From: a virus
Length of the DNA stretch: 64,000 bases
IMG/VR virus record: IMGVR_UViG_3300042731_007944
Span: 1 to 64,000 of that record
Strand: one strand, 5' to 3'
The notes beneath the pieces were generated by a model. The model saw only the letters and a program-made list of their open reading frames with translations. It did no database searches and was not told the DNA's origin. Shown here piece by piece: positions 1-64,000 of the stretch. Each line of letters starts with the position of its first letter. The stretch's first letter is position 1. The position numbers and the translations under genes were made by a program.

Positions 1-75
1 AAGTTTTATGCGTTGCACGTATGTTCAAACTGCGGAGCGCGGGTTTTGTCTTTGTGCAACGCTTTGTTAGCGCGC
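1..75 (-). repeat. attC: attC recombination site (partial, cut by window edge)
   Basis: About 70 bases here are identical to the right half of the attC at 4038-4178, ending in the inverse core (TTTGTTAG on the plus strand). It is the attC end of a cassette read on the minus strand. The other half lies outside the window. Confidence 0.85.
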
Positions 76-100
76 GCTTGTATGACACCACCAAACTTTC

Positions 101-148
101 TTTGAGGCTACCCACTCCAATATGTTTTGTCAAGCAGATAGCCTCAAA
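101..148. terminator. 10-bp perfect inverted repeat after the antirepressor gene
   Basis: TTTGAGGCTA and TAGCCTCAAA flank a 28-nt loop just beyond the stop of the 158-931 gene. There is no clear T-run on the minus side, so it may be a Rho-independent terminator of poor form or a cassette-end structure. A TTGACA box also lies in the loop on the minus strand. Confidence 0.4.
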
Positions 149-157
149 TTTTAGAGG

Positions 158-931
158 TTATTTCAATTCTCCCTGCTTGGTTTCTGATATAAATTTGCGA
201 ATAAGTGGTAACGCTGCTGGATACCGCTTTTGGAAATACTTCTCGGCACGCTCTGGCAACCATACCGTATGAAAATGTTCAACGAAATCCGGCCATAATT
301 CTTTCGGGTACATTTTAGCCTGAACTTGACGACCATCAAGAAAATTATGACAATATGTCGGAAATTGTGAAGTATCAATCCCTTTTTCTTTCCGTAACCA
401 TTCACAAAACATTCGTCCTTCAGACCCATCAGGAAGCATATTCTCTGGCAAGGTGAAACCTTTCTCTTCCAAGGGAGCAATAACCCGAAATGTAATTTCA
501 TTGATCATTGAAAAGTATTGATACGGGATTTTACTTCTGTTGGCGAGATACCGTTGGAGATGATACGGAAGATTCTCTTTATGAAGAGCTAATCGCTCGC
601 ATTCAAGAAAATACTCTCGAATCCGTTCCCCGCGCTCTGTCCGTGACAACATGCAAACCTTCTTCGCAAAGTCTAACGTCAGATAAAAATCACGGCTTGG
701 TCTACCACCAGAGGTTTTCGACATAATGTCGAAAACCTCTTCATAATCTTCATGTTCTACCGCGAATTGATTTTCAACAATATTTTTTCTGTACCACCGT
801 GCCCATTGAGATTTATCAAATCCTAATTTTTCGTAAAGCTCTCTGGCGCTAACTCGGCATTTCCCTTGGTCATTTTTGTGAATAGTCACAAGCTGAGTGC
901 CCAAATTTGGCACACTTCTACTGTCTTTCAT
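158..931 (-). CDS. AntA/AntB-type antirepressor
   Basis: 257 aa. Residues about 27-115 match the AntA/AntB antirepressor domain: a VSARELYEKLG start, the DYEEVF segment, a GGRPSRDFYLTLDFAK core and an RTERGERIREYF end. The C-terminal 140 residues are not recognised. Such proteins relieve phage repressors or control late phage functions. It is the last gene of a cassette whose first gene is the restriction fusion, and it is divergent from a small RNA candidate at 988-1092. The ATG at 931 has only a weak ribosome site. A phage-type regulator inside an integron cassette is odd and may have been captured from a phage. Confidence 0.8.
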   Translation of the reverse strand: MKDSRSVPNLGTQLVTIHKNDQGKCRVSARELYEKLGFDKSQWARWYRKNIVENQFAVEHEDYEEVFDIMSKTSGGRPSRDFYLTLDFAKKVCMLSRTERGERIREYFLECERLALHKENLPYHLQRYLANRSKIPYQYFSMINEITFRVIAPLEEKGFTLPENMLPDGSEGRMFCEWLRKEKGIDTSQFPTYCHNFLDGRQVQAKMYPKELWPDFVEHFHTVWLPERAEKYFQKRYPAALPLIRKFISETKQGELK

Positions 932-954
932 GTGTAATTAGGGAACATATTTTC

Positions 955-983
955 TTGACAGGAACGGTGGGGGGATATACTAT
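955..983 (+). promoter_or_regulatory. Rightward sigma-70-like promoter
   Basis: TTGACA at 955-960 and TACTAT at 978-983 with a 17-bp spacer (TATACT at 976-981 would give 15). It faces away from the antirepressor gene and points into a short stretch without an ORF that ends in a terminator. Confidence 0.6.
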
Positions 984-987
984 ATTC

Positions 988-1092
988 TCCGTTCAGAGGG
1001 GAAATGTAGTACTCATCTTTCGTAGTCCCAATACGATGATGACCCCACCTTCAAGCGGGTTTGGCTGTAGCGAGTCAGCCCGCTTTTCTTGT
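988..1092 (+). ncRNA. Candidate small RNA
   Basis: About 100 nt between the promoter at 955-983 and a Rho-independent terminator at 1053-1090 (AAGCGGG paired with CCCGCTT, then TTTTCTT). A second hairpin (CATC-CGTA paired with TACG-GATG) lies at about 1013-1041. No credible ORF is present. Its terminator resembles that of the candidate at 27448-27535. Function unknown; an antisense or Hfq-type regulator is possible. Confidence 0.5.
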
Positions 1093-1125
1093 TCCTGCCA
1101 CACTATATCATGTCAAAAAACAAAA

Positions 1126-1244
1126 ACGCCTTTAAGATTTTGCTACCGCCGGTCTTAAATGGCGTTCACGTCGTCGCCGACGCGAGAATCTTAAAGGCGT
1201 CAATTTATTCTACAATGCGCCATTTAAGACCTTAATTGGTAGCA
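1126..1244. repeat. Interlocked inverted repeats
   Basis: Three perfect pairs: 1126-1139 with 1187-1200 (14 bp), 1151-1164 with 1218-1231 (14 bp) and 1141-1147 with 1238-1244 (7 bp). The first pair interlocks with the other two, so all cannot form as simple nested hairpins. It sits between the restriction fusion and the antirepressor within one cassette. It may be a switchable terminator or a decayed recombination site; it lacks the usual attC core boxes. Confidence 0.6.
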
Positions 1245-1394
1245 TGACGTATTGTAGTTTGAATAGAAAAAACTGTCAAGAGAAAATTTTCACCAAATCG
1301 ATCTTTCCCTGTCTGTGTGGGGAAAACACCACTGAGCGCGGGGCAAGGGACGCAGCCCTGCGCGGTGTTTCTTGTATCTGGTGACAAGAAACCT

Positions 1395-1472
1395 TTTTCC
1401 CGCGCCGCCGCGACGAGGAAAAACTTAATTGTTCCGCCAAACACAAGAGAGCGGGGGCAAAGCGGGCCACCA
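1395..1472 (-). repeat. Dispersed GC-rich repeat, copy A
   Basis: Just beyond the stop of the restriction fusion. It shares with 5285-5372 the ordered blocks GCCGCGAC, CCAAACA and GAGCGGGNGCAAAGCGGG, with variable text between them. No protein is evident. Both copies follow the 3' end of a minus-strand cassette gene, so a terminator or cassette-scar role is likely. Confidence 0.55.
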
Positions 1473-3845
1473 TCATTCCCCCTTCCCCCAGATGACTTTT
1501 ATGCGGTGTTGTATTTTGCCATCAAACATTTCCACCAATTGTTTAGCTTCTTCTATCTTCTTTTGGTATCCTTCTATTTCATCGACTATTTTCTGTTGGA
1601 TTTCAAGAGGCGGCAATGGGATTTTTAGTTTTTTTAACTGTTGTTTCGTTACTCCCTGTATAGTTGAACCTCTGCTGACCTTCTTAAATTGCTGGACAAT
1701 ATCAGAGATTACATACAGAAGATACCTCGGCAGCACTCGATCTTTTTTTAGCACCAGCCCTTGAATATCCTGGCTGATGCATACTGAAAAGTCTGTCAAA
1801 GCTACTTTTCCCAAACCGACACGTGTTACAACTAAAACACTACCTGACGGAATTTGATTTGTTGACGAATCTTGGATCGCTTCAACCGTAATATATCGTC
1901 TTGGAGTTATTTGATGCAATCCCGCAATATCAGCACTTGAAATCCAGGGAATTTCACCTTTCCAATATTGTGGAACTTTCGTAGATGGAGTTCCACCACC
2001 TAAAATTTTTTCACATAAATCGTTTAGCTCTACAAGATCCCATTGAACATTTCCATAATCCACCAATTGAATATAATTGCTTTTGCTTAGAGTGTAATCA
2101 TTTTCTTTCACATCTTGCAGGTCAATAATGGTAAATCCAACCTGTATCAGGTCTTTGTTTTCATACGAATCTATATTTCGATATGTTAAAAACTTGTCAA
2201 TATCGTTATCTCCCTCAAGCTTTTTCCTGTAATTATCAAGGGTAAAACCATCATTTTGAATGTCAAAAAACCAGTAATGACTCTGAGGTTCTGATTTTTT
2301 GACTTTTGTGCAATAAAGAATATCTGTTTTTACCCCTGAATATGGCAAAAACATCCCCTGTGGTAAAGATATAATACTTTGCAAAAATGTGTTCCTGAGA
2401 AGATATTCTCTCGTATTTCGGAGATGTTTACGAAATAAAAAGCCTTCCGGGACAACGATTGCAAGCCTCCCATTTGGTGCAGCACGATTGATTGCACGAA
2501 TACAATGTTGAACACAAATGCTGTCACCATCATGAGTCGGTAAATCATAAAGGCGGCCATACTCTGTCTCTTGTGAATATGGCATGTTCGTAACGACAAC
2601 ATCAAATTCGTTATCACTCGGAAAAGCGAGACTATTAATCTTTTTTATATTACTATGCCCATCTCCAGCCAAAATCATATTCATTTTTGTAATTCTGGCA
2701 GTTCCCGTAATTTCATTCCCGTAAATAGTCCGTTTCTGCAACCTGTCAATGTTCTCTTCTGTAGGAACGCTATTTCGTTCAATATGTCGAAAACTATCAA
2801 TCAACAATCCTCCTGTCCCACAAAAAGGATCATAAACCTTCTCGCCGAGTTGCGGATTGACGAGTTTGACCATCATTTTTACGACATGTCGTGGGGTAAA
2901 GTATTCTCCTAAATCGTTTCCCGTAACTGTTGAAGCTTTTAGGAAATACTCAAAAGCATCTCCCTTAATATCAGAGTTAATATCCGTAAGAGTTAATGGG
3001 TCTAATTTGTCGATTATTTTCTTGAGCGTAGCGTCACTTTTAATGGAAAGTTCTTGAAATATATCGGGATCGTCATAATTCCGGCTAATATTAGGGAGTA
3101 CAACGCCATTTATATAGTCTAAAAGCTCCCCTTCTCGTTTATCTTTAAAATAATCCCATCTCCATTCATATTTGATAGAACTTTGCTTACCCTGCTCTTC
3201 TCGGATATGCTCATTTTCGCTAATAAGTTTCAGAAAAAGGATATTGGCAAATTCGCTAAAACGCTCTATTCCAGCCCGCAACCCCTCAGCCCGAAGCATA
3301 TTGTTGGCTTCGTCAAATATTTTGATTAATTCATGACGAGAATCAATAACTTGCTTTGATATGGTGTTGACTTCATTATCTTCCAGAAATCTTATAGCCA
3401 AAACTTCACGTATTAATTCATCAACCTCCTCGCCATTGAGGATTAATGGCCTATGTGTTTTGGTGTGGTGAGTTTTGCAGTAGACGCCATCAGTTGCATA
3501 GACGATGGGAGTATCAAGTTTTTCGGCATATCCGATCCCCTGGTTTAACGCTTGAAGAATATCAACCCCTGGCTTTTTGGTCTCAATAATAATGAGAGGA
3601 ACACTCGTCCCTTGTTTATAGAGGACATAATCAGGACGCTTGCCTTTAAGTTTTTTACGCTCTTTCTCTGTGCGTGGTTGCTCAAAAAAGACATTCTGTT
3701 TAGGATTCTGACGATCTAAAATCCATCCTAAATTCTCAAGTTGTTTGTTCACTTGATGTCTGACATCAAATTCAAGCGGCGATGTTAACATAGCACCCGT
3801 AAAATAACAAAAACCCGTTTCACCTGCTGTTGATGCTTGCGGCAT
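1473..3845 (-). CDS. Fused type I-like restriction-modification-specificity protein
   Basis: 790 aa, one polypeptide with three parts. Residues about 25-130 carry a HsdR_N-type nuclease (RPDYVLY then IIIETKK, the D and ExK of a PD-(D/E)XK site). Residues about 170-560 are an N6-adenine methylase with DPFCGTGG (motif I) and NMPYS (motif IV). Residues about 620-790 are one target-recognition domain (GGGTPSTKVPQYWKGEIPW) followed by a helical spacer. No helicase is present, so it resembles type IIG/BcgI-like enzymes that cut and methylate alone. A later start at 3791 (MLTSPLEF) is also possible. It is the first gene of a cassette of nearly 4 kb, unusually long for an integron. Confidence 0.85.
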   Translation of the reverse strand: MPQASTAGETGFCYFTGAMLTSPLEFDVRHQVNKQLENLGWILDRQNPKQNVFFEQPRTEKERKKLKGKRPDYVLYKQGTSVPLIIIETKKPGVDILQALNQGIGYAEKLDTPIVYATDGVYCKTHHTKTHRPLILNGEEVDELIREVLAIRFLEDNEVNTISKQVIDSRHELIKIFDEANNMLRAEGLRAGIERFSEFANILFLKLISENEHIREEQGKQSSIKYEWRWDYFKDKREGELLDYINGVVLPNISRNYDDPDIFQELSIKSDATLKKIIDKLDPLTLTDINSDIKGDAFEYFLKASTVTGNDLGEYFTPRHVVKMMVKLVNPQLGEKVYDPFCGTGGLLIDSFRHIERNSVPTEENIDRLQKRTIYGNEITGTARITKMNMILAGDGHSNIKKINSLAFPSDNEFDVVVTNMPYSQETEYGRLYDLPTHDGDSICVQHCIRAINRAAPNGRLAIVVPEGFLFRKHLRNTREYLLRNTFLQSIISLPQGMFLPYSGVKTDILYCTKVKKSEPQSHYWFFDIQNDGFTLDNYRKKLEGDNDIDKFLTYRNIDSYENKDLIQVGFTIIDLQDVKENDYTLSKSNYIQLVDYGNVQWDLVELNDLCEKILGGGTPSTKVPQYWKGEIPWISSADIAGLHQITPRRYITVEAIQDSSTNQIPSGSVLVVTRVGLGKVALTDFSVCISQDIQGLVLKKDRVLPRYLLYVISDIVQQFKKVSRGSTIQGVTKQQLKKLKIPLPPLEIQQKIVDEIEGYQKKIEEAKQLVEMFDGKIQHRIKVIWGKGE

Positions 3846-4037
3846 CTGTGCAACCCACGACTTGCGCCCGGTTGCCGTGAAACGGGATTCTAGTCAATTC
3901 TATAATAATTCATCATCAAACATCAACAGCATATTCACCGTCACCTGAATACATTCTGTTGTCAAGTGCAAAATATTGTTGTGAGAAAGTTCTCTATCTT
4001 TGCTCGTACCCACTTACTTTGTAATATAGAAAGATGC

Positions 4038-4178
4038 GCGCTAACGCCTGCGTTCACAAGCAAAACTCGCGCCCTATGCGGGAGACAGACGTTGATGCTA
4101 AGATTAAGTTTTATGCGTTGCACGTATGTTCAAACTGCGGAGCGCGGGTTTTGTCTTTGTGCAACGCTTTGTTAGGGC
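4038..4178 (-). repeat. attC: attC recombination site
   Basis: About 140 bp running from CGCTAAC to GTTAGGG with a long imperfect palindrome between (AAAACTCGCGC against GCGCGGGTTTT; TGTGCAACG near the end). It separates the restriction-fusion cassette from the Panacea cassette. Its right half is repeated exactly at the window start. Confidence 0.9.
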
Positions 4179-4203
4179 GATTTTAGACAGCATCACCCAA
4201 ACC

Positions 4204-4665
4204 TTAATTTTGACAATTAAACTTCTCCGCAAGCTTCAGTAAATTATTTTCCATTGGAGGTCGCAACCATGCTTCATACATTTCTGGAATATCTTCACTA
4301 TGATGTTCAAAGAGACAATCAATTATTTGTTTTATGGTTTCAATTGATAATGTACCACCTTCTAAAACATGCCAATCATCCTCCTCATCAATGTCATTCG
4401 GAGGAATTGGGTATAAATCATAAAGCAGTACCCACGTATCTTCAGGAAAACAATCGGTGCCTTGTGGAATAAAGTATTCCCCTTGAGCATAATACGTTCC
4501 GCACCCCGGCTTTTTTGTTCTTCCTTTTTGTCGAGAGGTCGTTTTTACGAACAAATAATCTTCCTCCCCTGTCGGAGTATTCAATAGAACTAACAGCTTG
4601 TTACCAACTGTCCCATCACAAAACTTGAATTGTGGATTATGATAAATTGTTCCTCGGACATTCAT
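4204..4665 (-). CDS. Probable toxin partner of the Panacea protein
   Basis: 153 aa, not firmly recognised. The N-terminal half (GTIYHNPQFKFCDGT, then NKLLVLLNT and YLFVKTTSRQKGR) has the look of a PemK/MazF-like small beta barrel. A helical tail follows. The ATG overlaps the stop of the upstream Panacea gene by 4 bp, so the two are co-translated. Panacea (SocA-like) antitoxins are known to pair with many unrelated toxins, which supports but does not prove a toxin role. Confidence 0.6.
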   Translation of the reverse strand: MNVRGTIYHNPQFKFCDGTVGNKLLVLLNTPTGEEDYLFVKTTSRQKGRTKKPGCGTYYAQGEYFIPQGTDCFPEDTWVLLYDLYPIPPNDIDEEDDWHVLEGGTLSIETIKQIIDCLFEHHSEDIPEMYEAWLRPPMENNLLKLAEKFNCQN

Positions 4666-5222
4666 TTTCTCGCTCCAAACACACGATACATTTCATGGCG
4701 TTCTTTTACCCGGTCATGGGCGTCTTCATACGATAGACTTTCTGGAGCATCATCCAATGCTAAATAGTAATCTATTCGTTGCTTCAACCCTTTTTCTTTC
4801 TTTGTTTTATACCAGGGAGAATTATATAAATGAGTAGATTCTACCATGTCGTCTGCTTGGGCATCTTTAAAGATAAATACCAAGTCTTCTAATAGCCGTT
4901 TTTCTCTTTTTGTAAAATATTTCCCATTAAATTTTTGACGAGGAACGATTTGCTGGAACTTATCACGTGTGATGATTTTGATTGCAGCAGCAAGATCCGG
5001 TTGCATATCTCCTGAAATCTCATCGAAAACCGGGACGGGTACTGGTCCCATTTCCCATGCATCATAGAACATTCCAGTAACGGATTTGCCGGTTTCTTTG
5101 AAGTGCCTAAAATCAAGAAAATAGAGTAACTTCATTAACTTTGTTTTACCACAAAATTCAGTATTTGCCGCAAAATAAATGATAGCATTGATAAGTTTTT
5201 CTCTATAATGAGTATTAATCAT
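4662..5222 (-). CDS. Panacea (SocA-like, DUF4065) domain antitoxin
   Basis: 186 aa. Residues about 15-75 show the Panacea signature: TKLMKLLYFLDFRHF, then VTGMFYDAWEMGPVP and VFDEI. This domain occurs in phage GepA and the SocA adaptor, and neutralises diverse toxins in toxin-antitoxin pairs. The downstream gene overlaps by 4 bp (ATGA-type), a typical antitoxin-toxin arrangement. Toxin-antitoxin cassettes are common in large chromosomal integrons, where they are thought to stabilise the array. Confidence 0.85.
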   Translation of the reverse strand: MINTHYREKLINAIIYFAANTEFCGKTKLMKLLYFLDFRHFKETGKSVTGMFYDAWEMGPVPVPVFDEISGDMQPDLAAAIKIITRDKFQQIVPRQKFNGKYFTKREKRLLEDLVFIFKDAQADDMVESTHLYNSPWYKTKKEKGLKQRIDYYLALDDAPESLSYEDAHDRVKERHEMYRVFGARK

Positions 5223-5238
5223 AATTTTTCACCACCAA

Positions 5239-5267
5239 GCACGACGCGAAGCGTGGTGCGTTTTTTT
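5239..5267 (+). terminator. Hairpin with T-run on the plus strand
   Basis: GCACGACGC-GAA-GCGTGGTGC (one internal mismatch pair) followed by seven T on the plus strand. It lies just upstream of the Panacea start on the minus strand. It could stop antisense transcription coming from the left. Confidence 0.5.
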
Positions 5268-5284
5268 GCCGAAATTGGCAATCA

Positions 5285-5372
5285 GTTTTCTTCCCGCTGC
5301 TGCCGCGACAAGTACAATACTGATAGAGCCTCCCAAACATTGCAGAGCGGGAGCAAAGCGGGACGACTACCT
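5285..5372 (-). repeat. Dispersed GC-rich repeat, copy B
   Basis: Partner of 1395-1472; it follows the stop of the 5383-6147 gene. See copy A for the shared blocks. The rest of the 160-bp gap between the HEPN-like gene and the Panacea gene holds only the hairpin at 5239-5267. Confidence 0.5.
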
Positions 5373-5382
5373 TTATGATTTC

Positions 5383-6147
5383 TTATGGAGCCATAAGTTC
5401 GTCCAAGGCTTCTTTAACAGCAGCCATAAATGTCTTGCAAGCTGCTTTGTTTATAGTATAATCCCCATACTTTTTAGCATGATTAGCAGGATGGATTAAA
5501 TTGCGATATTCTATCAAAAGGTCATTATAAAATTTCACTCCCTGACTGATCCATTCACATTCATGCGCGATAAGTATCAGCTTACCGAGCCCCCATCTTG
5601 TAAGATCATTGATATCAATGGGGTTGCCATTTTTGTAAACTTCATGCGTTTTTTGTTTTGCCTCATCAAAGTTGTGTTTTAATTTATAATATAATAGCCC
5701 CTCAAGGATGCTACCAAGCAAAACAACAGTTGACAGGTTAGCTCCCACCTGGAGTGTTTTTTGTAATTCCTGCCATCGTTCTTCAAATATTCTTGTTGCT
5801 GTTGGGTCCCTGACAATATTTATAAAACTGTATGGCAATGGGGCGGCATGCCACTCCTGCTTAATAGCCTGAATAACTTGTTGAAGATGCCCTATTAAAC
5901 CTTGTGTTTGTGGATTGTCAAAAAATACAAGACGAAGATCATTGCCAGAGATCGGAACGCTTTTTATAAAAACACGAAAATTTCCACAAAGATATTCAAA
6001 ATACTGTTCTTCCTCTATTTCTACATTGTCCCTTAACCTGACACGAGGCCCAAAAGTTGCCCGTAAATACGTATCAAACCACCCCTTAAATTCATGATGA
6101 TTCGCATGAATAGCGAGGGTTTCATACTCCACAAAATCATCATGCAT
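5383..6147 (-). CDS. Unknown protein with HEPN-like C-terminal region
   Basis: 254 aa, not assigned to a family. The last 130 residues are helical with LLGSILEGLLYYKL, a TRWGLGKLI segment and EYRNLIHP. This layout is seen in abortive-infection C-terminal and HEPN-like domains. Start ATG at 6147 follows an AAGGA ribosome site and overlaps the upstream 55-aa gene by 8 bp, so the two form an operon within one cassette. A defence function is plausible but inferred only from fold-like cues. Confidence 0.6.
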   Translation of the reverse strand: MHDDFVEYETLAIHANHHEFKGWFDTYLRATFGPRVRLRDNVEIEEEQYFEYLCGNFRVFIKSVPISGNDLRLVFFDNPQTQGLIGHLQQVIQAIKQEWHAAPLPYSFINIVRDPTATRIFEERWQELQKTLQVGANLSTVVLLGSILEGLLYYKLKHNFDEAKQKTHEVYKNGNPIDINDLTRWGLGKLILIAHECEWISQGVKFYNDLLIEYRNLIHPANHAKKYGDYTINKAACKTFMAAVKEALDELMAP

Positions 6148-6307
6148 GGTTTTGTCCTTTCATTTTATGATACACCCATTCAAGGAGTTCCAAAGCCGTA
6201 GTTTGACTTGGCGTTTTCCCGGTTTCTTTCATAAAGTACGCCAACACCTCATCGAGCGATTTATGCAATTGTTGATAATGCTGTTGTATATTTTGTATTT
6301 GTATCAT
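6140..6307 (-). CDS. Small unknown cassette protein
   Basis: 55 aa, starting at an ATG preceded by CTCCTAAAGCG and overlapping the HEPN-like gene by 8 bp. It has an N-terminal Gln-rich helix and a second helix (TTALELLEWVYHKM). It may be a partner or antitoxin-like protein of the larger gene; no family recognised. Confidence 0.6.
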   Translation of the reverse strand: MIQIQNIQQHYQQLHKSLDEVLAYFMKETGKTPSQTTALELLEWVYHKMKGQNHA

Positions 6308-6390
6308 AATTTCGCTTTAGGAGAGTTATCCAATTTTGACAAGTTATTTTTCGCTGTTCGCACCCCACTGTTTTTTATACGGAGGTGAGC

Positions 6391-6531
6391 GCCCTAACGC
6401 CTGCGCTCACGTGCGCAGCCCGCGCCCTCATGCGGGAGACACACGTTGACACCACCACTGAACGATATGCGGGGCAATGAGGCTCAAAACGGCTCCGCGC
6501 GGGCTGTGTCACCGTGCAGCGCATTGTTATA
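6391..6531 (-). repeat. attC: attC recombination site
   Basis: Runs from GCCCTAACGCC to GCATTGTTATAAC, with the palindrome CAGCCCGCGC against GCGCGGGCTG. It separates the HEPN/Panacea cassette from the next cassette toward attI. Similar in layout to the 4038 site (CATGCGGGAGACA shared). Confidence 0.85.
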
Positions 6532-6592
6532 ACGCCTTTCATACTCCCAACTTTTCTTTTCTTACGTCATGGCTACTTGGTAAGTGATATCG

Positions 6593-6778
6593 TCAAAACA
6601 CCAAGGCCAAGACTTCGACATCGCAGGTTCTCTCCACGGAAATCTCTTGCGGATCGACAGCTTGAAGAATATTCACCCGTTCAATCAGCACCGTCGTCTC
6701 ATCCTCAAAGGCTTGAATACTTCGGAGAATATCAGCCTCTAATTGTTGCTTTCTTTTCCGAATTTCCGTTAATTCCAT
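6593..6778 (-). CDS. Small coiled-coil-like cassette protein
   Basis: 61 aa; the first 40 residues form a charged helix (TEIRKRKQQLEADIL). It follows the 6791-7282 gene by 12 bp on the same strand. Not recognised. It may act with its neighbour. Confidence 0.5.
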   Translation of the reverse strand: MELTEIRKRKQQLEADILRSIQAFEDETTVLIERVNILQAVDPQEISVERTCDVEVLALVF

Positions 6779-6790
6779 ATCGTATCACCA

Positions 6791-7282
6791 TTACGTTAAC
6801 CGCGTCAAAACCTCTAAGATCACCGCCCAGGTTGCCGGATGCTCAATACCTTTGAGAATTAATGATGTCATCAACTCCGTTGATACATTACCTGAAAAAT
6901 GTCGTAACTTTTTCAGAATGGTCTCCTTCTCCTCCTGGGGGATCGATGACTGAAGAATTTTTTCTTCGACAAGTTTTTTGACACTCTCAACGTCAAATTT
7001 GACTGTAACGGTATTGAGTATCGCTGTCAACCCTCCATCATCTTCCAAAAAATCCAATCCGCTTGCAGAGATTTTGGCCAGGATCATTGAACGTGGGGCT
7101 GACATCACTCGTCGCTCTTTGCCTTCAATCAATCCATGTTCTTTGAGATAGAACGCATTAAACTGTAATTCTTGTTCATCATCACAATCAAGCGCTAACT
7201 TGTGTAATTGCACCTCTTCTGGGTAATGGTCGCGTAATGCCACTAAGATTTTCCGCTGTATTTCACGATTCACACTCATCAT
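6791..7282 (-). CDS. Unknown protein with winged-helix-like N-terminus
   Basis: 163 aa (a second ATG lies one codon in). Residues 5-75 look like a winged helix (VALRDHYPEEVQLHKLA, then FNAFYLKEHGLIEG and ISASGLDFL), a pattern seen in YjcQ/DUF2513-type phage-related proteins. The remainder is helical. An AGGAGGAT ribosome site precedes it. Probably regulatory; target unknown. Confidence 0.6.
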   Translation of the reverse strand: MMSVNREIQRKILVALRDHYPEEVQLHKLALDCDDEQELQFNAFYLKEHGLIEGKERRVMSAPRSMILAKISASGLDFLEDDGGLTAILNTVTVKFDVESVKKLVEEKILQSSIPQEEKETILKKLRHFSGNVSTELMTSLILKGIEHPATWAVILEVLTRLT

Positions 7283-7667
7283 ATCCTCCTGTCTTCAACC
7301 CCTGTCATATCCAGAAAAATGAGGAACAGCAGGCGACAGGAGTAACCTGCTGATTCGGGTCGCGATCCCTATCCTCATTATGGCGAGCAAGCGCGACGCG
7401 ATGCGTGGCGCGATGCGTGGCGCGATGCGTATCTTTGTTACTGGCAACTACCTTAATCCCACACTGGACGGTTGCGCCCTGACCGAAGGCAACAAGCCTC
7501 GACAGAGCACCAAACTGTAGATGACGAGGAGTATGTCTGATGAACCTCCGCGCAACTGTGCTGTGTGGGCCACCATACTTCTGATTCAATCGTAACCGAA
7601 CAAATCTGGAAAGCGCAAGACGTTTTTACAGCTTTTTACTGTCTTATCCAAGCGTATAGTCACATGC
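7283..7667. other. Gene-free part of a cassette
   Basis: 385 bp between the winged-helix gene and the next attC. I see no credible gene. At 7391-7430 a 12-bp unit (GATGCGTGGCGC) is repeated nearly three times. It could be a leader or a lost gene. Confidence 0.5.
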
Positions 7668-7801
7668 GTTATAACGCCCGCGCTCAACTGCAAAACCCGC
7701 AAGCGAGAAATGAAGCTGGCGCAAGCTGTAAACGTGTGCGGCAGTACAATGTGTAAATAACTACTGCACGCGGGTTTTGTCATTTGCAGCGCTTTGTTCT
7801 G
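7668..7801 (-). repeat. attC: attC recombination site
   Basis: Runs from GTTATAACGCC to GCTTTGTTCTGCGG, with AAAACCCGC against GCGGGTTTT as the outer palindrome arms. The 3' end of the 7761-8102 gene lies inside it. Confidence 0.85.
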
Positions 7802-8102
7802 CGGCCAAAACCTCCATGCTTATTTTTTCAAAAGCTTCTTCTATAGCACGGGCATCGGCACGCTTAAAATCAATCCCGCAGGAATGACACTGCATTTCCC
7901 CGTCATCGCCATACAACGCAGAAAATGAACACCCATGCCGTAGCCACAAAAGACGTCGCAAAATTTTATTATCTTCTGCTAAATTGGTATTTTCTCCGCG
8001 CAAGATGGTAAGTGGGTTAATAGTTCTCCCACTCCCAACTACAACAACTTTGGGGCGCGTCTCCGTGAGATGTTTAATTTTGCCAATCGTATATTCCGAC
8101 AT
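7761..8102 (-). CDS. Unknown cassette protein with one CxxC motif
   Basis: 113 aa. It contains CHSCG near residue 73 and a GSGRTINPLTILRGEN segment. The reading frame ends inside the attC, a common outcome when cassette genes lose their own stop. It starts 1 bp after the stop of the 8104-8340 gene behind a GGAG ribosome site, so this is a two-gene cassette. Function unknown. Confidence 0.6.
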   Translation of the reverse strand: MSEYTIGKIKHLTETRPKVVVVGSGRTINPLTILRGENTNLAEDNKILRRLLWLRHGCSFSALYGDDGEMQCHSCGIDFKRADARAIEEAFEKISMEVLAAEQSAANDKTRVQ

Positions 8103-8103
8103 T

Positions 8104-8340
8104 TTATCTCCTTGGCTGGGGTTCTATGCGATTTTTTAACATATACTGAGTAAAATCATCATAGGCCCTATCGAGCTGATCTGCAACAATATTATCAATA
8201 ATGCTCTGCAATGTGGGGGTTGACTGAACCCATTGCTTGTACACTAATCGAGATGTTGAGTCTTTGGGTAATTTTTCCTTTTCACACCATTCTCCGTAAT
8301 CAATAATTTCGATGACTCGTCTTTCGATTGTCTTTTGCAT
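8104..8340 (-). CDS. Small unknown cassette protein
   Basis: 78 aa, charged and helical, no family recognised. It starts directly after an attC and is followed without gap by the 7761-8102 gene. The pair could be a toxin-antitoxin module, but nothing in the sequence shows it. Confidence 0.6.
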   Translation of the reverse strand: MQKTIERRVIEIIDYGEWCEKEKLPKDSTSRLVYKQWVQSTPTLQSIIDNIVADQLDRAYDDFTQYMLKNRIEPQPRR

Positions 8341-8351
8341 TATTAACTCCC

Positions 8352-8460
8352 AAGCCGCAGAACGCTGAATTTCAGTTGCGGAAACCGCGCCAGGAAAAAC
8401 CTGACGCGACTACCACAACCAGACAGCGCGGTTTCCGTCAACTGCAAATTTTTGTTATGC
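8352..8460 (-). repeat. attC: attC recombination site
   Basis: GCCGCAGAACGC to TTGTTATGCCGC with strong palindrome arms (GCAGTTGACGGAAACCGCGC-type pairing around 8375-8448). It is about 110 bp, the shortest class in this array. Confidence 0.85.
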
Positions 8461-8775
8461 CGCACCACTACCAATGACTGTTCTTGCCAGCATCGCATCA
8501 ACATGATCGGCAGCAGATGCTAAATTCTGATAAGCTGTTTTCCATGTTTGATTCAAATCAGGTGCTTCAGAGAGTTCAAGAGAACCGTCTCTGATTTGTT
8601 GATAGTATTCCCTTGACTCTTCTGTTGTCATAGGTGACACGTTTGGCATTTCTTCAAAGGCCAATTTAAAATTCTCTTCAGTCGTTAATACTACTGTATG
8701 TTTTTTTAACTCAAGGGGGATGCCCTCAATTTTTACAACTGTTCCTGCCGGAATTGTTTTTTCTACTTTTCCCAT
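8455..8775 (-). CDS. Unknown cassette protein
   Basis: 106 aa from the ATG at 8775, chosen because an AAGGAG ribosome site sits 4 bp upstream; a longer frame would begin inside the attC. The N-terminus forms short beta strands (GTVVKIEGIPLELK) and the C-terminus runs into the next attC. Not recognised. Confidence 0.6.
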   Translation of the reverse strand: MGKVEKTIPAGTVVKIEGIPLELKKHTVVLTTEENFKLAFEEMPNVSPMTTEESREYYQQIRDGSLELSEAPDLNQTWKTAYQNLASAADHVDAMLARTVIGSGAA

Positions 8776-8789
8776 AATGCTCCTTCGCC

Positions 8790-8898
8790 GCAATGCGGCA
8801 TAACGTTGCATTCAGACGCCCCAACCCGCCTGAACGATGTTTGTAACTACGACAACTCTTGACGGCGGGTTGGGGTCGTTTGCAATGCTTTGTTCTGT
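8790..8898 (-). repeat. attC: attC recombination site
   Basis: GCGGCATAACGTTGC to GCTTTGTTCTGTGGC with CCCCAACCCGCC against GGCGGGTTGGGG as near-perfect arms. Confidence 0.88.
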
Positions 8899-8903
8899 GG
8901 CGC

Positions 8904-9176
8904 TTAACAGACAGTTGCCGAATCAAGCATTTCCAGTGCTTCTTCATCGGCGATTGCCGTTTTTACTAATTCAACAAGATCCCCGCCTTTATGGACTTCG
9001 CACATAATTTCGTGTGCTTTCCCTGTGCCGAGCGATTGCTTGAACTCATTTTCAAGCCACAGAAGGCATAATGCAAGTTCTTTTTCCAAAAACGTCCACC
9101 GACGCAACCCCTTCCCTGCTCCTTGACCAATTTCTTGATGTGTTGTTTTGACTATTTTCGCAAGATTGATTTCCAT
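8904..9176 (-). CDS. Small unknown cassette protein
   Basis: 90 aa from the ATG at 9176 behind GGAGA. Helical, rich in Leu and Glu, with a GAGKGLRRW segment. No family recognised. Single-gene cassette, second from attI. Confidence 0.6.
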   Translation of the reverse strand: MEINLAKIVKTTHQEIGQGAGKGLRRWTFLEKELALCLLWLENEFKQSLGTGKAHEIMCEVHKGGDLVELVKTAIADEEALEMLDSATVC

Positions 9177-9209
9177 GATTTTCTCCACGAATGTAGCATA
9201 CTTTCAAGC

Positions 9210-9345
9210 CACAGAACGCCTGCCATCAAGCGCTGCGCCCTTGCGGGCACGAACGCTGAAACTGGAAAGACATTTGCGCGGTAGTAAAAAGCTGAAAACT
9301 GCCGACAACGGGCGCAGTCGCTTGCATGGCTTTGTTATGCAACGA
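9210..9345 (-). repeat. attC: attC recombination site
   Basis: GCCACAGAACGCC to GGCTTTGTTATGCAAC. It is the attC of the first left cassette; the reading frame of the 9226-9753 gene runs through most of it. Confidence 0.85.
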
Positions 9346-9753
9346 CACGCCCAATATCTTATTTTGATACTTAATAGCCTTCCTCAAATAGGTGAGTTTG
9401 CCAGTTGCATAGTATTCTAACCGATTGTTGAAATACTTCCAATATAAATCTTTGTCAACAGATTCAAAATTGACATTACTGATTGTCGAAATCTGCAAAA
9501 CATCATCAACTATATCGGCGTTAAACCATTCTCGTTGACGTGCTAAATATTGATTATACCTAAATAAAAAGAAGTTTTCAAGTTCATATCTGTTATCTGT
9601 TTTTATAACATGCAACAATTCAGGAGCAATCCCGATGCATTGACATTTCAACAATGACATTCTGCGTTTTACTTCAACAGTTTCCCCAACCTTTACCGTT
9701 TTAGGAGAAACTTTCGCAAAGTAAACATACCCTGGATAATACTGTGTCTCCAT
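9226..9753 (-). CDS. T5orf172/MUG113-like GIY-YIG-related protein
   Basis: 175 aa from the ATG at 9753 (GGAG 5 bp upstream); a longer frame begins at the attI junction. The segment GYVYFAK-VKVGETVEVKRRM, then NRYELENFF, is the T5orf172 pattern, a GIY-YIG nuclease relative found in phages and mobile elements. The last 35-40 residues are translated attC. As the first cassette it would be the most strongly expressed from the integron promoter. Confidence 0.65.
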   Translation of the reverse strand: METQYYPGYVYFAKVSPKTVKVGETVEVKRRMSLLKCQCIGIAPELLHVIKTDNRYELENFFLFRYNQYLARQREWFNADIVDDVLQISTISNVNFESVDKDLYWKYFNNRLEYYATGKLTYLRKAIKYQNKILGVSLHNKAMQATAPVVGSFQLFTTAQMSFQFQRSCPQGRSA

Positions 9754-9770
9754 AAATTCTCCGAGTTGCA

Positions 9771-9920
9771 TAACAATATTATTCTTTAAACTCTCAACAT
9801 AGATAATACTGACAGATGAACAGGTTTTTTGTCAAGGTATATTTACCAAAAAAGACCCATTTTTTATAATAATTTTTGCGAGAAAAACTTGACAAATTTC
9901 GTCAGCCTTTTTACGCTTCC
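9771..9920. repeat. attI: Integron platform repeat, left copy (attI, Pc, Pint)
   Basis: 150 bp that recur perfectly, inverted, at 62965-63114. The outer end is the recombination point (AACAATATTATTC here; GTTA on the other side), so this is attI plus the promoter region. On the minus strand TTGTCA (9895-9890) and TATTAT with an 18-bp spacer make a good cassette promoter. On the plus strand TATAAT (9865-9870) may serve the integrase. Confidence 0.85.
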
Positions 9921-9923
9921 TTT

Positions 9924-10883
9924 ATGGCACAAAAAAGTAAGCTGTTAGCAGACTTTCAGGTTTGGATGACCAAAAAAGGCTTATCCTACCACACGGAACA
10001 AAGTTATGTCCAGTGGGCCAAACGATTCATTCTCTACTATAACAAAACCCATCCGCTTGAGATGGCAGAGCCGGAAGTGCAAGCCTACCTCTCGTACTTA
10101 GCCGTTGAACGCGAAGTGCGCCCTTCGACACAGAATCAGGCGTTTCACGCCCTGATCAACTTCTATCAGTTTCTCGGCAAGCCACTCTTTAACGTCAACG
10201 CCACTCGCGCCAAAAAGAAAACACGCATCCCGGTCGTGCTCTCACGAAACGATGTTCTTCTCCTGCTTGACCATATCACAAAGCCGCCGTACCCATGTAT
10301 GGCTGAACTGCTCTATGGCTCTGGGTTGCGCATCTCAGAATGCGTCCGATTGCGCGTGAAAGACCTTCTGTTAGATCGTCTGCAAGTCATTGTTCGCAGT
10401 GGCAAGGGCGACAAGGATCGGTTGTCCCTTCTCACGGATAATGCCGTTCCACTCTTGCAAGCCCAGCTTGTCACGGCGCGGCGTGTCTACGACCAGGATC
10501 GCAGGTCTCATCTCGCGGGCGTCTACCTTCCTCCGGCCTTATCTCGAAAATACCCATCTGCCTCAACCTCATGGGAATGGTTCTGGGTGTTCCCGTCTAT
10601 CAAGCGTTCAGACGATCCCCGTGATGACGTTGAACGGCGTCATCATTGGAGCGATCACGCCTTGCGGAAATATATCAAACAGGCCGCGAAACAGGCCGGG
10701 TTTGATACAACGATCACGCCGCACGTCCTGCGTCATTGTTTTGCCACGCATCTGCTAGAGGCGGGATTGGGGGATGGCCGAACGCTTGAACTCGTCCGGC
10801 AGTATATGGGACATGATTCAATTGAAACGACAAAAATCTATCTGCACTGTATGCAACGAGGGCGGAATCCGTTAAGTCGCTAG
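9924..10883 (+). CDS. intI: Integron integrase (tyrosine recombinase)
   Basis: 319 aa from the ATG at 9924; a TTG start 16 codons earlier is possible but the right-hand copy conserves this ATG. Catalytic R136 (GSGLRISEC), H267-x-x-R270 (HVLRHCF), H297 and the nucleophile Y306 (TTKIYLH) are present. The IntI-specific extra segment is clear (YLPPALSRKYPSAS followed by WVFPS). It exchanges cassettes between attI and attC. It is divergent from the left array, as usual. Its TAG overlaps the TAG of the convergent phosphoesterase in one CTAG. The C-terminus (QRGRNPLSR) is slightly unusual. Confidence 0.95.
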   Translation: MAQKSKLLADFQVWMTKKGLSYHTEQSYVQWAKRFILYYNKTHPLEMAEPEVQAYLSYLAVEREVRPSTQNQAFHALINFYQFLGKPLFNVNATRAKKKTRIPVVLSRNDVLLLLDHITKPPYPCMAELLYGSGLRISECVRLRVKDLLLDRLQVIVRSGKGDKDRLSLLTDNAVPLLQAQLVTARRVYDQDRRSHLAGVYLPPALSRKYPSASTSWEWFWVFPSIKRSDDPRDDVERRHHWSDHALRKYIKQAAKQAGFDTTITPHVLRHCFATHLLEAGLGDGRTLELVRQYMGHDSIETTKIYLHCMQRGRNPLSR

Positions 10884-11723
10884 AACAACAGTTCTGTCTG
10901 AAGTTCTTTCCCGGCTGTTTGCCGCAACATAACGCCGTGTTGGGCTTGCGGCATCCGTTGCCGTTCTTCCCCGAAATTCAACTTATAGCCTTCCTTTTTA
11001 ATGTCATAGACGTCGGCGATCTTTTCATAACAGCCCGTAATCACGCCATAGCGTCGTCGAAAGGTTAAGTTGTTTTTTGACGACACACTCATCTGGACCG
11101 GCAACTCAACCGCTAATCGCTTATGCTTATGCCCGAGCCAGATCAGATCGGATGACACCCAGGAGCAATAACGCTTCAGATCGATTATGCCATCCGTCAC
11201 TTCCGCATTCCCGCCCTGCCCGTGATTGTAGAATACGTCAAATTTCCGCCCATGTCCACCATTGCGTGTGTAGACAAACCGAATAAATCCGGTGTATCCG
11301 CCGTGACAAATCGGTTGCAGTGATGTGTTACGCCGCTCATTCAGCAGCGTGATCAACATATCTACGAGATCAAAATCTTGATATTTGAGTGTGCTCGTTT
11401 CGTGATTGCCTAAGCCAATGACATCAATGAGATCGACATACGGAACGAGCATCTCGAACGCGAAGTAGACGGATTGATTGAGTTTGGCCTGCCGTTGATC
11501 CTTGTCCTGGCTCCGAGACCACCGTTTTTTTGTCCTGCGAGAGGAGGAGGCTGGTCACATCGCCGTTGATAAAAATGCGAGCATTGCATTCCTTTGCGCG
11601 GTCAAAATCCTGAAGAAACACCTTTTTGTCAAAACCGGGTGCGTCCAAATGCAGATCAGAGGCAAAGAGGTGGTAATATTCTTTTTGCGAGGTGACATCG
11701 CGTCTGAACGTGATTATCTGCAT
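10880..11723 (-). pseudogene. Calcineurin-like metallophosphoesterase, frameshifted
   Basis: Two frames together encode one phosphoesterase. The 5' part (from 11723) has ASDLHLDAP and INGDV; the 3' part (to 10880) has GLGNHE and WLGHKHK, the metal-binding motifs in order. The break lies at a run of seven T (11525-11531, A on the coding strand); with six the frame joins as KKRWSRSQDKDQRQAK. Thus either a real frameshift or a homopolymer sequencing error. Phage phosphoesterases of this type act on nucleic acids or nucleotides. Confidence 0.8.
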
Positions 11724-12094
11724 TCAGACAGGTATCCCTCCACGATTTTCGCCACATCCGGATCGAGCACCGCCCGGTTCCCTGGCGGTGACGTCAACGC
11801 CCGGTATGCCTTCAGCGCATCCACGATGGCAACCAGCGTGTCTAATGTGGGCGCAACGGCACTCAAGTCTTTCCCGAACATCGCTTCCGCCGCTGCAATG
11901 CCTTTCTCATTATCCTGACGATCCTTGCTGGCTAGCAGGGCCAATTCAGCTAGCCGGTCAAGATCGATGTCGTCTTGAAGCACGGTTCCGTCCAGGTCGA
12001 CAAGGCCATACGTACCATCGCTTTGCGGCTGCAAGGCGCAGGCGGCCAGAAGAAGCAGGGCAAGAAAACATGTTATTATGAGACTCTTTTGCAT
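11714..12094 (-). CDS. Phage lipoprotein
   Basis: 126 aa with a signal peptide ending in a LAAC lipobox (Cys 19), so an outer- or inner-membrane lipoprotein. The rest is helical with no recognised domain. The start of the phosphoesterase lies within its 3' end. It could be a lysis or superinfection protein; nothing proves it. Confidence 0.7.
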   Translation of the reverse strand: MQKSLIITCFLALLLLAACALQPQSDGTYGLVDLDGTVLQDDIDLDRLAELALLASKDRQDNEKGIAAAEAMFGKDLSAVAPTLDTLVAIVDALKAYRALTSPPGNRAVLDPDVAKIVEGYLSECR

Positions 12095-12282
12095 TGTTCA
12101 AAGCGCACCCGAATCCGCGTCACCAGGTCGTCTTCCCGATGACGTGGACAGGGCCACGACAGGGATTCAACGGTTTGCAAAGCCAGCACAATCTGCTCGA
12201 TCCGAACCTGATTGTGTTCCGCGCCGGGTTCGGTGACAAACAAGACTTGTTGCGCCAATAGATGCTGATCATGTGGATTCAT
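12076..12282 (-). CDS. Small unknown phage protein
   Basis: 68 aa from the ATG at 12282, chosen because it overlaps the upstream gene end by 14 bp; a longer frame would overlap more. Gln- and Arg-rich, no motif. Confidence 0.5.
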   Translation of the reverse strand: MNPHDQHLLAQQVLFVTEPGAEHNQVRIEQIVLALQTVESLSWPCPRHREDDLVTRIRVRFEQCKRVS

Positions 12283-12970
12283 GCTTTTCGTTGGAAATCC
12301 CCTTGTACACCAACCCATCCAAATCACCATTCAGTTGACTGAGTGTGGCTTCAGCGGACACCAGCACGAGTAAGGTATTGTTTTTCAAACTATACAAAAT
12401 CGCCGCGAGGCGTTGTTTATTCGAGGGAAAGGCCGCCGTCTCCAGATATTCGGAAATCTGCTGCAAGAATTGCTCGCGGTGGTGGCGATACACGGCGTTG
12501 AATTTCCGGACAATCATCTTCGCCGGGCCGGATTGCGCAGAGAAATAGATGGACAAGGCTTCTACCGCCCGATCTTCGCAATAGGGAAAGAGGGCAATCA
12601 ACCACTCCATCGTCGCGGTTTTAAATTTTGCCTTCGGCAGGGCATGATAGTCTTTCGACAGGCCCTCAACGAGATAATCGTGCATCGCGTGAAAATATTC
12701 ACTCAGAAAATCCGACCAGAGCGCCTGTTTGAAGGTGCTTGGAAAGCAGACATTATGCGCGGTGCTCGTATAAAAGACTTCTATCGTGGCGAGGATCGAA
12801 TGTGACTGAATGGCGTAATCAAACGGGAAATCCTGATGCAGGGGTTCTGCCTTCGGGCGCTCATTCAGCTTCTTCTCGAAATACCGATAGGCGAGAAAAA
12901 TTGCCAGACCGGAAATCAACAAGGGAGCGCCAAACTGATTGAGATACTGGAAAAGTTGTTCAACTGTCAT
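12269..12970 (-). CDS. Unknown protein with N-terminal membrane anchor
   Basis: 233 aa. Residues 14-28 form one membrane segment (PLLISGLAIFLAYRYF); the remainder is soluble and helical. It heads a leftward operon (with the 68-aa protein, lipoprotein and phosphoesterase) behind the promoter-operator at 12985-13020. Function unknown. Confidence 0.65.
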   Translation of the reverse strand: MTVEQLFQYLNQFGAPLLISGLAIFLAYRYFEKKLNERPKAEPLHQDFPFDYAIQSHSILATIEVFYTSTAHNVCFPSTFKQALWSDFLSEYFHAMHDYLVEGLSKDYHALPKAKFKTATMEWLIALFPYCEDRAVEALSIYFSAQSGPAKMIVRKFNAVYRHHREQFLQQISEYLETAAFPSNKQRLAAILYSLKNNTLLVLVSAEATLSQLNGDLDGLVYKGISNEKHEST

Positions 12971-12978
12971 GGCACGAT

Positions 12979-13021
12979 ATCATAGCAGCATGGCGGGAAG
13001 AAAGTCAAGTGAAAATTTTCT
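12979..13021 (-). promoter_or_regulatory. Promoter with shared phage operator
   Basis: On the minus strand GAGAAAATTTTCAC abuts TTGACT, then an 18-bp spacer and TATGAT. The same order (operator then TTGACT) recurs at 62880-62925 and around 26200, suggesting control by one repressor. Confidence 0.65.
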
Positions 13022-13030
13022 CAGATAGAT

Positions 13031-13134
13031 CGCCCTGACCTATCCTGGCTATCCCACGAGAGTTACAGCACAGATCAGGGCGTGACACCGTTCAGCAGAC
13101 AACCTAGGAGGGGAGACTGAACGGCGTTTCGTTT
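13031..13134. terminator. Two large hairpins between operons
   Basis: CGCCCTGA pairs with TCAGGGCG (13031-13081), and CCGTTCAG pairs with CTGAACGG (13089-13122), the latter followed by CGTTTCGTTTTT on the plus strand. They lie between the stop of the 13135 gene and the next promoter and probably end transcription. Confidence 0.5.
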
Positions 13135-13590
13135 TTACATTGCGTCTAAAGCGTCCTCTACGAGGCCATCAAACACTGTCGCAACATTACGAGCGTTCGG
13201 ATCTTCCTCGTCATCAAATAAGATTCGGAACACCATCGCAGCGGCCACTTTTGCGGCAGCCTGGGCTTTGTTAAAAACCTCTTTCCCGGACTCGAACGCT
13301 TCTTTCCCGAGTTCAAAAATCTCCCGTAATTCTTCAGTGGTTTTCTCATCAGCCATCGCATTCACGACGGATTCAGCCGTTTCTGCGATTTTCTGAAAAT
13401 CAACCTCTCTCGATTTCATTTCTTCTGTCACTGAGCAACACCTCCTTTCCTTTGAAGTAAAAAATGTCATGGAGTCCAGCGCCATTTTCAAAACTTCCTG
13501 CTTGTCTTCATTCGACAAGACCCTGTACCACTGTCGAATCTCCTGGGCCGGGTGTCCGGCAAGCTGTTCAATCTGTTCGCCGAGCGTCAA
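13135..13590 (-). CDS. Unknown helical protein
   Basis: 151 aa from a TTG at 13590 that overlaps the stop of the nuclease gene. A strong internal ribosome site (AAAGGAGG) precedes a GTG at 13431, so a 98-aa shorter product may also be made. The C-terminal part is Ala/Glu/Lys-rich and amphipathic. Not recognised. Confidence 0.55.
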   Translation of the reverse strand: MTLGEQIEQLAGHPAQEIRQWYRVLSNEDKQEVLKMALDSMTFFTSKERRCCSVTEEMKSREVDFQKIAETAESVVNAMADEKTTEELREIFELGKEAFESGKEVFNKAQAAAKVAAAMVFRILFDDEEDPNARNVATVFDGLVEDALDAM

Positions 13591-13955
13591 TTCAGTACCT
13601 GTTCAGAAACCTTTCTTGTGCGAGGGTTCGCATAGACCAGTACAAACTCAAACCACGGGAAGAGTTCACAGGCCATTTTGAGCTTATTCCATCCGTCTTC
13701 TCGCATGGCATCTTTATTCGCCTTCACTTCCACGATCCGAAGCCGATCTTGAAACACCACCAGGAAGTCAGGTTTATAGGACATCTCATTGACTTTCCCA
13801 GGAATGCCATGCACAAGAATCAATTTGAATGGTTCAAACCGATAGTCTTCAATTTCTCCGGCAAGCTTCAATGGGACCAAAACAGACGACTCATAGAACT
13901 TCTCCGTTTTATTCTGTCCGGCATAAACAGTTTTAGGGCGAACGCTTCGACTCAC
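13587..13955 (-). CDS. PD-(D/E)XK nuclease-like protein
   Basis: 122 aa. YKPDFLVVF followed by IVEVKANKD gives the D and ExK of a restriction-nuclease fold, with a final strand (FEFVLVYA). This layout matches DUF1064/VRR-type phage nucleases, likely a DNA-junction or end-processing enzyme. ATGA overlap with the upstream zinc-finger gene shows translational coupling. Confidence 0.7.
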   Translation of the reverse strand: MSRSVRPKTVYAGQNKTEKFYESSVLVPLKLAGEIEDYRFEPFKLILVHGIPGKVNEMSYKPDFLVVFQDRLRIVEVKANKDAMREDGWNKLKMACELFPWFEFVLVYANPRTRKVSEQVLN

Positions 13956-14323
13956 AACAGCACCACCCCCTGGCGCGTCTTCGGCTGTCGTTCCGGTTCC
14001 GGTGCTGGCGTCTTTTTGTGCTCATGAAACCGTTGTAAAGACTGAACGACACGGCTTTTCAGCGTCTCCTCAATAATGCGTTCATGCGACTGCGCGACAT
14101 AAGCCGTATGGCATGTCTCACAATAGTATCCGGCCTTGCCGTATCGCGCACAGACAAGAATCAACTTCGTTTTATCAAACGACACACCACACTCCACACA
14201 CTGGGCCTCTGTCGGAAATTCTGTCGCCCGGGTGTAGGAGATCTTACGCTGTGGTGGTTGTGTTCGTCGTTTCATCGTTTTAGGCTTGTTTATTTTTTCA
14301 CGAATGTCAACAAAAATTTTCAC
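13952..14323 (-). CDS. Zinc-finger protein
   Basis: 123 aa from a GTG at 14323; the ATG at 14275 (MKRRTQ) is an alternative. CVEC and CETC near residues 38 and 67 form a four-Cys zinc site. The upstream text (GTGAAAATTTTTGTTGACA) resembles the shared phage operator, which favours the later start. Function unknown. Confidence 0.55.
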   Translation of the reverse strand: MKIFVDIREKINKPKTMKRRTQPPQRKISYTRATEFPTEAQCVECGVSFDKTKLILVCARYGKAGYYCETCHTAYVAQSHERIIEETLKSRVVQSLQRFHEHKKTPAPEPERQPKTRQGVVLL

Positions 14324-14456
14324 TTTCCTTCGTATGCACCGCCTCAGCCGCCGTCAGCAGCACGCGTCGTTTGTATTGCAAGGGCAATTCCTGTGGCTTC
14401 CTGGGAAACACAGCAATCGTCGCAACAAGCAGGCGGCACAAATGCACGGTATTCGT

Positions 14457-14588
14457 CTACCTCACCACCATGTCCGCCAGCATCCAGGCGGTTTTCAGAT
14501 CCGCATAGAGTTTGCGCCCTTTGTCCTGCCCGAAGGCATCCCAGGCGAAAAAAAGAAAGAGTTTCAGTTTTCTGAGGGTTGTTCGCAT
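14457..14588 (-). CDS. Small unknown protein
   Basis: 43 aa starting 1 bp after the stop of the HTH gene, with GAGGGAATTGAT as ribosome site. Basic N-terminus and a hydrophobic stretch (LKLFLFFAW). The 130 bp that follow hold no convincing gene. Confidence 0.45.
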   Translation of the reverse strand: MRTTLRKLKLFLFFAWDAFGQDKGRKLYADLKTAWMLADMVVR

Positions 14589-14589
14589 A

Positions 14590-14994
14590 TCAATTCCCTC
14601 GTTTGTATGCAATGACCGGCGTGGTCAGCGCCTTCTCATGATCCCACCCGTACACGCAGACGCGCATGTACAGATTCGAGCGCGTGATGCCCAGCGCCTG
14701 CTGTGCCGGTTCACGCGCCCAGAGACGCAACAATTGCGTCTTGCCGTTCAGTGTGAGGTAAATCTCATCCTTCGTATTGTTCGCGCCGCCTATTGAGCGC
14801 AATTCAACACCCAGCGCCCGTAAATGTTCCCGGATGGTATTCTTGTGGATATCAAGCCGGGCCGCAATGTCACAAGGTCGCATCCCGCGATCCTGATACC
14901 ACTCCCGGATCAGCCGGTTGACATCGTCATGCGTCAGATCCGGCGCGTTCAGGGCCTTCTTGATATACGGCAATGTGGCGTTATTCCATATCAT
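14590..14994 (-). CDS. Helix-turn-helix DNA-binding protein
   Basis: 134 aa from the ATG at 14994, 8 bp after the radical SAM stop. Residues 15-65 form a resolvase/IS-like HTH (MRPCDIAARLDIHKNTIREHL). A second half (SIGGANNTKDEIYLTLNGK) resembles the AP2/HNH-associated DNA-contact region of phage homing-type proteins. Likely a regulator or DNA-binding accessory. Confidence 0.65.
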   Translation of the reverse strand: MIWNNATLPYIKKALNAPDLTHDDVNRLIREWYQDRGMRPCDIAARLDIHKNTIREHLRALGVELRSIGGANNTKDEIYLTLNGKTQLLRLWAREPAQQALGITRSNLYMRVCVYGWDHEKALTTPVIAYKRGN

Positions 14995-15002
14995 CTCGTT
15001 TT

Positions 15003-15872
15003 TTAAACTAGCGCGAATTCCCGTGGAATACGCACTTGCGCTTTTTTCACGCGTTTGTGTTTGTAAAACCACGTCATCAGACGCTTCCGTTCAAAGTCGT
15101 TCCAGCCTAATGCCTGCTGTGCTGCTGTCACGATATTTGGCTGCATGGCATCCAGAGGATGATACCACATCGGCAAGACTTTCCTGACGTGTTTCTCAAT
15201 GAACTCACAACGCGTCCAGGCGTCATCCGGCCCGGTCCGAAACCCGACCAGAGCATAACTACGAATATGGGTTTTCACCACGCTGTTCCGTTTCAGGGTG
15301 TCCACCGCCGTCAACCAATCGTCTACATACGCCATGCTATCCAGCGCTAACCTGACCGTCACCTGTGCGATCTCTGCGATCCGTCTGGCATGATAGTCTG
15401 TCAGCAACCGGGCATCCACGCCCTGGTTAAAGTCCGCCCATTCCCACTGTATCAGCCGATCTATCACCTTGTCGAAGTGTGTTTGTGAGGCGGCGAACAG
15501 GTTGTCATCGATCAGGACCGGACGATCCGGCCACTCCTCGAATTCCTGAAACGCTCCACAGATCCGGTTGACCCCGCAAAAGCCGCAACGATTCGGACAG
15601 CCCGCCGTGGTGCGCGTGGCAAGGGGGTTGATCCGTTGCAAGACGGAAGAATCATTCTCGCCAACCGTGACGTGTGAGAGGTCATCAAAATAGTTCGGCA
15701 GTAAGCGCACCGCTGGGCCTCCAATGACCGCCCTTTCCCACATAAACGACTTCTGCAAGAGCCGTATCCGCACGTCTGGAAGATTCCAGGTAAACGGAAT
15801 CGACACGTACAGTGTTTTCCCGCCTGTCCAGTAGACAGGGCCTTTCGGCCATGTGATCTCCGGGGTGTTCAT
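15003..15872 (-). CDS. Radical SAM protein
   Basis: 289 aa. The cluster motif is AGCPNRCGFC (C-x3-C-x2-C, about residue 91). Strand-helix elements of a half TIM barrel follow (VLIDDNLFAA, NQGVDARLL, VRLALDSM). Such phage radical SAM proteins are of unknown substrate; modification of nucleotides or of a host protein is possible. It overlaps the Dam methylase by 4 bp and precedes an HTH gene, so the three form one operon. Confidence 0.85.
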   Translation of the reverse strand: MNTPEITWPKGPVYWTGGKTLYVSIPFTWNLPDVRIRLLQKSFMWERAVIGGPAVRLLPNYFDDLSHVTVGENDSSVLQRINPLATRTTAGCPNRCGFCGVNRICGAFQEFEEWPDRPVLIDDNLFAASQTHFDKVIDRLIQWEWADFNQGVDARLLTDYHARRIAEIAQVTVRLALDSMAYVDDWLTAVDTLKRNSVVKTHIRSYALVGFRTGPDDAWTRCEFIEKHVRKVLPMWYHPLDAMQPNIVTAAQQALGWNDFERKRLMTWFYKHKRVKKAQVRIPREFALV

Positions 15873-16408
15873 GCCGCGAATAGCTCCTGTTGTGGTGACA
15901 GTTCAACATCAAGAGATGGTTTCTCAATAACGCTGAACCTCACAGGTTCTGCTACTGGTGTAAAAATGACAACCGCGCTCGGAAACGGGGCCGATGAGAC
16001 TTTCATCTGTCCGTCTTCTCGATATGACGGCAACATCCGGTTAATAAACTTCAAGCGCCCTTTGATAAAACGAATTTCTGACGCCTGCATCGCGTAATTA
16101 TGCCACCAGCCTGTATCAGTACGAGACGGAACCAAACAGACCACCGTTGCGCCTTGTACGGCTGACAGAAACGCTTTGCGCATCCACTGACCGATCACCC
16201 GTCCATAGGGAGGGTTCATCCAGCATACGCCCTGCCAGTCTTGTGATAACCCGTCGTCAGCCTTCGTATAAAACCGTGGACATGTCGCGTTTTCTGCTGA
16301 GGCACAGACATCAACGGTAAACGAGAATTCCCGGTGCAGTTTGTTAAACAGCCAGCGCGGGGTTTCCCAGTGTTCCGAGTAAGATGAGAAAACGCCTTTG
16401 TTAAGCAC
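15869..16408 (-). CDS. dam: Phage N6-adenine DNA methyltransferase (Dam type)
   Basis: 179 aa from a GTG that overlaps the upstream stop. HWETPRWLFNKL, DVCASAENA, CWMNPPYG (catalytic NPPY) and LVPSRTDTGWWHNY are the hallmarks of phage Dam-like methylases. It would mark phage DNA against host restriction. A second Dam domain is fused to ParB at 27601-29094. Confidence 0.92.
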   Translation of the reverse strand: MLNKGVFSSYSEHWETPRWLFNKLHREFSFTVDVCASAENATCPRFYTKADDGLSQDWQGVCWMNPPYGRVIGQWMRKAFLSAVQGATVVCLVPSRTDTGWWHNYAMQASEIRFIKGRLKFINRMLPSYREDGQMKVSSAPFPSAVVIFTPVAEPVRFSVIEKPSLDVELSPQQELFAA

Positions 16409-16601
16409 GCCGCCCCCGTCGCTTCTGCTCGTATTTCGTTTTCCCGCCCCGCACGGTTGCCGGGTGTGCCATCTTTGCGTTATCTTCCCACACGCCGCCG
16501 ATCAGCGTCTGGTGAAACGTCCGGCTCGTTTTCTTGCCTTTTCCGGCAGGCGTCTGTTCGACGCATTCCCGCCGTGTCCCGTTCTCACTGATAACTATCA
16601 T
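16401..16601 (-). CDS. Small basic protein
   Basis: 66 aa, Lys/Arg-rich (KTKYEQKRRGRRA at the end), overlapping neighbours on both sides by 4-8 bp. Not recognised; may bind nucleic acid. Confidence 0.55.
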   Translation of the reverse strand: MIVISENGTRRECVEQTPAGKGKKTSRTFHQTLIGGVWEDNAKMAHPATVRGGKTKYEQKRRGRRA

Positions 16602-16789
16602 CGTGTTTTCTCCTCCGGCCAGTGCGCTTGCACAAATGCCCGCAACCCTTCCAGGTCACGAAACACCGGTGCAAGATCGGCCTTGTGTTGCACGAACTGC
16701 CAGACCGTGCCAACCGGCAGGCCGTGGCGTTCGGCAATGGTGTTGAGTTGTTCCACCAGCACCTCGGCTGGTGACATGGTTATCGACAT
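16598..16789 (-). CDS. Small unknown protein
   Basis: 63 aa, helical, with an AERHGLPVGTVWQFVQ segment that could be a small HTH. ATGA overlap with the next gene. No family. Confidence 0.55.
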   Translation of the reverse strand: MSITMSPAEVLVEQLNTIAERHGLPVGTVWQFVQHKADLAPVFRDLEGLRAFVQAHWPEEKTR

Positions 16790-16905
16790 GGTTCAATATC
16801 CCTCGGATCGCCCTTCACTCATGATGAGCGCCCCCTTTTCGGACTCTCCAGTAGGCCAAGATGTAACAAAACAACTACTGTACGGCGTAGAGGAGGAGGG
16901 TTTGT

Positions 16906-17007
16906 ATGAAAAACCACGGGCGGTTTCCCGGTCCCGTTCCCCGTCCGATTCGTCCGGTCTCGCATATTCGCGGAGGAAGGGAGGGCGATCCCTTCTACGT
17001 GTCTTGA
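16906..17007 (+). CDS. Possible proline/arginine-rich peptide gene
   Basis: 33 aa in the only 205-bp gap of this operon, on the opposite strand. A strong ribosome site (GAGGAGGAGGG) lies 5 bp before the ATG. The product is rich in Pro, Arg and His (PGPVPRPIRPVSHIR). It overlaps the 3' end of the 16995 gene. No promoter is evident. A 47-aa frame on the minus strand covers the same gap but lacks a ribosome site. Confidence 0.3.
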   Translation: MKNHGRFPGPVPRPIRPVSHIRGGREGDPFYVS

Positions 17008-17330
17008 GAAATAATCAGCGATCCGAGGGTGTCCTTTCGTTCTCGTACAACCAGCGGGCGCACAAATTGATCTCGGTGATAGCAGGCCACGACCGCCGCC
17101 TCTCGCGCTCGGCGTTTCGTCAAGACCGACAAGGCCAGAGCCGCCGCCTCATCCGGTGACTGTGGTTGCGATAAGCGCACTTCGTCAAAGTACAAATCGC
17201 AACACACCCGCCCCAGGGCGTCCAGCGTCGGCTGTATATCCGTATCCTGTTGTACGGCGATGTCCTGACGGCGGCGGTGTTCTGCGCCGATCTTAGCCAA
17301 GGTATTCAACAAATTCGCGTACTTTTGCAT
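16995..17330 (-). CDS. Unknown phage protein
   Basis: 111 aa, helical, Arg/Ala-rich. It overlaps the upstream gene by 25 bp. No motif recognised. Confidence 0.55.
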   Translation of the reverse strand: MQKYANLLNTLAKIGAEHRRRQDIAVQQDTDIQPTLDALGRVCCDLYFDEVRLSQPQSPDEAAALALSVLTKRRAREAAVVACYHRDQFVRPLVVRERKDTLGSLIISQDT

Positions 17331-17524
17331 AATGAAAATAACCTCACTCGCTGAAAGACATTATCATTTCGATCCTGGGCACGGTCAGCATAGGCAGCCG
17401 CATGCGCCGCTATCAACACCGTGACAGATCGCATAAACGCATCGCCCGTTTGCGAAGGCGTCATCAAGGTTAACCGGTTCCAGTCTTGCTCGGTGAGAGT
17501 CGGTTCAGGAAAGGGCATCTGCAT
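17306..17524 (-). CDS. Small unknown phage protein
   Basis: 72 aa from the ATG at 17524 behind AGGGG; the longer frame starts inside the neighbour. No motif. Confidence 0.5.
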   Translation of the reverse strand: MQMPFPEPTLTEQDWNRLTLMTPSQTGDAFMRSVTVLIAAHAAAYADRAQDRNDNVFQRVRLFSLCKSTRIC

Positions 17525-17525
17525 C

Positions 17526-17795
17526 TCACACGTTCCCCTTAACCGTAATCGTAATGTCTTTGGCCTCAAGAACGCCATCCTTCATCCAGGATACGAGGAG
17601 TTCAAGAGCATTACGCAATCCACAGAAGCCTTCAATGCGTTTCGGTTCCCCTGTGCCGATCAGCGGGAGATCGCGCTCCTCGCCAGTATAGCACAGCCAG
17701 GCATTCGTTTTCGTGCCGGATCCTGGCCGGTATGAATGCTCGATATCCTCACCACAATAAGGCTGTCCGTCTATATGTATCGTGCAAATTAACAT
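17526..17795 (-). CDS. Unknown phage protein
   Basis: 89 aa, starting behind GAGGAG and 1 bp after the DnaB stop. Mixed strands and helices with four Cys, not arranged as a clear zinc site. Confidence 0.6.
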   Translation of the reverse strand: MLICTIHIDGQPYCGEDIEHSYRPGSGTKTNAWLCYTGEERDLPLIGTGEPKRIEGFCGLRNALELLVSWMKDGVLEAKDITITVKGNV

Positions 17796-17796
17796 C

Positions 17797-19215
17797 TCAA
17801 TAGCTCCTCGTCTGCCAGTCGTCCGGCACGTCCGGCGCGGGCTGGTGATGGCGCTCCAGGTTCTCGAAGCGGGTGTATTCTTTCAAGTAGGACAAATAGG
17901 CCGTTCCAATTTCACCGTTTCGTTGTTTACGGAAAAGAATTTCTGCAAGACCCTTGTCTGGGGTCTCTGGATAATACACCTCATCGCGATAGATACACAT
18001 CACGACATCCGCATCCTGTTCAATCGCGCCTGACTCTCGTAAATCCGACAAAATAGGGCGCTTATCGGTTCGAGTTTCACAGGCCCGGCTTAATTGCGAC
18101 AGGGCCAGTACAGGCACGTTCAACTCTTTCGCCAGGGCCTTGAGCGACCGGGAAATTTCCGTGACTTCCTGCTGCTTATTTTCCTGTCTCCTGCGTGTCG
18201 TCATGAGTTGTAGATAGTCCACAATGACCAACCCAAGTCCGTGTTTCATCTTGAGTTGCTTCGCCTTCGCTCGCATCTCAAGAATATTCAGGGCTGGGGT
18301 GTCGTCAATGTGAATCGCGGCCTTTGCCAGCACTTCAGCAGCATAAGCTAACCGCTCCCAATCTCCCTCTTGTACCTGTCCGGCGATCAGCTTTCGATAG
18401 TTGACTTTCGCCTCAGAACATAGCAGACGCATCCCCACTTGTTCTTTCGACATTTCCAGGCTAAAGATCGCCGTTGGGATCTGGTGTTTCGCTCCGGTAT
18501 ATCGTCCGACACATAAGGCTAACGCCGTTTTTCCCATGCTCGGACGCGCGGCCAGGATAATCAAATCTGAAGGTTGTAACCCAGTGGTCAGATAATCGAT
18601 CTCCGTGTATCCGGTAGGGACGCCCGTCACGACCTGTTTCTTTTCAGCCAACTCCTCCAGCAGTTCGAAACTCTGCTTGACCAACACGCCTGAACTCACA
18701 AAGCCCTGTTTCACATGGCCCTGCGCCACATTAAAAATCATATTTTGTGCATCTTCCAAGATGACAGACGCTGGTTCCTGGTCGTCATGACAGCGACAGG
18801 CGATCTGGATGCTAGCGTTCATTAACCGGCGTGAAATCGCTTTTTCGTGAACAATCCCCGCATGAAAGGTGATGTTTGCCGCTGAAGGAACCTGATCAAC
18901 GAGTTCAGCAAGATAGGCCGGACCGCCGATCTCTTCAAGTTGTTTGCGGCGTTCCAATTCATCACGTAAGACAAGCAGATCGACCGCTCCCTGCTGTTCG
19001 AGACACGTCAACATCGCCTCGAAAATCTTCCGATGGTTCAGGCGGTAAAAGTCTTCTGGATCGAAAAGTTCTAACGCGGCGTACAGGGATGCGTTTTGCA
19101 CCAGCACCGCCCCTAAGACGGCTCGCTCAGCGTCCAAATTGAACGGTGGCGGTATTTCTGCCTTGCGATACATGGTCTGTATCGTCGCATGTTCATAGGT
19201 TTTCGGGTTACTCAT
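17797..19215 (-). CDS. dnaB: Replicative DNA helicase DnaB
   Basis: 472 aa, full length. N-terminal DnaB domain (PPFNLDAERAVLGAVL) and C-terminal RecA-like motor with Walker A (ARPSMGKTAL, about residue 218), Walker B/H3 (IVDYLQLM) and LSQLSRACE. It unwinds DNA at the phage fork. ATGA overlap with the upstream initiator gene pairs loader/initiator and helicase, as in many siphophages. Confidence 0.97.
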   Translation of the reverse strand: MSNPKTYEHATIQTMYRKAEIPPPFNLDAERAVLGAVLVQNASLYAALELFDPEDFYRLNHRKIFEAMLTCLEQQGAVDLLVLRDELERRKQLEEIGGPAYLAELVDQVPSAANITFHAGIVHEKAISRRLMNASIQIACRCHDDQEPASVILEDAQNMIFNVAQGHVKQGFVSSGVLVKQSFELLEELAEKKQVVTGVPTGYTEIDYLTTGLQPSDLIILAARPSMGKTALALCVGRYTGAKHQIPTAIFSLEMSKEQVGMRLLCSEAKVNYRKLIAGQVQEGDWERLAYAAEVLAKAAIHIDDTPALNILEMRAKAKQLKMKHGLGLVIVDYLQLMTTRRRQENKQQEVTEISRSLKALAKELNVPVLALSQLSRACETRTDKRPILSDLRESGAIEQDADVVMCIYRDEVYYPETPDKGLAEILFRKQRNGEIGTAYLSYLKEYTRFENLERHHQPAPDVPDDWQTRSY

Positions 19216-20249
19216 TGTGCCCCTCCAATACCGGCCACATATCCGGTCATGCGGTGTTGTTGCTCAGGTGGTAACTTCGTCTCTTGTACCGCATGCGGAA
19301 CCCGGTTGTACTGGCGTTCTTGTGTGTACCGCTGCGGTGTCTGGGCTTTCACGTAATTCTGATATTTCCACGGCCATCGCCTTCGAGAACCACGGATAGT
19401 GAGATAATGGCTCTTATAGGCTTTTGCTGACATGCCAAACTGGTATTCATCATGCTCTTCCAGGAACTCATCAAGGTCTGTAATCCAAAACTGCAATTCG
19501 CGCTTATCCTGTTTGAAAAGCGTCAACAGCTTCCCTTTTTCATCGTCTGTCAGGTAGACATGCTGATATTCCCCATACGGTTTCTCGTCAGGGTCAGGTT
19601 CGGTTTTGACGCGTCGTCGTGTCTTTTTCCCTTTTCGAGAAGGGGGGGATGAAGCCGTGTCATCCTGCGACGAATGTTCTTTCTTTTTTTCTTCACTCTC
19701 AGTATTATTCTTTAATTCAGATCTACGTATCCTTATATCAGTATTACGTTGTGTCGGATTTTCCACCTTCTGGTTTTTCAGTAATCTGGATGACTCGTCC
19801 GGTTTTAGGGCGTTTTCACGAGATGACCAGATTCCTGACTTCCCGTCCACTGGTGTATCCATATAACCAGATTCCTGACTTCCCGTCCACTGGTTGTGTG
19901 GTGGATATGTTTGTGTCAATGCCTGTAGAAACGCCCCGTAGAGCGGGTGATCTTTTGGCACTTCCACCACGGCTGTTTTCCACTCTTGCACCCGTCCGCC
20001 GTCATCTCTCACGGCAAATTTCCGAAAATAGCCATACTGTTTGAGTTCACGCAAGGCGGCCCTGGTCGCATCGCGCCCTTCTGTGGCATGGGCCATTAAG
20101 TCTTGTTCAGAACATTCCCACCCGTCGCCATGTCCTACGAGATAGGTGAGGATGCCTTTGGCCCTCCAGGACAACCGGGTATCGTCGAGAATCGGATATT
20201 TATGAATCGTAATTGAGTCTGTCAGTACTTTCTGCACGCGATAAATCAT
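19212..20249 (-). CDS. Phage replication initiator with winged-helix domain (Rep 1)
   Basis: 345 aa. Residues 18-95 form a winged helix typical of phage replisome organisers (LDDTRLSWRAKGILTYLV, ALRELKQYGYF). A low-complexity charged linker follows. Two 29-bp direct repeats lie in its coding region (19826-19894). Immediately followed by dnaB. It likely binds those repeats and recruits DnaB, like lambda O with P. It is paralogous in its N-terminus to the gene at 46487-47263. Confidence 0.8.
   Translation of the reverse strand: MIYRVQKVLTDSITIHKYPILDDTRLSWRAKGILTYLVGHGDGWECSEQDLMAHATEGRDATRAALRELKQYGYFRKFAVRDDGGRVQEWKTAVVEVPKDHPLYGAFLQALTQTYPPHNQWTGSQESGYMDTPVDGKSGIWSSRENALKPDESSRLLKNQKVENPTQRNTDIRIRRSELKNNTESEEKKKEHSSQDDTASSPPSRKGKKTRRRVKTEPDPDEKPYGEYQHVYLTDDEKGKLLTLFKQDKRELQFWITDLDEFLEEHDEYQFGMSAKAYKSHYLTIRGSRRRWPWKYQNYVKAQTPQRYTQERQYNRVPHAVQETKLPPEQQHRMTGYVAGIGGAQ
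19826..19894. repeat. Two 29-bp direct repeats inside Rep 1 (candidate origin)
   Basis: Copies at 19826-19854 and 19866-19894 begin ACCAGATTCCTGACTTCCC and are identical. Their 40-bp offset is not a multiple of three, so the protein differs between copies and selection must be on the DNA. Iterons inside an initiator gene next to dnaB point to a replication origin. Confidence 0.65.
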
Positions 20250-20276
20250 GTGTCGCTTCCCTGTTTCCTTTCCCTG

Positions 20277-20774
20277 CTATGCGTAGTGTATCCTGTGTGC
20301 CATCCGTCGTGTCCGCCATTGTTTCTCTTGCGTCTCTGCCTGTTCAAGCGCCACTGTTGAAACGTCCTGCAATTCCTGCACCGTCACCTCATCCACGCCC
20401 GCCGCCTGGCAGAATGCATATTCCACCAGTTCAATCTCAACCGCCGCTCCGCCGTCACTCGCCGCCCAATACCGGATATTCCATTGCGCATCCGGTCCTT
20501 TCGCAATGCGTGTCACGACGACAGGCTCACCGTCTCGAAAGAGGACGGGCCACTGTCCGCCGTAGACGACCTGGATACCCTTGTAAAAGAGTTCTTCGCG
20601 ATACTTCCAGTAGACACGCCCTAAGCATTTGACACGCTTCCGGTCCAGGGCCTCGTCCGGGCGATGTTTCGCCTGATCAGCCATTTGTCGCAGGAATGTC
20701 CGTTCTTCCTGACACCATTTCGGGCGAGGACAGACAGCTAAATTCAGGGCGTAGGAAATTTCAATTGGTGTCAT
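20277..20774 (-). CDS. Unknown phage protein
   Basis: 165 aa, starts with TPIEISYALNLAVCPRP. Mixed alpha/beta, no motif recognised. First of the early genes upstream of Rep 1. Confidence 0.6.
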   Translation of the reverse strand: MTPIEISYALNLAVCPRPKWCQEERTFLRQMADQAKHRPDEALDRKRVKCLGRVYWKYREELFYKGIQVVYGGQWPVLFRDGEPVVVTRIAKGPDAQWNIRYWAASDGGAAVEIELVEYAFCQAAGVDEVTVQELQDVSTVALEQAETQEKQWRTRRMAHRIHYA

Positions 20775-20783
20775 ATCATCACC

Positions 20784-20999
20784 TCATGCGGCAATTGCTG
20801 TCCGTTCTTGTCGAACTGGTCTCTGATGTGGTTTCGGATCTTTCGGTGCAAACCGTGGACATCCAGCGGCGAGTAGTTCCAGCATGAACCAGCCCATTGA
20901 CGTCGCAAGATCGCCTTTTCGTAGGTTCAATTCCTGCTGGATCTTCCGAGACGTCCGGCACATGCGTTTACAATTTTTACACGTTCGTGTCGTTGCCAT
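20784..20999 (-). CDS. Small zinc-binding protein
   Basis: 71 aa. CKNCKRMC near the N-terminus plus a later Cys may bind zinc. Function unknown. Confidence 0.55.
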   Translation of the reverse strand: MATTRTCKNCKRMCRTSRKIQQELNLRKGDLATSMGWFMLELLAAGCPRFAPKDPKPHQRPVRQERTAIAA

Positions 21000-21013
21000 A
21001 GCACATCACTCCG

Positions 21014-21226
21014 CTATTCCAGGGCGATTAGCGCTTCAACGTCTGCCGTGATGGTCGCTGTCTTTTCGACAAAGCCCAACAGATGACAGATCCGCGCTAA
21101 CACGCCCTGGAACGTGATATAGTCGTGTTCATCTTCGTACAACGCCTGAAAAAACAGGGATCGGAAGAGTACACAGGTCTTTCTGTCGTTCAATTTCGTT
21201 CGAATGACTTTCGGTTGTTGTGGCAT
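21014..21226 (-). CDS. Small unknown phage protein
   Basis: 70 aa, basic N-terminus then a helical, acidic C-terminus. No motif. Confidence 0.55.
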   Translation of the reverse strand: MPQQPKVIRTKLNDRKTCVLFRSLFFQALYEDEHDYITFQGVLARICHLLGFVEKTATITADVEALIALE

Positions 21227-21236
21227 GATATTACCC

Positions 21237-21539
21237 TCACTTTTTCCAGTTGCGGAATTTCTTCGGCTGCTGCTTACACCCGTTAACGTGCTTCCTAGCG
21301 TAGTGTTCCGCTTTCAACTTCTGGTACGTGGCCCGCACGCTATCGGGTTGTAGCGAGATCGTCCCGCGATACTCTTGTTTCGGCAGCAGCGTCTCAATGA
21401 CGTTTTTCGCCTTCTCGACAAAGGCCATTTTTACCCGCCCGAAGACGCCGGGCAGCCAGACGCGCTTGGCGTTCGAGAAGGTACGGTATTTTTGGTTGCC
21501 TTGATAGAACGTCCCGGCCTGTTGTGCGAGACGCCGCAA
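21237..21539 (-). CDS. Small basic protein with an early stop upstream
   Basis: 100 aa from a TTG at 21539. In the same frame an ATG at 21563, with a good AAGGAG site, is followed at codon 3 by TAA (21555-21557). The natural gene probably started at 21563 and carries a nonsense mutation, or initiation now occurs at the TTG. Lys/Arg-rich, likely nucleic-acid binding. Confidence 0.5.
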   Translation of the reverse strand: MRRLAQQAGTFYQGNQKYRTFSNAKRVWLPGVFGRVKMAFVEKAKNVIETLLPKQEYRGTISLQPDSVRATYQKLKAEHYARKHVNGCKQQPKKFRNWKK

Positions 21540-21577
21540 GGCTTTGGCTGTCTTTTATCGCATAGTACTCCTTGTGG

Positions 21578-21654
21578 TGGTAGCGAGGCTCAGATTTGAA
21601 CTGAGAATTTTGAGCTTATGAGACTCACGGCCTACCGGATTGGCCTACCTCGCT
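21578..21654 (-). tRNA. tRNA with CAU anticodon (Met or Ile2)
   Basis: 77 nt with encoded CCA. Acceptor AGCGAGG/CCTCGCT, D stem GGCC/GGCC, anticodon stem TGAGT/GCTCA with loop CTCATAA, and T arm CTCAG-TTCAAAT-CTGAG all pair. A1-U72 excludes a normal initiator. Sequence alone cannot separate elongator Met from lysidine-modified Ile2. Confidence 0.92.
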
Positions 21655-22464
21655 ACACATAAATTTTCTGTCTTTGCCTATTATGCAGGCGAACACACCA
21701 TTTCTTTCCTCAGTAATTCCGAGAGAGACACTTCACGCGACACGTTCAAAAAAGGATTTTGACGTTGCAGACAGGTGTCACCAAAACGAGACAGAGGCAG
21801 CATGCACGGTTGCCACTCATCAAAGATGCCGGCGCTGGCTTAATCGTCTCACGTATTAAGCTGCAATTGCGAACATCCGAGATATATCATTGTCGCGATT
21901 GACACGGGCCTCCGTCTCTGTATAGGATGCGCTCAGCATGACATGTGTTGGCGTCTGCACCCTTGCGTCTGCGTTCCCTGGTACGAACAGAGAACGCTAA
22001 CATTCAAAGAGCAAAACACGAACTTCAGTAGTTATCTTTGACGCCATCCTGAGCGCGGTTGCGTTCCATGCCGTTCGGATGTACAGGCCGCCGCTCCCGG
22101 TTGTTTGGTGGCCGTTCGGCCTGGGATGACTGGCCTGTCCTGGTGACAGGAACACATCTGATTGTGCTCTGCGGTGGGGACTTGGGCCTTTTCAGTAATT
22201 CCCGTATACGTACCCTTTCAGGCTCCTACCACCAAATTTAAGGATTTGAACGCACGGCGCTACTCTTTTTGCTGAGCATCCCTTCTAATGCTCACCCCAA
22301 CCGAGTCGCAGAGAGGGTCTTGTTTGCACAAGCCGCAGAACACACATTTCCTTCAAAGAACGCACTCGACTTTTCTTGATGCGTAAGATGTCAACAAGGC
22401 CGGATCTTGCCGTACAGGGAACCCGGTCAGGCTATGCCTCGAACAGCCCAGCCCGTGACAAACC
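21655..22464. other. Gene-free region upstream of the tRNA
   Basis: About 810 bp with no credible ORF on either strand. It holds small hairpins (CCTGTC-CTGGT-GACAGG near 22135) and a possible rightward promoter (TTGACA near 21897, TATAGG 16 bp on). A stretch at 22235-22320 looks like a broken tRNA on the minus strand. It may carry ncRNAs or decayed tRNAs. Confidence 0.45.
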
Positions 22465-22770
22465 TTACTCCGTACAGACTTCAGCGACACCCACGATCTG
22501 CTGGTGTTGAATGGGCAGAAGGGCGTCTGGCGTCTGCACTGGTGTCAATGCGTCGAGATACTGTTGGCCTTTTCGGTACTCCTCTGGATTTAACCGAAAC
22601 AGCCGATTCAACAGAAAGATCACCTGCTGGTCTGGGTTCACCTCCGAAATGCAGGCTGATGGAAGCCACGTGCCTGCGAGCATCTTGACCGCGGCAGGCG
22701 GCCTCCGTAACGGGCGCTGGATGGCCCGGCATTGATAGACATAGGTTTTTTCGTCGTGTTCTAACAACAT
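22465..22770 (-). CDS. Unknown phage protein
   Basis: 101 aa, Gln- and Pro-rich; no family. It overlaps the small gene upstream. Confidence 0.5.
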   Translation of the reverse strand: MLLEHDEKTYVYQCRAIQRPLRRPPAAVKMLAGTWLPSACISEVNPDQQVIFLLNRLFRLNPEEYRKGQQYLDALTPVQTPDALLPIQHQQIVGVAEVCTE

Positions 22771-22868
22771 TTCAAATAAGTCTCACGATCCAAAGCACGA
22801 ACGCATAGGTAAGCCACATGCCAAGGATCGCGAGAATTAAAACAAAACATATCTGTTTCATCGTTCAT
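22761..22868 (-). CDS. Small unknown protein
   Basis: 35 aa from the ATG at 22868 (MNDETDMF); a TTG start at 22949 would add 27 residues. No motif. Confidence 0.4.
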   Translation of the reverse strand: MNDETDMFCFNSRDPWHVAYLCVRALDRETYLKCC

Positions 22869-22949
22869 GTTCGCCTGTGGCTGAACTGGCTTGGGTGCGT
22901 GAGCTTCGGCCCTGATCAACCCCTGAATGCCAGCCACAGGCGATATCAA

Positions 22950-24161
22950 TTACGTCAACAGGGCTTCTTGTTGGCCCTGTCCTTGCGTTCTGACCTCTTG
23001 CAAGACGACAAAGAGCGCGTTCCAGTCTTTGGCGTCAAAGGCATTGTTGCCCTTGTCCACCAGGGCGCTCAAGCCTGAATCTTCTATTTCTTCCATCCAG
23101 GCCGTGTAATCCGTCTCTGACAACGTACCGTTTCCACTAAATTGCTGTTCAAGTTGTCGTAACGTTGCCATGTCTTTTGGTTTGGCGTTAAAGGCACTCG
23201 ACAGGGTAATCAGTTGCGCCTTCCCTTCATCCGTCTGTTTCATAATAGCGGCGAGTTGTTTATAGTGCTCTTTCGTGAATGGCTCATCGTCTGTCGATGG
23301 CGCTTCGTTGCCATTGGAAGAAACAGGCTGAATAGGAACCTCCTCCACGTTTTTAGGCACGTTTGTCACAACAGGCGGCGTTCCGGGTGTCAGGGCTGGA
23401 CGATCTGACTGGGCATGGTCGCCTTCCGATAATGTTCGCCCTTTGTCCTGACTGAAGAAAGCCGCTATCGCCTTCTCTTTCCGTTCTATCCCGTCTTTCG
23501 TTAGATCCGGACGCAAGGTCAGGACAGGAAATTTCCGCAAATTGTTTTCTTTCCCGCCCTTTTTGATCCCCTTCTGCTCGACTTTTTCCACGGTCAACAC
23601 AAACGGCGCTCCAAACAGATTCAAGTCATACACACTCTGTAAGACATTCAAGGTGTCCGGGATGCTGCTCTGTTCTCCACGGGTTTCCACCTGCGTAAAA
23701 CAGGGAATGCCATCTTCCAGGAAATCCGTGAGCATAAAGAACAGGCGCAAGACGTACTTTTCCGTCAAGTTGTACTGTTTGACATATGCCTCATACTCTG
23801 CTTCAGAGACCGTCATAGGCGTCAATGTCTGGACGTCGATTGTCTCAAACGTTTCAGTTGGTGTTTCACTCCACCAGTCAATATACACGCGTCCTTGAAT
23901 GGCTCCGCCTTTATTCCTGGCCTCGATAAAAACAGCACAGACGTCTTCCCGTGAGGCTTTCGGAAAGAAGATATGGAGCCGCTTCGGGTGGTTGAACTTC
24001 TGTGTAAACCGTTCAGCAAAGTGCCCGGACGGTTTGAAGTAATCCAGACTCTTACAGTGCGCGCCCTTTGTTCCGGACGCCGCCACCTGTTCGCCGGTAT
24101 GCAGGATCAGATCCACCGCTTTCCGGCTCGATACCGTGTTTTTTAAGCGTGTAAATTTCAT
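22950..24161 (-). CDS. Unknown phage recombination-module protein
   Basis: 403 aa. An N-terminal mixed alpha/beta half (to residue 235), a Pro/Thr-rich linker and an acidic helical C-terminus, an outline seen in single-strand-binding or annealing partners. It overlaps the RecB-like nuclease by 4 bp, so it is likely that enzyme's partner. No family could be assigned. Confidence 0.55.
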   Translation of the reverse strand: MKFTRLKNTVSSRKAVDLILHTGEQVAASGTKGAHCKSLDYFKPSGHFAERFTQKFNHPKRLHIFFPKASREDVCAVFIEARNKGGAIQGRVYIDWWSETPTETFETIDVQTLTPMTVSEAEYEAYVKQYNLTEKYVLRLFFMLTDFLEDGIPCFTQVETRGEQSSIPDTLNVLQSVYDLNLFGAPFVLTVEKVEQKGIKKGGKENNLRKFPVLTLRPDLTKDGIERKEKAIAAFFSQDKGRTLSEGDHAQSDRPALTPGTPPVVTNVPKNVEEVPIQPVSSNGNEAPSTDDEPFTKEHYKQLAAIMKQTDEGKAQLITLSSAFNAKPKDMATLRQLEQQFSGNGTLSETDYTAWMEEIEDSGLSALVDKGNNAFDAKDWNALFVVLQEVRTQGQGQQEALLT

Positions 24162-25159
24162 ACCGTAAAGCCCTCCTGTTCCAGGTATTCCCGGATCGCG
24201 TCCGCATATGAGATATATGTGAAGTTCTCCTCCCCTGGGCTGAATGGTTTGTCAGAAAAGGTGAGCACGTTCTTTTTCAGAAAGGTCTTGCCGTATTCAT
24301 ACCACCATTTATTCGCCATGCCCGCCAGGATCGCAAACGGCGTGTGCTGGCGTTCATCCATGTGGTAGAGATCGCGGGATCGGCAATTCCATTTCTTCGG
24401 GCTGACGTTGAATAAGTGGATTGGCAGATCGGCATAGTCTGGGAAGTTGGCCCGGAACAAAAGTTCATAATAGGCGAGTTGATATTCATAGTCTTGAATG
24501 TCCTTATAGGACTTTTCCCCTGACTTCCAATCGACAATCCAGATGCCTTCATATTTTCCGGCATTTTTGCGAGGCATCCCGACAATATCAATCCGGCTAC
24601 CGAAATAAAACGACACGGGTTCCTGCGTTACGGGATGTGGGAAGGTCCGCAAGATGGCAGGGACTTCCACCGCAAGAAATTGCAGATCATAGGTATCCAC
24701 CCATTGACAGAGGCTTGCGAGGTGTCGTTTGCCTTTTTGTTCCCAGGCTGGCCGGGAATATTGGCAGTCATGCGACAGATAAAAATTTACAATTGCCTCA
24801 GGCAAGTGGATGGGATCGTACTGCAACCCTGCTCTCACAAATTCCGGGATCTGTCCGTGAAAGAACGTGCCATAGTCGCGGGCCTCTTTCGTCAACAGAT
24901 CGGCGTCAACGGGCATCTCCCCCATAACGGCCATGTGTACGCCATTTTTGAATTGCCAATTCGCAAGAAAGGGCGACTTGCCCCCGGACGCAGAGGTGAT
25001 GGACGTCACGCCGGGAACCGCTTCTTTGTCATCCTGAAGGTATTTCGGCGTGAAGTAAATATGGTCTTCGCCAGGGTGATCTAAACAGAAGATCGCTTCT
25101 TGCGCTTCTAAAAGTCCGGCTTCGAGATGTAACATCGAAAACAATGCTTGTGCTTCCAT
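24158..25159 (-). CDS. RecB/Cas4-like PD-(D/E)XK exonuclease
   Basis: 333 aa. GVTSITSASGGK (start of the fold), FHGQIPEF (the motif His), FGSRIDIVG and IWIVDWKSGEK (catalytic D, then D-x-K), then DYEYQLAYYE match RecB-family nucleases of phages. It likely resects DNA ends for recombination with its downstream partner. Ribosome site GGAGGGG before the ATG at 25159. Confidence 0.8.
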   Translation of the reverse strand: MEAQALFSMLHLEAGLLEAQEAIFCLDHPGEDHIYFTPKYLQDDKEAVPGVTSITSASGGKSPFLANWQFKNGVHMAVMGEMPVDADLLTKEARDYGTFFHGQIPEFVRAGLQYDPIHLPEAIVNFYLSHDCQYSRPAWEQKGKRHLASLCQWVDTYDLQFLAVEVPAILRTFPHPVTQEPVSFYFGSRIDIVGMPRKNAGKYEGIWIVDWKSGEKSYKDIQDYEYQLAYYELLFRANFPDYADLPIHLFNVSPKKWNCRSRDLYHMDERQHTPFAILAGMANKWWYEYGKTFLKKNVLTFSDKPFSPGEENFTYISYADAIREYLEQEGFTV

Positions 25160-25172
25160 ATCCGATCCCCTC

Positions 25173-25253
25173 CTAGTAGGGCGTACAGCCCGAATTCATA
25201 AACAGTATCACGAACACGACAAACACGAACACAAACCAATAGATGTATTTCAT
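25173..25253 (-). CDS. Tiny membrane peptide
   Basis: 26 aa, one hydrophobic helix (YWFVFVFVVFVILF) then NSGCTPY; overlaps the upstream stop by 4 bp. It ends just before the nuclease gene. Possibly a lipoprotein-like peptide. Confidence 0.5.
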   Translation of the reverse strand: MKYIYWFVFVFVVFVILFMNSGCTPY

Positions 25254-25978
25254 GCCGCGACCTCCTCTAGACAATACCGCCCGCCGGTGCCATTGTAGCC
25301 ACCCGGGATCAGGCGCAGCTTAATGACATTGTCCGGCGTCGGTGCGTTTGCTGCCCGGATCTTCCGGATTGCCGCCTTCGCCAGATCGGCGTATTCAGGA
25401 TACCGCGCGATCACCGCGTTCAGGGGTTCAATGTCCATATCCTTCGCCTCGTCCACAGGCGCGATCAGGACGTTGCCGATCTGTAACAGGGCCTTGACGT
25501 TCCGGGTCATGGTTCCGAGTTCCACACGCAAGGGCATAAGACGATGGTCAGTCAGATTGTGAATTTCGGCATGATAGGCGCTGTCTTTGTTGGACATCTT
25601 GGTGTGATTTTGAAGATTAGTAATCGTATTCTTGACGCGCTGAATCCGCGTCTGCATGTAGGCGGCCCAAGTGTCAAGGTTGGTATCGAGCGCGGCGACT
25701 TCCGGGATTGGGACACCGCCCATGCGGACGATTCGGCAAAAGTGTTGGATCGTGCGTTCCAGGTCGGCTTTGGCCTCTCCCGCCCACTGGAACAGTTCAT
25801 CATCTGACGCGCCGGAATCGTTATATACCCAGGCGTCATGCACGGCCCCTTGATGAATGAGCGTCAGTTTCCCGGCCTGTTTGAGTTGGCTGAACTCGTA
25901 ATAATTGAGTTCGCTCCCATCGCTACAGGTGTACCGGCCATGCTCATCCGGCTTGTTTGGTCGTAAGAAAATTTGCAT
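25250..25978 (-). CDS. Unknown early phage protein
   Basis: 242 aa from the ATG at 25978 (MQIFLRPNK); a start 4 codons earlier is possible. Helical C-terminus. It is the first gene of the leftward early operon that faces the XRE regulator across the control region. Confidence 0.6.
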   Translation of the reverse strand: MQIFLRPNKPDEHGRYTCSDGSELNYYEFSQLKQAGKLTLIHQGAVHDAWVYNDSGASDDELFQWAGEAKADLERTIQHFCRIVRMGGVPIPEVAALDTNLDTWAAYMQTRIQRVKNTITNLQNHTKMSNKDSAYHAEIHNLTDHRLMPLRVELGTMTRNVKALLQIGNVLIAPVDEAKDMDIEPLNAVIARYPEYADLAKAAIRKIRAANAPTPDNVIKLRLIPGGYNGTGGRYCLEEVAA

Positions 25979-26099
25979 AAGGCTTGACAAAATTCCGTTT
26001 GGATGCGATAGTATGTGCAGTCGTTCGCGATTCCCTCAAGAATGACTGACTGCATCACATCCCGGTCGCGTTGCAGCGCGTCCGGGACGCCATCCGTTC

Positions 26100-26330
26100 G
26101 GAATTCCCTCTAGAAAAGTGTGAAAGAGCATCTCATGTCAAAATGAAAATTTCACTACTTTAGATACAGTAAAAGAAGTGAACCTTATTGTCAAGTGAAA
26201 TTTTCATTTAATTGAAAATAATTCTTCATGACATCCGAATTCGCCTTGTTTTGTAGGAGAAAAAAAGTGAAGATAATTAACGGGTGTTTTCTACTTGACA
26301 AAACCTTCAATATACTGAATTATTTCTAAA
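26100..26330. promoter_or_regulatory. Divergent control region with repeated operators
   Basis: Operator-like palindromes ATGAAAATTTCACT (26143-26156) and AGTGAAATTTTCAT (26195-26208) lie between the leftward early operon and the XRE gene. The second abuts a leftward TTGACA (26194-26189). A rightward TTGACA at about 26294 with AATTAT 17 bp on serves the XRE gene. The layout is that of a phage lysogeny switch. Confidence 0.6.
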
Positions 26331-26362
26331 ACAGAACATCTACGCTCAGAAAAGGAGACTTT

Positions 26363-26638
26363 ATGCATACACAGAAAGATTTAGAAAATGTCGTAATTGG
26401 TGAGTTGTTAAAGGCCAGACGCAGCGAAAAAGCAATGACAATCCTTGAGTTATCGGACAAGGCGCAAGTCTCATCTGGGGCGCTCTCTGGCATCGAAAAC
26501 GGGAAGTCGGCTTTACGTGTGACGACGTTGATGAAAATTCTTGGGGCACTGGATGAAGACTATTCGGCCTTCATGCAGGACGTGCAAAATGCGCTAAAAA
26601 AAAACTGCATACCGAAGGCGTTCTCGATGCTCAACTAG
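26363..26638 (+). CDS. XRE-family transcriptional regulator
   Basis: 91 aa, Cro/CI-type HTH at residues 14-70 (TILELSDKAQVSSGALSGIE). Ribosome site AAGGAG before the ATG. No C-terminal cleavage domain, so a Cro-like or short repressor. It is the best candidate to bind the GTGAAAATTTTCAC-type operators on either side and elsewhere in the element. Confidence 0.85.
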   Translation: MHTQKDLENVVIGELLKARRSEKAMTILELSDKAQVSSGALSGIENGKSALRVTTLMKILGALDEDYSAFMQDVQNALKKNCIPKAFSMLN

Positions 26639-26652
26639 AGGGGTTAGAAGCG

Positions 26653-26850
26653 ATGTCTAGAAATGAAAATATTCCAGCAGAAGAACGGGGGAAGATTCGG
26701 GAAATCTGGCGAATCATCAAGGATTTGCTAAATCCGGCAAATCACATTGAGTATGTCCGACGAACAACCAAAACATTTGAAGAAGAGCCCTTACTCAAGA
26801 AGCGAGACGATGAGAAGGATATCCCGACGAATCCGGCAGAAGAACGCTAA
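26653..26850 (+). CDS. Small unknown protein
   Basis: 65 aa, charged, 14 bp after the XRE stop with GAGGGG upstream, hence co-transcribed. No motif. Confidence 0.55.
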   Translation: MSRNENIPAEERGKIREIWRIIKDLLNPANHIEYVRRTTKTFEEEPLLKKRDDEKDIPTNPAEER

Positions 26851-27188
26851 GCCCGTCCAAATGACTCCGTATAGCGCCATTGCACATACTGGATGGCGTG
26901 CTTTGCCCACACGACCCAATAGATCGTCCAATAGGCATTCCGAAAGCAAAAATACCAATCTTCATCACGGAAGTGAAAGATTGCCAGGAACTGGACGAGT
27001 TGTGTCCAGGCCAACAACTCGTAGAGCGCTAAGGCGAGGGTGAGGAAGCTGGCATAGCCTCTCAAACTGTGTAAGCGGTTATCACCCCGTAAAAGAACTA
27101 ATGTGTAACCAGACAAAACAATTTGAAGCAGCAGGTTGGCAAAAATGTAGGTGTTATCTGTTGTTAGTCGTAGTAGTAAGTCTAACAT
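26847..27188 (-). CDS. Small membrane protein
   Basis: 113 aa from the ATG at 27188 (GGAGA 8 bp upstream). Three hydrophobic helices and a Trp/Tyr-rich C-terminus (YWTIYWVVWAKH). It resembles the 39900-40178 product at its C-terminus. Holin-like or an exclusion protein; undecided. Confidence 0.6.
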   Translation of the reverse strand: MLDLLLRLTTDNTYIFANLLLQIVLSGYTLVLLRGDNRLHSLRGYASFLTLALALYELLAWTQLVQFLAIFHFRDEDWYFCFRNAYWTIYWVVWAKHAIQYVQWRYTESFGRA

Positions 27189-27235
27189 TACTGTTCTCCG
27201 GGTGTCCACCAAAACGCGAAAAGACTTCTCTTCAA

Positions 27236-27290
27236 CAACCTCTGACTACATCGCAACCCATCCAAAAAGTCAACTAATTTTTTCACGATT
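27236..27290 (-). promoter_or_regulatory. Leftward promoter with operator-like half-sites
   Basis: TTGACT with TGTAGT 17 bp on, preceded on the minus strand by GTGAAAAAATTAG, close to the shared operator. Drives the small membrane protein. Confidence 0.5.
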
Positions 27291-27447
27291 CCCTGAAATT
27301 GTGAAAAGATCCACTTGTTAGTCAACGCCTGCCACGAAAAGCGAACAAACGTCAAACAATACTCAAAAAAAAGACAATTTTCCCGCCTAATTGTGAAAAA
27401 AATACTTTACAGAAAACCTGTGGTGTGATGTGATTTTTCTCGTTGAT

Positions 27448-27535
27448 TGGAAGAAAGGCGGGCTGACGTAGCTTGGTCGGCAGCAGCCCGCCCGGATAAC
27501 CTCAGACTCATAGGGTGAGGCTATGAGCGAGATCG
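27448..27535 (-). ncRNA. Candidate small RNA
   Basis: A leftward promoter (TTGACA at 27569-27564, TAGACT at 27547-27542, 16-bp spacer) is followed by about 88 nt without an ORF. These contain CTCATAG paired with CTATGAG and end in a terminator (GGCGGGCTG paired with CAGCCCGCC, then TTTCTT). The terminator and size match the candidate at 988-1092. Confidence 0.55.
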
Positions 27536-27600
27536 CAGGACAGTCTAGCACCCCCTCAGAATTTGTCAAGCGATACCCGCCTGTTGCCCTCTAATTTTTT

Positions 27601-29094
27601 GTGTCAGCACCAGTACCGATTTCAGTTGACCCTGAATTTCAGGCGTTAATTCCTCCGCTAACCCATGAGGAAAAAACAGAACTCGAAAACAGTCTCCTTC
27701 GTGAAGGCTGCCTTGACTCCATAAAAGTTTGGAAAGAAGGCAATATCCTTATTGACGGGCATAACCGTCTTGATATTTGTACGCTTCATCAGATCCCGTA
27801 TCAACTCACCTATTTGTCCTTTCCCTCTCGCTATGCCGTGGTGATCTGGATAATCACCAACCAGCTCGGACGGCGCAACGTGACAAAGGAACAGAAAAGC
27901 TATTTGCGCGGGAAACGGTATGAGGCGGAAAAAAAGAATATTGGTGGAAACTATGGGAATCAATATACAAAGGCTATAGATCAAAATGATCTAAAGCCAA
28001 ATCATACAGCAGAAAACCTCGCACAAGAGTTCAACGTGTCTGCTCCCACTATCAAACGTGATGCGCAATTCGCGAAAGGCGTTGATTTGGTTGGCGCGTC
28101 CAATCCAGCCCTTCGGGAACGAATTCTTTCAGGACAGGCGAACATTCCGAAACAAGACCTTCAGGCCCTTTCTGCCTTAACGCCACCTGAAACCCTGGCC
28201 GGGTTTGATGACGAAGACGATGAAGATGATGAACCCTGTTATGATGGCGGGATGGCCTATTGTAAATATTGCTATACCACCCATGATGAATGGGAGATTG
28301 GTGAAGGGTTTGACTGTCTTGCCTGGATTTGTCAACGTTGCAATCATGCGACGGCTGATGACTTCATGGAGATGAAAGACGATGAAACAGAAGGAAAAAG
28401 CTGCTATAATTGCACGCATTATCATTCTGACGGGCATCATGAAACGCGATACTATTGTGATGTAATCGGCGCGACATTCCACGATAACGAGGGATTAGAT
28501 CACCCGTACTGTCACTATTCTGAAGAAGAACCACTTGTCTTTCAGACAGAGGAAGATGTTCTAAAAAGGGCGGCTGAAATCAGAAGGTCGAAAAAGCCTC
28601 ATGTCGCGAATAATTCCGGTGACAACGAGTGGTATACTCCGAAAGAATTTATTGAAGCCGCCCGTTACGTGTTAGGAACCATCGATCTTGATCCGGCCTC
28701 CTCTGAAAGTGCAAATAAAATAGTTCAGGCAGTAACGTTCTATACGGCGATTGACAATGGCTTACAACAAGAATGGTTCGGGAAAGTCTGGATGAATCCC
28801 CCATATGAAGCCGGATTAATTGATCAATTCTGTCTAAAGCTTAAAACAAGCATTGCTTGTCAGGACGTGTCTGAAGCCATTGTTTTGGTGAATAATGCTA
28901 CTGAAACACAATGGTTTTTTAATCTTATCTCCGTTGCCTCTGCAGTTGTGTTCCCTACAAAACGGGTTCGGTTTCTTTCTCCCGAAGGGAAACTCGGATC
29001 TCCCCTACAAGGACAGGCCCTTGTGTATGCCGGGCCGCATAGCCAAACATTCCTTGAAACTTTTGCCTCGTTCGGATGGGGGGCGCGTCTATGA
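27601..29094 (+). CDS. ParB-like / zinc-ribbon / Dam methylase fusion
   Basis: 497 aa from a GTG at 27601 with no visible ribosome site (leaderless or a later start). Residues 1-170 are a ParB-type domain (GNILIDGHNRLDIC, QLGRRNVTKEQK) with an HTH (NLAQEFNVSAPTIKRD). Residues 205-310 hold an acidic stretch and Cys-rich ribbons (CKYC, CQRC, CYNC). Residues 335-495 are an N6-adenine methylase (NEWYTPKEF, IDLDPASS, WMNPPYE). A DNA-binding methylase that could mark or partition element DNA. Confidence 0.85.
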   Translation: MSAPVPISVDPEFQALIPPLTHEEKTELENSLLREGCLDSIKVWKEGNILIDGHNRLDICTLHQIPYQLTYLSFPSRYAVVIWIITNQLGRRNVTKEQKSYLRGKRYEAEKKNIGGNYGNQYTKAIDQNDLKPNHTAENLAQEFNVSAPTIKRDAQFAKGVDLVGASNPALRERILSGQANIPKQDLQALSALTPPETLAGFDDEDDEDDEPCYDGGMAYCKYCYTTHDEWEIGEGFDCLAWICQRCNHATADDFMEMKDDETEGKSCYNCTHYHSDGHHETRYYCDVIGATFHDNEGLDHPYCHYSEEEPLVFQTEEDVLKRAAEIRRSKKPHVANNSGDNEWYTPKEFIEAARYVLGTIDLDPASSESANKIVQAVTFYTAIDNGLQQEWFGKVWMNPPYEAGLIDQFCLKLKTSIACQDVSEAIVLVNNATETQWFFNLISVASAVVFPTKRVRFLSPEGKLGSPLQGQALVYAGPHSQTFLETFASFGWGARL

Positions 29095-29702
29095 GTTTTA
29101 AGGACAACTTCAAGAAGGGACAAATTGGCGAAAGCCTTATTGCACGATGGTTGAAGCGTCACCATTATCATGTGTTGCCTGTCTATGAAGTGGAAATGGA
29201 TACCGGGAAGGGACCGCGATTGTTTAGCCCTCAACAACAATTGATCGCCCCTGATATGTTGGCCTTTACAGACAAAAAGACGATTTGGATTGAAGCGAAA
29301 CATAAAACCGCGTTTTCCTTGTATCGAAAAACAGGACAATGGACAACAGGGATTGACTTGCGGCATTATCGTGACTATTGTGAGGTCGATGACACGACAC
29401 CCTTTGATGTGTGGCTACTCTTTTTACAACAGGGAGGACATGCAAAAGATTCCCCAGAGACATCACCATCAGGGCTTTATGGAAACAAGCTGGAATATTT
29501 ACGTGAACATGAAGATCACAGATCGGATAAATGGGGGGCGTCAGGAATGGTATATTGGAGCATACACGCCTTAAAAAAACTTGACTCGTTAGAACGTGTT
29601 TACGGAAATATAGCGCCTACCCAACTCTCTCTTTCTGTTGAAAAACATGGGAGATCCGGGCATAGTACAAATTTGATTGAAAAGACCCTAAAAACCGCTT
29701 GA
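29091..29702 (+). CDS. PD-(D/E)XK-type nuclease-like protein
   Basis: 203 aa from the ATG at 29091, overlapping the fusion gene stop (ATGA). KGQIGESLIARWLKRHHYHV, then APDMLAF and IWIEAKHK give the E, D and ExK of a Holliday-resolvase/restriction fold. Paired with a methylase, it could be a resolvase or a restriction-like partner. Confidence 0.7.
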   Translation: MSFKDNFKKGQIGESLIARWLKRHHYHVLPVYEVEMDTGKGPRLFSPQQQLIAPDMLAFTDKKTIWIEAKHKTAFSLYRKTGQWTTGIDLRHYRDYCEVDDTTPFDVWLLFLQQGGHAKDSPETSPSGLYGNKLEYLREHEDHRSDKWGASGMVYWSIHALKKLDSLERVYGNIAPTQLSLSVEKHGRSGHSTNLIEKTLKTA

Positions 29703-29932
29703 CATCCCGGCCCCGCTATGCCACCCTTCTTGTGTCGAAAACGTGTTCCGTGTGACTTTTCGCAGAGGCCAGCGGAACGTGTTGGATGTACAGGCGGCGC
29801 ACGGGTGTATTCAGTCATGCCGGACGCGAGCATGCTTCTGTGATAGGGATGTTCGTGATCTGGCGGCCTTCCTGACAATCGGTGCGCCGCTGTTTGCTTG
29901 ATGGCAACAAGTTTTCAGAAACGGGAAAAAAT

Positions 29933-30304
29933 ATGAAGCACATCTTTAAACCGAAAACGATTGCTGGCCCTATAACGTTTTCAGCAGATGAGCGCGAACA
30001 GATGCAGGCGCGTATCGCACGGGAACAGAAACGGATGCGCCGCACGATGAAACGGTTGCAGGATGACCACGATCCGGATCTCGCGCATCACATGCAAGAG
30101 CCCACCATCACGCAATGTGACCGCTGCGTGAACCAATTCTCACGGCTCTATGGCCTATGTCCGATCTATGCCGAATTGCGAGACGCCCTGGAAGACATCA
30201 GCCGGCAGTTCACCGTGGCCCGAGAGCTGTCATGTGAGTTTGAAGACAACCCCTGGCTGAACGCCTGCAAATTTTCCTGCGACTTTTTTGAGGACCAGCC
30301 GTGA
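29933..30304 (+). CDS. Cysteine-containing phage protein
   Basis: 123 aa from the ATG at 29933. A basic helix (residues 20-45) precedes CDRC, CPIY, CEF and CKFSC, possibly a metal site. The 230 bp before it hold no gene. Confidence 0.55.
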   Translation: MKHIFKPKTIAGPITFSADEREQMQARIAREQKRMRRTMKRLQDDHDPDLAHHMQEPTITQCDRCVNQFSRLYGLCPIYAELRDALEDISRQFTVARELSCEFEDNPWLNACKFSCDFFEDQP

Positions 30305-30504
30305 TCTGCCCGCACTGCAAAGGGACACTCACGCCCGCCCATCTCGCCTCAGTGACCGCGCCAGTCCTGAATACGGACTATCACTGTCTGCGTTGTAATC
30401 TGCGCCTGTCTGTTGTGCCGATCGTCAGAACGGGTTTCGCCCGTTCGCCCGTCTCGTCCCGTTTGACAGCGAAGAACGGCGACAACAGCAGCCAGTACGC
30501 ATGA
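30301..30504 (+). CDS. Small zinc-ribbon protein
   Basis: 67 aa from a GTG overlapping the upstream stop. CPHC and CLRC, about 28 residues apart, make a zinc ribbon. Function unknown. Confidence 0.55.
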   Translation: MICPHCKGTLTPAHLASVTAPVLNTDYHCLRCNLRLSVVPIVRTGFARSPVSSRLTAKNGDNSSQYA

Positions 30505-30648
30505 AATGGTGTCTGGGGACAAATAAGAGTCCGGCCTTTCGCAAAATATAGCCCGCAGGCTGCGAAAATGACGCCGTGCGCTGTCAAAATGTGAAATGGG
30601 TACTCAGACGTCTTGCGTGGGAATGATGAAGGTGTGAGGTGGGAAAAT

Positions 30649-30678
30649 AAGCTGGATCGGAAGCTTCCGATCCAGCTT
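30649..30678 (-). terminator. 30-bp perfect palindrome, terminator
   Basis: AAGCTGGATCGG plus its full complement with no loop bases left over, followed on the minus strand by TTATTTTCCC. It lies 5 bp beyond the stop of the 30683 gene. Confidence 0.75.
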
Positions 30679-30682
30679 GTGG

Positions 30683-30934
30683 TTATGTTGCCCGGTTATG
30701 GGCGTCTCGAACCTGTTGGATATATGTTTTGTGAGATTCTTTCAGAAACCGTCGGGCATACAGGTTGACGGAATCCTCTTGGCATTGTTCGATAGCCGCG
30801 AGGCTGAGCGCCTCGAAAAGTTCCTCACCGCAGCGGAAATAGACCTCATATTGCTTGCTGCCTTTTTTATTGGGGACGCCTTTTTTGCGCCCCCCGGCAA
30901 ATGTGCCCTGTCCTGGTTTGCGTCCTCGCGCCAC
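30683..30934 (-). CDS. Small basic DNA-binding-like protein
   Basis: 83 aa. A Gly/Lys/Arg-rich N-terminus (GRKPGQGTFAGGRKKG) of AT-hook type followed by a helical ribbon-helix-helix-like part. Second gene of a two-gene operon. Confidence 0.6.
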   Translation of the reverse strand: MARGRKPGQGTFAGGRKKGVPNKKGSKQYEVYFRCGEELFEALSLAAIEQCQEDSVNLYARRFLKESHKTYIQQVRDAHNRAT

Positions 30935-31227
30935 TATACCACCTTATGCAAAATGATATCTTGATCACCGTCTGTAAGCATTGGAAGGTTTTCTGCTGAT
31001 GCTAATACGAAATGAGCATCGTTTGCCCCGTAGAATTCAAGAGATCCACCCTGACTTTCTGCCACAAAAAACCCTTCGGGAAGTTCATATTGATGACCTC
31101 CGTCGTCATAGCCTTCATATTCTGTTGTGTTCTCTCCCCAGGGTGACAGGCTGTAGCGTGTTCCGAGTTCCATTGAGGCAACATACGCTTTTGTGACCGT
31201 AATTTTGTAAATTGTAACCTTTTTCAT
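30934..31227 (-). CDS. Unknown small protein
   Basis: 97 aa, beta-rich, acidic. First gene behind a strong promoter (31278-31306). No family. Confidence 0.6.
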   Translation of the reverse strand: MKKVTIYKITVTKAYVASMELGTRYSLSPWGENTTEYEGYDDGGHQYELPEGFFVAESQGGSLEFYGANDAHFVLASAENLPMLTDGDQDIILHKVV

Positions 31228-31277
31228 ACCGTTTCTCTTGTGTTGGTTGTTGATCTTATTTTTTCCCTTTCCCTACT

Positions 31278-31306
31278 AATATAGGGCGTATTTAATATTT
31301 TGTCAA
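31278..31306 (-). promoter_or_regulatory. Strong sigma-70-like promoter
   Basis: TTGACA, a 17-bp AT-rich spacer and TATATT on the minus strand. Serves the two genes at 30683-31227, separate from the type IV operon that ends at 31404. Confidence 0.75.
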
Positions 31307-31403
31307 GCAAAAAATTAAATAATTAACCCAAGATCCTGGGTTTGCCTGAATAGTGGGCGAAGATTTTTTTGAGAGAACCAGGCCGGACGCCTCCAGCCAG
31401 ATG

Positions 31404-32042
31404 CTACAGCGTGTACGGATCGCCCACTTCGCAGCAATGGACGCGATCTATGATATTCCAATACGGCGGGGCCGTGCGCACCAGGCGCAGGCCGTTCGGA
31501 TCGGGCAGCCAGCGCATGGCCTTGCCGTCTTTGACGAGACTGTAGTCGTCAGGCGTTTCTTCAAAGTCAATACTCACTACTCGTCCTTTGCCTTTTCCGC
31601 GATATTTGCCGATGGCCCGAAGGTGCTTTGTCAGGAGGCGTTTGACTTCTTTGCGATTCCCGGAGGCGTAGGCCATCATGCGAGGGACACACAACAACGG
31701 CATCGGATGATTGTATTCCCGATATGGCCCGTTGGTGAGATTGAACGATCCTGATGTCAGGGCGAGATGGTCTTGATCGAATTTTTTCCGCCAAAATTGC
31801 AGCGTTTCAAACCCGTCCCCATCTGGAAATAAGGCTGAGGCGTGATAGATGTCGCGCCTGGCAATCGTGGATTGCGTCAGGGGCATCTTGATCACATCGG
31901 GCGTCTCATCACGTTGTAAGTCTTTGGCAAGCCCTTGCAAAGGGGTCAGAATCGCCCCCAAAATATCGTCAAAATGTGGTGGCTCATAGGGATCGTAATA
32001 GATCCCGCAGCCATCTAACCGAAAGATAATTTTGAAATTCAT
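31404..32042 (-). CDS. csf3: Csf3, Cas5-family subunit of type IV CRISPR-Cas
   Basis: 212 aa. Pattern typical of Csf3/Cas5: a PPHFDDILGAIL start, IYHASALFPDG, and the Gly-rich loop HLRAIGKYRGKGKGRV followed by DDYSLVKDGKAMRWLP and APPYW. Cas5 proteins cap the 5' crRNA handle in the effector complex. It is the last gene of the operon and overlaps the CysH-like gene by 4 bp. Its separation from csf1 and csf2 by three non-Cas genes is unusual. Confidence 0.8.
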   Translation of the reverse strand: MNFKIIFRLDGCGIYYDPYEPPHFDDILGAILTPLQGLAKDLQRDETPDVIKMPLTQSTIARRDIYHASALFPDGDGFETLQFWRKKFDQDHLALTSGSFNLTNGPYREYNHPMPLLCVPRMMAYASGNRKEVKRLLTKHLRAIGKYRGKGKGRVVSIDFEETPDDYSLVKDGKAMRWLPDPNGLRLVRTAPPYWNIIDRVHCCEVGDPYTL

Positions 32043-32806
32043 ACAATCACCCCGCGATCTCGTAATCGTTGAAATTGTTTCGGATAGTAAAAACGAATAT
32101 GCTCTAAATCACCATACCTTATGCCAGTTGGGGTCGGTAATGCCCAACATAAGCGGATATCCTCAGGCGTATGAAAACGGTTATAAAAATAACAGGGGTT
32201 AATTTCAATCTCATGCTCTATCAGATATGCAAAGACATCTTCAGCAGTCCATCTGCCTAATGGGCAGCATCGCCACTCACCATTTTTTAATTGGTATAGC
32301 TCGCCACGTTTCGCAAGGTTCAAATACCGAGAACGACTTTCCTGAGATCGTAATCCCAAAAAAACAACAGAGCAGTCCAATTCCTGCTGCTTTTCATGTA
32401 AAACTGCAAGAAATGAATCTTGCGTAAAAACATGAGTTTGGGTACAAATATTTTCAAATCCAAGCTGACATGAATACGAGCGTTCCCATACACTAAAGCC
32501 AGGCTCAACTCTATGAAAATTCCATCCTTGCGCATGCGCTACCCGTTCAGCATACACTCGTTTCTCTGGCCAATCACAATCATCAAATTGAATCATGATC
32601 GGCGTCTCAGGATAGAGTTCCTTGATCAAATGCGTCATGGCAGTGCTATCCTTCCCGGCACTCCAAGAAATGATGCTCTTGCCTTTCTTTTGAGCCGCAT
32701 GGATAATCTTTTTTGCATAATCAAGATGTCTGAGATATTCTTGCGTTTTTGCGCGGAGTCGCCAGCGCAGGAAATTCCCTTGTTGTTTTATAAGGTGTCT
32801 GTCCAT
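32039..32806 (-). CDS. cysH: CysH-like PAPS-reductase-family protein
   Basis: 255 aa. The PP-loop ISWSAGKDSTAMTHLI (about residue 43) binds an adenylated substrate; the C-terminal sulfite-reduction Cys motif of true CysH is not seen. A CysH-like gene of unknown role is a known companion of type IV-B CRISPR-Cas loci, which supports the subtype call. It overlaps csf3 (4 bp) and the upstream IbrA-like gene (19 bp). It could modify nucleotide, RNA or a sulfur group. Confidence 0.85.
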   Translation of the reverse strand: MDRHLIKQQGNFLRWRLRAKTQEYLRHLDYAKKIIHAAQKKGKSIISWSAGKDSTAMTHLIKELYPETPIMIQFDDCDWPEKRVYAERVAHAQGWNFHRVEPGFSVWERSYSCQLGFENICTQTHVFTQDSFLAVLHEKQQELDCSVVFLGLRSQESRSRYLNLAKRGELYQLKNGEWRCCPLGRWTAEDVFAYLIEHEIEINPCYFYNRFHTPEDIRLCWALPTPTGIRYGDLEHIRFYYPKQFQRLRDRGVIV

Positions 32807-33918
32807 TTTTTAATGACATCATCCGTGCGTTTTAGCTTATTTTTATATAAGATCTGCTCGCGTGTATAGTTAAACTCAAAATCTCGGTTCCATGTGATAT
32901 TCCCTTCCCAATCACACAGCAGAATCCGTTTTACCATATATTTACACGCTCCCACATCGTCTGTATCACCGAATCGGCTCCATTGATACCTAAATAATTT
33001 CGAGAGATCAGGATGGATATTCTCAAGCAAAAAATCCTTATATTCTTTCCACGTTGAAAAGCGTTCAGGGAGGGCTTTAATTGAATACATCAAATTTTCA
33101 TTTGCATAAATTGCCGCAGAGTGGACTCCTTGTAAGCGTCGTTCTAATTTATCATAGGTTTCAGGTTCAAGTTCTTGTAGTGTGGCAAGGCACCTGAAGG
33201 CTTTTTCATGCACAAGATTTGATACGCGCATGGTTCTCAAATCAAGACCAAGCATATACATTTTATCATAAATCTTATTGTATTTTAGATTATTTTCTAC
33301 CAGATATTTCCAAACGTCTTTATATGTCCAATCAATGATAGGATATGCTTTATGAGGTTTATTTTTTCGACGTAACCAGAATAATTCTGAGTCTTCGCCA
33401 AACATAACAAAACGGCGATCTGGACTTTCATCAGCACGTAATCCGATAATAGAAACACTCTTTCCGGGTCGTTTTTTTAGCTGTTGCCCAACCCATAAAT
33501 TGAATTTATGAAACCTTCTGGGGTATTTTTTTTCAATATCATGAATTGCGATTGGATGCTTTTCTCTCACCCATTGTTCCCCTTGCCCCCATGCCCATAA
33601 AAATAATTGTTGATGGCTTGCAGCGTTCGTCATAAATATTGGGACTTGATACCACAAAGGGATAACGTTTGGTTGTGTCATAGCCCATTCGACCATATCA
33701 ATTGTTCCCTGATATTCGGCTTCCTGGTCTTGGAAATAAAGAATAAACTGACGAGATCTTTTGATAGCCTCTGCATTAACGAGATGGAATAGGGCAGTAC
33801 TATCTTTTCCCCCAGAAAACGATAACTGAATGTTATCATAATGGTCAAAAAGATATGTAATGCGCTTTTTGACAGCAGACAAGACATCAATTTCTCCATA
33901 TATTGCAGTCCTGCCCAT
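32788..33918 (-). CDS. IbrA-like PAPS-reductase-family protein
   Basis: 376 aa from the ATG at 33918 (AGAGGAGG 6 bp upstream). PP-loop LSFSGGKDSTALFHLV near residue 35, then YFQDQEAEYQ and a long C-terminal region as in DUF3440/IbrA proteins. IbrA and IbrB occur together in enterobacterial prophages. Here the IbrB-like gene is directly upstream with 1 bp between. A second PP-loop enzyme next to CysH suggests a two-step modification chemistry; this is inference. Confidence 0.82.
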   Translation of the reverse strand: MGRTAIYGEIDVLSAVKKRITYLFDHYDNIQLSFSGGKDSTALFHLVNAEAIKRSRQFILYFQDQEAEYQGTIDMVEWAMTQPNVIPLWYQVPIFMTNAASHQQLFLWAWGQGEQWVREKHPIAIHDIEKKYPRRFHKFNLWVGQQLKKRPGKSVSIIGLRADESPDRRFVMFGEDSELFWLRRKNKPHKAYPIIDWTYKDVWKYLVENNLKYNKIYDKMYMLGLDLRTMRVSNLVHEKAFRCLATLQELEPETYDKLERRLQGVHSAAIYANENLMYSIKALPERFSTWKEYKDFLLENIHPDLSKLFRYQWSRFGDTDDVGACKYMVKRILLCDWEGNITWNRDFEFNYTREQILYKNKLKRTDDVIKKWTDTL

Positions 33919-33919
33919 A

Positions 33920-34459
33920 TTACACCTCCTCTTGAATATCTTCTCCGGCTTCGACAATTTGCCTTTCAATTGAATATGGAACGCCTAAGATTTCAGAAGC
34001 AATGCCTTTTAATCCGATCAATCGTTGAATTTCATCAAGCGTCATCCCTAATTCAGTCATAATTTTTTCTTCCGACCAGCCTTCTTTGAGTATTGTAACT
34101 AAAGAGGCTTGCAATTCAACCTCATGTTTGCCACGTGCCCGATTATGACGAATTGTTGACGCCATGCGTTCGCTAATATCCTTATTGATAACAGAGACTG
34201 GAATCATTCCTTGTTCCCTCTCAAAAATATCAACGTACATCAACATAATACTATACCGATGATAGCCATCAACAATAGTGTATTTGTCTCGTGTTTGATC
34301 ATAATAACAGACAATCGGCATGGTAAACCCATCTTGTTTGATGCTTTGGTACAAGAGATCCATTTCTCGCTTTGCTACGTGATTTGGGTTATAATCATTC
34401 GCTTCAATTTTTTCAATAGGAATAGCTTTAATATTATACACTGGACTTTGGAAATTCAT
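33920..34459 (-). CDS. IbrB-like ParB-domain protein
   Basis: 179 aa. ParB/sulfiredoxin-like domain: AIPIEKIEANDYNPN, QDGFTMPIVCY, TIVDGYHRYSI and RARGKHE, then an HTH-like tail (MTELGMTLDEIQRLIG). ParB domains of this type bind nucleotides (CTPase or nuclease). It overlaps csf1 by 26 bp and carries its own GGAGG site. The domain may deliver DNA specificity to the IbrA-like enzyme. Confidence 0.85.
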   Translation of the reverse strand: MNFQSPVYNIKAIPIEKIEANDYNPNHVAKREMDLLYQSIKQDGFTMPIVCYYDQTRDKYTIVDGYHRYSIMLMYVDIFEREQGMIPVSVINKDISERMASTIRHNRARGKHEVELQASLVTILKEGWSEEKIMTELGMTLDEIQRLIGLKGIASEILGVPYSIERQIVEAGEDIQEEV

Positions 34460-35321
34460 GTTTTAATTCCTCCTGTGACGGCAGCAAATAACACAGAAAC
34501 GCATACAGCGCTGACAGGTATTTGTCCTTGGCCCACAACTCAAACGCCATCCACGTAGACAGACCGACTGTTCGCATGAGATACGGCGGACAGTCAAGCG
34601 ATTCCAACACCGTCCGCCCGATCCCATTTCGCAGCGCCCCATTCAACACCTTCCACCAGTCACGCACCTGCACCATATCCGAACAATCGACCTGCCGTTC
34701 CTCGAACAGCCAGAACCGGTGCGAACCCGTATTGACTTTGGCTAACAAACTTCCGTGCTTTTTGTAACTGGTGGTGGCATAGGCGGCCCAGTTTGAAGGG
34801 AGTTCTTCCCGAAACATCATCTCTCGCACGCCGATCCGATCTAATTCCTGAAACGTCTGTCCATCACAGAACCAGGACGACATCCGTTCCGGTTTCTTCG
34901 TGATCTTTTTCTGGGTGACATTCAAGATCGTCTCAAGTTCCTCGGTCCAGGTTCCAAGCCCGTCCCGAAACGAGGCTTCCGTGCAAAACCCTTGCGCTTC
35001 CACCGCTTTCCACAGGTTCAGCGGTGTGTGTCGAACGCCTTGTGTTAAGAGTTTCTTTTCGAGTGGTTCCGTCAAGGGTTTCGGCGCGGTCAAATAGCCA
35101 TAGTTCCAGGCGTAAAACACATCAACACTGACATATTCGCTGCCAGGGACCGCTAAGAGATCGCCATTCGTAAAGGACTTCCCTAATACGTCTTTGCGTG
35201 GCAAACAGGCCGTCTGTTGTCCCGTTACCGCACAGACGGCATTAATGGAGTTTGATGGGAGTTCCGGCAATGGAACCCCCTCATGTTGGAGCGCCTGACT
35301 AATTAGCGAACAAGGATGCAT
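34434..35321 (-). CDS. csf1: Csf1, large-subunit-like protein of type IV CRISPR-Cas
   Basis: 295 aa from the ATG at 35321 (GGAGG 7-8 bp upstream). Csf1 pattern: CAVTGQQTACLPRKDVLGKSF, then LLAVPGSEYVSVDVF and KPERMSSWFCDGQTFQELDR. Csf1 is the Cas8-like subunit in type IV complexes. It overlaps csf2 by 23 bp. It is somewhat longer than the roughly 200-270 aa common in the family. No separate Cas11-type small subunit was found. Confidence 0.78.
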   Translation of the reverse strand: MHPCSLISQALQHEGVPLPELPSNSINAVCAVTGQQTACLPRKDVLGKSFTNGDLLAVPGSEYVSVDVFYAWNYGYLTAPKPLTEPLEKKLLTQGVRHTPLNLWKAVEAQGFCTEASFRDGLGTWTEELETILNVTQKKITKKPERMSSWFCDGQTFQELDRIGVREMMFREELPSNWAAYATTSYKKHGSLLAKVNTGSHRFWLFEERQVDCSDMVQVRDWWKVLNGALRNGIGRTVLESLDCPPYLMRTVGLSTWMAFELWAKDKYLSALYAFLCYLLPSQEELKHEFPKSSV

Positions 35322-36546
35322 TTTTGAGACCTCCAATAGATTCGAGATAGTCTAAAATCTCAGATGTCTTCTCAGCGACATACGCATCATACAAGCCAGG
35401 ATCGGGATAGCCTTCCGGGAACTCGATCTTGACGTTGCCTTCCCCCTTCCGGTTTTCCGCCCCAAGTTTTCCGGATTGCTGGAAGAGAGACAGCATCTTG
35501 CCGATACAGGATCGTTCCAATTCTGTCGCATGGTCGAGGATATCAATGCCGCCATCTAAGACCGTCCCTTGCATCAGACATTCCGTATTCGCGATCATCT
35601 GGGCGCTTTTCTGCCCATCAACCCGGCCTTCATAATCGTCTTTTCGCGTCAAGAATTCCCAGGTAAACAGACTGGCTGCATTCAGATCGCCGGTATTCCA
35701 CTCTTGACAGCGAGGCTTAAAATCTAAATTATCAAACCGGCGCGGAACCGTTCGATTGCCTAATGCTGTGCCGAAAATCGACAACGGCAGGACCATGTCT
35801 CGAAATTTGTGAAGGCCCGTGGTGCGCACGGCCCCTGACCCGCTGCCAAGTTCTTTTGACAGGGCTTTGGCTTCCTGACTGTTTTCTTCCAGCTTGCCCC
35901 CGCTAAAGAGGGCGTAATAGAACCACTCGGAATACGGAGGGTTACTATGACTGGGTTGCAAGCCTAATGCCTGCGTCCAATTCCACGCTAAGAGGCGGCG
36001 ACAGTTTCCACGAATGGCATTGGCCGCATAGACGGGAAGGACTAAGATTTGTCCGGTCGTGCTTCGGCATTCCTGCCTCCGGTATAAGGTCGAATTTCCG
36101 GCCTTTTTGTCGGCCCCGTGCGCCAGCGGCGAAAGACAGGTGATCACCATCGGCAGATTTGGCGTACAGCCCGGCATGGCGGTTCCCATCTCACCCACGT
36201 CCGGGATCGTCATATCTTTTAATGCGTTATCAAAGTCTTCTTCAGTTTTCAGGGAACAACAGATCATACTCGCAACCCGTGGGTATGATCGCAGCCAGGA
36301 TAACACGCCCTGACTCTCCGAGGCGTTCACTACTGTCAGAAAATCAGCAACGGTCTTGCCTCCGATATATTCCAGTTCAACATTGACGCTTCCGGCCAGC
36401 CGTTCAATAAACCCTAACAATGACTGTTGTGTTCCGGCCTTTACGATCTGGTCGGTGTAGTAATCAGCAAACCCGCGATGGAGTTTGATGTTGGATGCGC
36501 GGGAAATCGCCCGCATCATTGACATCGTTGCGTGTAATGTACTCAT
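35299..36546 (-). CDS. csf2: Csf2, Cas7-family backbone of type IV CRISPR-Cas
   Basis: 415 aa from the ATG at 36546 (AAAGGA upstream, ATGA overlap with the HTH gene). Residues about 155-215 carry the Csf2/Cas7 signature: VITCLSPLAHGADKKAGNS, YRRQECRSTTGQ, LPVYAANAIRGNCRRLLA. Cas7 proteins coat the guide RNA as a filament. Here it precedes csf1, whereas csf1 usually comes first. No csf4 (DinG), csf5/cas6 or CRISPR array is present, which excludes IV-A. Confidence 0.85.
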   Translation of the reverse strand: MSTLHATMSMMRAISRASNIKLHRGFADYYTDQIVKAGTQQSLLGFIERLAGSVNVELEYIGGKTVADFLTVVNASESQGVLSWLRSYPRVASMICCSLKTEEDFDNALKDMTIPDVGEMGTAMPGCTPNLPMVITCLSPLAHGADKKAGNSTLYRRQECRSTTGQILVLPVYAANAIRGNCRRLLAWNWTQALGLQPSHSNPPYSEWFYYALFSGGKLEENSQEAKALSKELGSGSGAVRTTGLHKFRDMVLPLSIFGTALGNRTVPRRFDNLDFKPRCQEWNTGDLNAASLFTWEFLTRKDDYEGRVDGQKSAQMIANTECLMQGTVLDGGIDILDHATELERSCIGKMLSLFQQSGKLGAENRKGEGNVKIEFPEGYPDPGLYDAYVAEKTSEILDYLESIGGLKNASLFAN

Positions 36547-36992
36547 AATAATTTTTCCTTTCGCAGCCGACATAATTTAATCCGACACGCCAGGCGGCTG
36601 CGACCTTCCGGGCGTATTCCGTTTTTCACGAGTTCACGTTCTTGCGGGGTCCAGGTGGTATGTTCCACCGGGTTCCCGTGATGCTTGCGCGTCTGCATCA
36701 CAAGCAGACAATCTTCCAGGTCTTTGAGCGAGTGCCGCCAGTACCACCATTTCTGCCACCCTCTGCGTCGCGCCCCGCGCCGACCTTTGAGCCACCCCTT
36801 TTTCCGCCAGACATGGACGGTAGATCGGTCAACGTGCATCAGATCCGCGATATCCTGCGTGGAGAGCTTTCGCCGGGTGTAGTCTCGCGGTAAGCGCTGT
36901 CGAAAATTCGCCGGATAAAACAGGTGATCCGGCGTGCCCACATTGCACGGAATGCCCATTGCGTGTGAGACGCCTTCCTGGTACGCCGTCAT
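36543..36992 (-). CDS. Arg-rich helix-turn-helix protein of the type IV operon
   Basis: 149 aa. HTH at about residues 42-70 (STQDIADLMHVDRSTVHVWRKKGWL) followed by an Arg/Trp-rich stretch and a basic helical tail. ATGA overlaps at both ends couple it to csf2 and the RHH gene. It could regulate the operon or bind nucleic acid for the complex; it does not look like Cas11. Confidence 0.65.
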   Translation of the reverse strand: MTAYQEGVSHAMGIPCNVGTPDHLFYPANFRQRLPRDYTRRKLSTQDIADLMHVDRSTVHVWRKKGWLKGRRGARRRGWQKWWYWRHSLKDLEDCLLVMQTRKHHGNPVEHTTWTPQERELVKNGIRPEGRSRLACRIKLCRLRKEKLL

Positions 36993-37180
36993 GTTTCCTG
37001 TTCAAACTCCCGCAACAGCGCTTTCCTGACGCGCTCCGGGCCATCCTCCTCTGTTAAAATGTGCTGTTTCAATTCAGGCGGTATGCGGACGGTGTAGTTC
37101 ACCATTGCTTCGTCATAGATCGGCGGACGTCCCGATCCGCCAGCGTGTCCTTTTGTGCCGCGACTGCCCTTTCCGCCCAT
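36989..37180 (-). CDS. Ribbon-helix-helix regulator of the type IV operon
   Basis: 63 aa. A Gly-rich lead then VNYTVRIPPELKQHILT, an RHH strand-helix. As first gene behind a promoter whose -35 box lies within a CTAATT/AATTAG palindrome, it likely represses its own operon. The predicted RNA start coincides with the ATG at 37180, so the message may be leaderless. Confidence 0.65.
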   Translation of the reverse strand: MGGKGSRGTKGHAGGSGRPPIYDEAMVNYTVRIPPELKQHILTEEDGPERVRKALLREFEQET

Positions 37181-37186
37181 ATCCAG

Positions 37187-37225
37187 AGGCTAGATCGGGT
37201 TTCTAATTTTGTCAAGCAGAATTAG
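37187..37225 (-). promoter_or_regulatory. Promoter and operator of the type IV operon
   Basis: TTGACA (37215-37210), 17-bp spacer and TAGCCT (37192-37187) on the minus strand. CTAATT (37203-37208) and AATTAG (37220-37225) flank the -35 box symmetrically, a likely RHH operator. Confidence 0.7.
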
Positions 37226-37255
37226 AAAAAAAGGCCCGAAGCGAGAACTTCGGGC
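37226..37255 (-). terminator. Rho-independent terminator upstream of a rightless gap
   Basis: GCCCGAAG-TTCTCG-CTTCGGGC followed by a T-run on the minus strand. It ends the 37263-38508 operon and insulates the type IV promoter. Confidence 0.85.
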
Positions 37256-37262
37256 ACGCTGG

Positions 37263-37634
37263 CTAGAGATTGTAATGTAGCGTCACCGTGTTGCAGCCAT
37301 CAAAATCAAACTGCAATAATTTCTGCACATCGCCCTCACTCGTCAAGACCCATTCTCCAGGCGCAAGCTCAAACACTTGCGATTTATCGTGCTGCACATA
37401 GTGCTGGCACCAGGAGACTAATTCTTCCGTTGACGGGTCGCCAGAGGGATTAATAATCACAATATCTTCTTGTTGAATGATTAACGGTGACTCAACATTA
37501 GAACCGTGATATTTCAAGAAATACAACGTGCCTCGCCGTTGGATATAGCCCTCCAGCCGATCCGTCGTAATATTTTCTCCAGATGCCATTGACAGCACGG
37601 CCTGCACAAACTCATGTGCTGGTACAGTTTTCAT
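37263..37634 (-). CDS. Unknown phage protein
   Basis: 123 aa from the ATG at 37634 (GGAGAA upstream; ATGA overlap). Beta-rich, acidic. The longer frame to 37772 would overlap the zinc-finger gene. No family. Confidence 0.6.
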   Translation of the reverse strand: MKTVPAHEFVQAVLSMASGENITTDRLEGYIQRRGTLYFLKYHGSNVESPLIIQQEDIVIINPSGDPSTEELVSWCQHYVQHDKSQVFELAPGEWVLTSEGDVQKLLQFDFDGCNTVTLHYNL

Positions 37635-37894
37635 GGCGTTTTCTCCTTTTTTTTCTTCGCGTCCCGCCGTGCCTTTGCCCGCAATTGCGCGGCTCGGCGC
37701 TGGCAGTACCGTGAGCAATATTTTTTCTGCTTCAGATCCCTGGCGTTCGTGATCTCGAAGAGTTTCCCGCATTCACTGAACGCACAGTGGCGCGTGACTA
37801 ACAATTCCGGTTTCTGGTTTAACACGGGAACCGCCGCCCGAAAGACGGTGTACCCCCGCGCTTGCAGGAATTGAATGGCGTCGGCTTCCGTCAT
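37631..37894 (-). CDS. Small zinc-finger protein
   Basis: 87 aa. HCAFSECGKLF and KKYCSRYCQRRAA give a four-Cys/His finger with a Lys-rich tail, as in CGNR/MYND-like phage fingers. Confidence 0.6.
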   Translation of the reverse strand: MTEADAIQFLQARGYTVFRAAVPVLNQKPELLVTRHCAFSECGKLFEITNARDLKQKKYCSRYCQRRAAQLRAKARRDAKKKKEKTP

Positions 37895-38508
37895 CGTTGC
37901 GCCTCCTTCGAGCGCAACTCGTCCAGAAACGCCAGCGCCGCGTCGGGTGGAATTTCCCGAAATTTTCCGACCTTTTCCGACCGCAACAGGTCGCGCTGAA
38001 TCCGGCCTCGAATCAGCGACAACATCCGATCCGGATCGGTTTCGCCCGTGACGGAAATCGCCGCCTGCGCCAATTCCTCAATCGAATACGGCGCGGTGCG
38101 CTGCGAAACGACCACTTGCACCTCCTCCGGCAGATCGGCCAGATCCTCGACCCAAATAATCGGCTGCCCGACGCCGGGATACGCCTCATCCAGCCAGGTA
38201 GACGGCAGAAAATCAGGAACGTCAACGTCTTCCTTGAGAATCCGGACACCCCAATTCCCACCGTAGACGAGATACCCGTCCGCCGGATCGCCCGTGGTGC
38301 TCAGGGCCACGCCGACCCGTGCATGCACGACACGCACAGGGCAGACCGGCTGCCCGACGAGATCGGTCAGACCGATGACTGTGTATTGATCGCCGTCCTC
38401 GCCAAATGGCAACAGCAGGCTGTCACCTAACCAGGTCGGCGAGAGTTCGTTGACGGTCATGAGCGGCATCCCGCCGCAATTACTCGACTTTTTGACGTAC
38501 AATTGCAT
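37891..38508 (-). CDS. Unknown phage protein
   Basis: 205 aa. N-terminal two thirds beta-rich, C-terminal third helical and Arg-rich. Start ATG at 38508 follows AAGGG; later ATGs at 38469 and 38460 are possible. No family. Confidence 0.6.
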   Translation of the reverse strand: MQLYVKKSSNCGGMPLMTVNELSPTWLGDSLLLPFGEDGDQYTVIGLTDLVGQPVCPVRVVHARVGVALSTTGDPADGYLVYGGNWGVRILKEDVDVPDFLPSTWLDEAYPGVGQPIIWVEDLADLPEEVQVVVSQRTAPYSIEELAQAAISVTGETDPDRMLSLIRGRIQRDLLRSEKVGKFREIPPDAALAFLDELRSKEAQR

Positions 38509-38527
38509 AAGATAAACCCTTCTTCAG

Positions 38528-38599
38528 GCCCAACCGGTTCTATTCGCATCTGCTGGCGAATGGTGTCCCATTCTTCATGCGAATAGAACCGGTTGGGCC
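38528..38599. repeat. Perfect 23-bp inverted repeat
   Basis: 38528-38550 (GGCCCAACCGGTTCTATTCG onward) and 38577-38599 are exact complements around a 26-bp loop. It lies between two leftward genes. Too long and lacking a T-run for an ordinary terminator; perhaps a cruciform or recombinase site. Confidence 0.75.
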
Positions 38600-38658
38600 T
38601 GACAGGGATAAGTATATTTGCAAGAATAAAGATCGATCTGGACATCCGGATCAATCTC

Positions 38659-39144
38659 TTATGTTCGCGCTTTTTCTACAATCTCATCACACATGCGATG
38701 AGATTGGCCTTCGTCATGGCTCTGCCGGTTCCATCTTTCTGCAACAGGGAGCCATCCCAAGGCTTCCTGCTCAGCTTCCGGACGTGATGCCCAGGCCAAA
38801 AAGATCTGACAGGCATCTATATTGTTGCCCGAAAGATATGCCCGTTGATACGAGTCGAAACATTTCCATATCTGGAGATAACAACGAGTATGGTTCACAA
38901 GAAAAGTTAACACCTTTCCGTGGACGATGTGGAATTCAATCTCTTTATTCTGCTCTTGAATTCGATATTCAAGAGCAGAAACAAGATTTTCTCGTTCATT
39001 AAGCATCTCTTGCATGGCAAACGATGCATTTGAACCGAGAAAATTTCCTTTTTTATCCCACCAACCATGTATCTCCCCTTCCTCCTCGTACCCTTTTCGA
39101 TAAGTGCAAGAAAGGGATTTTAATAACTCTGAAATATATCTCAT
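38659..39144 (-). CDS. Unknown phage protein
   Basis: 161 aa, helical, strong AAGGAGG site. Region 45-75 is coiled-coil-like (LNERENLVSALEYRIQEQN). No family. Confidence 0.6.
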   Translation of the reverse strand: MRYISELLKSLSCTYRKGYEEEGEIHGWWDKKGNFLGSNASFAMQEMLNERENLVSALEYRIQEQNKEIEFHIVHGKVLTFLVNHTRCYLQIWKCFDSYQRAYLSGNNIDACQIFLAWASRPEAEQEALGWLPVAERWNRQSHDEGQSHRMCDEIVEKART

Positions 39145-39159
39145 CTTTATCCTCCTTGT

Positions 39160-39234
39160 AGTGCCCGCCTTGCCTCCGGGGGCGGGCTGACCCGGATTGT
39201 GTTCGATCCCTTACAGGGGTTTCAGGGGCCTCTT
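39160..39234 (-). terminator. GC-rich hairpins
   Basis: GCCCGCC-GGGCGGGC near 39162-39189 and GGGGCCTC-GGCCCC at 39210-39233. The second follows the stop of the 39260 gene on the minus strand and probably ends it, though the T-run is poor. Confidence 0.5.
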
Positions 39235-39259
39235 CGGAGGCCCCATCCCTTTCGACTGA

Positions 39260-39670
39260 TTACTTGCCGCACATGACGGCATCGAACAGATCGAAATTTT
39301 CTTGCTGCTGTACATATTTCCAGATTGCCTGTTCCATTCCACCACAAAAATCAGAATATTCTTTTTCATGCTCATCTTTCCATGATCCCAATTTTTCGGC
39401 CAGATCTCGCAATTCCTGCGTGCCTCGACCCGGATTCCGAGGCTGAATACAGATTTGTACTACGCTATCAGATCCCCAGTATTCAGCATCCCAGGTATCA
39501 TCAATTTCCAACTCACTATTGTCAATGGCGGTTGACACCCATTCTGGAAGCCCTTCATACAGGGCATCAAACTCCGGGACAATCCCTAAATCCGTGCATA
39601 ATTCCGCTTCAAAAATCGCAGTGCTCAGGCTCTTGCTTTCGATAATGTCTTGAATTTCTTGCTTGTTCAT
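39260..39670 (-). CDS. Unknown acidic protein
   Basis: 136 aa, strongly acidic, GGAG site 8 bp upstream. A promoter (TTGACA, 16 bp, TATATT) lies upstream near 39720-39750. Its acidity could suggest a DNA-mimic anti-restriction role; no motif proves this. Confidence 0.6.
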   Translation of the reverse strand: MNKQEIQDIIESKSLSTAIFEAELCTDLGIVPEFDALYEGLPEWVSTAIDNSELEIDDTWDAEYWGSDSVVQICIQPRNPGRGTQELRDLAEKLGSWKDEHEKEYSDFCGGMEQAIWKYVQQQENFDLFDAVMCGK

Positions 39671-39899
39671 CTCGTTTCTCCTTGTTGAAAATTATTCTTT
39701 TTGTGAATACTATAAATCAATATATAGCATATTATCTTTTTGTCAAGTATTATTTCTATAAATTTGTAAAATATTTTAGACACAAAAAGATAACAACACC
39801 GAAAACACCACTCTAGTAGGCAAACCCAGGCAAGAAAAACAACAGGCAGGACACACAAAAAAGGCCGGGATCGATCTCGACCCCGACCCTCTCAACTCA

Positions 39900-40178
39900 T
39901 CACGACAGCCGCCAGATCGCAAACCGCCACATGACCCTCCACGCAAACACCCAATAGACGGCCAGCGCCAGCACACTCATCGCGACCGGACCATTACATT
40001 TCGCGCCCGGCGACAACAGCAGCCACAGATGCCAGCTTGTGATAAGACAGGCGGAACTCACCCCGATCCCTTTCCAGGATCGCACCATTCCGGCCAATAC
40101 GAGAATCAGCAGCAGATAGAGATTCAACAGACAGTGACCAAGCGACACGACGACCAATACATGATATAGTTTTGACAT
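39900..40178 (-). CDS. Small membrane protein
   Basis: 92 aa from the ATG at 40178 (AAGGAAGGG upstream). Three hydrophobic helices and a Trp-rich C-terminus (YWVFAWRVMWRFAIW), similar in style to the 26847 product. Holin-like candidate. Confidence 0.6.
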   Translation of the reverse strand: MSKLYHVLVVVSLGHCLLNLYLLLILVLAGMVRSWKGIGVSSACLITSWHLWLLLSPGAKCNGPVAMSVLALAVYWVFAWRVMWRFAIWRLS

Positions 40179-40346
40179 AGGCAATTCCCTTCCTTGAGTG
40201 TTCAAAAAATGAAACCAGGTGATCGCACCACACAAACCCGTTGCTACGTATAGCAAGCGACGTGCCATTTACTCTAAGTCGTGTGTTTCTTTGCCGTTGG
40301 CGTAATTCTTGCAGTGTCCGCTCATGTAAAAAGGGGGAAGGAACTG

Positions 40347-40541
40347 ATGGCGATCTGTGTTGAGTGCCAGGAGGAACAGGCAACGGTGCTTATCGAGTTC
40401 GACGACGACGGGCCGCATCGTGTGGCACTGTGCCAGAAATGCCTTGAGTCTTACCGGATCATCTTAGGCGAGTTTAAAGAGATGGATCTCCCTACAAAAC
40501 CGGGAGATCCGAGCGTTGATTTGTTGCATTTCGATCCCTAA
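40347..40541 (+). CDS. Small zinc-ribbon protein
   Basis: 64 aa from the ATG at 40347 (AAGGGGGAAGGA site). CVEC and CQKC flank about 27 residues, a zinc ribbon. Unknown role. Confidence 0.6.
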   Translation: MAICVECQEEQATVLIEFDDDGPHRVALCQKCLESYRIILGEFKEMDLPTKPGDPSVDLLHFDP

Positions 40542-40699
40542 TACCACAACGTAGGGAAGCGTCGCTCTTTCGAGACAGAATTTTTGTTATTTTAAATTCA
40601 AACAAGACGTCTTACTTAGAGTAGCAAGTGATATGAGGTTCTGTCACCATTCCACGACACGGATCGGTACATAACGACACTTTTCAAGGAAATCTTTCG

Positions 40700-40867
40700 A
40701 TGACAACGAGAATTTTTTTGTACGATGTCAGAATTTTTGAAACAAATTGCCCGGATACGCTGTTTTTGGGCTTGACAAAAGCCCAGGCCGTGGCGCTGGT
40801 GGCGTTTCTGAAGCAACAAGACATCGCCTACGTGGTGAAGCCGAAGCTCCAACCGGCCTCAGCGTAG
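40700..40867 (+). CDS. Small unknown protein
   Basis: 55 aa with an AAGGA site 9 bp before the ATG. Compact alpha/beta (FLYDVRIFE, TKAQAVALVAFLKQQ). Its last 3 codons overlap the end of the convergent sigma-54 activator gene. Confidence 0.55.
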   Translation: MTTRIFLYDVRIFETNCPDTLFLGLTKAQAVALVAFLKQQDIAYVVKPKLQPASA

Positions 40868-43321
40868 CCCGTATTTCTTCAGCTTTGTATGCAGCGTCTG
40901 GCGGACAATACCCAGCCGTTTCGCCGCTTCCGTCACATTCCCATGACACGCCATAAGCACTCGCTGAATATATTGCTTCTCTGTCTGTTCGAGTTGCTCC
41001 GCCAACGAAAATCGCGCGGTATCCGATAATGCCAGATCCGGCGCAATGGACAGATCGCCGGTGGCAAAAAACGAGTCGAGGACCCGGTAGAGTTCCCGGA
41101 CATTGCCCGGCCAATCATAGTCAAACAGCAGCGTCATGACCTCTGCCGGAAGAAATTCTCGCTCTCGCCATTGCGGATGGTGGCGAATATAGTGCTCAAC
41201 GAGCAGTGGCAAGTCGTCTTTGCGCTTGCGCAAGGCAGGCAAGCGTATTTGTACGCCCTGGAGCCGATACCAGAGATCCTTCCGGAAAGCCCCGTCTGCT
41301 ATGTCTCGCATGAGATCCCGGTTGGTGGCCGCAAGAATTCTGAGATCAACCGAAATCACGCGATCCGATCCGACCGGGCGAAATGACAACGTATCGATTA
41401 CGCGTAACAATTTTTGTTGCGACTCCAGCGACAAGTTTTCAATTTCATCCAGAAAGAGCGTGCCGCCGTTGGCCTGGATCAAGTACCCATCCCGATGAGA
41501 CATTGCGCCCGTAAACGCGCCTTTCCGGTGGCCGAAAAACGCGCTTTCAAACAAGTTCGGTGAGATCGCCCCGCAATCCACCTCAATAAATGCCCTGGCA
41601 CTCCGAGGACTGCGTTGATGAATTTCACGGGCCACCAATTCTTTGCCCGTTCCGGTTTCGCCAACCAAGACGACCGAAATGTCCGAGGCCGCTGTCTGCG
41701 AAATGCGCGAATACACCCGCTGCATTAATGGGTGTTTCCCGATTAATGCGCCGTACCGAAATCGGGTCTGCTGGGCATCTTCAAGTTGCGTTTCCAGCGC
41801 CTGCTGTCGCTGTCGTTCTTCTGTGATGTCACGCCCGAAGGCAAAAAACTCACAGACCTTCCCGCTTTTGAGGATGATCGGCGTAATGGACCACTCGATC
41901 CACTTGTTGTCCTGGTGGACAATAAGCGGTGTCTGCTTGTTGATCGCAAGGATCTGACGAAAGATTTTTTCACTCGGGACAAACGCCCGAAACGAGATCG
42001 GAAGATCCGGCCATCGGTTGCGAATCGACGCATTCACTTCTGACAGCACTCCGTTCGGCAGAAACGCACAGAAAAAATTTTTTTCGTGTTCAAGCATCGC
42101 TATATGTCGTTTTGCGTTCAGTTCGGCGTCTTTGCGCAAGAGCCGCTCTTGCGTCCAGGCGTGCTGCAACCGGGCCGCCATCGCATTAAATGCCCGGCTG
42201 AGACGTCCGATCTCCTCAATTCGGGCCGTGTTGATATCTGCCCGGATGGACAACGATCCCCCGTGGTGCGCTTGATCCATCGTCTGACACAGTGCTTCGA
42301 GAGGCCGGGCCAGGGACCGGCTGATCCGCCAGGAGAGTGCCGCGATGCCAGCCGATCCAAGCACCAGAATGCCGGTCACAACGCCAAACAGACGCCACAG
42401 CACGATCCGTTCTTCATCCCGTGGCTGGATCAGCAGAAACGCCCCACCAGCAAACCCAACCTTGCTGAGATACGCCGCCCGCGTTGTGCGTATGTTCGGG
42501 GCCGTAGGAATCGCTGAAAGATCAACGTCAAGAGGGGCGTCAAGGGAACTCAGTCGTCGTATTCCGTCGATCATTAATGTGACATGGACATCGCCCATTC
42601 GCCGGAACCGGTGCATGTCGAGATCGCTCACGGTCCGCAGTTCCCGCACGATCCCGAACCGCTCATGATTATACGTAATTGGCAGGCAATACTCGAAAAA
42701 GATGCCATCCGGGAAGGAGACGATTTCAAACCGGCCGTCTGTTGGAATCTCATCATCAAAGATGGTCGGCACGCTGGCAGGCGTCGGGATCGCGCGGATG
42801 TCTGTTTCTTGCTCGACGTATACATACCAGCGATCCTCCGGATGCATCTGTGTAAAGACTCCACCCTCGATAAAGGGTAAATAGACGCCGCCCGACAGGA
42901 TATCCGGATCGTCAGGATCGCGCTGAGCCATTCCGACCAGTACGCCCTCTCGATCATACACGGCGGCGTTTTGCGCCCCGACGAGGCGAAAATAATTCAC
43001 CAATTCCAGCGCAAAGAAATAATAATACGACTTCGTCCGATCAAAGCGCTCCATCGGGAGGAGGTCTTCGCTTTGCAACCACAGATCAAGCATATAGAGC
43101 CGATTCCGAATCGCTGGCTCAGCCTGCTTCATCTGATTGAGATAGATGATTTGCATGAGCCGCAAATCATCGTGAATGATGGCCGCCGCGCGTTCCACAT
43201 GCTGTTGAAAATCATGCCGTACCTGCCAGAGGAAAACGGCATAATAGCCGGCCGCAACGATCAGGCATCCGACGAGCGTAAATTGAAAAAAGGAAAGAAA
43301 AAACCGTTTGCGTAAGGTCAT
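40859..43321 (-). CDS. Membrane sensor fused to sigma-54 activator
   Basis: 820 aa from the ATG at 43321 (a longer frame to 43399 exists). Two membrane helices flank a 275-residue periplasmic sensor. HAMP, a PAS-like domain (CEFFAFGRDITEERQ), an AAA+ domain with VGETGTGKE and the sigma-54 loop GAFTGA, and a Fis-type HTH (NVTEAAKRLGIVRQTLHTKL) follow. It joins in one chain what a histidine kinase and NtrC do in two. Its ligand is unknown. On a phage-like element it may tie replication or lysis to an outside signal. Confidence 0.9.
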   Translation of the reverse strand: MTLRKRFFLSFFQFTLVGCLIVAAGYYAVFLWQVRHDFQQHVERAAAIIHDDLRLMQIIYLNQMKQAEPAIRNRLYMLDLWLQSEDLLPMERFDRTKSYYYFFALELVNYFRLVGAQNAAVYDREGVLVGMAQRDPDDPDILSGGVYLPFIEGGVFTQMHPEDRWYVYVEQETDIRAIPTPASVPTIFDDEIPTDGRFEIVSFPDGIFFEYCLPITYNHERFGIVRELRTVSDLDMHRFRRMGDVHVTLMIDGIRRLSSLDAPLDVDLSAIPTAPNIRTTRAAYLSKVGFAGGAFLLIQPRDEERIVLWRLFGVVTGILVLGSAGIAALSWRISRSLARPLEALCQTMDQAHHGGSLSIRADINTARIEEIGRLSRAFNAMAARLQHAWTQERLLRKDAELNAKRHIAMLEHEKNFFCAFLPNGVLSEVNASIRNRWPDLPISFRAFVPSEKIFRQILAINKQTPLIVHQDNKWIEWSITPIILKSGKVCEFFAFGRDITEERQRQQALETQLEDAQQTRFRYGALIGKHPLMQRVYSRISQTAASDISVVLVGETGTGKELVAREIHQRSPRSARAFIEVDCGAISPNLFESAFFGHRKGAFTGAMSHRDGYLIQANGGTLFLDEIENLSLESQQKLLRVIDTLSFRPVGSDRVISVDLRILAATNRDLMRDIADGAFRKDLWYRLQGVQIRLPALRKRKDDLPLLVEHYIRHHPQWREREFLPAEVMTLLFDYDWPGNVRELYRVLDSFFATGDLSIAPDLALSDTARFSLAEQLEQTEKQYIQRVLMACHGNVTEAAKRLGIVRQTLHTKLKKYGLR

Positions 43322-43494
43322 TAGAGAAACGGGGCGTCGAGCGAGTGCAAACAGGCAACCCGGCTGACTCGACACGAGTCCCGTGGCTTTCCGTCCCATC
43401 CTCGCGGATGGTTTGGCATTTTTCTGTGTTCAGTAGGTACTCTATACGATAGTGCGTGGGGAGAAAAATGTCAAATCGGTCTAGCAAAAAAAAT

Positions 43495-43876
43495 GTCCAC
43501 ACCGATCCGAATCTGTGGACGGCGTGGACGCGACTAGCCAGCCGTGGACATCAGATCCCGGATGAATAAACCAGCATACATTTTCTGCTGGCGTTCTGTG
43601 GACAAGGGGCGTTCGGCTTCCAGGACTTTCCGGAAGGTGCTACGATCCATTCCGCACCATTCTGCGATCTGGGCATCGGCCAGTGTCGGGGTTGCTCGCT
43701 TCAAGGCTGCGATCTTGTGTCGCACCAGATCGAGTGTCACATCTTCTGGTCTTTGGATCTCAAAGGCAAACACCTTTCGTTCATCCGAGAGGCCATCAAA
43801 CAGATCGTCTGCGTCCGTGTGGACGCCCGTGGACGCCGGTATCTGGGGCGTGGACGCTGCTTGTCCACGTGTGGAC
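43495..43876. repeat. Cluster of GTGGAC repeats
   Basis: Ten GTGGAC/GTCCAC hexamers in about 380 bp, four of them in the 5' gap at 43495-43548 and the rest in the 3' part of the ATPase gene. Several read TGTGGAC(AA), one change from a DnaA box. They are spread over coding and non-coding DNA, which favours a DNA-level role. Confidence 0.5.
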
Positions 43877-45144
43877 GCCTCCACCACAAGCCGCATATCG
43901 TCATCTTTGACTTCAGGTATTTTTGCCAGAATCGGATCATCACACACTGGCCAAAACAACACATCACCTGGCTCTTTGACAGACGTTTTCAACAGGCGGA
44001 TGGCGTCCTTGTCTTGCAACAAGAGGTTCGCCTGTTTTGGTTTGATCCGATGGATATAGGCGCTCGTCAGAGTATCACGAACGGTTGAGTCGCCGCCGGT
44101 ACGTGAGGCCAGCCACGTCTGTGAGGACGCGAGCATGTAGACCTGACACTTCCGGCCTTCCGTGCTAATCCGTTCCATCGTATACGCGATGTGTGATCCC
44201 ATTGTCGTTTTTGACAGAAACGCGAGTTCATCAATCACTAGAACGACTGGTGTCGTGTCCAGATCGATTTGTTTCAAACGGTTGTTTATGATCGTTTCCA
44301 CGGCGGTCAACATAGTGGTCATATCATCCTTATACGTCGCCATCTGCATCAATCCGGCTTCCCAGAGCGGTTTTGTTTTGAACCCGAGTGAATTCGGGTG
44401 CGGATAATGCGGATCGATGCCGTAGAACCGGACGCCTTCCGTTATAATCCCGCTGCCAAGCAAAAAGAGCATGGTAGAGGTTTTCCCGCTGCCGGATTCC
44501 CCGGCAATGGCGGCGGAATAAATATTGAGAAACGATCCACGACGTGGCTCGCCGTGCTCAAATCCGAGAATCATGGGTTCATCCGGGGCGATCTCGCCTC
44601 GCCGTAAGAGATGGGCAAACGTTGGCACACGTTTTGGCCCGGTGAGCATCGCCGGTGCAGCCTGTTCGATCTGTTTCAGTCCGGCTTTATTGGCGGTTCC
44701 GGCAATCTCTTTGTAAATTTTGACTGCGGCTTCAGCCCCCTGTAACGTCCCTTCATTGACCGTCCGTGTTTGTTCAGCCGCCATCAACCCCATTGAGAGC
44801 GGTACGGCGATGCCGAGATCTTTTTTACGCACAGGGATTTCTTTATGTTCGCCAAGTTTGATGGTGTGGACAGAGGCTTTTTCTCGCTCACACAATCCGC
44901 GATTAAGGATATAATACGATCCTAAAAGCAACAGCATAAGTGGTCCTATAATAGCAATCGAGCGTAAGACCGCATTCAGCACATGGGTGTTGTCAACCTT
45001 TTCTTGCGCTTCTGCGATCAAAATTTCCGGGTGCGCGTCATAGAGGCGATAATTTTTCCACACGCTAAAGACGGTATTGGCTCCGAAGGCGAGCGCGATA
45101 GCAATAAATAATCCGATGATCACGCTAATTTGTTGTTTTTTCAT
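43534..45144 (-). CDS. FtsK/TraG-like DNA-pump ATPase
   Basis: 536 aa from the ATG at 45144. Two N-terminal membrane helices, then Walker A AGESGSGKTSTM (about residue 216) and Walker B PVVLVIDELAFLS. The C-terminus carries an HTH-like segment (LADAQIAEWCGMDRSTFRKVL). It resembles FtsK/SpoIIIE and conjugative coupling proteins that move DNA through a membrane. No relaxase or secretion genes are nearby. It overlaps the secreted-protein gene by 20 bp, so both act together. Confidence 0.8.
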   Translation of the reverse strand: MKKQQISVIIGLFIAIALAFGANTVFSVWKNYRLYDAHPEILIAEAQEKVDNTHVLNAVLRSIAIIGPLMLLLLGSYYILNRGLCEREKASVHTIKLGEHKEIPVRKKDLGIAVPLSMGLMAAEQTRTVNEGTLQGAEAAVKIYKEIAGTANKAGLKQIEQAAPAMLTGPKRVPTFAHLLRRGEIAPDEPMILGFEHGEPRRGSFLNIYSAAIAGESGSGKTSTMLFLLGSGIITEGVRFYGIDPHYPHPNSLGFKTKPLWEAGLMQMATYKDDMTTMLTAVETIINNRLKQIDLDTTPVVLVIDELAFLSKTTMGSHIAYTMERISTEGRKCQVYMLASSQTWLASRTGGDSTVRDTLTSAYIHRIKPKQANLLLQDKDAIRLLKTSVKEPGDVLFWPVCDDPILAKIPEVKDDDMRLVVEASTRGQAASTPQIPASTGVHTDADDLFDGLSDERKVFAFEIQRPEDVTLDLVRHKIAALKRATPTLADAQIAEWCGMDRSTFRKVLEAERPLSTERQQKMYAGLFIRDLMSTAG

Positions 45145-45850
45145 CCCGATTGATTCTCCAGAATATGACAATTCCGATAATGGCGAGACCAAAGGCGATC
45201 ACGCCCTGAACGACATCACGCAAGATTCGTTGATCGCGTTGCTGTTTGGCTAGCGTGAGATTCACAGGCGCTTTTTTCGTGGGGAGAACAGATGTCGCCT
45301 GTTCCGGCGTCGGTGTCGGATCAATCGTGCGTATCTCTGGCAGGGGAACCTGGATCGCGGCGACCTGCGCCACAGGCTCAGGGGTAACGACTTCCGGCGT
45401 TTCCACCACCACATCAGCAACCGGTGCTAGTTCTGACCGTGACACGGACGTCTGGATTGGCGGGGTCTGCCATGTAGAGAGCATGGCGGCATAATACGGA
45501 TCGCCCATCCGTGACTGCTGGCGAGGATAAAAATATTGGACCGTCCGGCGCTGTGGCAACGGCAGATACTGCGCGCCATTCCACTTCCCATAACTGCGAT
45601 AGATCGGCTGTGTCTCTGTATAGGCAGAGACCTGTTGCGCCTGCTGTTGAAACTCTGGGTGATCGTCCATGTTCCATTCGGCATGGCCGGTTACGGTCAG
45701 GGTTTTTTGGGCTTCGAGTTGCGCCGCATATTGCAGCAGCGCCCATTCGTCATCGGTAAAATCATCCCGGCTGACGACGCCGTCATTATAGGCGAACGCC
45801 GGGCTTACAATAAACAATAGACTGACAAGTAGACTGACAAATACTTTCAT
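45125..45850 (-). CDS. Exported protein with C-terminal membrane anchor
   Basis: 241 aa. Signal peptide (SLLVSLLFIVSPAFAY, cut after AFA), Pro/Val/Thr-rich middle and a C-terminal membrane helix (VIAFGLAIIGIVIFW) with a short basic tail. Translationally coupled to the ATPase. A promoter with TTGACA lies near 45910. Possible periplasmic partner of the pump. Confidence 0.65.
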   Translation of the reverse strand: MKVFVSLLVSLLFIVSPAFAYNDGVVSRDDFTDDEWALLQYAAQLEAQKTLTVTGHAEWNMDDHPEFQQQAQQVSAYTETQPIYRSYGKWNGAQYLPLPQRRTVQYFYPRQQSRMGDPYYAAMLSTWQTPPIQTSVSRSELAPVADVVVETPEVVTPEPVAQVAAIQVPLPEIRTIDPTPTPEQATSVLPTKKAPVNLTLAKQQRDQRILRDVVQGVIAFGLAIIGIVIFWRINRDEKTTN

Positions 45851-45908
45851 GATGTTCCTCCCTATGTTGATTGGTTTGTTCTACGTTCCAATTTTGCTTC
45901 CCGCTTTG

Positions 45909-46106
45909 TCAAGCGATTTTTCCGTTTCGCCCAGAGACCGGGCAAAGCGTTATTTGTGAAAATTTTCTCGTTTTCTGATGGCAGCTAAACAGATACCGGG
46001 CATAGGTGTCTTGCGAGACGATCCTATCTGCCGTCTTCTTGTATTGCCGGTACTGCTGTTGAATGGCGCGGTGGTGCGCCTGTTCCCAGGTCTCAAACGT
46101 TGTCAT
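45909..46106 (-). CDS. Small unknown protein
   Basis: 65 aa, Gln/Arg-rich helix. Its 3' end contains GAGAAAATTTTCACAAAT, matching the shared operator. No family. Confidence 0.5.
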   Translation of the reverse strand: MTTFETWEQAHHRAIQQQYRQYKKTADRIVSQDTYARYLFSCHQKTRKFSQITLCPVSGRNGKIA

Positions 46107-46290
46107 CTGTCACCTCGCGTTTCTGTTCTTTCGCCCATTCTTTCTGAAACGCTTGCCACATGCGTTGTTCAAGCTCTTTAAACTTCTCATAGCAGGCGTC
46201 ACAAACGACGCCATAGTTTCCCGGTCTGTCTTCCAGTTCTTTCCCTTCGCCGTCTTTCAGGTCTTGCAAACAATGACCACAGGTGTTCAT
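46093..46290 (-). CDS. Small zinc-binding protein
   Basis: 65 aa. CGHC and CDAC make a zinc site, followed by a charged helix. Overlaps neighbours on both sides by 4-14 bp. Confidence 0.6.
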   Translation of the reverse strand: MNTCGHCLQDLKDGEGKELEDRPGNYGVVCDACYEKFKELEQRMWQAFQKEWAKEQKREVTDDNV

Positions 46291-46484
46291 TCTGCACCAC
46301 CTCCATAAATGCGTTCCGGCGTCTCTGGATAGTCCGGCCCGTTCTCGCGCCGGAATTCGTCGATCACTACACCATCTTTCTTCAGTACCACCTTGACGCA
46401 GGTCGGTTCGCGTTTTGTCAGCGCGAAATACGTCAATGCCTTCATTTCAGAATCAAATTGCTGAATTTCCTCAATGGTGTACAT
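46287..46484 (-). CDS. Small unknown protein
   Basis: 65 aa, mixed alpha/beta, overlaps the zinc protein by 4 bp. Not recognised. Confidence 0.55.
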   Translation of the reverse strand: MYTIEEIQQFDSEMKALTYFALTKREPTCVKVVLKKDGVVIDEFRRENGPDYPETPERIYGGGAE

Positions 46485-46486
46485 CG

Positions 46487-47263
46487 CTATTGTTCCACTA
46501 CTTGAAAGGTTATGTCAGGACGCTGCCCGATCTGTTTTTCGAGTTCATCCTGAATGATTGTCGTATAATAGTCTTGCAACCAGTAAACAAAGTCTTCAGA
46601 AGGAACCCCTATCACAACACCTCTTCCGTTCTGCTCCAGCAGGCGTGTAGGCCGCAACCATGTGTCAAACGATGGACGGTTGATCGTTTTTTGAAGAGAA
46701 ATTAAAATGGTGTCCCATAAATTATACTTCTTACAACCTTGCTTCTTATTCTTGTTAGTATTCAGATTTTCTGAATGTAGATTTTCTGAACGGCTACCCC
46801 CTTCTTTCAGATTTTCTGAACGTAGGTCAATCGCCTGTTTTTCTAGTACGTTCAGATTTTCTGAATGTAGCTTTAGATATCCACCTCGATAGAATTTCCG
46901 TTTGTCCGTCCCTTGGTGCTTTTTTCCAAGAGGAATAGACGTAGGGTCTTCGGGAGATGGATTGTGCTCTGGTGTCGCATACACATAATAACACCACTCG
47001 CTAATTTGATCTGAAACCCTTTTCGGTTGATATGTCGCATATCCGAAATGTCGTAATTCTTTTAAGGCGCTATAGACGACTGTTTTTCCATCCACAGATC
47101 TCGAGACAAGATCCGTGACGTTCATTTCCCATCCGGCGGCTTGCGCTAGAACATATGACAAGATTCCTTTTGCGGCCCAGGAGAGTCTTGAGTCATGATC
47201 AAGGGCGGTTTTGTCAAAGAGCGCAAAATTCTTTTCGTAATGAGCATTTTTGATTGTCGGCAT
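46487..47263 (-). CDS. Replication initiator with winged-helix and DnaA-N-like domain (Rep 2)
   Basis: 258 aa from the ATG at 47263. Residues 12-85 are a winged helix (HDSRLSWAAKGILSYVL, SALKELRHFGYATY) akin to Rep 1. A linker repeats SENL four times because iterons lie in the DNA. Residues 180-255 resemble the DnaA N-terminal domain (SFDTWLRPTRLLE, VVIGVPSEDFVYWLQDYY), which contacts helicase. It probably starts plasmid-mode replication next to parMR. Confidence 0.78.
   Translation of the reverse strand: MPTIKNAHYEKNFALFDKTALDHDSRLSWAAKGILSYVLAQAAGWEMNVTDLVSRSVDGKTVVYSALKELRHFGYATYQPKRVSDQISEWCYYVYATPEHNPSPEDPTSIPLGKKHQGTDKRKFYRGGYLKLHSENLNVLEKQAIDLRSENLKEGGSRSENLHSENLNTNKNKKQGCKKYNLWDTILISLQKTINRPSFDTWLRPTRLLEQNGRGVVIGVPSEDFVYWLQDYYTTIIQDELEKQIGQRPDITFQVVEQ
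46761..46865. repeat. Iterons inside Rep 2 (candidate origin)
   Basis: TTCAGATTTTCTGAA occurs at 46761-46775, 46806-46820 and 46851-46865, exactly 45 bp apart; a fourth imperfect copy is at 46776-46790. Each is a TTCAGA/TCTGAA palindrome. Iterons within an initiator gene recall the lambda O gene origin. Confidence 0.75.
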
Positions 47264-47401
47264 CTTTTCTGCTTGACAAAACGAGGGGGAGGCAGGATGA
47301 TACTCACATACACAAGGGGTAAGCCTACCCTGGGGGCTTCTGTTTATCGACGTAATGGCGGGCAAACCATAGCAGATATTCAGAGGCCCTCTCTCTTTTG
47401 T

Positions 47402-47596
47402 CTACTCTTCTATTTTCTCTGTATTGTCAACTGTCTGCTGCTGAATAAATCGCTCGATCTCCTCTTGCGTAAACCGATAATCCCGGCCCAAATTGATCGC
47501 TTTCAGGCGACCATCCTTCACCATTTGATAGACCGTGGACTTTTTTATTTTGAATAAATCAGCGACTTCTTGCACTGTATAAAAATGTTCCGGCAT
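47402..47596 (-). CDS. Excisionase-like helix-turn-helix protein
   Basis: 64 aa. MerR-like HTH_17 domain: YTVQEVADLFKIKKSTVYQMV then KAINLGRDYRFTQEEIERF. These are excisionases or small regulators. With no phage integrase other than IntI in the window, a regulatory role upstream of Rep 2 is more likely. Confidence 0.8.
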   Translation of the reverse strand: MPEHFYTVQEVADLFKIKKSTVYQMVKDGRLKAINLGRDYRFTQEEIERFIQQQTVDNTEKIEE

Positions 47597-47705
47597 AATA
47601 TTTCACTTTCGTTGAGTTTTGTCAAGTTTCTTTTTGTTACGTTGTGAAAAATCCTGTTATCACCAGGACTATTCAGAGTAAAACAGATACGATACCTTTT
47701 GTCAA

Positions 47706-48407
47706 TTAATTTTGCTCGCTATTTTCCTGCTCGCTATCTTCCGGGCGTTCTGGCGATGGCAACAACAGCGCTTTCAATTCGTCAAGTAATGCCTTCCGGC
47801 GCTTACCCTGCAAGAATCCTTGGTGATGTTCGAGGTCCGCGATGAGGCGTGTCACGTCGCGCTGTTGGTGGACTGCTTCGATCTCTTGACGTATCGCTTC
47901 TCGTTGCCGAGCTTCATACTCCTTGCGAATATCGTCCGGGCTTTTCCCATCAGGCAACATCTTTATTTCGCCTTCCAGGGCCTCATTTCTCCTAATCAAA
48001 TCGTAAATCTCTTTCTCTTTCTCCTGGAGATCCTTGAGGTGTTGGTCTTTTAATTGCGATATTTTTTCATGCAGATCGAAAAGCTGCTGGATATAGTGTG
48101 GAGTTTGAAGGTTGTTTGAAAGTGTTTGTGGTGGCGTGTCTTGCGCTGTTGGTGTTGGCGGCGGCTGCGGGAATTGATCCGGAAATGCCTGCTCTAGCCT
48201 GAGCCGAATTTCCGGCATGGATAAGCCCTGTTCTTTCATCTGTTTAATGCGGTCAAAAATTGGGAAGACCGCTTCGTCGAGCAGGATCTTATTCTTATTG
48301 CCGTGTTTGGTGTGCTGTTTGAACAAGCCAGGGAACTGTTTGAGGCATTCCCGGAGAAACTGATATTTCAAGCCGGTTAAAGACTCCAGATCTTTTATGG
48401 AATACAT
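47706..48407 (-). CDS. MerR-like regulator with coiled coil
   Basis: 233 aa from the ATG at 48407 (AAGGAGG 8 bp upstream). Residues 2-70 are a MerR-like HTH (YSIKDLESLTGLKYQFLREC, MKEQGLSMPEIRLRLEQ). A Pro-rich linker then a long coiled coil (residues 120-215) follow. It is divergent from parM with repeats between them, so it may bind those repeats and control segregation or plasmid functions. Confidence 0.7.
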   Translation of the reverse strand: MYSIKDLESLTGLKYQFLRECLKQFPGLFKQHTKHGNKNKILLDEAVFPIFDRIKQMKEQGLSMPEIRLRLEQAFPDQFPQPPPTPTAQDTPPQTLSNNLQTPHYIQQLFDLHEKISQLKDQHLKDLQEKEKEIYDLIRRNEALEGEIKMLPDGKSPDDIRKEYEARQREAIRQEIEAVHQQRDVTRLIADLEHHQGFLQGKRRKALLDELKALLLPSPERPEDSEQENSEQN

Positions 48408-48447
48408 GGGCATCCCCTCCTTATGAAACTGTCTAAAAACACGGTAC

Positions 48448-48620
48448 GATTTTTCTGCCATCCCGTCAAGCGATTTTTCTTCAGGGAAATGAAATGCGAT
48501 CTTTTTTCGCACGAAGGTTCATTTTTTCTGCTTGCTGTCTGTTTTACGTTCTAACTCGTTGAAAACTCTGCGTTAGGAGAAAAACTAGAGAAAAACTCTG
48601 TTTTTAGCGATTTTTTGATT
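48448..48620. repeat. Candidate centromere/regulatory repeats before parM
   Basis: CGATTTTT-type words at 48448, 48471, 48497 (imperfect) and 48608, plus GAAAACTCTG, GAAAAACTAG and GAAAAACTCTG at about 48560-48600. The 311-bp gap holds no gene. In ParM systems the ParR-binding centromere often lies just upstream of parM. Confidence 0.5.
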
Positions 48621-48718
48621 GACAAAGGGTTTCCGTCTATGGTTTGGTGTTTCAGAATGATGCGTGTTTGATGCTATTCAATATCTTTTTAGCAACTATA
48701 GTTTTACAAGGAGATGTT

Positions 48719-49816
48719 ATGGAAGTTATTCTTGCATGTGATACAGGGACATCAGAAGATAAAGGGGCCATCATGCCCCTCGGATCAGACTTTCATCCGA
48801 AACGGATTATCTCACATTCCTTCCCTACGTTGGGAAAAATTGGGGAATTTACCGCGCTACCAGGGGATCACTTAGGCGTCTTGCGAGAGCCACATCCCTA
48901 TCAAGGCGTCTACAAGGCCCGCGCCCGTGAATTTGGAGCGCGTCTGCATCGAAATTCAAACATCTATAATGATCCCGTCTATCTGCTCTATGTCTTTGGC
49001 ATGGTGGCTGATCTGCTGGAAAAAGCCCATATTACAGAGAAGCAAATAGACGTGATGTTTGCGGGCTTTGGGTTCCCGGTCTCACATAAAGAAGGACAGG
49101 CCGGGCAACTCAGATCCACGTTGCTGCATCGCGGAAAACCGTGGACAGTACAAAAACAAGACGGACGGGCCTATTCTGTCACGTTCCACAATGTTGTGTG
49201 TGAGACGCAACCGTATTATATGGTCGTTGACCAGATTTTCACCTGGCAGCCGAACGGGACGCTGTCGGCTGAGCGTGGCAAACAGATTTTTGCCAACGGG
49301 CCGCTATTATTCGGGGATCTTGGGTCAAACTCGAATGATTGGGAATGGGTTCCGTTGTCGCTCGCAAACTCCGAGAACGCCTGTTCGATGGGCGGGACGT
49401 TCAATTTTTTTCCGAAACTGGCAAAGTTGGCCTATGAAAAAACCCATCAGGATTTAACAGAGTACGATCTCATGTATCAGGTGTTTCGGAAACGCCAAAT
49501 CACCTTAAACGGTGTGACGTATGACTTTTCTCAGGAAATCCCGTTGCTCTATCAAGAGGCCGTCAAAGAGTTGGAGGGCGATATTGATCTGTTTTTGCGA
49601 ACCCTGAAAGAAAAGCCTCAGCCTTATGCGATGCGATTAGGCGGGGGTGGTGTCATTAATGGGGAATCGTATTTTCGACAGATCTTTTCCTCAAAATTCC
49701 CTGGCGGAGTGCAGATTGTTGAAGATGACCACGGGAAACCGGCCCCGGTCTGGTCTATCGTGCGTGGAATGGTGAAGAAAAGCGTCATTGAGGCGCAAAA
49801 GGCAGAGGTACTATAG
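48719..49816 (+). CDS. parM: ParM/Alp-type actin-like segregation ATPase
   Basis: 365 aa from the ATG at 48719 (AAGGAG site). Actin-fold phosphate loops ACDTGTSEDKG (N-terminus) and LLFGDLGSNSNDW (about residue 200), and a MRLGGGGVING segment near the C-terminus. It forms filaments that push plasmid copies apart. parR follows 1 bp after its stop. Confidence 0.8.
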   Translation: MEVILACDTGTSEDKGAIMPLGSDFHPKRIISHSFPTLGKIGEFTALPGDHLGVLREPHPYQGVYKARAREFGARLHRNSNIYNDPVYLLYVFGMVADLLEKAHITEKQIDVMFAGFGFPVSHKEGQAGQLRSTLLHRGKPWTVQKQDGRAYSVTFHNVVCETQPYYMVVDQIFTWQPNGTLSAERGKQIFANGPLLFGDLGSNSNDWEWVPLSLANSENACSMGGTFNFFPKLAKLAYEKTHQDLTEYDLMYQVFRKRQITLNGVTYDFSQEIPLLYQEAVKELEGDIDLFLRTLKEKPQPYAMRLGGGGVINGESYFRQIFSSKFPGGVQIVEDDHGKPAPVWSIVRGMVKKSVIEAQKAEVL

Positions 49817-49817
49817 A

Positions 49818-50132
49818 ATGTCGAAAAAACCACTCACTGAAACAGGTCGGATACAGTTTGATCTCCAACCGCACCGACCTGATGATTATGCTCGGCTGAA
49901 ATATTTAGAACACCTCCGGCAAAAAGGGAAATTTGCCGATGGGATGCGGGAACTCATTGATTATAAGATGACACGTTCAACGACTGAGCAGCGGTTTGAC
50001 GAGATTAAACGAATGCTTGAGATGGTGTATGAACGAATTTCGTCAGGAACCATAACGTTTACGCCACAGGAACGACAGCAACTCAAAAAGACGGTTGTCG
50101 ATCTTGAGGATACGGTCACATTTGGAGTATGA
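49818..50132 (+). CDS. parR: ParR-like adaptor
   Basis: 104 aa. N-terminal strand-helix (RIQFDLQPHRPDDYARLKYL) of RHH type and a helical C-terminus; size and place directly after parM fit ParR, which binds the centromere and ParM. No direct family match could be made by eye. Confidence 0.65.
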   Translation: MSKKPLTETGRIQFDLQPHRPDDYARLKYLEHLRQKGKFADGMRELIDYKMTRSTTEQRFDEIKRMLEMVYERISSGTITFTPQERQQLKKTVVDLEDTVTFGV

Positions 50133-50135
50133 ACC

Positions 50136-50372
50136 ATGACACTGAACGAAAAAGAACTGAACGCCGTGCTAGCCTCAGCTTTGAAAGATGCAAAAACGAA
50201 TCAGATAACCTGGGGGCAAATTCGCACAAAGGTGTATCAACAAGTTGGACAACTCGCCCGGAAATACTATCAAATCGGGATAACGGATTCTGAAGGCATG
50301 CACACGATAGCGCTGTTTTTCGCCCTGAACTATCAGGTAGACATGTACGAATTCATGCGCTACCTTGCATAA
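50136..50372 (+). CDS. Small unknown protein
   Basis: 78 aa, helical, 3 bp after parR. May belong to the partition operon. Confidence 0.55.
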   Translation: MTLNEKELNAVLASALKDAKTNQITWGQIRTKVYQQVGQLARKYYQIGITDSEGMHTIALFFALNYQVDMYEFMRYLA

Positions 50373-50387
50373 ACCGAGGGAAACATC

Positions 50388-50507
50388 ATGACATTCTCAA
50401 CAGATAGCGATATCCTGCTCTCTGCGATCATACAAGAACATCGACTTCTCGCAGAACGGGATGAGCTAGAACAGGCGATGCCAAGCGATTTTGAGGTGAC
50501 GCCATGA
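50388..50507 (+). CDS. Small unknown protein
   Basis: 39 aa; stop overlaps the ATG of the next gene (ATGA). Acidic, helical. Co-translated with the IS-interrupted gene. Confidence 0.5.
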   Translation: MTFSTDSDILLSAIIQEHRLLAERDELEQAMPSDFEVTP

Positions 50508-50734
50508 CCGCTTTCGATCTCTACTGTGAATTGCGACAGCATGACATGAGGGCGCTCTATCATGGAAAGCCCTGTCAAGTGCTGACAATGCAATACGAAA
50601 CACCGAATGAGTTGGGCATCAGCCAAGAGATGCATGACGCTTTACCGGAAGGCCGTACCACGACACTCAGGGTGCGCTATTTCAACGAATTTTTGCAGGA
50701 AGATGACGAGGCGTTGCTGTTTCTGGATGAGTTT

Positions 50735-50900
50735 GTGAACTGCTCCCGGACATCAATGCCCGGGCATCTATGCCGCTGACGCGGCAAGCGTCGCCAGCCC
50801 GCGACGCAATAAAACGAGAGAGGACACGTAGTCTCGATTTTCGACCAGCCCGCATTTCGGGCATTCATGCACTCGTTGCGACAGTGTTTTCCGTACTGGC
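50735..50900 (-). ncRNA. Predicted omega (reRNA) guide RNA of TnpB
   Basis: In this family the guide RNA overlaps the 3' end of tnpB and the right end. GATGCCCGGGCAT (50752-50768 region) and the terminal GTTCAC fit. The guide would be read from flanking DNA below 50735, beginning AAACTCATCCAG. The 5' limit is a guess. Confidence 0.5.
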
Positions 50901-51934
50901 TCCCCACAGACGCATACTTGTGAACTGCCTCTCGGGTTGGTCGGGATTCGACGTTTCCCTTGCTCTTTGACTTTATAGGCAACGATATTCAGAAATAGGC
51001 CCCAGGCCGCGTCTGAAATAGAGAGGTGCAAGCCTGACGTATGACACGCACCGTTCGGCAGATACGTCCCAGTATCATCCTGTTTTGCCTTTGGACGCCT
51101 GAGCATATTTCGGATATTCAGGTTTTCGTGAATGAGATAATCCGTTTGTTTTAAGAGCGCGTTTGCTGTCTTGTGTAAAAAATCCAACCGCTGACACTTG
51201 ACGCGATAATGGGTTTTTTGGATGGCCTTCAAAAGTTTGTACCATTGCGGAGAGCGTTTCGGAGCCTTTGCAAATCGCCGTTGAAGACGTTTCAGGCGTT
51301 GCTGTGATTTTCGGAAGGCTTTGGGATAGACGCAATGAAACCCGTTTGAGGCATAGACATAATCATTCAACCCTAAGTCAATCGCTAGAGGTGGCAAGGC
51401 GTCTTTAGGCTCTACTGATACTTCTAATTCAGTAGAGAAAGACGCAAACCACTTGCCTCCATCTTGTAAAATCGTCAGAGTTTTGATTGTGGCCTCTTCC
51501 GGGATCGGGCGATGATACACACACTTCATGTTGCCAACTTTTGGTACATAGAATGAGTCAGAGGGACGTTGCGTATATTGCGGATAAGTAATTGACGACC
51601 ACCTGCCACGTTTTTTAAACTTCGGGAACCCAGGCACGTCGCCCTGTTTAACTCGGCGGAAGAAGGCGTCAAAGGCGTTATCCAGACGGCGTAAGACATC
51701 TTGAAGCACCTGAGAATGGACACCCTTAAACCACGGACGGGCTTTTTTAAGGAGAGGAAGTTGGCGTTTTTGTTCATACCAGGACACAGACCGGCCTTCC
51801 TGCTCATAGACGTCCATACGTTCTTTGAGTGACCAGTTGTACACATAGCGGCACATCGAAAATTGATTCTTCAGGTTTGTCTGTTGCGCTTTTGTCGGAT
51901 AAATCCTATATTTATACGCCTTACGAAGGATCAT
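50768..51934 (-). CDS. tnpB: TnpB RNA-guided nuclease
   Basis: 388 aa from the ATG at 51934 (MILRKAYKYRIYPTKAQ). RuvC residues: D in AIDLGLNDYVY, E in LIHENLNIRNML and D in ENRDYVSS; zinc ribbon CVC-x-CPKC. All catalytic positions are kept, so it is probably active. It cleaves the empty target site to keep the IS in place. It overlaps tnpA by 4 bp. Confidence 0.93.
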   Translation of the reverse strand: MILRKAYKYRIYPTKAQQTNLKNQFSMCRYVYNWSLKERMDVYEQEGRSVSWYEQKRQLPLLKKARPWFKGVHSQVLQDVLRRLDNAFDAFFRRVKQGDVPGFPKFKKRGRWSSITYPQYTQRPSDSFYVPKVGNMKCVYHRPIPEEATIKTLTILQDGGKWFASFSTELEVSVEPKDALPPLAIDLGLNDYVYASNGFHCVYPKAFRKSQQRLKRLQRRFAKAPKRSPQWYKLLKAIQKTHYRVKCQRLDFLHKTANALLKQTDYLIHENLNIRNMLRRPKAKQDDTGTYLPNGACHTSGLHLSISDAAWGLFLNIVAYKVKEQGKRRIPTNPRGSSQVCVCGEPVRKTLSQRVHECPKCGLVENRDYVSSLVLLRRGLATLAASAA

Positions 51935-52341
51935 TTGGTTTTTTGATCGGCAATATACCGCGTGACCGTCTCTTCTGAAACGTGTCCGATAGTTTCCACA
52001 TACGTTGAGGGGTTCCACAGATGCCCATTCCAGAGACGTTTCTGTAACTCTGGAAATTCAAGCAAGAGGCGTCTCGCAGAAATGCCCTTCATTAATTTAT
52101 ACATATGCGAGGCAGAGTATTTTGGATGCCCAGACACAAACACATGTACATGATCCGGCATGACCTCCAGTGATTGGATGACAAATCCTTTTTCTTTTGC
52201 GATCTCATGTAACAGTGTCTTGAGTCTGGTATCAATGCCGTTGACCAATACCTTGCGACGATACTTGACCGTCCAAACAATGTGATAGTTCGCATTATAC
52301 ACGACCGTTCTGGCATAGGTAAACCGTTCCTTGTCTCGCAT
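51931..52341 (-). CDS. tnpA: TnpA Y1 (HUH) transposase
   Basis: 136 aa. HUH motif in MPDHVHVFVSG and catalytic Tyr in VTRYIADQK; NYHIVWTVKYRRKVL start is typical. Single-strand transposition. Complete. Confidence 0.95.
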   Translation of the reverse strand: MRDKERFTYARTVVYNANYHIVWTVKYRRKVLVNGIDTRLKTLLHEIAKEKGFVIQSLEVMPDHVHVFVSGHPKYSASHMYKLMKGISARRLLLEFPELQKRLWNGHLWNPSTYVETIGHVSEETVTRYIADQKTK

Positions 52342-52514
52342 ACAGATAGTCTAGAAAAGATAGGGAACTTTGTCAAGAAAATAAATGAATTTTATGGTGA
52401 CAGATAGTCATTTTTTTAAGGATAGCGATTCATCTCGGATATAAATAACCGAGGATTCTCGCTATATGATCCTAAAGTACTATCAACCCGTTATAGCATC
52501 GCCGCGATCCAATA

Positions 52515-52946
52515 ATGACTGAACAACTTACAAAAATTTGTTCGAAATGTAAGGAACCAAAACCACTCTCTGCGTTCTACAGACAACAGGAATGTGCCTA
52601 TGGGGTTTCGCCAGAATGCAAAGAATGTCGAAGGGCATATAAACGACAACATTACCATCGACATGCGACACGTCTCAAAGCCTACGGCAGACGATATTAT
52701 CAGGAACACCAGGGAATGGTTTCTCAAAAATTCAAGCGATACCGTAAGCAGCACAGCGAGAAATTCAAGGCGTATCAGCGAGAGTATCGTGCTCGTATTC
52801 TGGAAAAAGTCATTCAGTTTCTTCGTATCATTGATACAACCACAACACTTGACGAAATCGTTGAAATTGTAGGTGTTCCGAGGACAGAAGCCAACCATGC
52901 CTTGAGAAAAGTCTCTGATCGCTTGCGAGAAAAAGTGCTATCCTAG
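52515..52946 (+). CDS. Zinc-motif phage protein, endonuclease VII-like N-terminus
   Basis: 143 aa. CSKCKEPKPLSAFYRQ and CKECRRAY match the zinc part of phage recombination endonuclease VII-like proteins, but the catalytic HNH region is absent. A basic, Tyr-rich middle and an HTH-like tail (TLDEIVEIVGVPRTEANHAL) follow. Probably a DNA-binding regulator. Confidence 0.6.
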   Translation: MTEQLTKICSKCKEPKPLSAFYRQQECAYGVSPECKECRRAYKRQHYHRHATRLKAYGRRYYQEHQGMVSQKFKRYRKQHSEKFKAYQREYRARILEKVIQFLRIIDTTTTLDEIVEIVGVPRTEANHALRKVSDRLREKVLS

Positions 52947-53720
52947 CGCCGCCGCGATCCGATCCGTCACCTTCCGAAATCCCTCTGACGTGGGATGTAA
53001 CTCATCTTTCCAGTCCTCCGGCGTCAGCGTGCCTTGCGTGTTCACCACCGTCAGCCCATCGATTGCTTGCACCGTTCGGGCATAGAGTGTTAGCAACACC
53101 CGAATCAGGTCCCGTTGATCCGCCTTCTTCGTGATGTGCGCCCGTTCTAAGGCGGGCGTGATCCACGGTTTCACGATCTGCCAGCTAAACAGGGAAAAGC
53201 CTTTGCCGGACGGATCGGGATAGTCATACGTATGGCAGATGATCCGGATATCAGGGTTCTTCGACACCTCCGGGACAACATGCGCCAGATCCTCATAATA
53301 GCCTTTGATCTTCAGCAGCCGGGCCGCCACGCGATCCCAGCGCACGCAATCCCGCCAGGGCATGCCTTTGCGGTGCGGCCACAACAAGCCGTCCAAATTC
53401 GAGACCAGATCGTTCCCGCCGCCTGAGAACAAGAGCACGTCAAACGCATACGACTCCAGCGTCCAGCGCAATTTCCAACGCTGTCCGCCGTCTAACATGT
53501 CTGAGAGCGTGTCGCCGGGCCGGGAAATATCGTAAATCGTCCAATTCCGGTCGTGTGCCTGTTTTCGCAAGTGATGGACGAGATTTGAGGCGCGGCCCCA
53601 GAACAGATACTTGCGCGGATACGAGAGCCAGCTATCACCCTCGCACAGGATGCGTTTTGCGCCACGAAAGCGGCGTTCCAGCGCGCGATAGACGCGTTCA
53701 TCTGCCGTAAAGCGTGTCAT
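52938..53720 (-). CDS. SGNH/GDSL-type hydrolase
   Basis: 260 aa from the ATG at 53720. Block I EGDSWLSYP (catalytic Ser), GGGNDL (block III) and DELHPTSEGF (Asp-x-x-His, block V). Phage esterases of this type sit in tails and deacetylate surface glycans. It is the last gene of the tail operon. Confidence 0.85.
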   Translation of the reverse strand: MTRFTADERVYRALERRFRGAKRILCEGDSWLSYPRKYLFWGRASNLVHHLRKQAHDRNWTIYDISRPGDTLSDMLDGGQRWKLRWTLESYAFDVLLFSGGGNDLVSNLDGLLWPHRKGMPWRDCVRWDRVAARLLKIKGYYEDLAHVVPEVSKNPDIRIICHTYDYPDPSGKGFSLFSWQIVKPWITPALERAHITKKADQRDLIRVLLTLYARTVQAIDGLTVVNTQGTLTPEDWKDELHPTSEGFRKVTDRIAAALG

Positions 53721-53809
53721 GATAGCCACCACCAAAAGAGAAACGGCAAGCAGCCGAAGACAAAGCAGCACGCAAGAAATAACAGCATTTTAATAGTGCG
53801 CAAGGACAT
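53717..53809 (-). CDS. Tiny membrane protein
   Basis: 30 aa, one hydrophobic helix ending FLFWWWLS; AGGAGGG site and ATGA overlap with the hydrolase gene. It may be a lysis or anchoring peptide. Confidence 0.55.
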   Translation of the reverse strand: MSLRTIKMLLFLACCFVFGCLPFLFWWWLS

Positions 53810-53814
53810 TGTTG

Positions 53815-55398
53815 CTACCCTCCTATCACGAAATATTGTGATTCCACCGGGAGGATTTCCGGATTCGTCACCTTATAGAGTATATCATCCAGATAGACCG
53901 GATCGGGCGACGAGACCCCTTCTACGGCATTCAATACCGTGCCAACAGCCGTATACCCGGCCCCGACATAGAACTTTTCTGCGTAGCCGGTCGGCGCATA
54001 GGCGGGTTGCCAAAAATAGCGGCTCAGCATCGTGCCAGACGCTTCCACGCTGCCATCAATCAGGATCGACAGCGTGCCGAGGGAAAAGAGAATTTCCACC
54101 TGATGCCAGGCGTTATCATTCATCGTGGTCGTCGTGGTCAAGATGTAGCCGCCAGCCGGGTTCCAGACGTTTGTGAGTTTGATCTTCGGCGCGTTATACG
54201 GAGAGGCTGAGTCCAACGCGACACAAAGGTTGAATGCTTGTAAGATTCCGCGATTGGCGAAATACCCGCCGTTGGTTTTTACCCAGAAGGACAGGGAAAA
54301 ATCGCCGTATGGCGTCAAATCGCTGCCCAATGCCGTCACAACTTCGAGATAGTCGCCTCCGGATCCCATACCGGTTGAGGCCGTTAGTTTGATGGACGAG
54401 GCCCCAGTGTGCGCGGTATCCGTGCTATGTTTGACGCCCCCGTGGGCTGTGATGGCATGCGGATCTCCGCTGGAATCGGTAAAGGTGGTACTGCCGTCTG
54501 TGGTGTCTGATTGGAGATTGAAGACCGTCACTTCCCCCGGTCCAGCAAACCCATTGATCAGGAATTTCCCGGTGCCGAGCGTGAGATAATCCGGGGAGGC
54601 CGCCGCCATCGAGACATTGCTGAAATCGCGTGTTGCGGGCATGACGCCGAATTTAAACAGTGGCGCTTTCGGGGCATCTGGAAGCAAGAACACGGCTTTT
54701 ACGGCATCTGTTACCGCCGCGAGTGCTTCTTCCTGTGCTGCGGATCCGGTAGGCGTACAGGATCCCTGTTCCGCTTCCGCTAACCCGGCAAACGCGCCTG
54801 AGAGATGTGCCCCGGCTTCGGTATGCCCTCCTTGAAATTTGGTATCCAGATCGTATTCCACCGAATTCGCCGAGGTGGTTTCATCGCCACCCTGAAGCGG
54901 GGTTCCGTGCTGAATCCAGGCGGGCGGATCATCATTCACCCCAGGATCGGGGGTGCTGCCGTACCCGAGGACAAAATAGTGATACGTCACGCCTGACGTA
55001 TTTACCTCTGCCGCCGTGCCGAGCGTAAACCCGGTTGTGGAGATCGCCGTCACGCGATCTGTCTGTGGCGCTTCCTCTGCCGTGCTTTTCATCTTCGGCA
55101 TTCCGTCACCTGTGACGAGATACAGGTTGCCGTCTTGCTCGCTCCAAATCCATAAGCAGAGGATTTCGGTAAAGGTCGTGATCAGAAAATCAATGGTTTG
55201 GGCGGCGCTTGCGCCTTCATAGGTACTCGTTTCCGGAATCGGGAAACTATTATACGGGGGCGTATGCCCCCCGCTCGGATAGTGTTGATTCAGAAAGCTT
55301 TCCCAGAGCTCTTTTCCGTACCGATTTTTCGTATCCGGGTATTTTGGATGATTTTCCGCGATAATATACTCATCCGCGCTAATCAGTGTTCGTGCCAT
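53815..55398 (-). CDS. Tail protein with LamG/concanavalin-like domain
   Basis: 527 aa. Residues about 310-480 form a laminin-G-like jelly roll (LTPYGDFSLSFWVKTNGG, WHQVEILFSLGTLSILIDG). The N-terminus (ENHPKYPDTKNRYGKELWESF) is shared in style with the 55405 gene, perhaps an attachment module. Likely a host-surface carbohydrate-binding tail protein. Confidence 0.75.
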   Translation of the reverse strand: MARTLISADEYIIAENHPKYPDTKNRYGKELWESFLNQHYPSGGHTPPYNSFPIPETSTYEGASAAQTIDFLITTFTEILCLWIWSEQDGNLYLVTGDGMPKMKSTAEEAPQTDRVTAISTTGFTLGTAAEVNTSGVTYHYFVLGYGSTPDPGVNDDPPAWIQHGTPLQGGDETTSANSVEYDLDTKFQGGHTEAGAHLSGAFAGLAEAEQGSCTPTGSAAQEEALAAVTDAVKAVFLLPDAPKAPLFKFGVMPATRDFSNVSMAAASPDYLTLGTGKFLINGFAGPGEVTVFNLQSDTTDGSTTFTDSSGDPHAITAHGGVKHSTDTAHTGASSIKLTASTGMGSGGDYLEVVTALGSDLTPYGDFSLSFWVKTNGGYFANRGILQAFNLCVALDSASPYNAPKIKLTNVWNPAGGYILTTTTTMNDNAWHQVEILFSLGTLSILIDGSVEASGTMLSRYFWQPAYAPTGYAEKFYVGAGYTAVGTVLNAVEGVSSPDPVYLDDILYKVTNPEILPVESQYFVIGG

Positions 55399-55404
55399 AG
55401 CCTG

Positions 55405-55851
55405 TTATTCCACCCCTAAAATAAGATAGTCATAGGTGACGCCAGACGCATTCACCGCCGGATCGGTGCCGACTGTCAGAAACCCGACATGCGAGATATC
55501 AGTCAGTTGATCCGCCTGAAAAGCGTTCGTGCCAATCTCCTTCGTCCCTGCCATGCCGAGTGTGCGAAAGACCGGATATTCCGTATCAGGCCGCGACACA
55601 AACGCGACAACCGCCTTCAGGCTACTATTGCTATAGCTCACAGGGTGCGCCGCATCCGTGCCCGGAAACGTCCCGGTCTCTGTGACGAGATAGCCCGAGA
55701 TTTTATGACTTGAATCGTCATTATGCTCTTTGCTATACGCCGCATACCATTGTTTCATCGCGCGATTGCCAATATCTTCATTCCCTGACGGATGATTGGC
55801 GTAATCGCGCGGTTCGTCATATTGCGCCCAGCCGAGTTCTGATGCTGCCAT
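55405..55851 (-). CDS. Tail-associated protein
   Basis: 148 aa from the ATG at 55851 (GGAGG 10 bp upstream). It ends in VNASGVTYDYLILGVE, nearly repeated inside the LamG protein (VNTSGVTYHYFVLGYG), so the two share a module. Probably a small baseplate or fibre component. Confidence 0.65.
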   Translation of the reverse strand: MAASELGWAQYDEPRDYANHPSGNEDIGNRAMKQWYAAYSKEHNDDSSHKISGYLVTETGTFPGTDAAHPVSYSNSSLKAVVAFVSRPDTEYPVFRTLGMAGTKEIGTNAFQADQLTDISHVGFLTVGTDPAVNASGVTYDYLILGVE

Positions 55852-55853
55852 CG

Positions 55854-57062
55854 TTACAATGCCTCCATGTCGCGATCTCCTCCGAACGACCCGCCATCCC
55901 CGGCGGAGCATGCCCCATCCCAGATGTCAGGTTCAGCGGTCAAGACCATGTTGAGCTTTTCCAGGATATAGGACAGCTGCCCGGCATCAAGATCGACGTC
56001 TTTTTCTATCACTTTTCCAAACTGATTGACGAGGGGGTTTCCGGTGCTATCTCGCAAGAGCGCAGAGGAAAATACCACGCAATCGCCTTTTTCCGCCTGC
56101 ATCGGTTTCATATTGATGCACGGCCAGGTCACGAGCCAGAGTGGATGCCCGAATTTCTCAACAAGCCGGGCCTGAATCGTGTGGACCGTCACGTCGCTGC
56201 GCGTCCAATCCAGCGAGAGTTCCCGCAGGCGGATCCCATACCGCGCTTGACTGAACGCATCCAGGCTATCCGCCCCGTCATCAGTGGCCCGGTAGTTGCT
56301 TCGCGCCCCTTCGCTGTAGCGCTTATCCGATTCATAGGCAACGGCATAATTACACTGCACCTGATTCACCAGATTGCGCACATACTGTGACACCCGCACC
56401 CCATCGGTTTCACGTTCGACAAAAAACGCCACAGGGCTGATCCCGGTCGTGAGACCCGTATCGAATCGCACGACAATTTTTCCGTCGCCATTGACATACC
56501 AATCCATCAAAAAGCTTGCGGCAATGGCATTTAGCCAGAACTGATAGGGGTTTTCGTCGAGCATCACCCCGGCGCACGTATACCCGAGACTCTCAGCCAC
56601 GTTTCGCGCGATCGCAAAGCTTGTCGGATCAAGATTCGTGGCATCCCCCAGGAGAGCGAAAATCACATCAATCGGGTTCGTCAGGAGCGCTCCGGTGTCA
56701 TCCACTGCCCCCAGACATTGCACCGTGATATTCCCCGGATCGGAGGGAAACGTCACATAGGCAATCACCCCTTGTCCTTCATAGTCGCCAGCCGTTGTGG
56801 TGGTAAAATTCGTCAATTCCGTCCCATCCCGATCAAAACAGCGGATGACATTGCCGTTCGCTTCACTCAGGATCGGATGCCCGGCCAGACAATAATCATG
56901 GCTGTTCACATTGAGACACGGCGCAGTCCAGAGCCCGGCATCTCCTGAATTTTCGGACATATCACCCCAGACCTTCGGCAAAAACGCATTCGTTTCTCCA
57001 GGGGCGCTATAGATGTTCGTCTTTGTGAGCGTCAGGATGTCTGAGAGGGTTACATGAGACAT
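55854..57062 (-). CDS. Distal tail / baseplate protein
   Basis: 402 aa. Beta-rich N-terminus and an alpha/beta domain (YGIRLRELSLDWTRSDVT) like phage tail hub/baseplate proteins. No exact family. It lies between the membrane protein and the short tail protein in a tight operon. Confidence 0.6.
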   Translation of the reverse strand: MSHVTLSDILTLTKTNIYSAPGETNAFLPKVWGDMSENSGDAGLWTAPCLNVNSHDYCLAGHPILSEANGNVIRCFDRDGTELTNFTTTTAGDYEGQGVIAYVTFPSDPGNITVQCLGAVDDTGALLTNPIDVIFALLGDATNLDPTSFAIARNVAESLGYTCAGVMLDENPYQFWLNAIAASFLMDWYVNGDGKIVVRFDTGLTTGISPVAFFVERETDGVRVSQYVRNLVNQVQCNYAVAYESDKRYSEGARSNYRATDDGADSLDAFSQARYGIRLRELSLDWTRSDVTVHTIQARLVEKFGHPLWLVTWPCINMKPMQAEKGDCVVFSSALLRDSTGNPLVNQFGKVIEKDVDLDAGQLSYILEKLNMVLTAEPDIWDGACSAGDGGSFGGDRDMEAL

Positions 57063-57931
57063 AGACAGACCCCCCAGATCAGATACTTTGTTTGCCCGCT
57101 ACGAGGGCTGGCAAGCGCGTACAACAGAAACAGCCACCCCACGACCCCAGAGAGCAGCAACGGCAACCCGTAATAGCCTATCGTCGTCATTCGAATACGA
57201 TAGGCGGTCCGTTGCGATCCCGGCAGCAGACAGCGCGGCCTCGGCGACAGACTGTTCTTCCGGCATTCCCGCCAGAGTTTACGCATCCAGTACTCAGTAC
57301 GAAAGGCCAGAACATACCACGGCGTGACCAGGAGACAGACCATTATCGTCATCCAGCCGTGTGTCAGCGCACAGGCGATCACCGCAAGCAAGGCCACCGG
57401 TTTCACCCAGAGCGTGACGGCTAACAGCACGCCGGATACGAGCGGGATCGGACACCCCCACGCCCAGAGTAAGCACATCACGGCCAGGCTATCATGCGTC
57501 AGTTGCCCGATCACCATGGCGAATACCGGAGCCAGCAGCACCCATGCGGCGCGGCGCGGAAGCCAGAGCATCGGCAGCAGACAGCCAGCGATAGACAGGA
57601 TTCTCGCGAACTGGCGTGAGTGAATCCGCGACAGCGCAAAGGACACAAACGGATTCTGGAAGCGGCAATAATTCAGAAAGGAGAAATCCTGTAGGAAGAG
57701 CGCGAGCGACTTCCTGTTCCGCGTTTCCTGCCAAAGCAGATCCGCATCGGCATAGGACGCCTGCTGCCAGAAGACGAACGCGCCACAACTCACCAGGGGC
57801 AGCAGACGCCATGCTCCGGAGAGGAGAGAGAACCCCCAAGCGAGGACTCCTGAGAGCACGAGCCACACGAGATCCTGCCATCGTAGGGGTCGAATTGGAT
57901 CGGCTGCGGTCATGCCATACACGGAGATCAT
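57050..57931 (-). CDS. Polytopic membrane protein within the tail operon
   Basis: 293 aa from the ATG at 57931 (GGAGGAGGG site). About eight membrane helices with short loops. Its function is unknown; its neighbours suggest seroconversion or superinfection exclusion. An early FQNPFVSFALS loop and charged loops are compatible with a DUF2029-like glycosyltransferase, not proven. Confidence 0.6.
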   Translation of the reverse strand: MISVYGMTAADPIRPLRWQDLVWLVLSGVLAWGFSLLSGAWRLLPLVSCGAFVFWQQASYADADLLWQETRNRKSLALFLQDFSFLNYCRFQNPFVSFALSRIHSRQFARILSIAGCLLPMLWLPRRAAWVLLAPVFAMVIGQLTHDSLAVMCLLWAWGCPIPLVSGVLLAVTLWVKPVALLAVIACALTHGWMTIMVCLLVTPWYVLAFRTEYWMRKLWRECRKNSLSPRPRCLLPGSQRTAYRIRMTTIGYYGLPLLLSGVVGWLFLLYALASPRSGQTKYLIWGVCLCLM

Positions 57932-58071
57932 CGCTTTTGTCCCTCCTCCGCCAGGATCGTGAGATAGCGGTGCCGTTCGTCTGGGGTTGCTCGAAGAAAG
58001 GACACGACAGACAGCACGATCCACGACGCCAACAAGAACAGACATATTCCGACAAACAGCATTACGGCCAT
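57928..58071 (-). CDS. Small membrane protein
   Basis: 47 aa. One membrane helix (AVMLFVGICLFLLASWIVL) and a charged tail. ATGA overlap with the polytopic protein; its start lies within the end of the tail gene. Confidence 0.6.
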   Translation of the reverse strand: MAVMLFVGICLFLLASWIVLSVVSFLRATPDERHRYLTILAEEGQKR

Positions 58072-59231
58072 GTGACCCACTCCCCATCAACCAGCGACAG
58101 CGGAAGGGCCCCGACAATGATGTCCGGCATCGCTGTCAGTTCATCATTCCCGTCGCTGTTAACGTACCAGTATTGTTCATCGTTCCACACGATCTGGCGC
58201 AGTTTGCCGTCATACCCTTCGCCAAACGTGATTGTATTATCAGCCCCGGTGTCGCTGCGGTCCATCAACGTGACGCCGCTCTGGGTTTCTGCATTCGCGG
58301 CCTCGCCCCAATAGAGTTCCAGCGTATTGCCGCCGTCTGTCGAGCACCGGACATAGACGAGTAAGGGCCGGTCGAGATCGTCAGCCGTCAGCGCATGTGT
58401 GTTCGTATACGTCGCGGTGGTCGGCGTTCCGTCAAGATTTTGCCCGGTCGTCACATACAAACAATTACTGGCATTAAATCCGATCTGGAGTCGGATCGCG
58501 CTATATGTTCCGTCACGGATCTCAAAGATCACCCCGGCGTCCGCAAGATCGTCTTTCGTCACCAGCGCCCGAAAGATCCAGTCGTCACTTGCCAGAAAGG
58601 ACCCGGCCAAAACACTATAGGCGACCGTTTCAGATGCCATTGTCCCGGTGCCATCATCTTCTAATGCCAAGACCTCAACCGCGATTCCGGTTCCGGCGTC
58701 AGGAAACACCGTGGACACCGCTTCAGCGACAAGCCGCAAGGTCATCTCATCCAGATGCACTTCCGTAATTTCGCCGGAGAAGAGTTGGCGAAAGGCTGAC
58801 GAGGTATTGCCTTCAAACGCCTGCAAAACGGCGATCTGCTGTCCTAATAACGGCTCGTCACGATGATCCCCCAGCAGATCGGAGAAAAACCCGTCCGTAT
58901 TGTCCAACATCACGCTATACGCCCCGATCTCTGTTTGCGTGAGGCTCGTGATGAGATCTGAGATCTGCGGGGCCAATGTCTCTGTAACGTTACCAAACTC
59001 GATCACACGGCCTTCGGCATAGGCCACCGGGATCCCACCAAACGTGCCACCATCGCCAGCCGTGACAGAACCATCCCACTGCGCAAGTTCTCCAAATCCG
59101 CCGATCTCGTCATCGGTGGGCGTGGTAAGCCCGAAAATATAGCGCGTGCGCACGGTCGTAATCACCACGAGCACTTGCACGCGATGTTCCGCGTCTTTCG
59201 CGGCGATATAGGCAGAGTCAAGGTGTAACAT
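58062..59231 (-). CDS. Phage tail protein
   Basis: 389 aa, beta-rich, with TPTDDEIGGFGELAQWDGS and SLTQTEIGAYSVMLDN segments resembling baseplate hub proteins. Starts right after the upstream stop. It is likely a distal-tail hub. Confidence 0.65.
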   Translation of the reverse strand: MLHLDSAYIAAKDAEHRVQVLVVITTVRTRYIFGLTTPTDDEIGGFGELAQWDGSVTAGDGGTFGGIPVAYAEGRVIEFGNVTETLAPQISDLITSLTQTEIGAYSVMLDNTDGFFSDLLGDHRDEPLLGQQIAVLQAFEGNTSSAFRQLFSGEITEVHLDEMTLRLVAEAVSTVFPDAGTGIAVEVLALEDDGTGTMASETVAYSVLAGSFLASDDWIFRALVTKDDLADAGVIFEIRDGTYSAIRLQIGFNASNCLYVTTGQNLDGTPTTATYTNTHALTADDLDRPLLVYVRCSTDGGNTLELYWGEAANAETQSGVTLMDRSDTGADNTITFGEGYDGKLRQIVWNDEQYWYVNSDGNDELTAMPDIIVGALPLSLVDGEWVTWP

Positions 59232-60311
59232 TCAGATCCTCGTCTTCACGCACTCTTTGAAGTGCAGATCCACGGCCCCGTGAAAATCCACCCCGGCGAA
59301 CTGCTGGCGGAAATCCCGAATATTGCGCCAATCACAGAGAAAGAATGTCTCTGGCTCATCATAAAACAGATGGACATACAGTGGGTGGATCTTTCCGCTC
59401 GTGACGATATCCACCACGGCGGCCTGCATGGCAGCGAGACTCGCAATATCGTTCAGCGATTGCACGTCATAGTGCAGCAGGAGATCCGCTTGCTGCGCAT
59501 ACGCCTTGTGTCGAAACATGCCGGCTGGATTCTCACTCTCCGCCCCGGTGTAGCCGTAGCCTCGCGAGGACGTCCACCAGGCGTTTGCTTCGAGTTCGCG
59601 ATAGGATCCCAGATAGAGCGTCGCCGTTTGAAAATACGACAGCGCCCCATCCACCGGGACGATGCGCCAGTACCGGTACGTCTGATCCAGGTAGAAGATC
59701 AGCTTGTGATCCGTCACGGTGATCGCCTGCGAATACGCCGGGCTGCCCCAACTGTCTGAGGAGTTCGCCTGAAGCGTCAACGTGCTTTGCCCGGCCACCA
59801 GATTGTGATTCATCAGGGCAAAGGCCGTCACCTGCTGCGCACTGCCGAGGTCAATCACGATCGGAAACGTGGCTCCTGACCGAAAAAGACTGTTGGGGTT
59901 CAAATTCAGCAGGTTTCCGGCTCCGTATTTCGCCACGGCGAAGAACTGAAAGGTGTCTTCCAGCGTGAAGTCATCGCCGACCCCCGCCTGCCAGGCGATC
60001 TTAACGCCATAATTCAGCGTGGCAAGCGTCGTGAGGGTCGTGACGCCGGTGGCTTCCCAGCCGGAGCTTTCTGAGGTCTTCCAACGATAGGTCGCCTGCC
60101 CCACAGAGACGCCGGGTGTGATGCTGTCGATCTGGGCGATGTAATCCAGGTTCTGCGCCCCGGCAAACGATCCGGCGGCAAACGCCGCCGCGCTGCCGGT
60201 CCCTCGCGTTTTCTCCACCCCGGAGACGATCCCCCCGGCCTGACTGCCTGCGGCGATCATATCCACGGACGTAATGTAGTTCGTATCCAGATAGCGCTCA
60301 GCGGTATACAT
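59232..60311 (-). CDS. Phage tail protein with discoidin-like fold
   Basis: 359 aa. Residues about 140-235 look like a F5/8-type beta sandwich (PIVIDLGSAQQVTAFALMNH, TYRYWRIVPVDG). Follows the tape measure gene, the usual place of distal-tail proteins. Confidence 0.65.
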   Translation of the reverse strand: MYTAERYLDTNYITSVDMIAAGSQAGGIVSGVEKTRGTGSAAAFAAGSFAGAQNLDYIAQIDSITPGVSVGQATYRWKTSESSGWEATGVTTLTTLATLNYGVKIAWQAGVGDDFTLEDTFQFFAVAKYGAGNLLNLNPNSLFRSGATFPIVIDLGSAQQVTAFALMNHNLVAGQSTLTLQANSSDSWGSPAYSQAITVTDHKLIFYLDQTYRYWRIVPVDGALSYFQTATLYLGSYRELEANAWWTSSRGYGYTGAESENPAGMFRHKAYAQQADLLLHYDVQSLNDIASLAAMQAAVVDIVTSGKIHPLYVHLFYDEPETFFLCDWRNIRDFRQQFAGVDFHGAVDLHFKECVKTRI

Positions 60312-62806
60312 CAGCGGCTCCCCCAGCGGGTGGCGGTGGACACGACGCGGCTTTCCTGGGTGCGCTGGGCGTTCGTGATCCGCTTGGCAAACGCCTCCAC
60401 GCTGCGCTCGTCCACAATATTGTTGCCTTCAAACACGACGGTCACCGGCGCGGTGTGCGCGGGTGTTGCCGCCTGCGCCTGTACCTGTGGCGGCTGATAC
60501 TGTGACCGCGTGGGCATCGTGAGCACGCCTACCCCGCTCGCGCCGTAATACGATCCGCCCCCGGCCAGCGCACTGGCAATGTTCAGGCCCCCTCCGGCCA
60601 TGTACTCGCCGCCTCCGGCCAACATCGTCGCCAGGCTCGATCCAATCGCCTGCCCGGTCGTCTTCGCCTGGGAGGTCACGCCCTGAAGACTCGATCCGAT
60701 GCCGTCCACGGACGCCACGACTTTGTCCGCCCAGGACGCCATTTCTGGGAACACACTATGCTCATAGGCTTCATCGCCCAACGCCTTCACCTCTTCTTTT
60801 GCGCCAAAAATTTTGTCTTTCAATTGTGTCATGGCGACGCCCACTTTGTCAACCATGCGTGACATGCCTTCACTCACCGCTTCCCACGCGCCTGCTAATT
60901 CATTTTTCAGCAAATCAATAATGGTCCGGATACTGTCGCCAAGCGTGCCAAACACATCCAAATACGCTTCTTTAAAGCCATAGGCGCTATCACCCATTAA
61001 TTCAAATCCGGCAACGACCGCCTGAAACAAGGGCATCGTGATTTTACGCGCCTTCTCGATCCCCCCCGCGATACCATCCAGTACCGGCCTGATCACGTCC
61101 CACGCCACACCGAACGCATCGCCCACTTTTTCAGCGAAATCCACAACTTTCGTCAACTTAGGAATCAATTCTGTGAGCGCCGGGCCGAGCGTCGTCACGA
61201 TCTCTTTGGCCGTTGTGAACGCTTTACTCAGGCCCGTTTGCCCGGATTCGTCCGGCGTGGTGTACTTCACAAACACCTCTTTAATCTGCTCGCCCAGGCC
61301 CTTCAGGGTTTCCCAGAATTTCGAGGCCCCGGCTTCAACAGAATCCCAAAGGGTTGCCCCGTGCTCTTCGACATACGTCATCCAGACTTCAAACTGTTCT
61401 GATAGCGGTCCAATGACGGCCCCGGCAAGTTCCAGGGCTTTATCATGGAGAATACCAAACACCTCATGTAATTTCTCGCTGTTCCGGCTCCACTCCTCAA
61501 ATTTGTCAACCAAGGGGTTAATGTAATTTTTGAGGAAATCCGCAAATGTTTCGGCAAATGGTTCGCCGAATGTGATCAAAATGCTATTCCAAATACTACC
61601 AAGGACTTTTTGCGCTTCTGACGCCCGATCTACCTGACGGGCATAACTGTCCATGTGTGAGTTTGCGCTAATAAATGCGTCCTCAGCAATTTTGAAAATA
61701 GATAAAAAGCCCTCTCCAATAGGCATTGTCTGATCCATTGCCGCTGCTAATGTTGAAATAGCTTTGAGGCCGATTGCTCCAAAAGCATCGGTGGCAAGGG
61801 TATTTTGATCAACCCCCGCCCTGATAGATTCAACGGACATATCCAGGCCGTTAAACGCCTCGGTGAGCAAATTCATTGTGTTGAACGAATCCTGTCCGAG
61901 GGCATATTGAATCATTTCACCGAGTGAAGAGAAGGAGATCCGGCTTTTGCCGGTGATCGCCTCTAATCTGGCAATGGCTGCCGTTCCGCCGTCTGATTGT
62001 GCCGTCAGCATTTTCGCTGCGGCGGCTAACGCATCCGTTTTGGTTGTCAGGTTGAAATAGGCACTTCCCATCTGCCGCGATGCGCTCGTGGCCGCTAATC
62101 CTCCTGAGATCAGAGCCCCGCCCCAGGCTGTCGCTTGTTCATAGCTGAGCCTCATCACAGCGTTATTTTGCCCCATTGCCTTGTTAAAATTGCTGATCTC
62201 AAGCTCGTTCGCATTCATGCTTTTGCTGACAGCATCCAGGGCAGAGAGCATATTTGCGGTAGAATCAGCGGCGAGTTTAAAAATGGTCTGGGATTTCCCC
62301 ATGTGGAGGGCGAGCTTTTCCGTACTACCTCCAAATTTATCAAGTGCAACAGCGCCAATCCCGACTTGACGTGAAAATTCGGCGATTGACTCAGCGCCTT
62401 TGATCCCCATCTGACCAGCAACCTGCGCCACTTCAAGAAGGTTGGCGGCCGTCAGACTCCCAATTGGTTTGGCGAGTTCGCGGATCTGTTTGCCGAACTC
62501 ATCAAGGGCATCGCCAGTCATGCCGGTGGTTTTTCCGACTAGCGCGAGGGCGTCATCATACGTTTGGTAGGCATCGACGGCATCAGTCACAAATTCCGTA
62601 CTGATGTCCATCATCGAGGAGGCGACATTGCTAACAAGGTCAATAATGCCACCGAAGGCTTTGGTCGCAATAGAGGCGAGTGATGTGAATGCGCCACCGA
62701 GAGAAGTGACGCCCTTAATTGAACCCCCGAGATCCAGGCGGACTTTTACGGTAATTTCATCGACTGTTGCCACTACGTGGTCGTAGAGCGCCCGTGTTGA
62801 CGCCAC
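60311..62806 (-). CDS. Phage tail tape measure protein
   Basis: 831 aa from a GTG at 62806; a GTG at 62773 (VATVDEITV) is the likelier start. TP901-type core (residues 90-360: LLEVAQVAGQMGIKGAESI, GAIGLKAISTLAAAMDQ), long helices and a Gly/Ala-rich end. It sets tail length. No ribosome site is visible and a terminator lies directly upstream, so the 5' end has been rearranged or is unusual. Confidence 0.88.
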   Translation of the reverse strand: MASTRALYDHVVATVDEITVKVRLDLGGSIKGVTSLGGAFTSLASIATKAFGGIIDLVSNVASSMMDISTEFVTDAVDAYQTYDDALALVGKTTGMTGDALDEFGKQIRELAKPIGSLTAANLLEVAQVAGQMGIKGAESIAEFSRQVGIGAVALDKFGGSTEKLALHMGKSQTIFKLAADSTANMLSALDAVSKSMNANELEISNFNKAMGQNNAVMRLSYEQATAWGGALISGGLAATSASRQMGSAYFNLTTKTDALAAAAKMLTAQSDGGTAAIARLEAITGKSRISFSSLGEMIQYALGQDSFNTMNLLTEAFNGLDMSVESIRAGVDQNTLATDAFGAIGLKAISTLAAAMDQTMPIGEGFLSIFKIAEDAFISANSHMDSYARQVDRASEAQKVLGSIWNSILITFGEPFAETFADFLKNYINPLVDKFEEWSRNSEKLHEVFGILHDKALELAGAVIGPLSEQFEVWMTYVEEHGATLWDSVEAGASKFWETLKGLGEQIKEVFVKYTTPDESGQTGLSKAFTTAKEIVTTLGPALTELIPKLTKVVDFAEKVGDAFGVAWDVIRPVLDGIAGGIEKARKITMPLFQAVVAGFELMGDSAYGFKEAYLDVFGTLGDSIRTIIDLLKNELAGAWEAVSEGMSRMVDKVGVAMTQLKDKIFGAKEEVKALGDEAYEHSVFPEMASWADKVVASVDGIGSSLQGVTSQAKTTGQAIGSSLATMLAGGGEYMAGGGLNIASALAGGGSYYGASGVGVLTMPTRSQYQPPQVQAQAATPAHTAPVTVVFEGNNIVDERSVEAFAKRITNAQRTQESRVVSTATRWGSR

Positions 62807-62926
62807 AAAAAAACCGGACAGACGGAGTGTAGCGGACCCCGTGTTTGTCCGGTAAGAAAATCATGATTTCGTGTGTTGGCAGCAGTATGGCAGGGGGGTG
62901 GTGAAAAGTCAAGTGAAAATTTTCAC
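62806..62926 (-). promoter_or_regulatory. Operator, promoter and leader terminator before the tail genes
   Basis: On the minus strand GTGAAAATTTTCAC abuts TTGACT, then 17 bp and CATACT. The leader has the palindrome AAATCATGATTT (62858-62869) and a strong terminator (ACCGGACA paired with TGTCCGGT, then seven T, 62853-62807). Transcription into the tail genes would need antitermination. Confidence 0.7.
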
Positions 62927-62961
62927 TGTGAAAAGAAAGGCAACTTATTTTTTTGTGCCAT
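62923..62961 (-). pseudogene. intI: Relic of a second intI start
   Basis: MAQKNKL matches the first codons of the intact integrase (MAQKSKL), then homology ends and a TGA follows at codon 13. It marks the point where the phage sequence joins the right integron platform. Confidence 0.8.
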
Positions 62962-62964
62962 AGG

Positions 62965-63114
62965 GGAAGCGTAAAAAGGCTGACGAAATTTGTCAAGTTT
63001 TTCTCGCAAAAATTATTATAAAAAATGGGTCTTTTTTGGTAAATATACCTTGACAAAAAACCTGTTCATCTGTCAGTATTATCTATGTTGAGAGTTTAAA
63101 GAATAATATTGTTA
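62965..63114. repeat. attI: Integron platform repeat, right copy (attI, Pc)
   Basis: 150 bp perfectly complementary to 9771-9920, ending at the GTTA recombination point. It includes the cassette promoter, now pointing right into the second array. Confidence 0.9.
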
Positions 63115-63131
63115 GCAGGCTTTTGAATATG

Positions 63132-63226
63132 TGGCGTGTACCGTAGGGGTAACGAGAGGACAGACCTTGTCTCACGTACTCGCGATGCCGTGAGGCCCGT
63201 TGGTTCGATTCCAACCACGCCACCCA
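63132..63226 (+). tRNA. Class-II tRNA-like gene in the first right cassette
   Basis: 95 nt with CCA: acceptor TGGCGTG/CACGCCA, D stem CGT/ACG with GG and TA in the loop, long variable arm CTCACG/CGTGAG, T arm GTTGG-TTCGATT-CCAAC. The anticodon stem GGACA/TGTCT encloses only 5 nt (GACCT) instead of 7. So either a decayed Leu/Ser/Tyr-type tRNA or a structural mimic. Confidence 0.65.
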
Positions 63227-63249
63227 CAGAACAAGAAAAGAGGAAGATG

Positions 63250-63468
63250 ATGTCATTAGCAAAGATATTTTTTACCCAGTTAAGACTATCGCTTTGTTTG
63301 CTTTTTTTGCAACTCGTTTTGAAAATTGTTCCAAAAGATGACGATGAAGGAAAACTCATTATAGCATCAATTGGTGCATTGGCAAAAATGGAGTCGGCCT
63401 TGTTATCGTCACAACTGCCTGCTAACAAGGCCATGCAAAAGACACAGGCCGATGCCCGCAAAAATTAG
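63250..63468 (+). CDS. Small cassette protein
   Basis: 72 aa (ATG at 63247 or 63250, GAGGAAG upstream). Hydrophobic N-terminal helix (LCLLFLQLVLKI), then a soluble part whose end is encoded by the attC. Function unknown; may be membrane-anchored. Confidence 0.6.
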   Translation: MSLAKIFFTQLRLSLCLLFLQLVLKIVPKDDDEGKLIIASIGALAKMESALLSSQLPANKAMQKTQADARKN

Positions 63469-63545
63469 GAAATAACTATATACTGTATCGCCCGCTATCA
63501 GGTTCACTCTTTGCCTGTGCTTCTGATGGCCGGCCGTTATGAGGC
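63418..63545 (+). repeat. attC: attC recombination site of the right array
   Basis: GCTAAC-AAGGCC to GGCC-GTTATGAG with ACAGGC/GCCTGTG and GGCCAT/GATGGCC as arms. Orientation is opposite to the left array. Confidence 0.82.
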
Positions 63546-63553
63546 TTCGTTAA

Positions 63554-63829
63554 ATGGCAATCCGATTAAGGAAAATAGAAAATACGTATGTAGCGTTATG
63601 TGCTGTTGAATCAGACGCAAAAGTTGGCGATATTTATCTTGATGATAATATGCACCATGCGCTTTATACGAAATTCGCAATAGATTTTAATAGTGAGCGG
63701 AATTGCGGTATTGTGTTTGATGAAATTGTCGCAAAACTTATGGAGTCTCAAAAGGTTCGTGATGCACAAGAAGAAGCCGAGAGGTGGAGTGCAGAACGCC
63801 GTCATAACGCTCCAAATCAGCAGAGGTGA
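63554..63829 (+). CDS. Unknown cassette protein
   Basis: 91 aa, starting just after the attC. Strand-rich first half (GDIYLDDNMHHALYTKFAIDF) and a charged helix at the end. A small protein of unknown family, possibly paired with the next gene. Confidence 0.65.
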   Translation: MAIRLRKIENTYVALCAVESDAKVGDIYLDDNMHHALYTKFAIDFNSERNCGIVFDEIVAKLMESQKVRDAQEEAERWSAERRHNAPNQQR

Positions 63830-63832
63830 CGT

Positions 63833-64000
63833 ATGCGAGAAATAAATTTATTGAAGTGGATGCGAGATCATTGTTTGCGTTATGGCAGTATTGGAATTGC
63901 TGCAAAAAGATTCACTGTCTCGAATATTTGCTATGAATTGTTCATAGACCGCGATACCATTACGACGGAGATTGAAAAAATGGTTGAAAGTGGTTTGGTA
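63833..64000 (+). CDS. Unknown cassette protein (partial)
   Basis: 56 codons to the window edge, open. Basic, with a winged-helix-like pattern (CYELFIDRDTITTEIEKMVESGLV). It starts 3 bp after the previous stop. Confidence 0.5.
   Translation, partial: MREINLLKWMRDHCLRYGSIGIAAKRFTVSNICYELFIDRDTITTEIEKMVESGLV

Follow-up and report, generated by a model that had tools for sequence, protein, structure and literature searches.

In ori-lambda the iterons lie within the gene of the initiator O itself, with AT-rich DNA alongside. In phage 80alpha, ORF20 is not complemented in trans and ORF20 and ORF21 together replicate autonomously (PMC5499656); this genetic evidence points to an origin within ORF20. 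The SPP1 protein gp38 binds the oriL repeats inside gene 38, which adjoin an AT-rich unwinding element (PMC6316719). For plasmid pSK41, Rep binds four boxes located centrally in rep, the ori encoding the linker of the protein (PMC5703833), and the iterons of RepA_N initiators form inverted repeats that converge on a poly-A tract (PMC7145576). The pPR9 hybrid joins a pfam13730 (HTH_36) N-domain, together with the ori belonging to it, to the C-domain of pSK41 (PMC5703833), thus the module is exchangeable. In-gene origins are known singly; in several hundred genes analyzed here the sites follow one grammar, i.e. a 15-bp grid, dyads centred on an A-tract and AT-rich DNA following on.

The locus of interest lies in a stretch of 64,000 nucleotides (positions 1 to 64,000) of the IMG/VR virus record IMGVR_UViG_3300042731_007944, referred to below as the window. 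It comprises a gene for a protein with an N-terminal winged-helix (wH) domain, a linker and a C-terminal end resembling domain I of DnaA (Table 1). On the precedents of 80alpha ORF20, SPP1 gene 38 and pSK41 rep we assign an origin role to the sites within the gene, and we consider it highly likely that it encodes a theta-type replication initiator with its own replication origin inside the coding sequence. Being parts of a single gene, site and protein would travel and change together, and the layout offers a means of annotating phage and plasmid origins on the basis of the gene alone.

Table 1. Coordinates of the initiator gene, its domains and its putative origin elements in the window.
Feature	Position	Strand	Basis or remark
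Initiator gene (wH, iteron-bearing linker, DnaA_N C-terminus)	46487..47263	minus	258 aa from ATG
wH DNA-binding domain, residues 1-98	46970..47263	minus	PHROG initiators, homologues, AF2 pLDDT
Recognition helix, residues 60-72	47048..47086	minus	covariation and AF2 model
K60 and T61 in the recognition helix	47081-47086	minus	covary with half-site bases h4 and h3
Wing residue I87	47003..47005	minus	covaries with half-site base h4
Iteron 1 (first in reading direction), exact dyad TTCAGA-AAA-TCTGAA	46851..46865	minus	sequence match
Iteron 2, exact dyad, 45 bp from iteron 1	46806..46820	minus	sequence match
Iteron 3, imperfect (TTCAGAAAATCTACA), 30 bp from iteron 2	46776..46790	minus	2 mismatches
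Iteron 4, exact dyad, 15 bp from iteron 3	46761..46775	minus	sequence match
AT-rich stretch, candidate DNA unwinding element	46694..46760	minus	right after iteron 4
DnaA_N (DnaA domain I) C-terminal domain	46547..46723	minus	Pfam PF11638 E=8.7e-11; 4tps E=2.7e-9

The open reading frame (46487-47365, minus strand) has two possible starts, ATG at 47263 or TTG at 47365; the former is the likelier because homologues begin near it. The N-terminal ~98 residues match PHROG families 4707, 186, 37920 and 428, annotated as replication initiation, DnaD-like helicase loader or HTH protein. Together with homologous initiators of Staphylococcus phages, one of which (phiJB) has its origin annotated as a rep_origin within the gene, these matches bear out the earlier note's naming of the gene as an initiator. 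Pfam gave no match in the window protein for HTH_36 or RepA_N (PF06970) at E up to 0.1, nor for Phage_rep_O, the N-terminal domain of lambda O. A single-sequence AF2 model was poor (pLDDT 46.7) and an alignment-based model was therefore used; its pLDDT is above 90 for residues 21-100, in the wH domain. Foldseek searches returned nothing significant from the PDB (best E 0.04 for primosomal DnaB, followed by RctB domain 1), and phage HTH proteins and one RepA-like initiator from viral models. No close relative of the protein was detected in IMG/VR or GTDB by a single-protein scan, and no phage near-match of 24 kb was found.

The DNA encoding the linker carries a 15-bp dyad in three exact copies (TTCAGATTTTCTGAA) and one copy with two mismatches (TGTAGATTTTCTGAA); the repeat unit extends beyond the dyad, to about CTACRTTCAGAAAATCTGAA. 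These four are the only copies with at most two mismatches in the whole virus record of 104,987 bp. At up to three mismatches the window holds 13 matches against 3.35±2.08 in shuffled sequences, and 0/100 shuffles reach 13. The three palindromes at 45-bp steps plus an imperfect copy, as first reported, are thus confirmed by sequence match. The earlier note also held that this spacing keeps both DNA phase and codons. The codon part stands: all four copies encode SENL in frame with the identical codons TCA GAA AAT CTG (P ~4e-6 under the phage's own codon usage). The DNA phase part does not, as 45 bp correspond to 4.29 turns at 10.5 bp per turn, and helical phasing of the dyads was rejected on this arithmetic. 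With the imperfect copy included the steps are 45, 30 and 15 bp, and the gene positions 399, 444, 474 and 489 define a 15-bp grid. Synonymous resampling of the initiator gene yielded three exact dyads in none of 20,000 trials; for dyads of the 6+3+6 form, 4 are observed for 0.18 expected, the maximum being 3 in 3000 resamplings. The AT content of the candidate unwinding element is moderate, reaching 0.72 in 60-nt windows.

Homologues of the wH domain were found by tblastn in phages of Staphylococcus, Bacillus, Vibrio and actinobacteria, in plasmids of Firmicutes, Legionella, Piscirickettsia and Leptospira, and in a Virgibacillus element; pattern scans of IMG/VR and GTDB brought the collection to ~400 loci. 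Pfam HTH_36 matched 52 of 88 homologues. Many have repeated DNA directly after the wH part, with a core of the form [h4][h3]GA-AAA-NC[h3'][h4'] (e.g. GACGGAAAATCCGTC, TGTGGAAAATCCACA and AGTAGAAAACCTACA). The strict form GGAAAANCC is present in 45 of 93 non-redundant homologues and a looser dyad form in 288 of 398 genes. In the 93 genes the density of GGAAAANCC is 4.12/kb in the 270-nt linker, but no more than 0.07/kb within the wH part and 0.04/kb downstream. The rest of the loci has 0.025/kb, so that GGAAAANCC is ~165-fold commoner in the linker than there. Synonymous shuffling with each protein kept leaves 28.7±4.1 copies where 106 are observed. The copies fall in the three codon phases as 86/18/2, with phases mixed within 7 genes. 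Both the excess over protein demand and the use of all three phases indicate that selection acts on the DNA. Thus the search for the same layout in homologues, proposed in the earlier note, shows it to be family-wide, and the refuting outcome named there (protein repeats kept, DNA not) is the opposite of what is found: it is the DNA core that is kept, whereas the codon phase and the encoded peptide vary.

Spacing and composition also follow a common pattern. Among ~80 intervals between successive family sites, 41 are exactly 15 bp and 61 are multiples of 15. In the stretch 20-60 bp past the last iteron the mean AT is raised to 0.77-0.79; the window gene obeys both the grid and the AT rise, the latter in milder form. 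Some homologues carry other dyads: the gene of Bacillus phage EZ-2018a (2980-4173 of that locus) holds a long in-gene array of CGTGA-TAA-TCACG in 36-bp units. Its recognition helix differs from the others, which makes it a natural test of a site-helix code.

To relate sites to protein residues, sites were collected from the DNA with no use of the protein sequence (GAAAANC as anchor, a dyad at h3; 288/398 genes). For base h3, position helix+3, which is residue two of the recognition helix, ranks first among 94 wH columns with 90% and 70% identity clusters, and fourth with 60% clusters. For base h4, helix+2 (residue one) and wing column 83 lead among the 94 columns. With Asp at helix+3, base h3 is G in 57/59 cases against 21/35 (Fisher p 9e-6), a rule that runs in one direction as G is present also with many non-Asp proteins; Arg at helix+2 is associated with C at h4 (p 9e-9). 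In 60% identity clusters (n=44) the p values are 0.008 for Asp-G and 0.006 for Arg-C. Traits were also simulated on a maximum-likelihood tree built without the covarying columns: the observed association was reached in 0/2000 and 0/2000 simulations for the two helix residues and in 4/2000 for the wing. The strict independent-pairs test points the same way (2.6 vs 0.1 and 2.5 vs 0.1 pairs) but, with 4-5 supported pairs and a median p of 0.25, falls short of significance.

In the AF2 model the covarying positions correspond to K60 and T61, at the start of helix 60-72, and to I87 at the wing. The window helix, DGKT, has no Asp and pairs with A at h3, as do two phages with helix DGKS (L020 and L059). 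Their sites, AACAGAAAATCTGAA and TTCAGAAAACCTGCA, are nearly that of the window, and AACAGAAAATCTGAA is the nearest site match to the window dyad. Of the computational evidence, the covariation of half-sites with two helix residues and a wing residue argues most strongly for binding of the wH to sites within its own gene, and on this ground such binding is very probable. The covariation also makes initiator-origin specificity predictable from sequence. The open-access literature searched yielded no report of the 15-bp grid or of a helix-site code.

The dyads might alternatively constitute an in-gene operator by which the wH protein represses or roadblocks its own transcription, replication starting elsewhere, e.g. 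in the module at 17797-20249. Binding within the gene would indeed give autoregulation too, and the same record holds a second wH initiator gene that overlaps a DnaB helicase gene and could be the main replicon. This seems unlikely to be the whole function of the sites because the in-gene sites of the 80alpha, SPP1 and pSK41 systems have been assigned to the origin, AT-rich DNA follows the sites throughout the family, and operators mostly overlap promoters. The operator and origin roles are moreover compatible with each other.

The sharing of one frame by the four copies, each encoding SENL, would also fit repeats that exist at the protein level only, as a functional or neutral tandem peptide, with DNA repeats that are secondary or due to recent duplication. 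But synonymous shuffles and resampling fail to give the DNA repeats, homologues read the same DNA core in three phases (producing EN, GK and other peptides), and the half-sites covary with the recognition helix, which makes this explanation scarcely credible. Hairpins in the mRNA, for translation control or RNA processing, are hardly more probable. The region does fold better than shuffled sequences (z -4.06), but better folding is expected of any repeated palindromes. Many family iterons are imperfect dyads, e.g. GGAAAACCC, no Rfam match was found, and hairpins leave the covariation with a DNA-recognition helix unexplained.

For the preferred reading, an origin within the initiator gene, sequence statistics show constraint at the DNA level, the family layout, the dependence of site bases on helix and wing residues by covariation, and what the C-terminal domain is. 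From these we infer that the protein binds the sites, melts DNA, recruits the helicase and acts at an origin, in the following form. The N-terminal wH would bind the four dyads on the 15-bp grid of the linker-coding DNA, K60 and T61 of the recognition helix reading those half-site bases that vary, and the wing reading the groove next to them. The initiator array on the iterons would then melt the AT-rich DNA directly downstream (46694-46760), and the C-terminal DnaA domain I may act as a dock for the machinery that loads the helicase, by contacting either the replicative helicase itself or partners of the host DnaA.

The "DnaA-N-like end" of the earlier note is borne out: besides Pfam DnaA_N (E=8.7e-11), the C-terminal ~75 residues match domain I of B. 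subtilis DnaA (4tps, E=2.7e-9) and that of E. coli (2e0g, E=0.0085). The match is confined to domain I. Pfam detected neither the AAA+ domain III nor the DNA-binding domain IV of DnaA, and the TIGR00362 match covers positions 1-74 of 437 only. The Trp aligned with E. coli Trp6, a domain I dimerisation residue (PMC5448010), is kept. The DnaB-contacting Glu21 and Phe46 of E. coli align with Ser and Asp in the window protein (alignment read by eye). DnaA domain I binds the DnaB helicase in E. coli and no such contact is known in B. subtilis (PMC5448010). As Glu21 and Phe46 are not kept and the B. subtilis domain has no known helicase contact, the recruiting step is uncertain.

Pfam analysis of the 88 homologues gave DnaB_2 in 20, Phg_2220_C in 6, DUF6017 in 5 and DnaA_N in none. 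In 596 bacterial genomes, no ORF combining wH and DnaA_N was found among the matches listed, each of which covers one part. The pairing exists elsewhere: L180 is a different wH + DnaA_N protein, in whose gene no direct repeats of at least 11 bp were found, and phrog_26369 matches the C-terminal part of the window protein. H81/L175 and L179, at first taken for phage homologues with DnaA_N, are DnaA itself. The replacement of the usual DnaD-type modules by DnaA domain I thus appears to be what sets the window initiator apart from the family. We suggest tentatively, giving it somewhat less than an even chance, that a mobile initiator module (wH and in-gene sites with a simple base-to-residue code, located where the recognition helix begins) was joined to DnaA domain I, so that the phage recruits the replication machinery through the docking domain of the host initiator while bypassing the DnaA origin and its AAA+ control. 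This raises the question of whether DnaA domain I alone is able to recruit the replication machinery.

Other genes of the virus record were noted. The second wH initiator gene (19212-20249, minus strand; 34% identical in the wH) overlaps the DnaB helicase gene at 17797-19215 (minus). It contains an exact direct repeat of 29 bp, ACCAGTGGACGGGAAGTCAGGAATCTGGT, at 19866-19894 and 19826-19854; the distance of 40 bp between the copies is not divisible by 3. One site of the family type, GGTGGAAAATCCGAC, lies near 19764, and the helix of this second protein, EGRDAT (Arg, Asp), is compatible with a site of the CGGA type. The presence of two initiators in one phage record suggests separate replication modes, as in phage-plasmids. 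Beside the window initiator, 48713-50132 (plus) holds two genes, by eye an actin-like ATPase (DTG, GDLGS, LGGGG) and a small partner, possibly a plasmid-type partition pair; they have no sequence match in Pfam, PHROG or PDB. A ParM/ParR identity could not be shown, and no close relatives of the ATPase were found. An 846-aa protein (40859-43399, minus) has, by eye, membrane/HAMP-like parts and a sigma-54 activator (NtrC-type) AAA+ domain, which is odd for a tailed-phage record. Two adjacent genes with SGGKDST motifs (32039-33969, minus; by eye PAPS-reductase/DndC-like) lie beside a ParB-like gene (33920-34459). An IS200/IS605-type element (50768-52341, minus) encodes TnpA (51931-52341) and TnpB (50768-52018); among plasmids, a DNA match was found solely to a Desulfosarcina TnpB (65%), which hints weakly at the host.

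The likening of the locus to the lambda O arrangement holds as an analogy: the partner protein differs and the window protein lacks the Pfam lambda O domain. With DnaA, the window protein shares domain I, placed at the N-terminus in DnaA and at the C-terminus here; it has neither the AAA+ part nor domain IV, and its DNA binding would be through an unrelated wH. The systems of SPP1 gene 38, pSK41 rep and 80alpha ORF20 are closer, as relatives or as analogues. SPP1 gp38/oriL is alike in layout, with direct repeats in the initiator's own gene and an AT-rich element (PMC6316719), but gp38 works with the phage loader gp39 and helicase gp40. RepA of pSK41 has likewise a wHTH N-domain, Rep boxes within rep and an ori-encoded linker, and in RepA_N initiators inverted repeats converge on an A-tract and the C-domain is exchangeable (PMC5703833, PMC7145576); the pSK41 C-domain, however, binds DnaG primase, whereas the window protein has DnaA domain I and no RepA_N match.

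In the 80alpha ORF20/phiJB ORF20 type the wH is homologous, phiJB and other Staphylococcus phages being direct tblastn matches, and the repeats lie in the gene directly after the wH, as in the window. Proteins of this type combine an HTH_36 wH with a Phg_2220_C or DnaB_2/DnaD-like end and are followed by a gene for a DnaC/DnaI-type loader, whereas the window locus has DnaA domain I and no adjoining loader of that type. Compared with HTH_36-type initiators with in-gene origins, the window protein shares the wH, the dyads on a 15-bp grid and the match of helix to site; in place of a DnaD-like, Phg_2220_C or DUF6017 C-terminal module it has DnaA_N. Because the C-terminal module varies within the HTH_36-type family, we take this end as the mark of a variant and not as grounds for exclusion.
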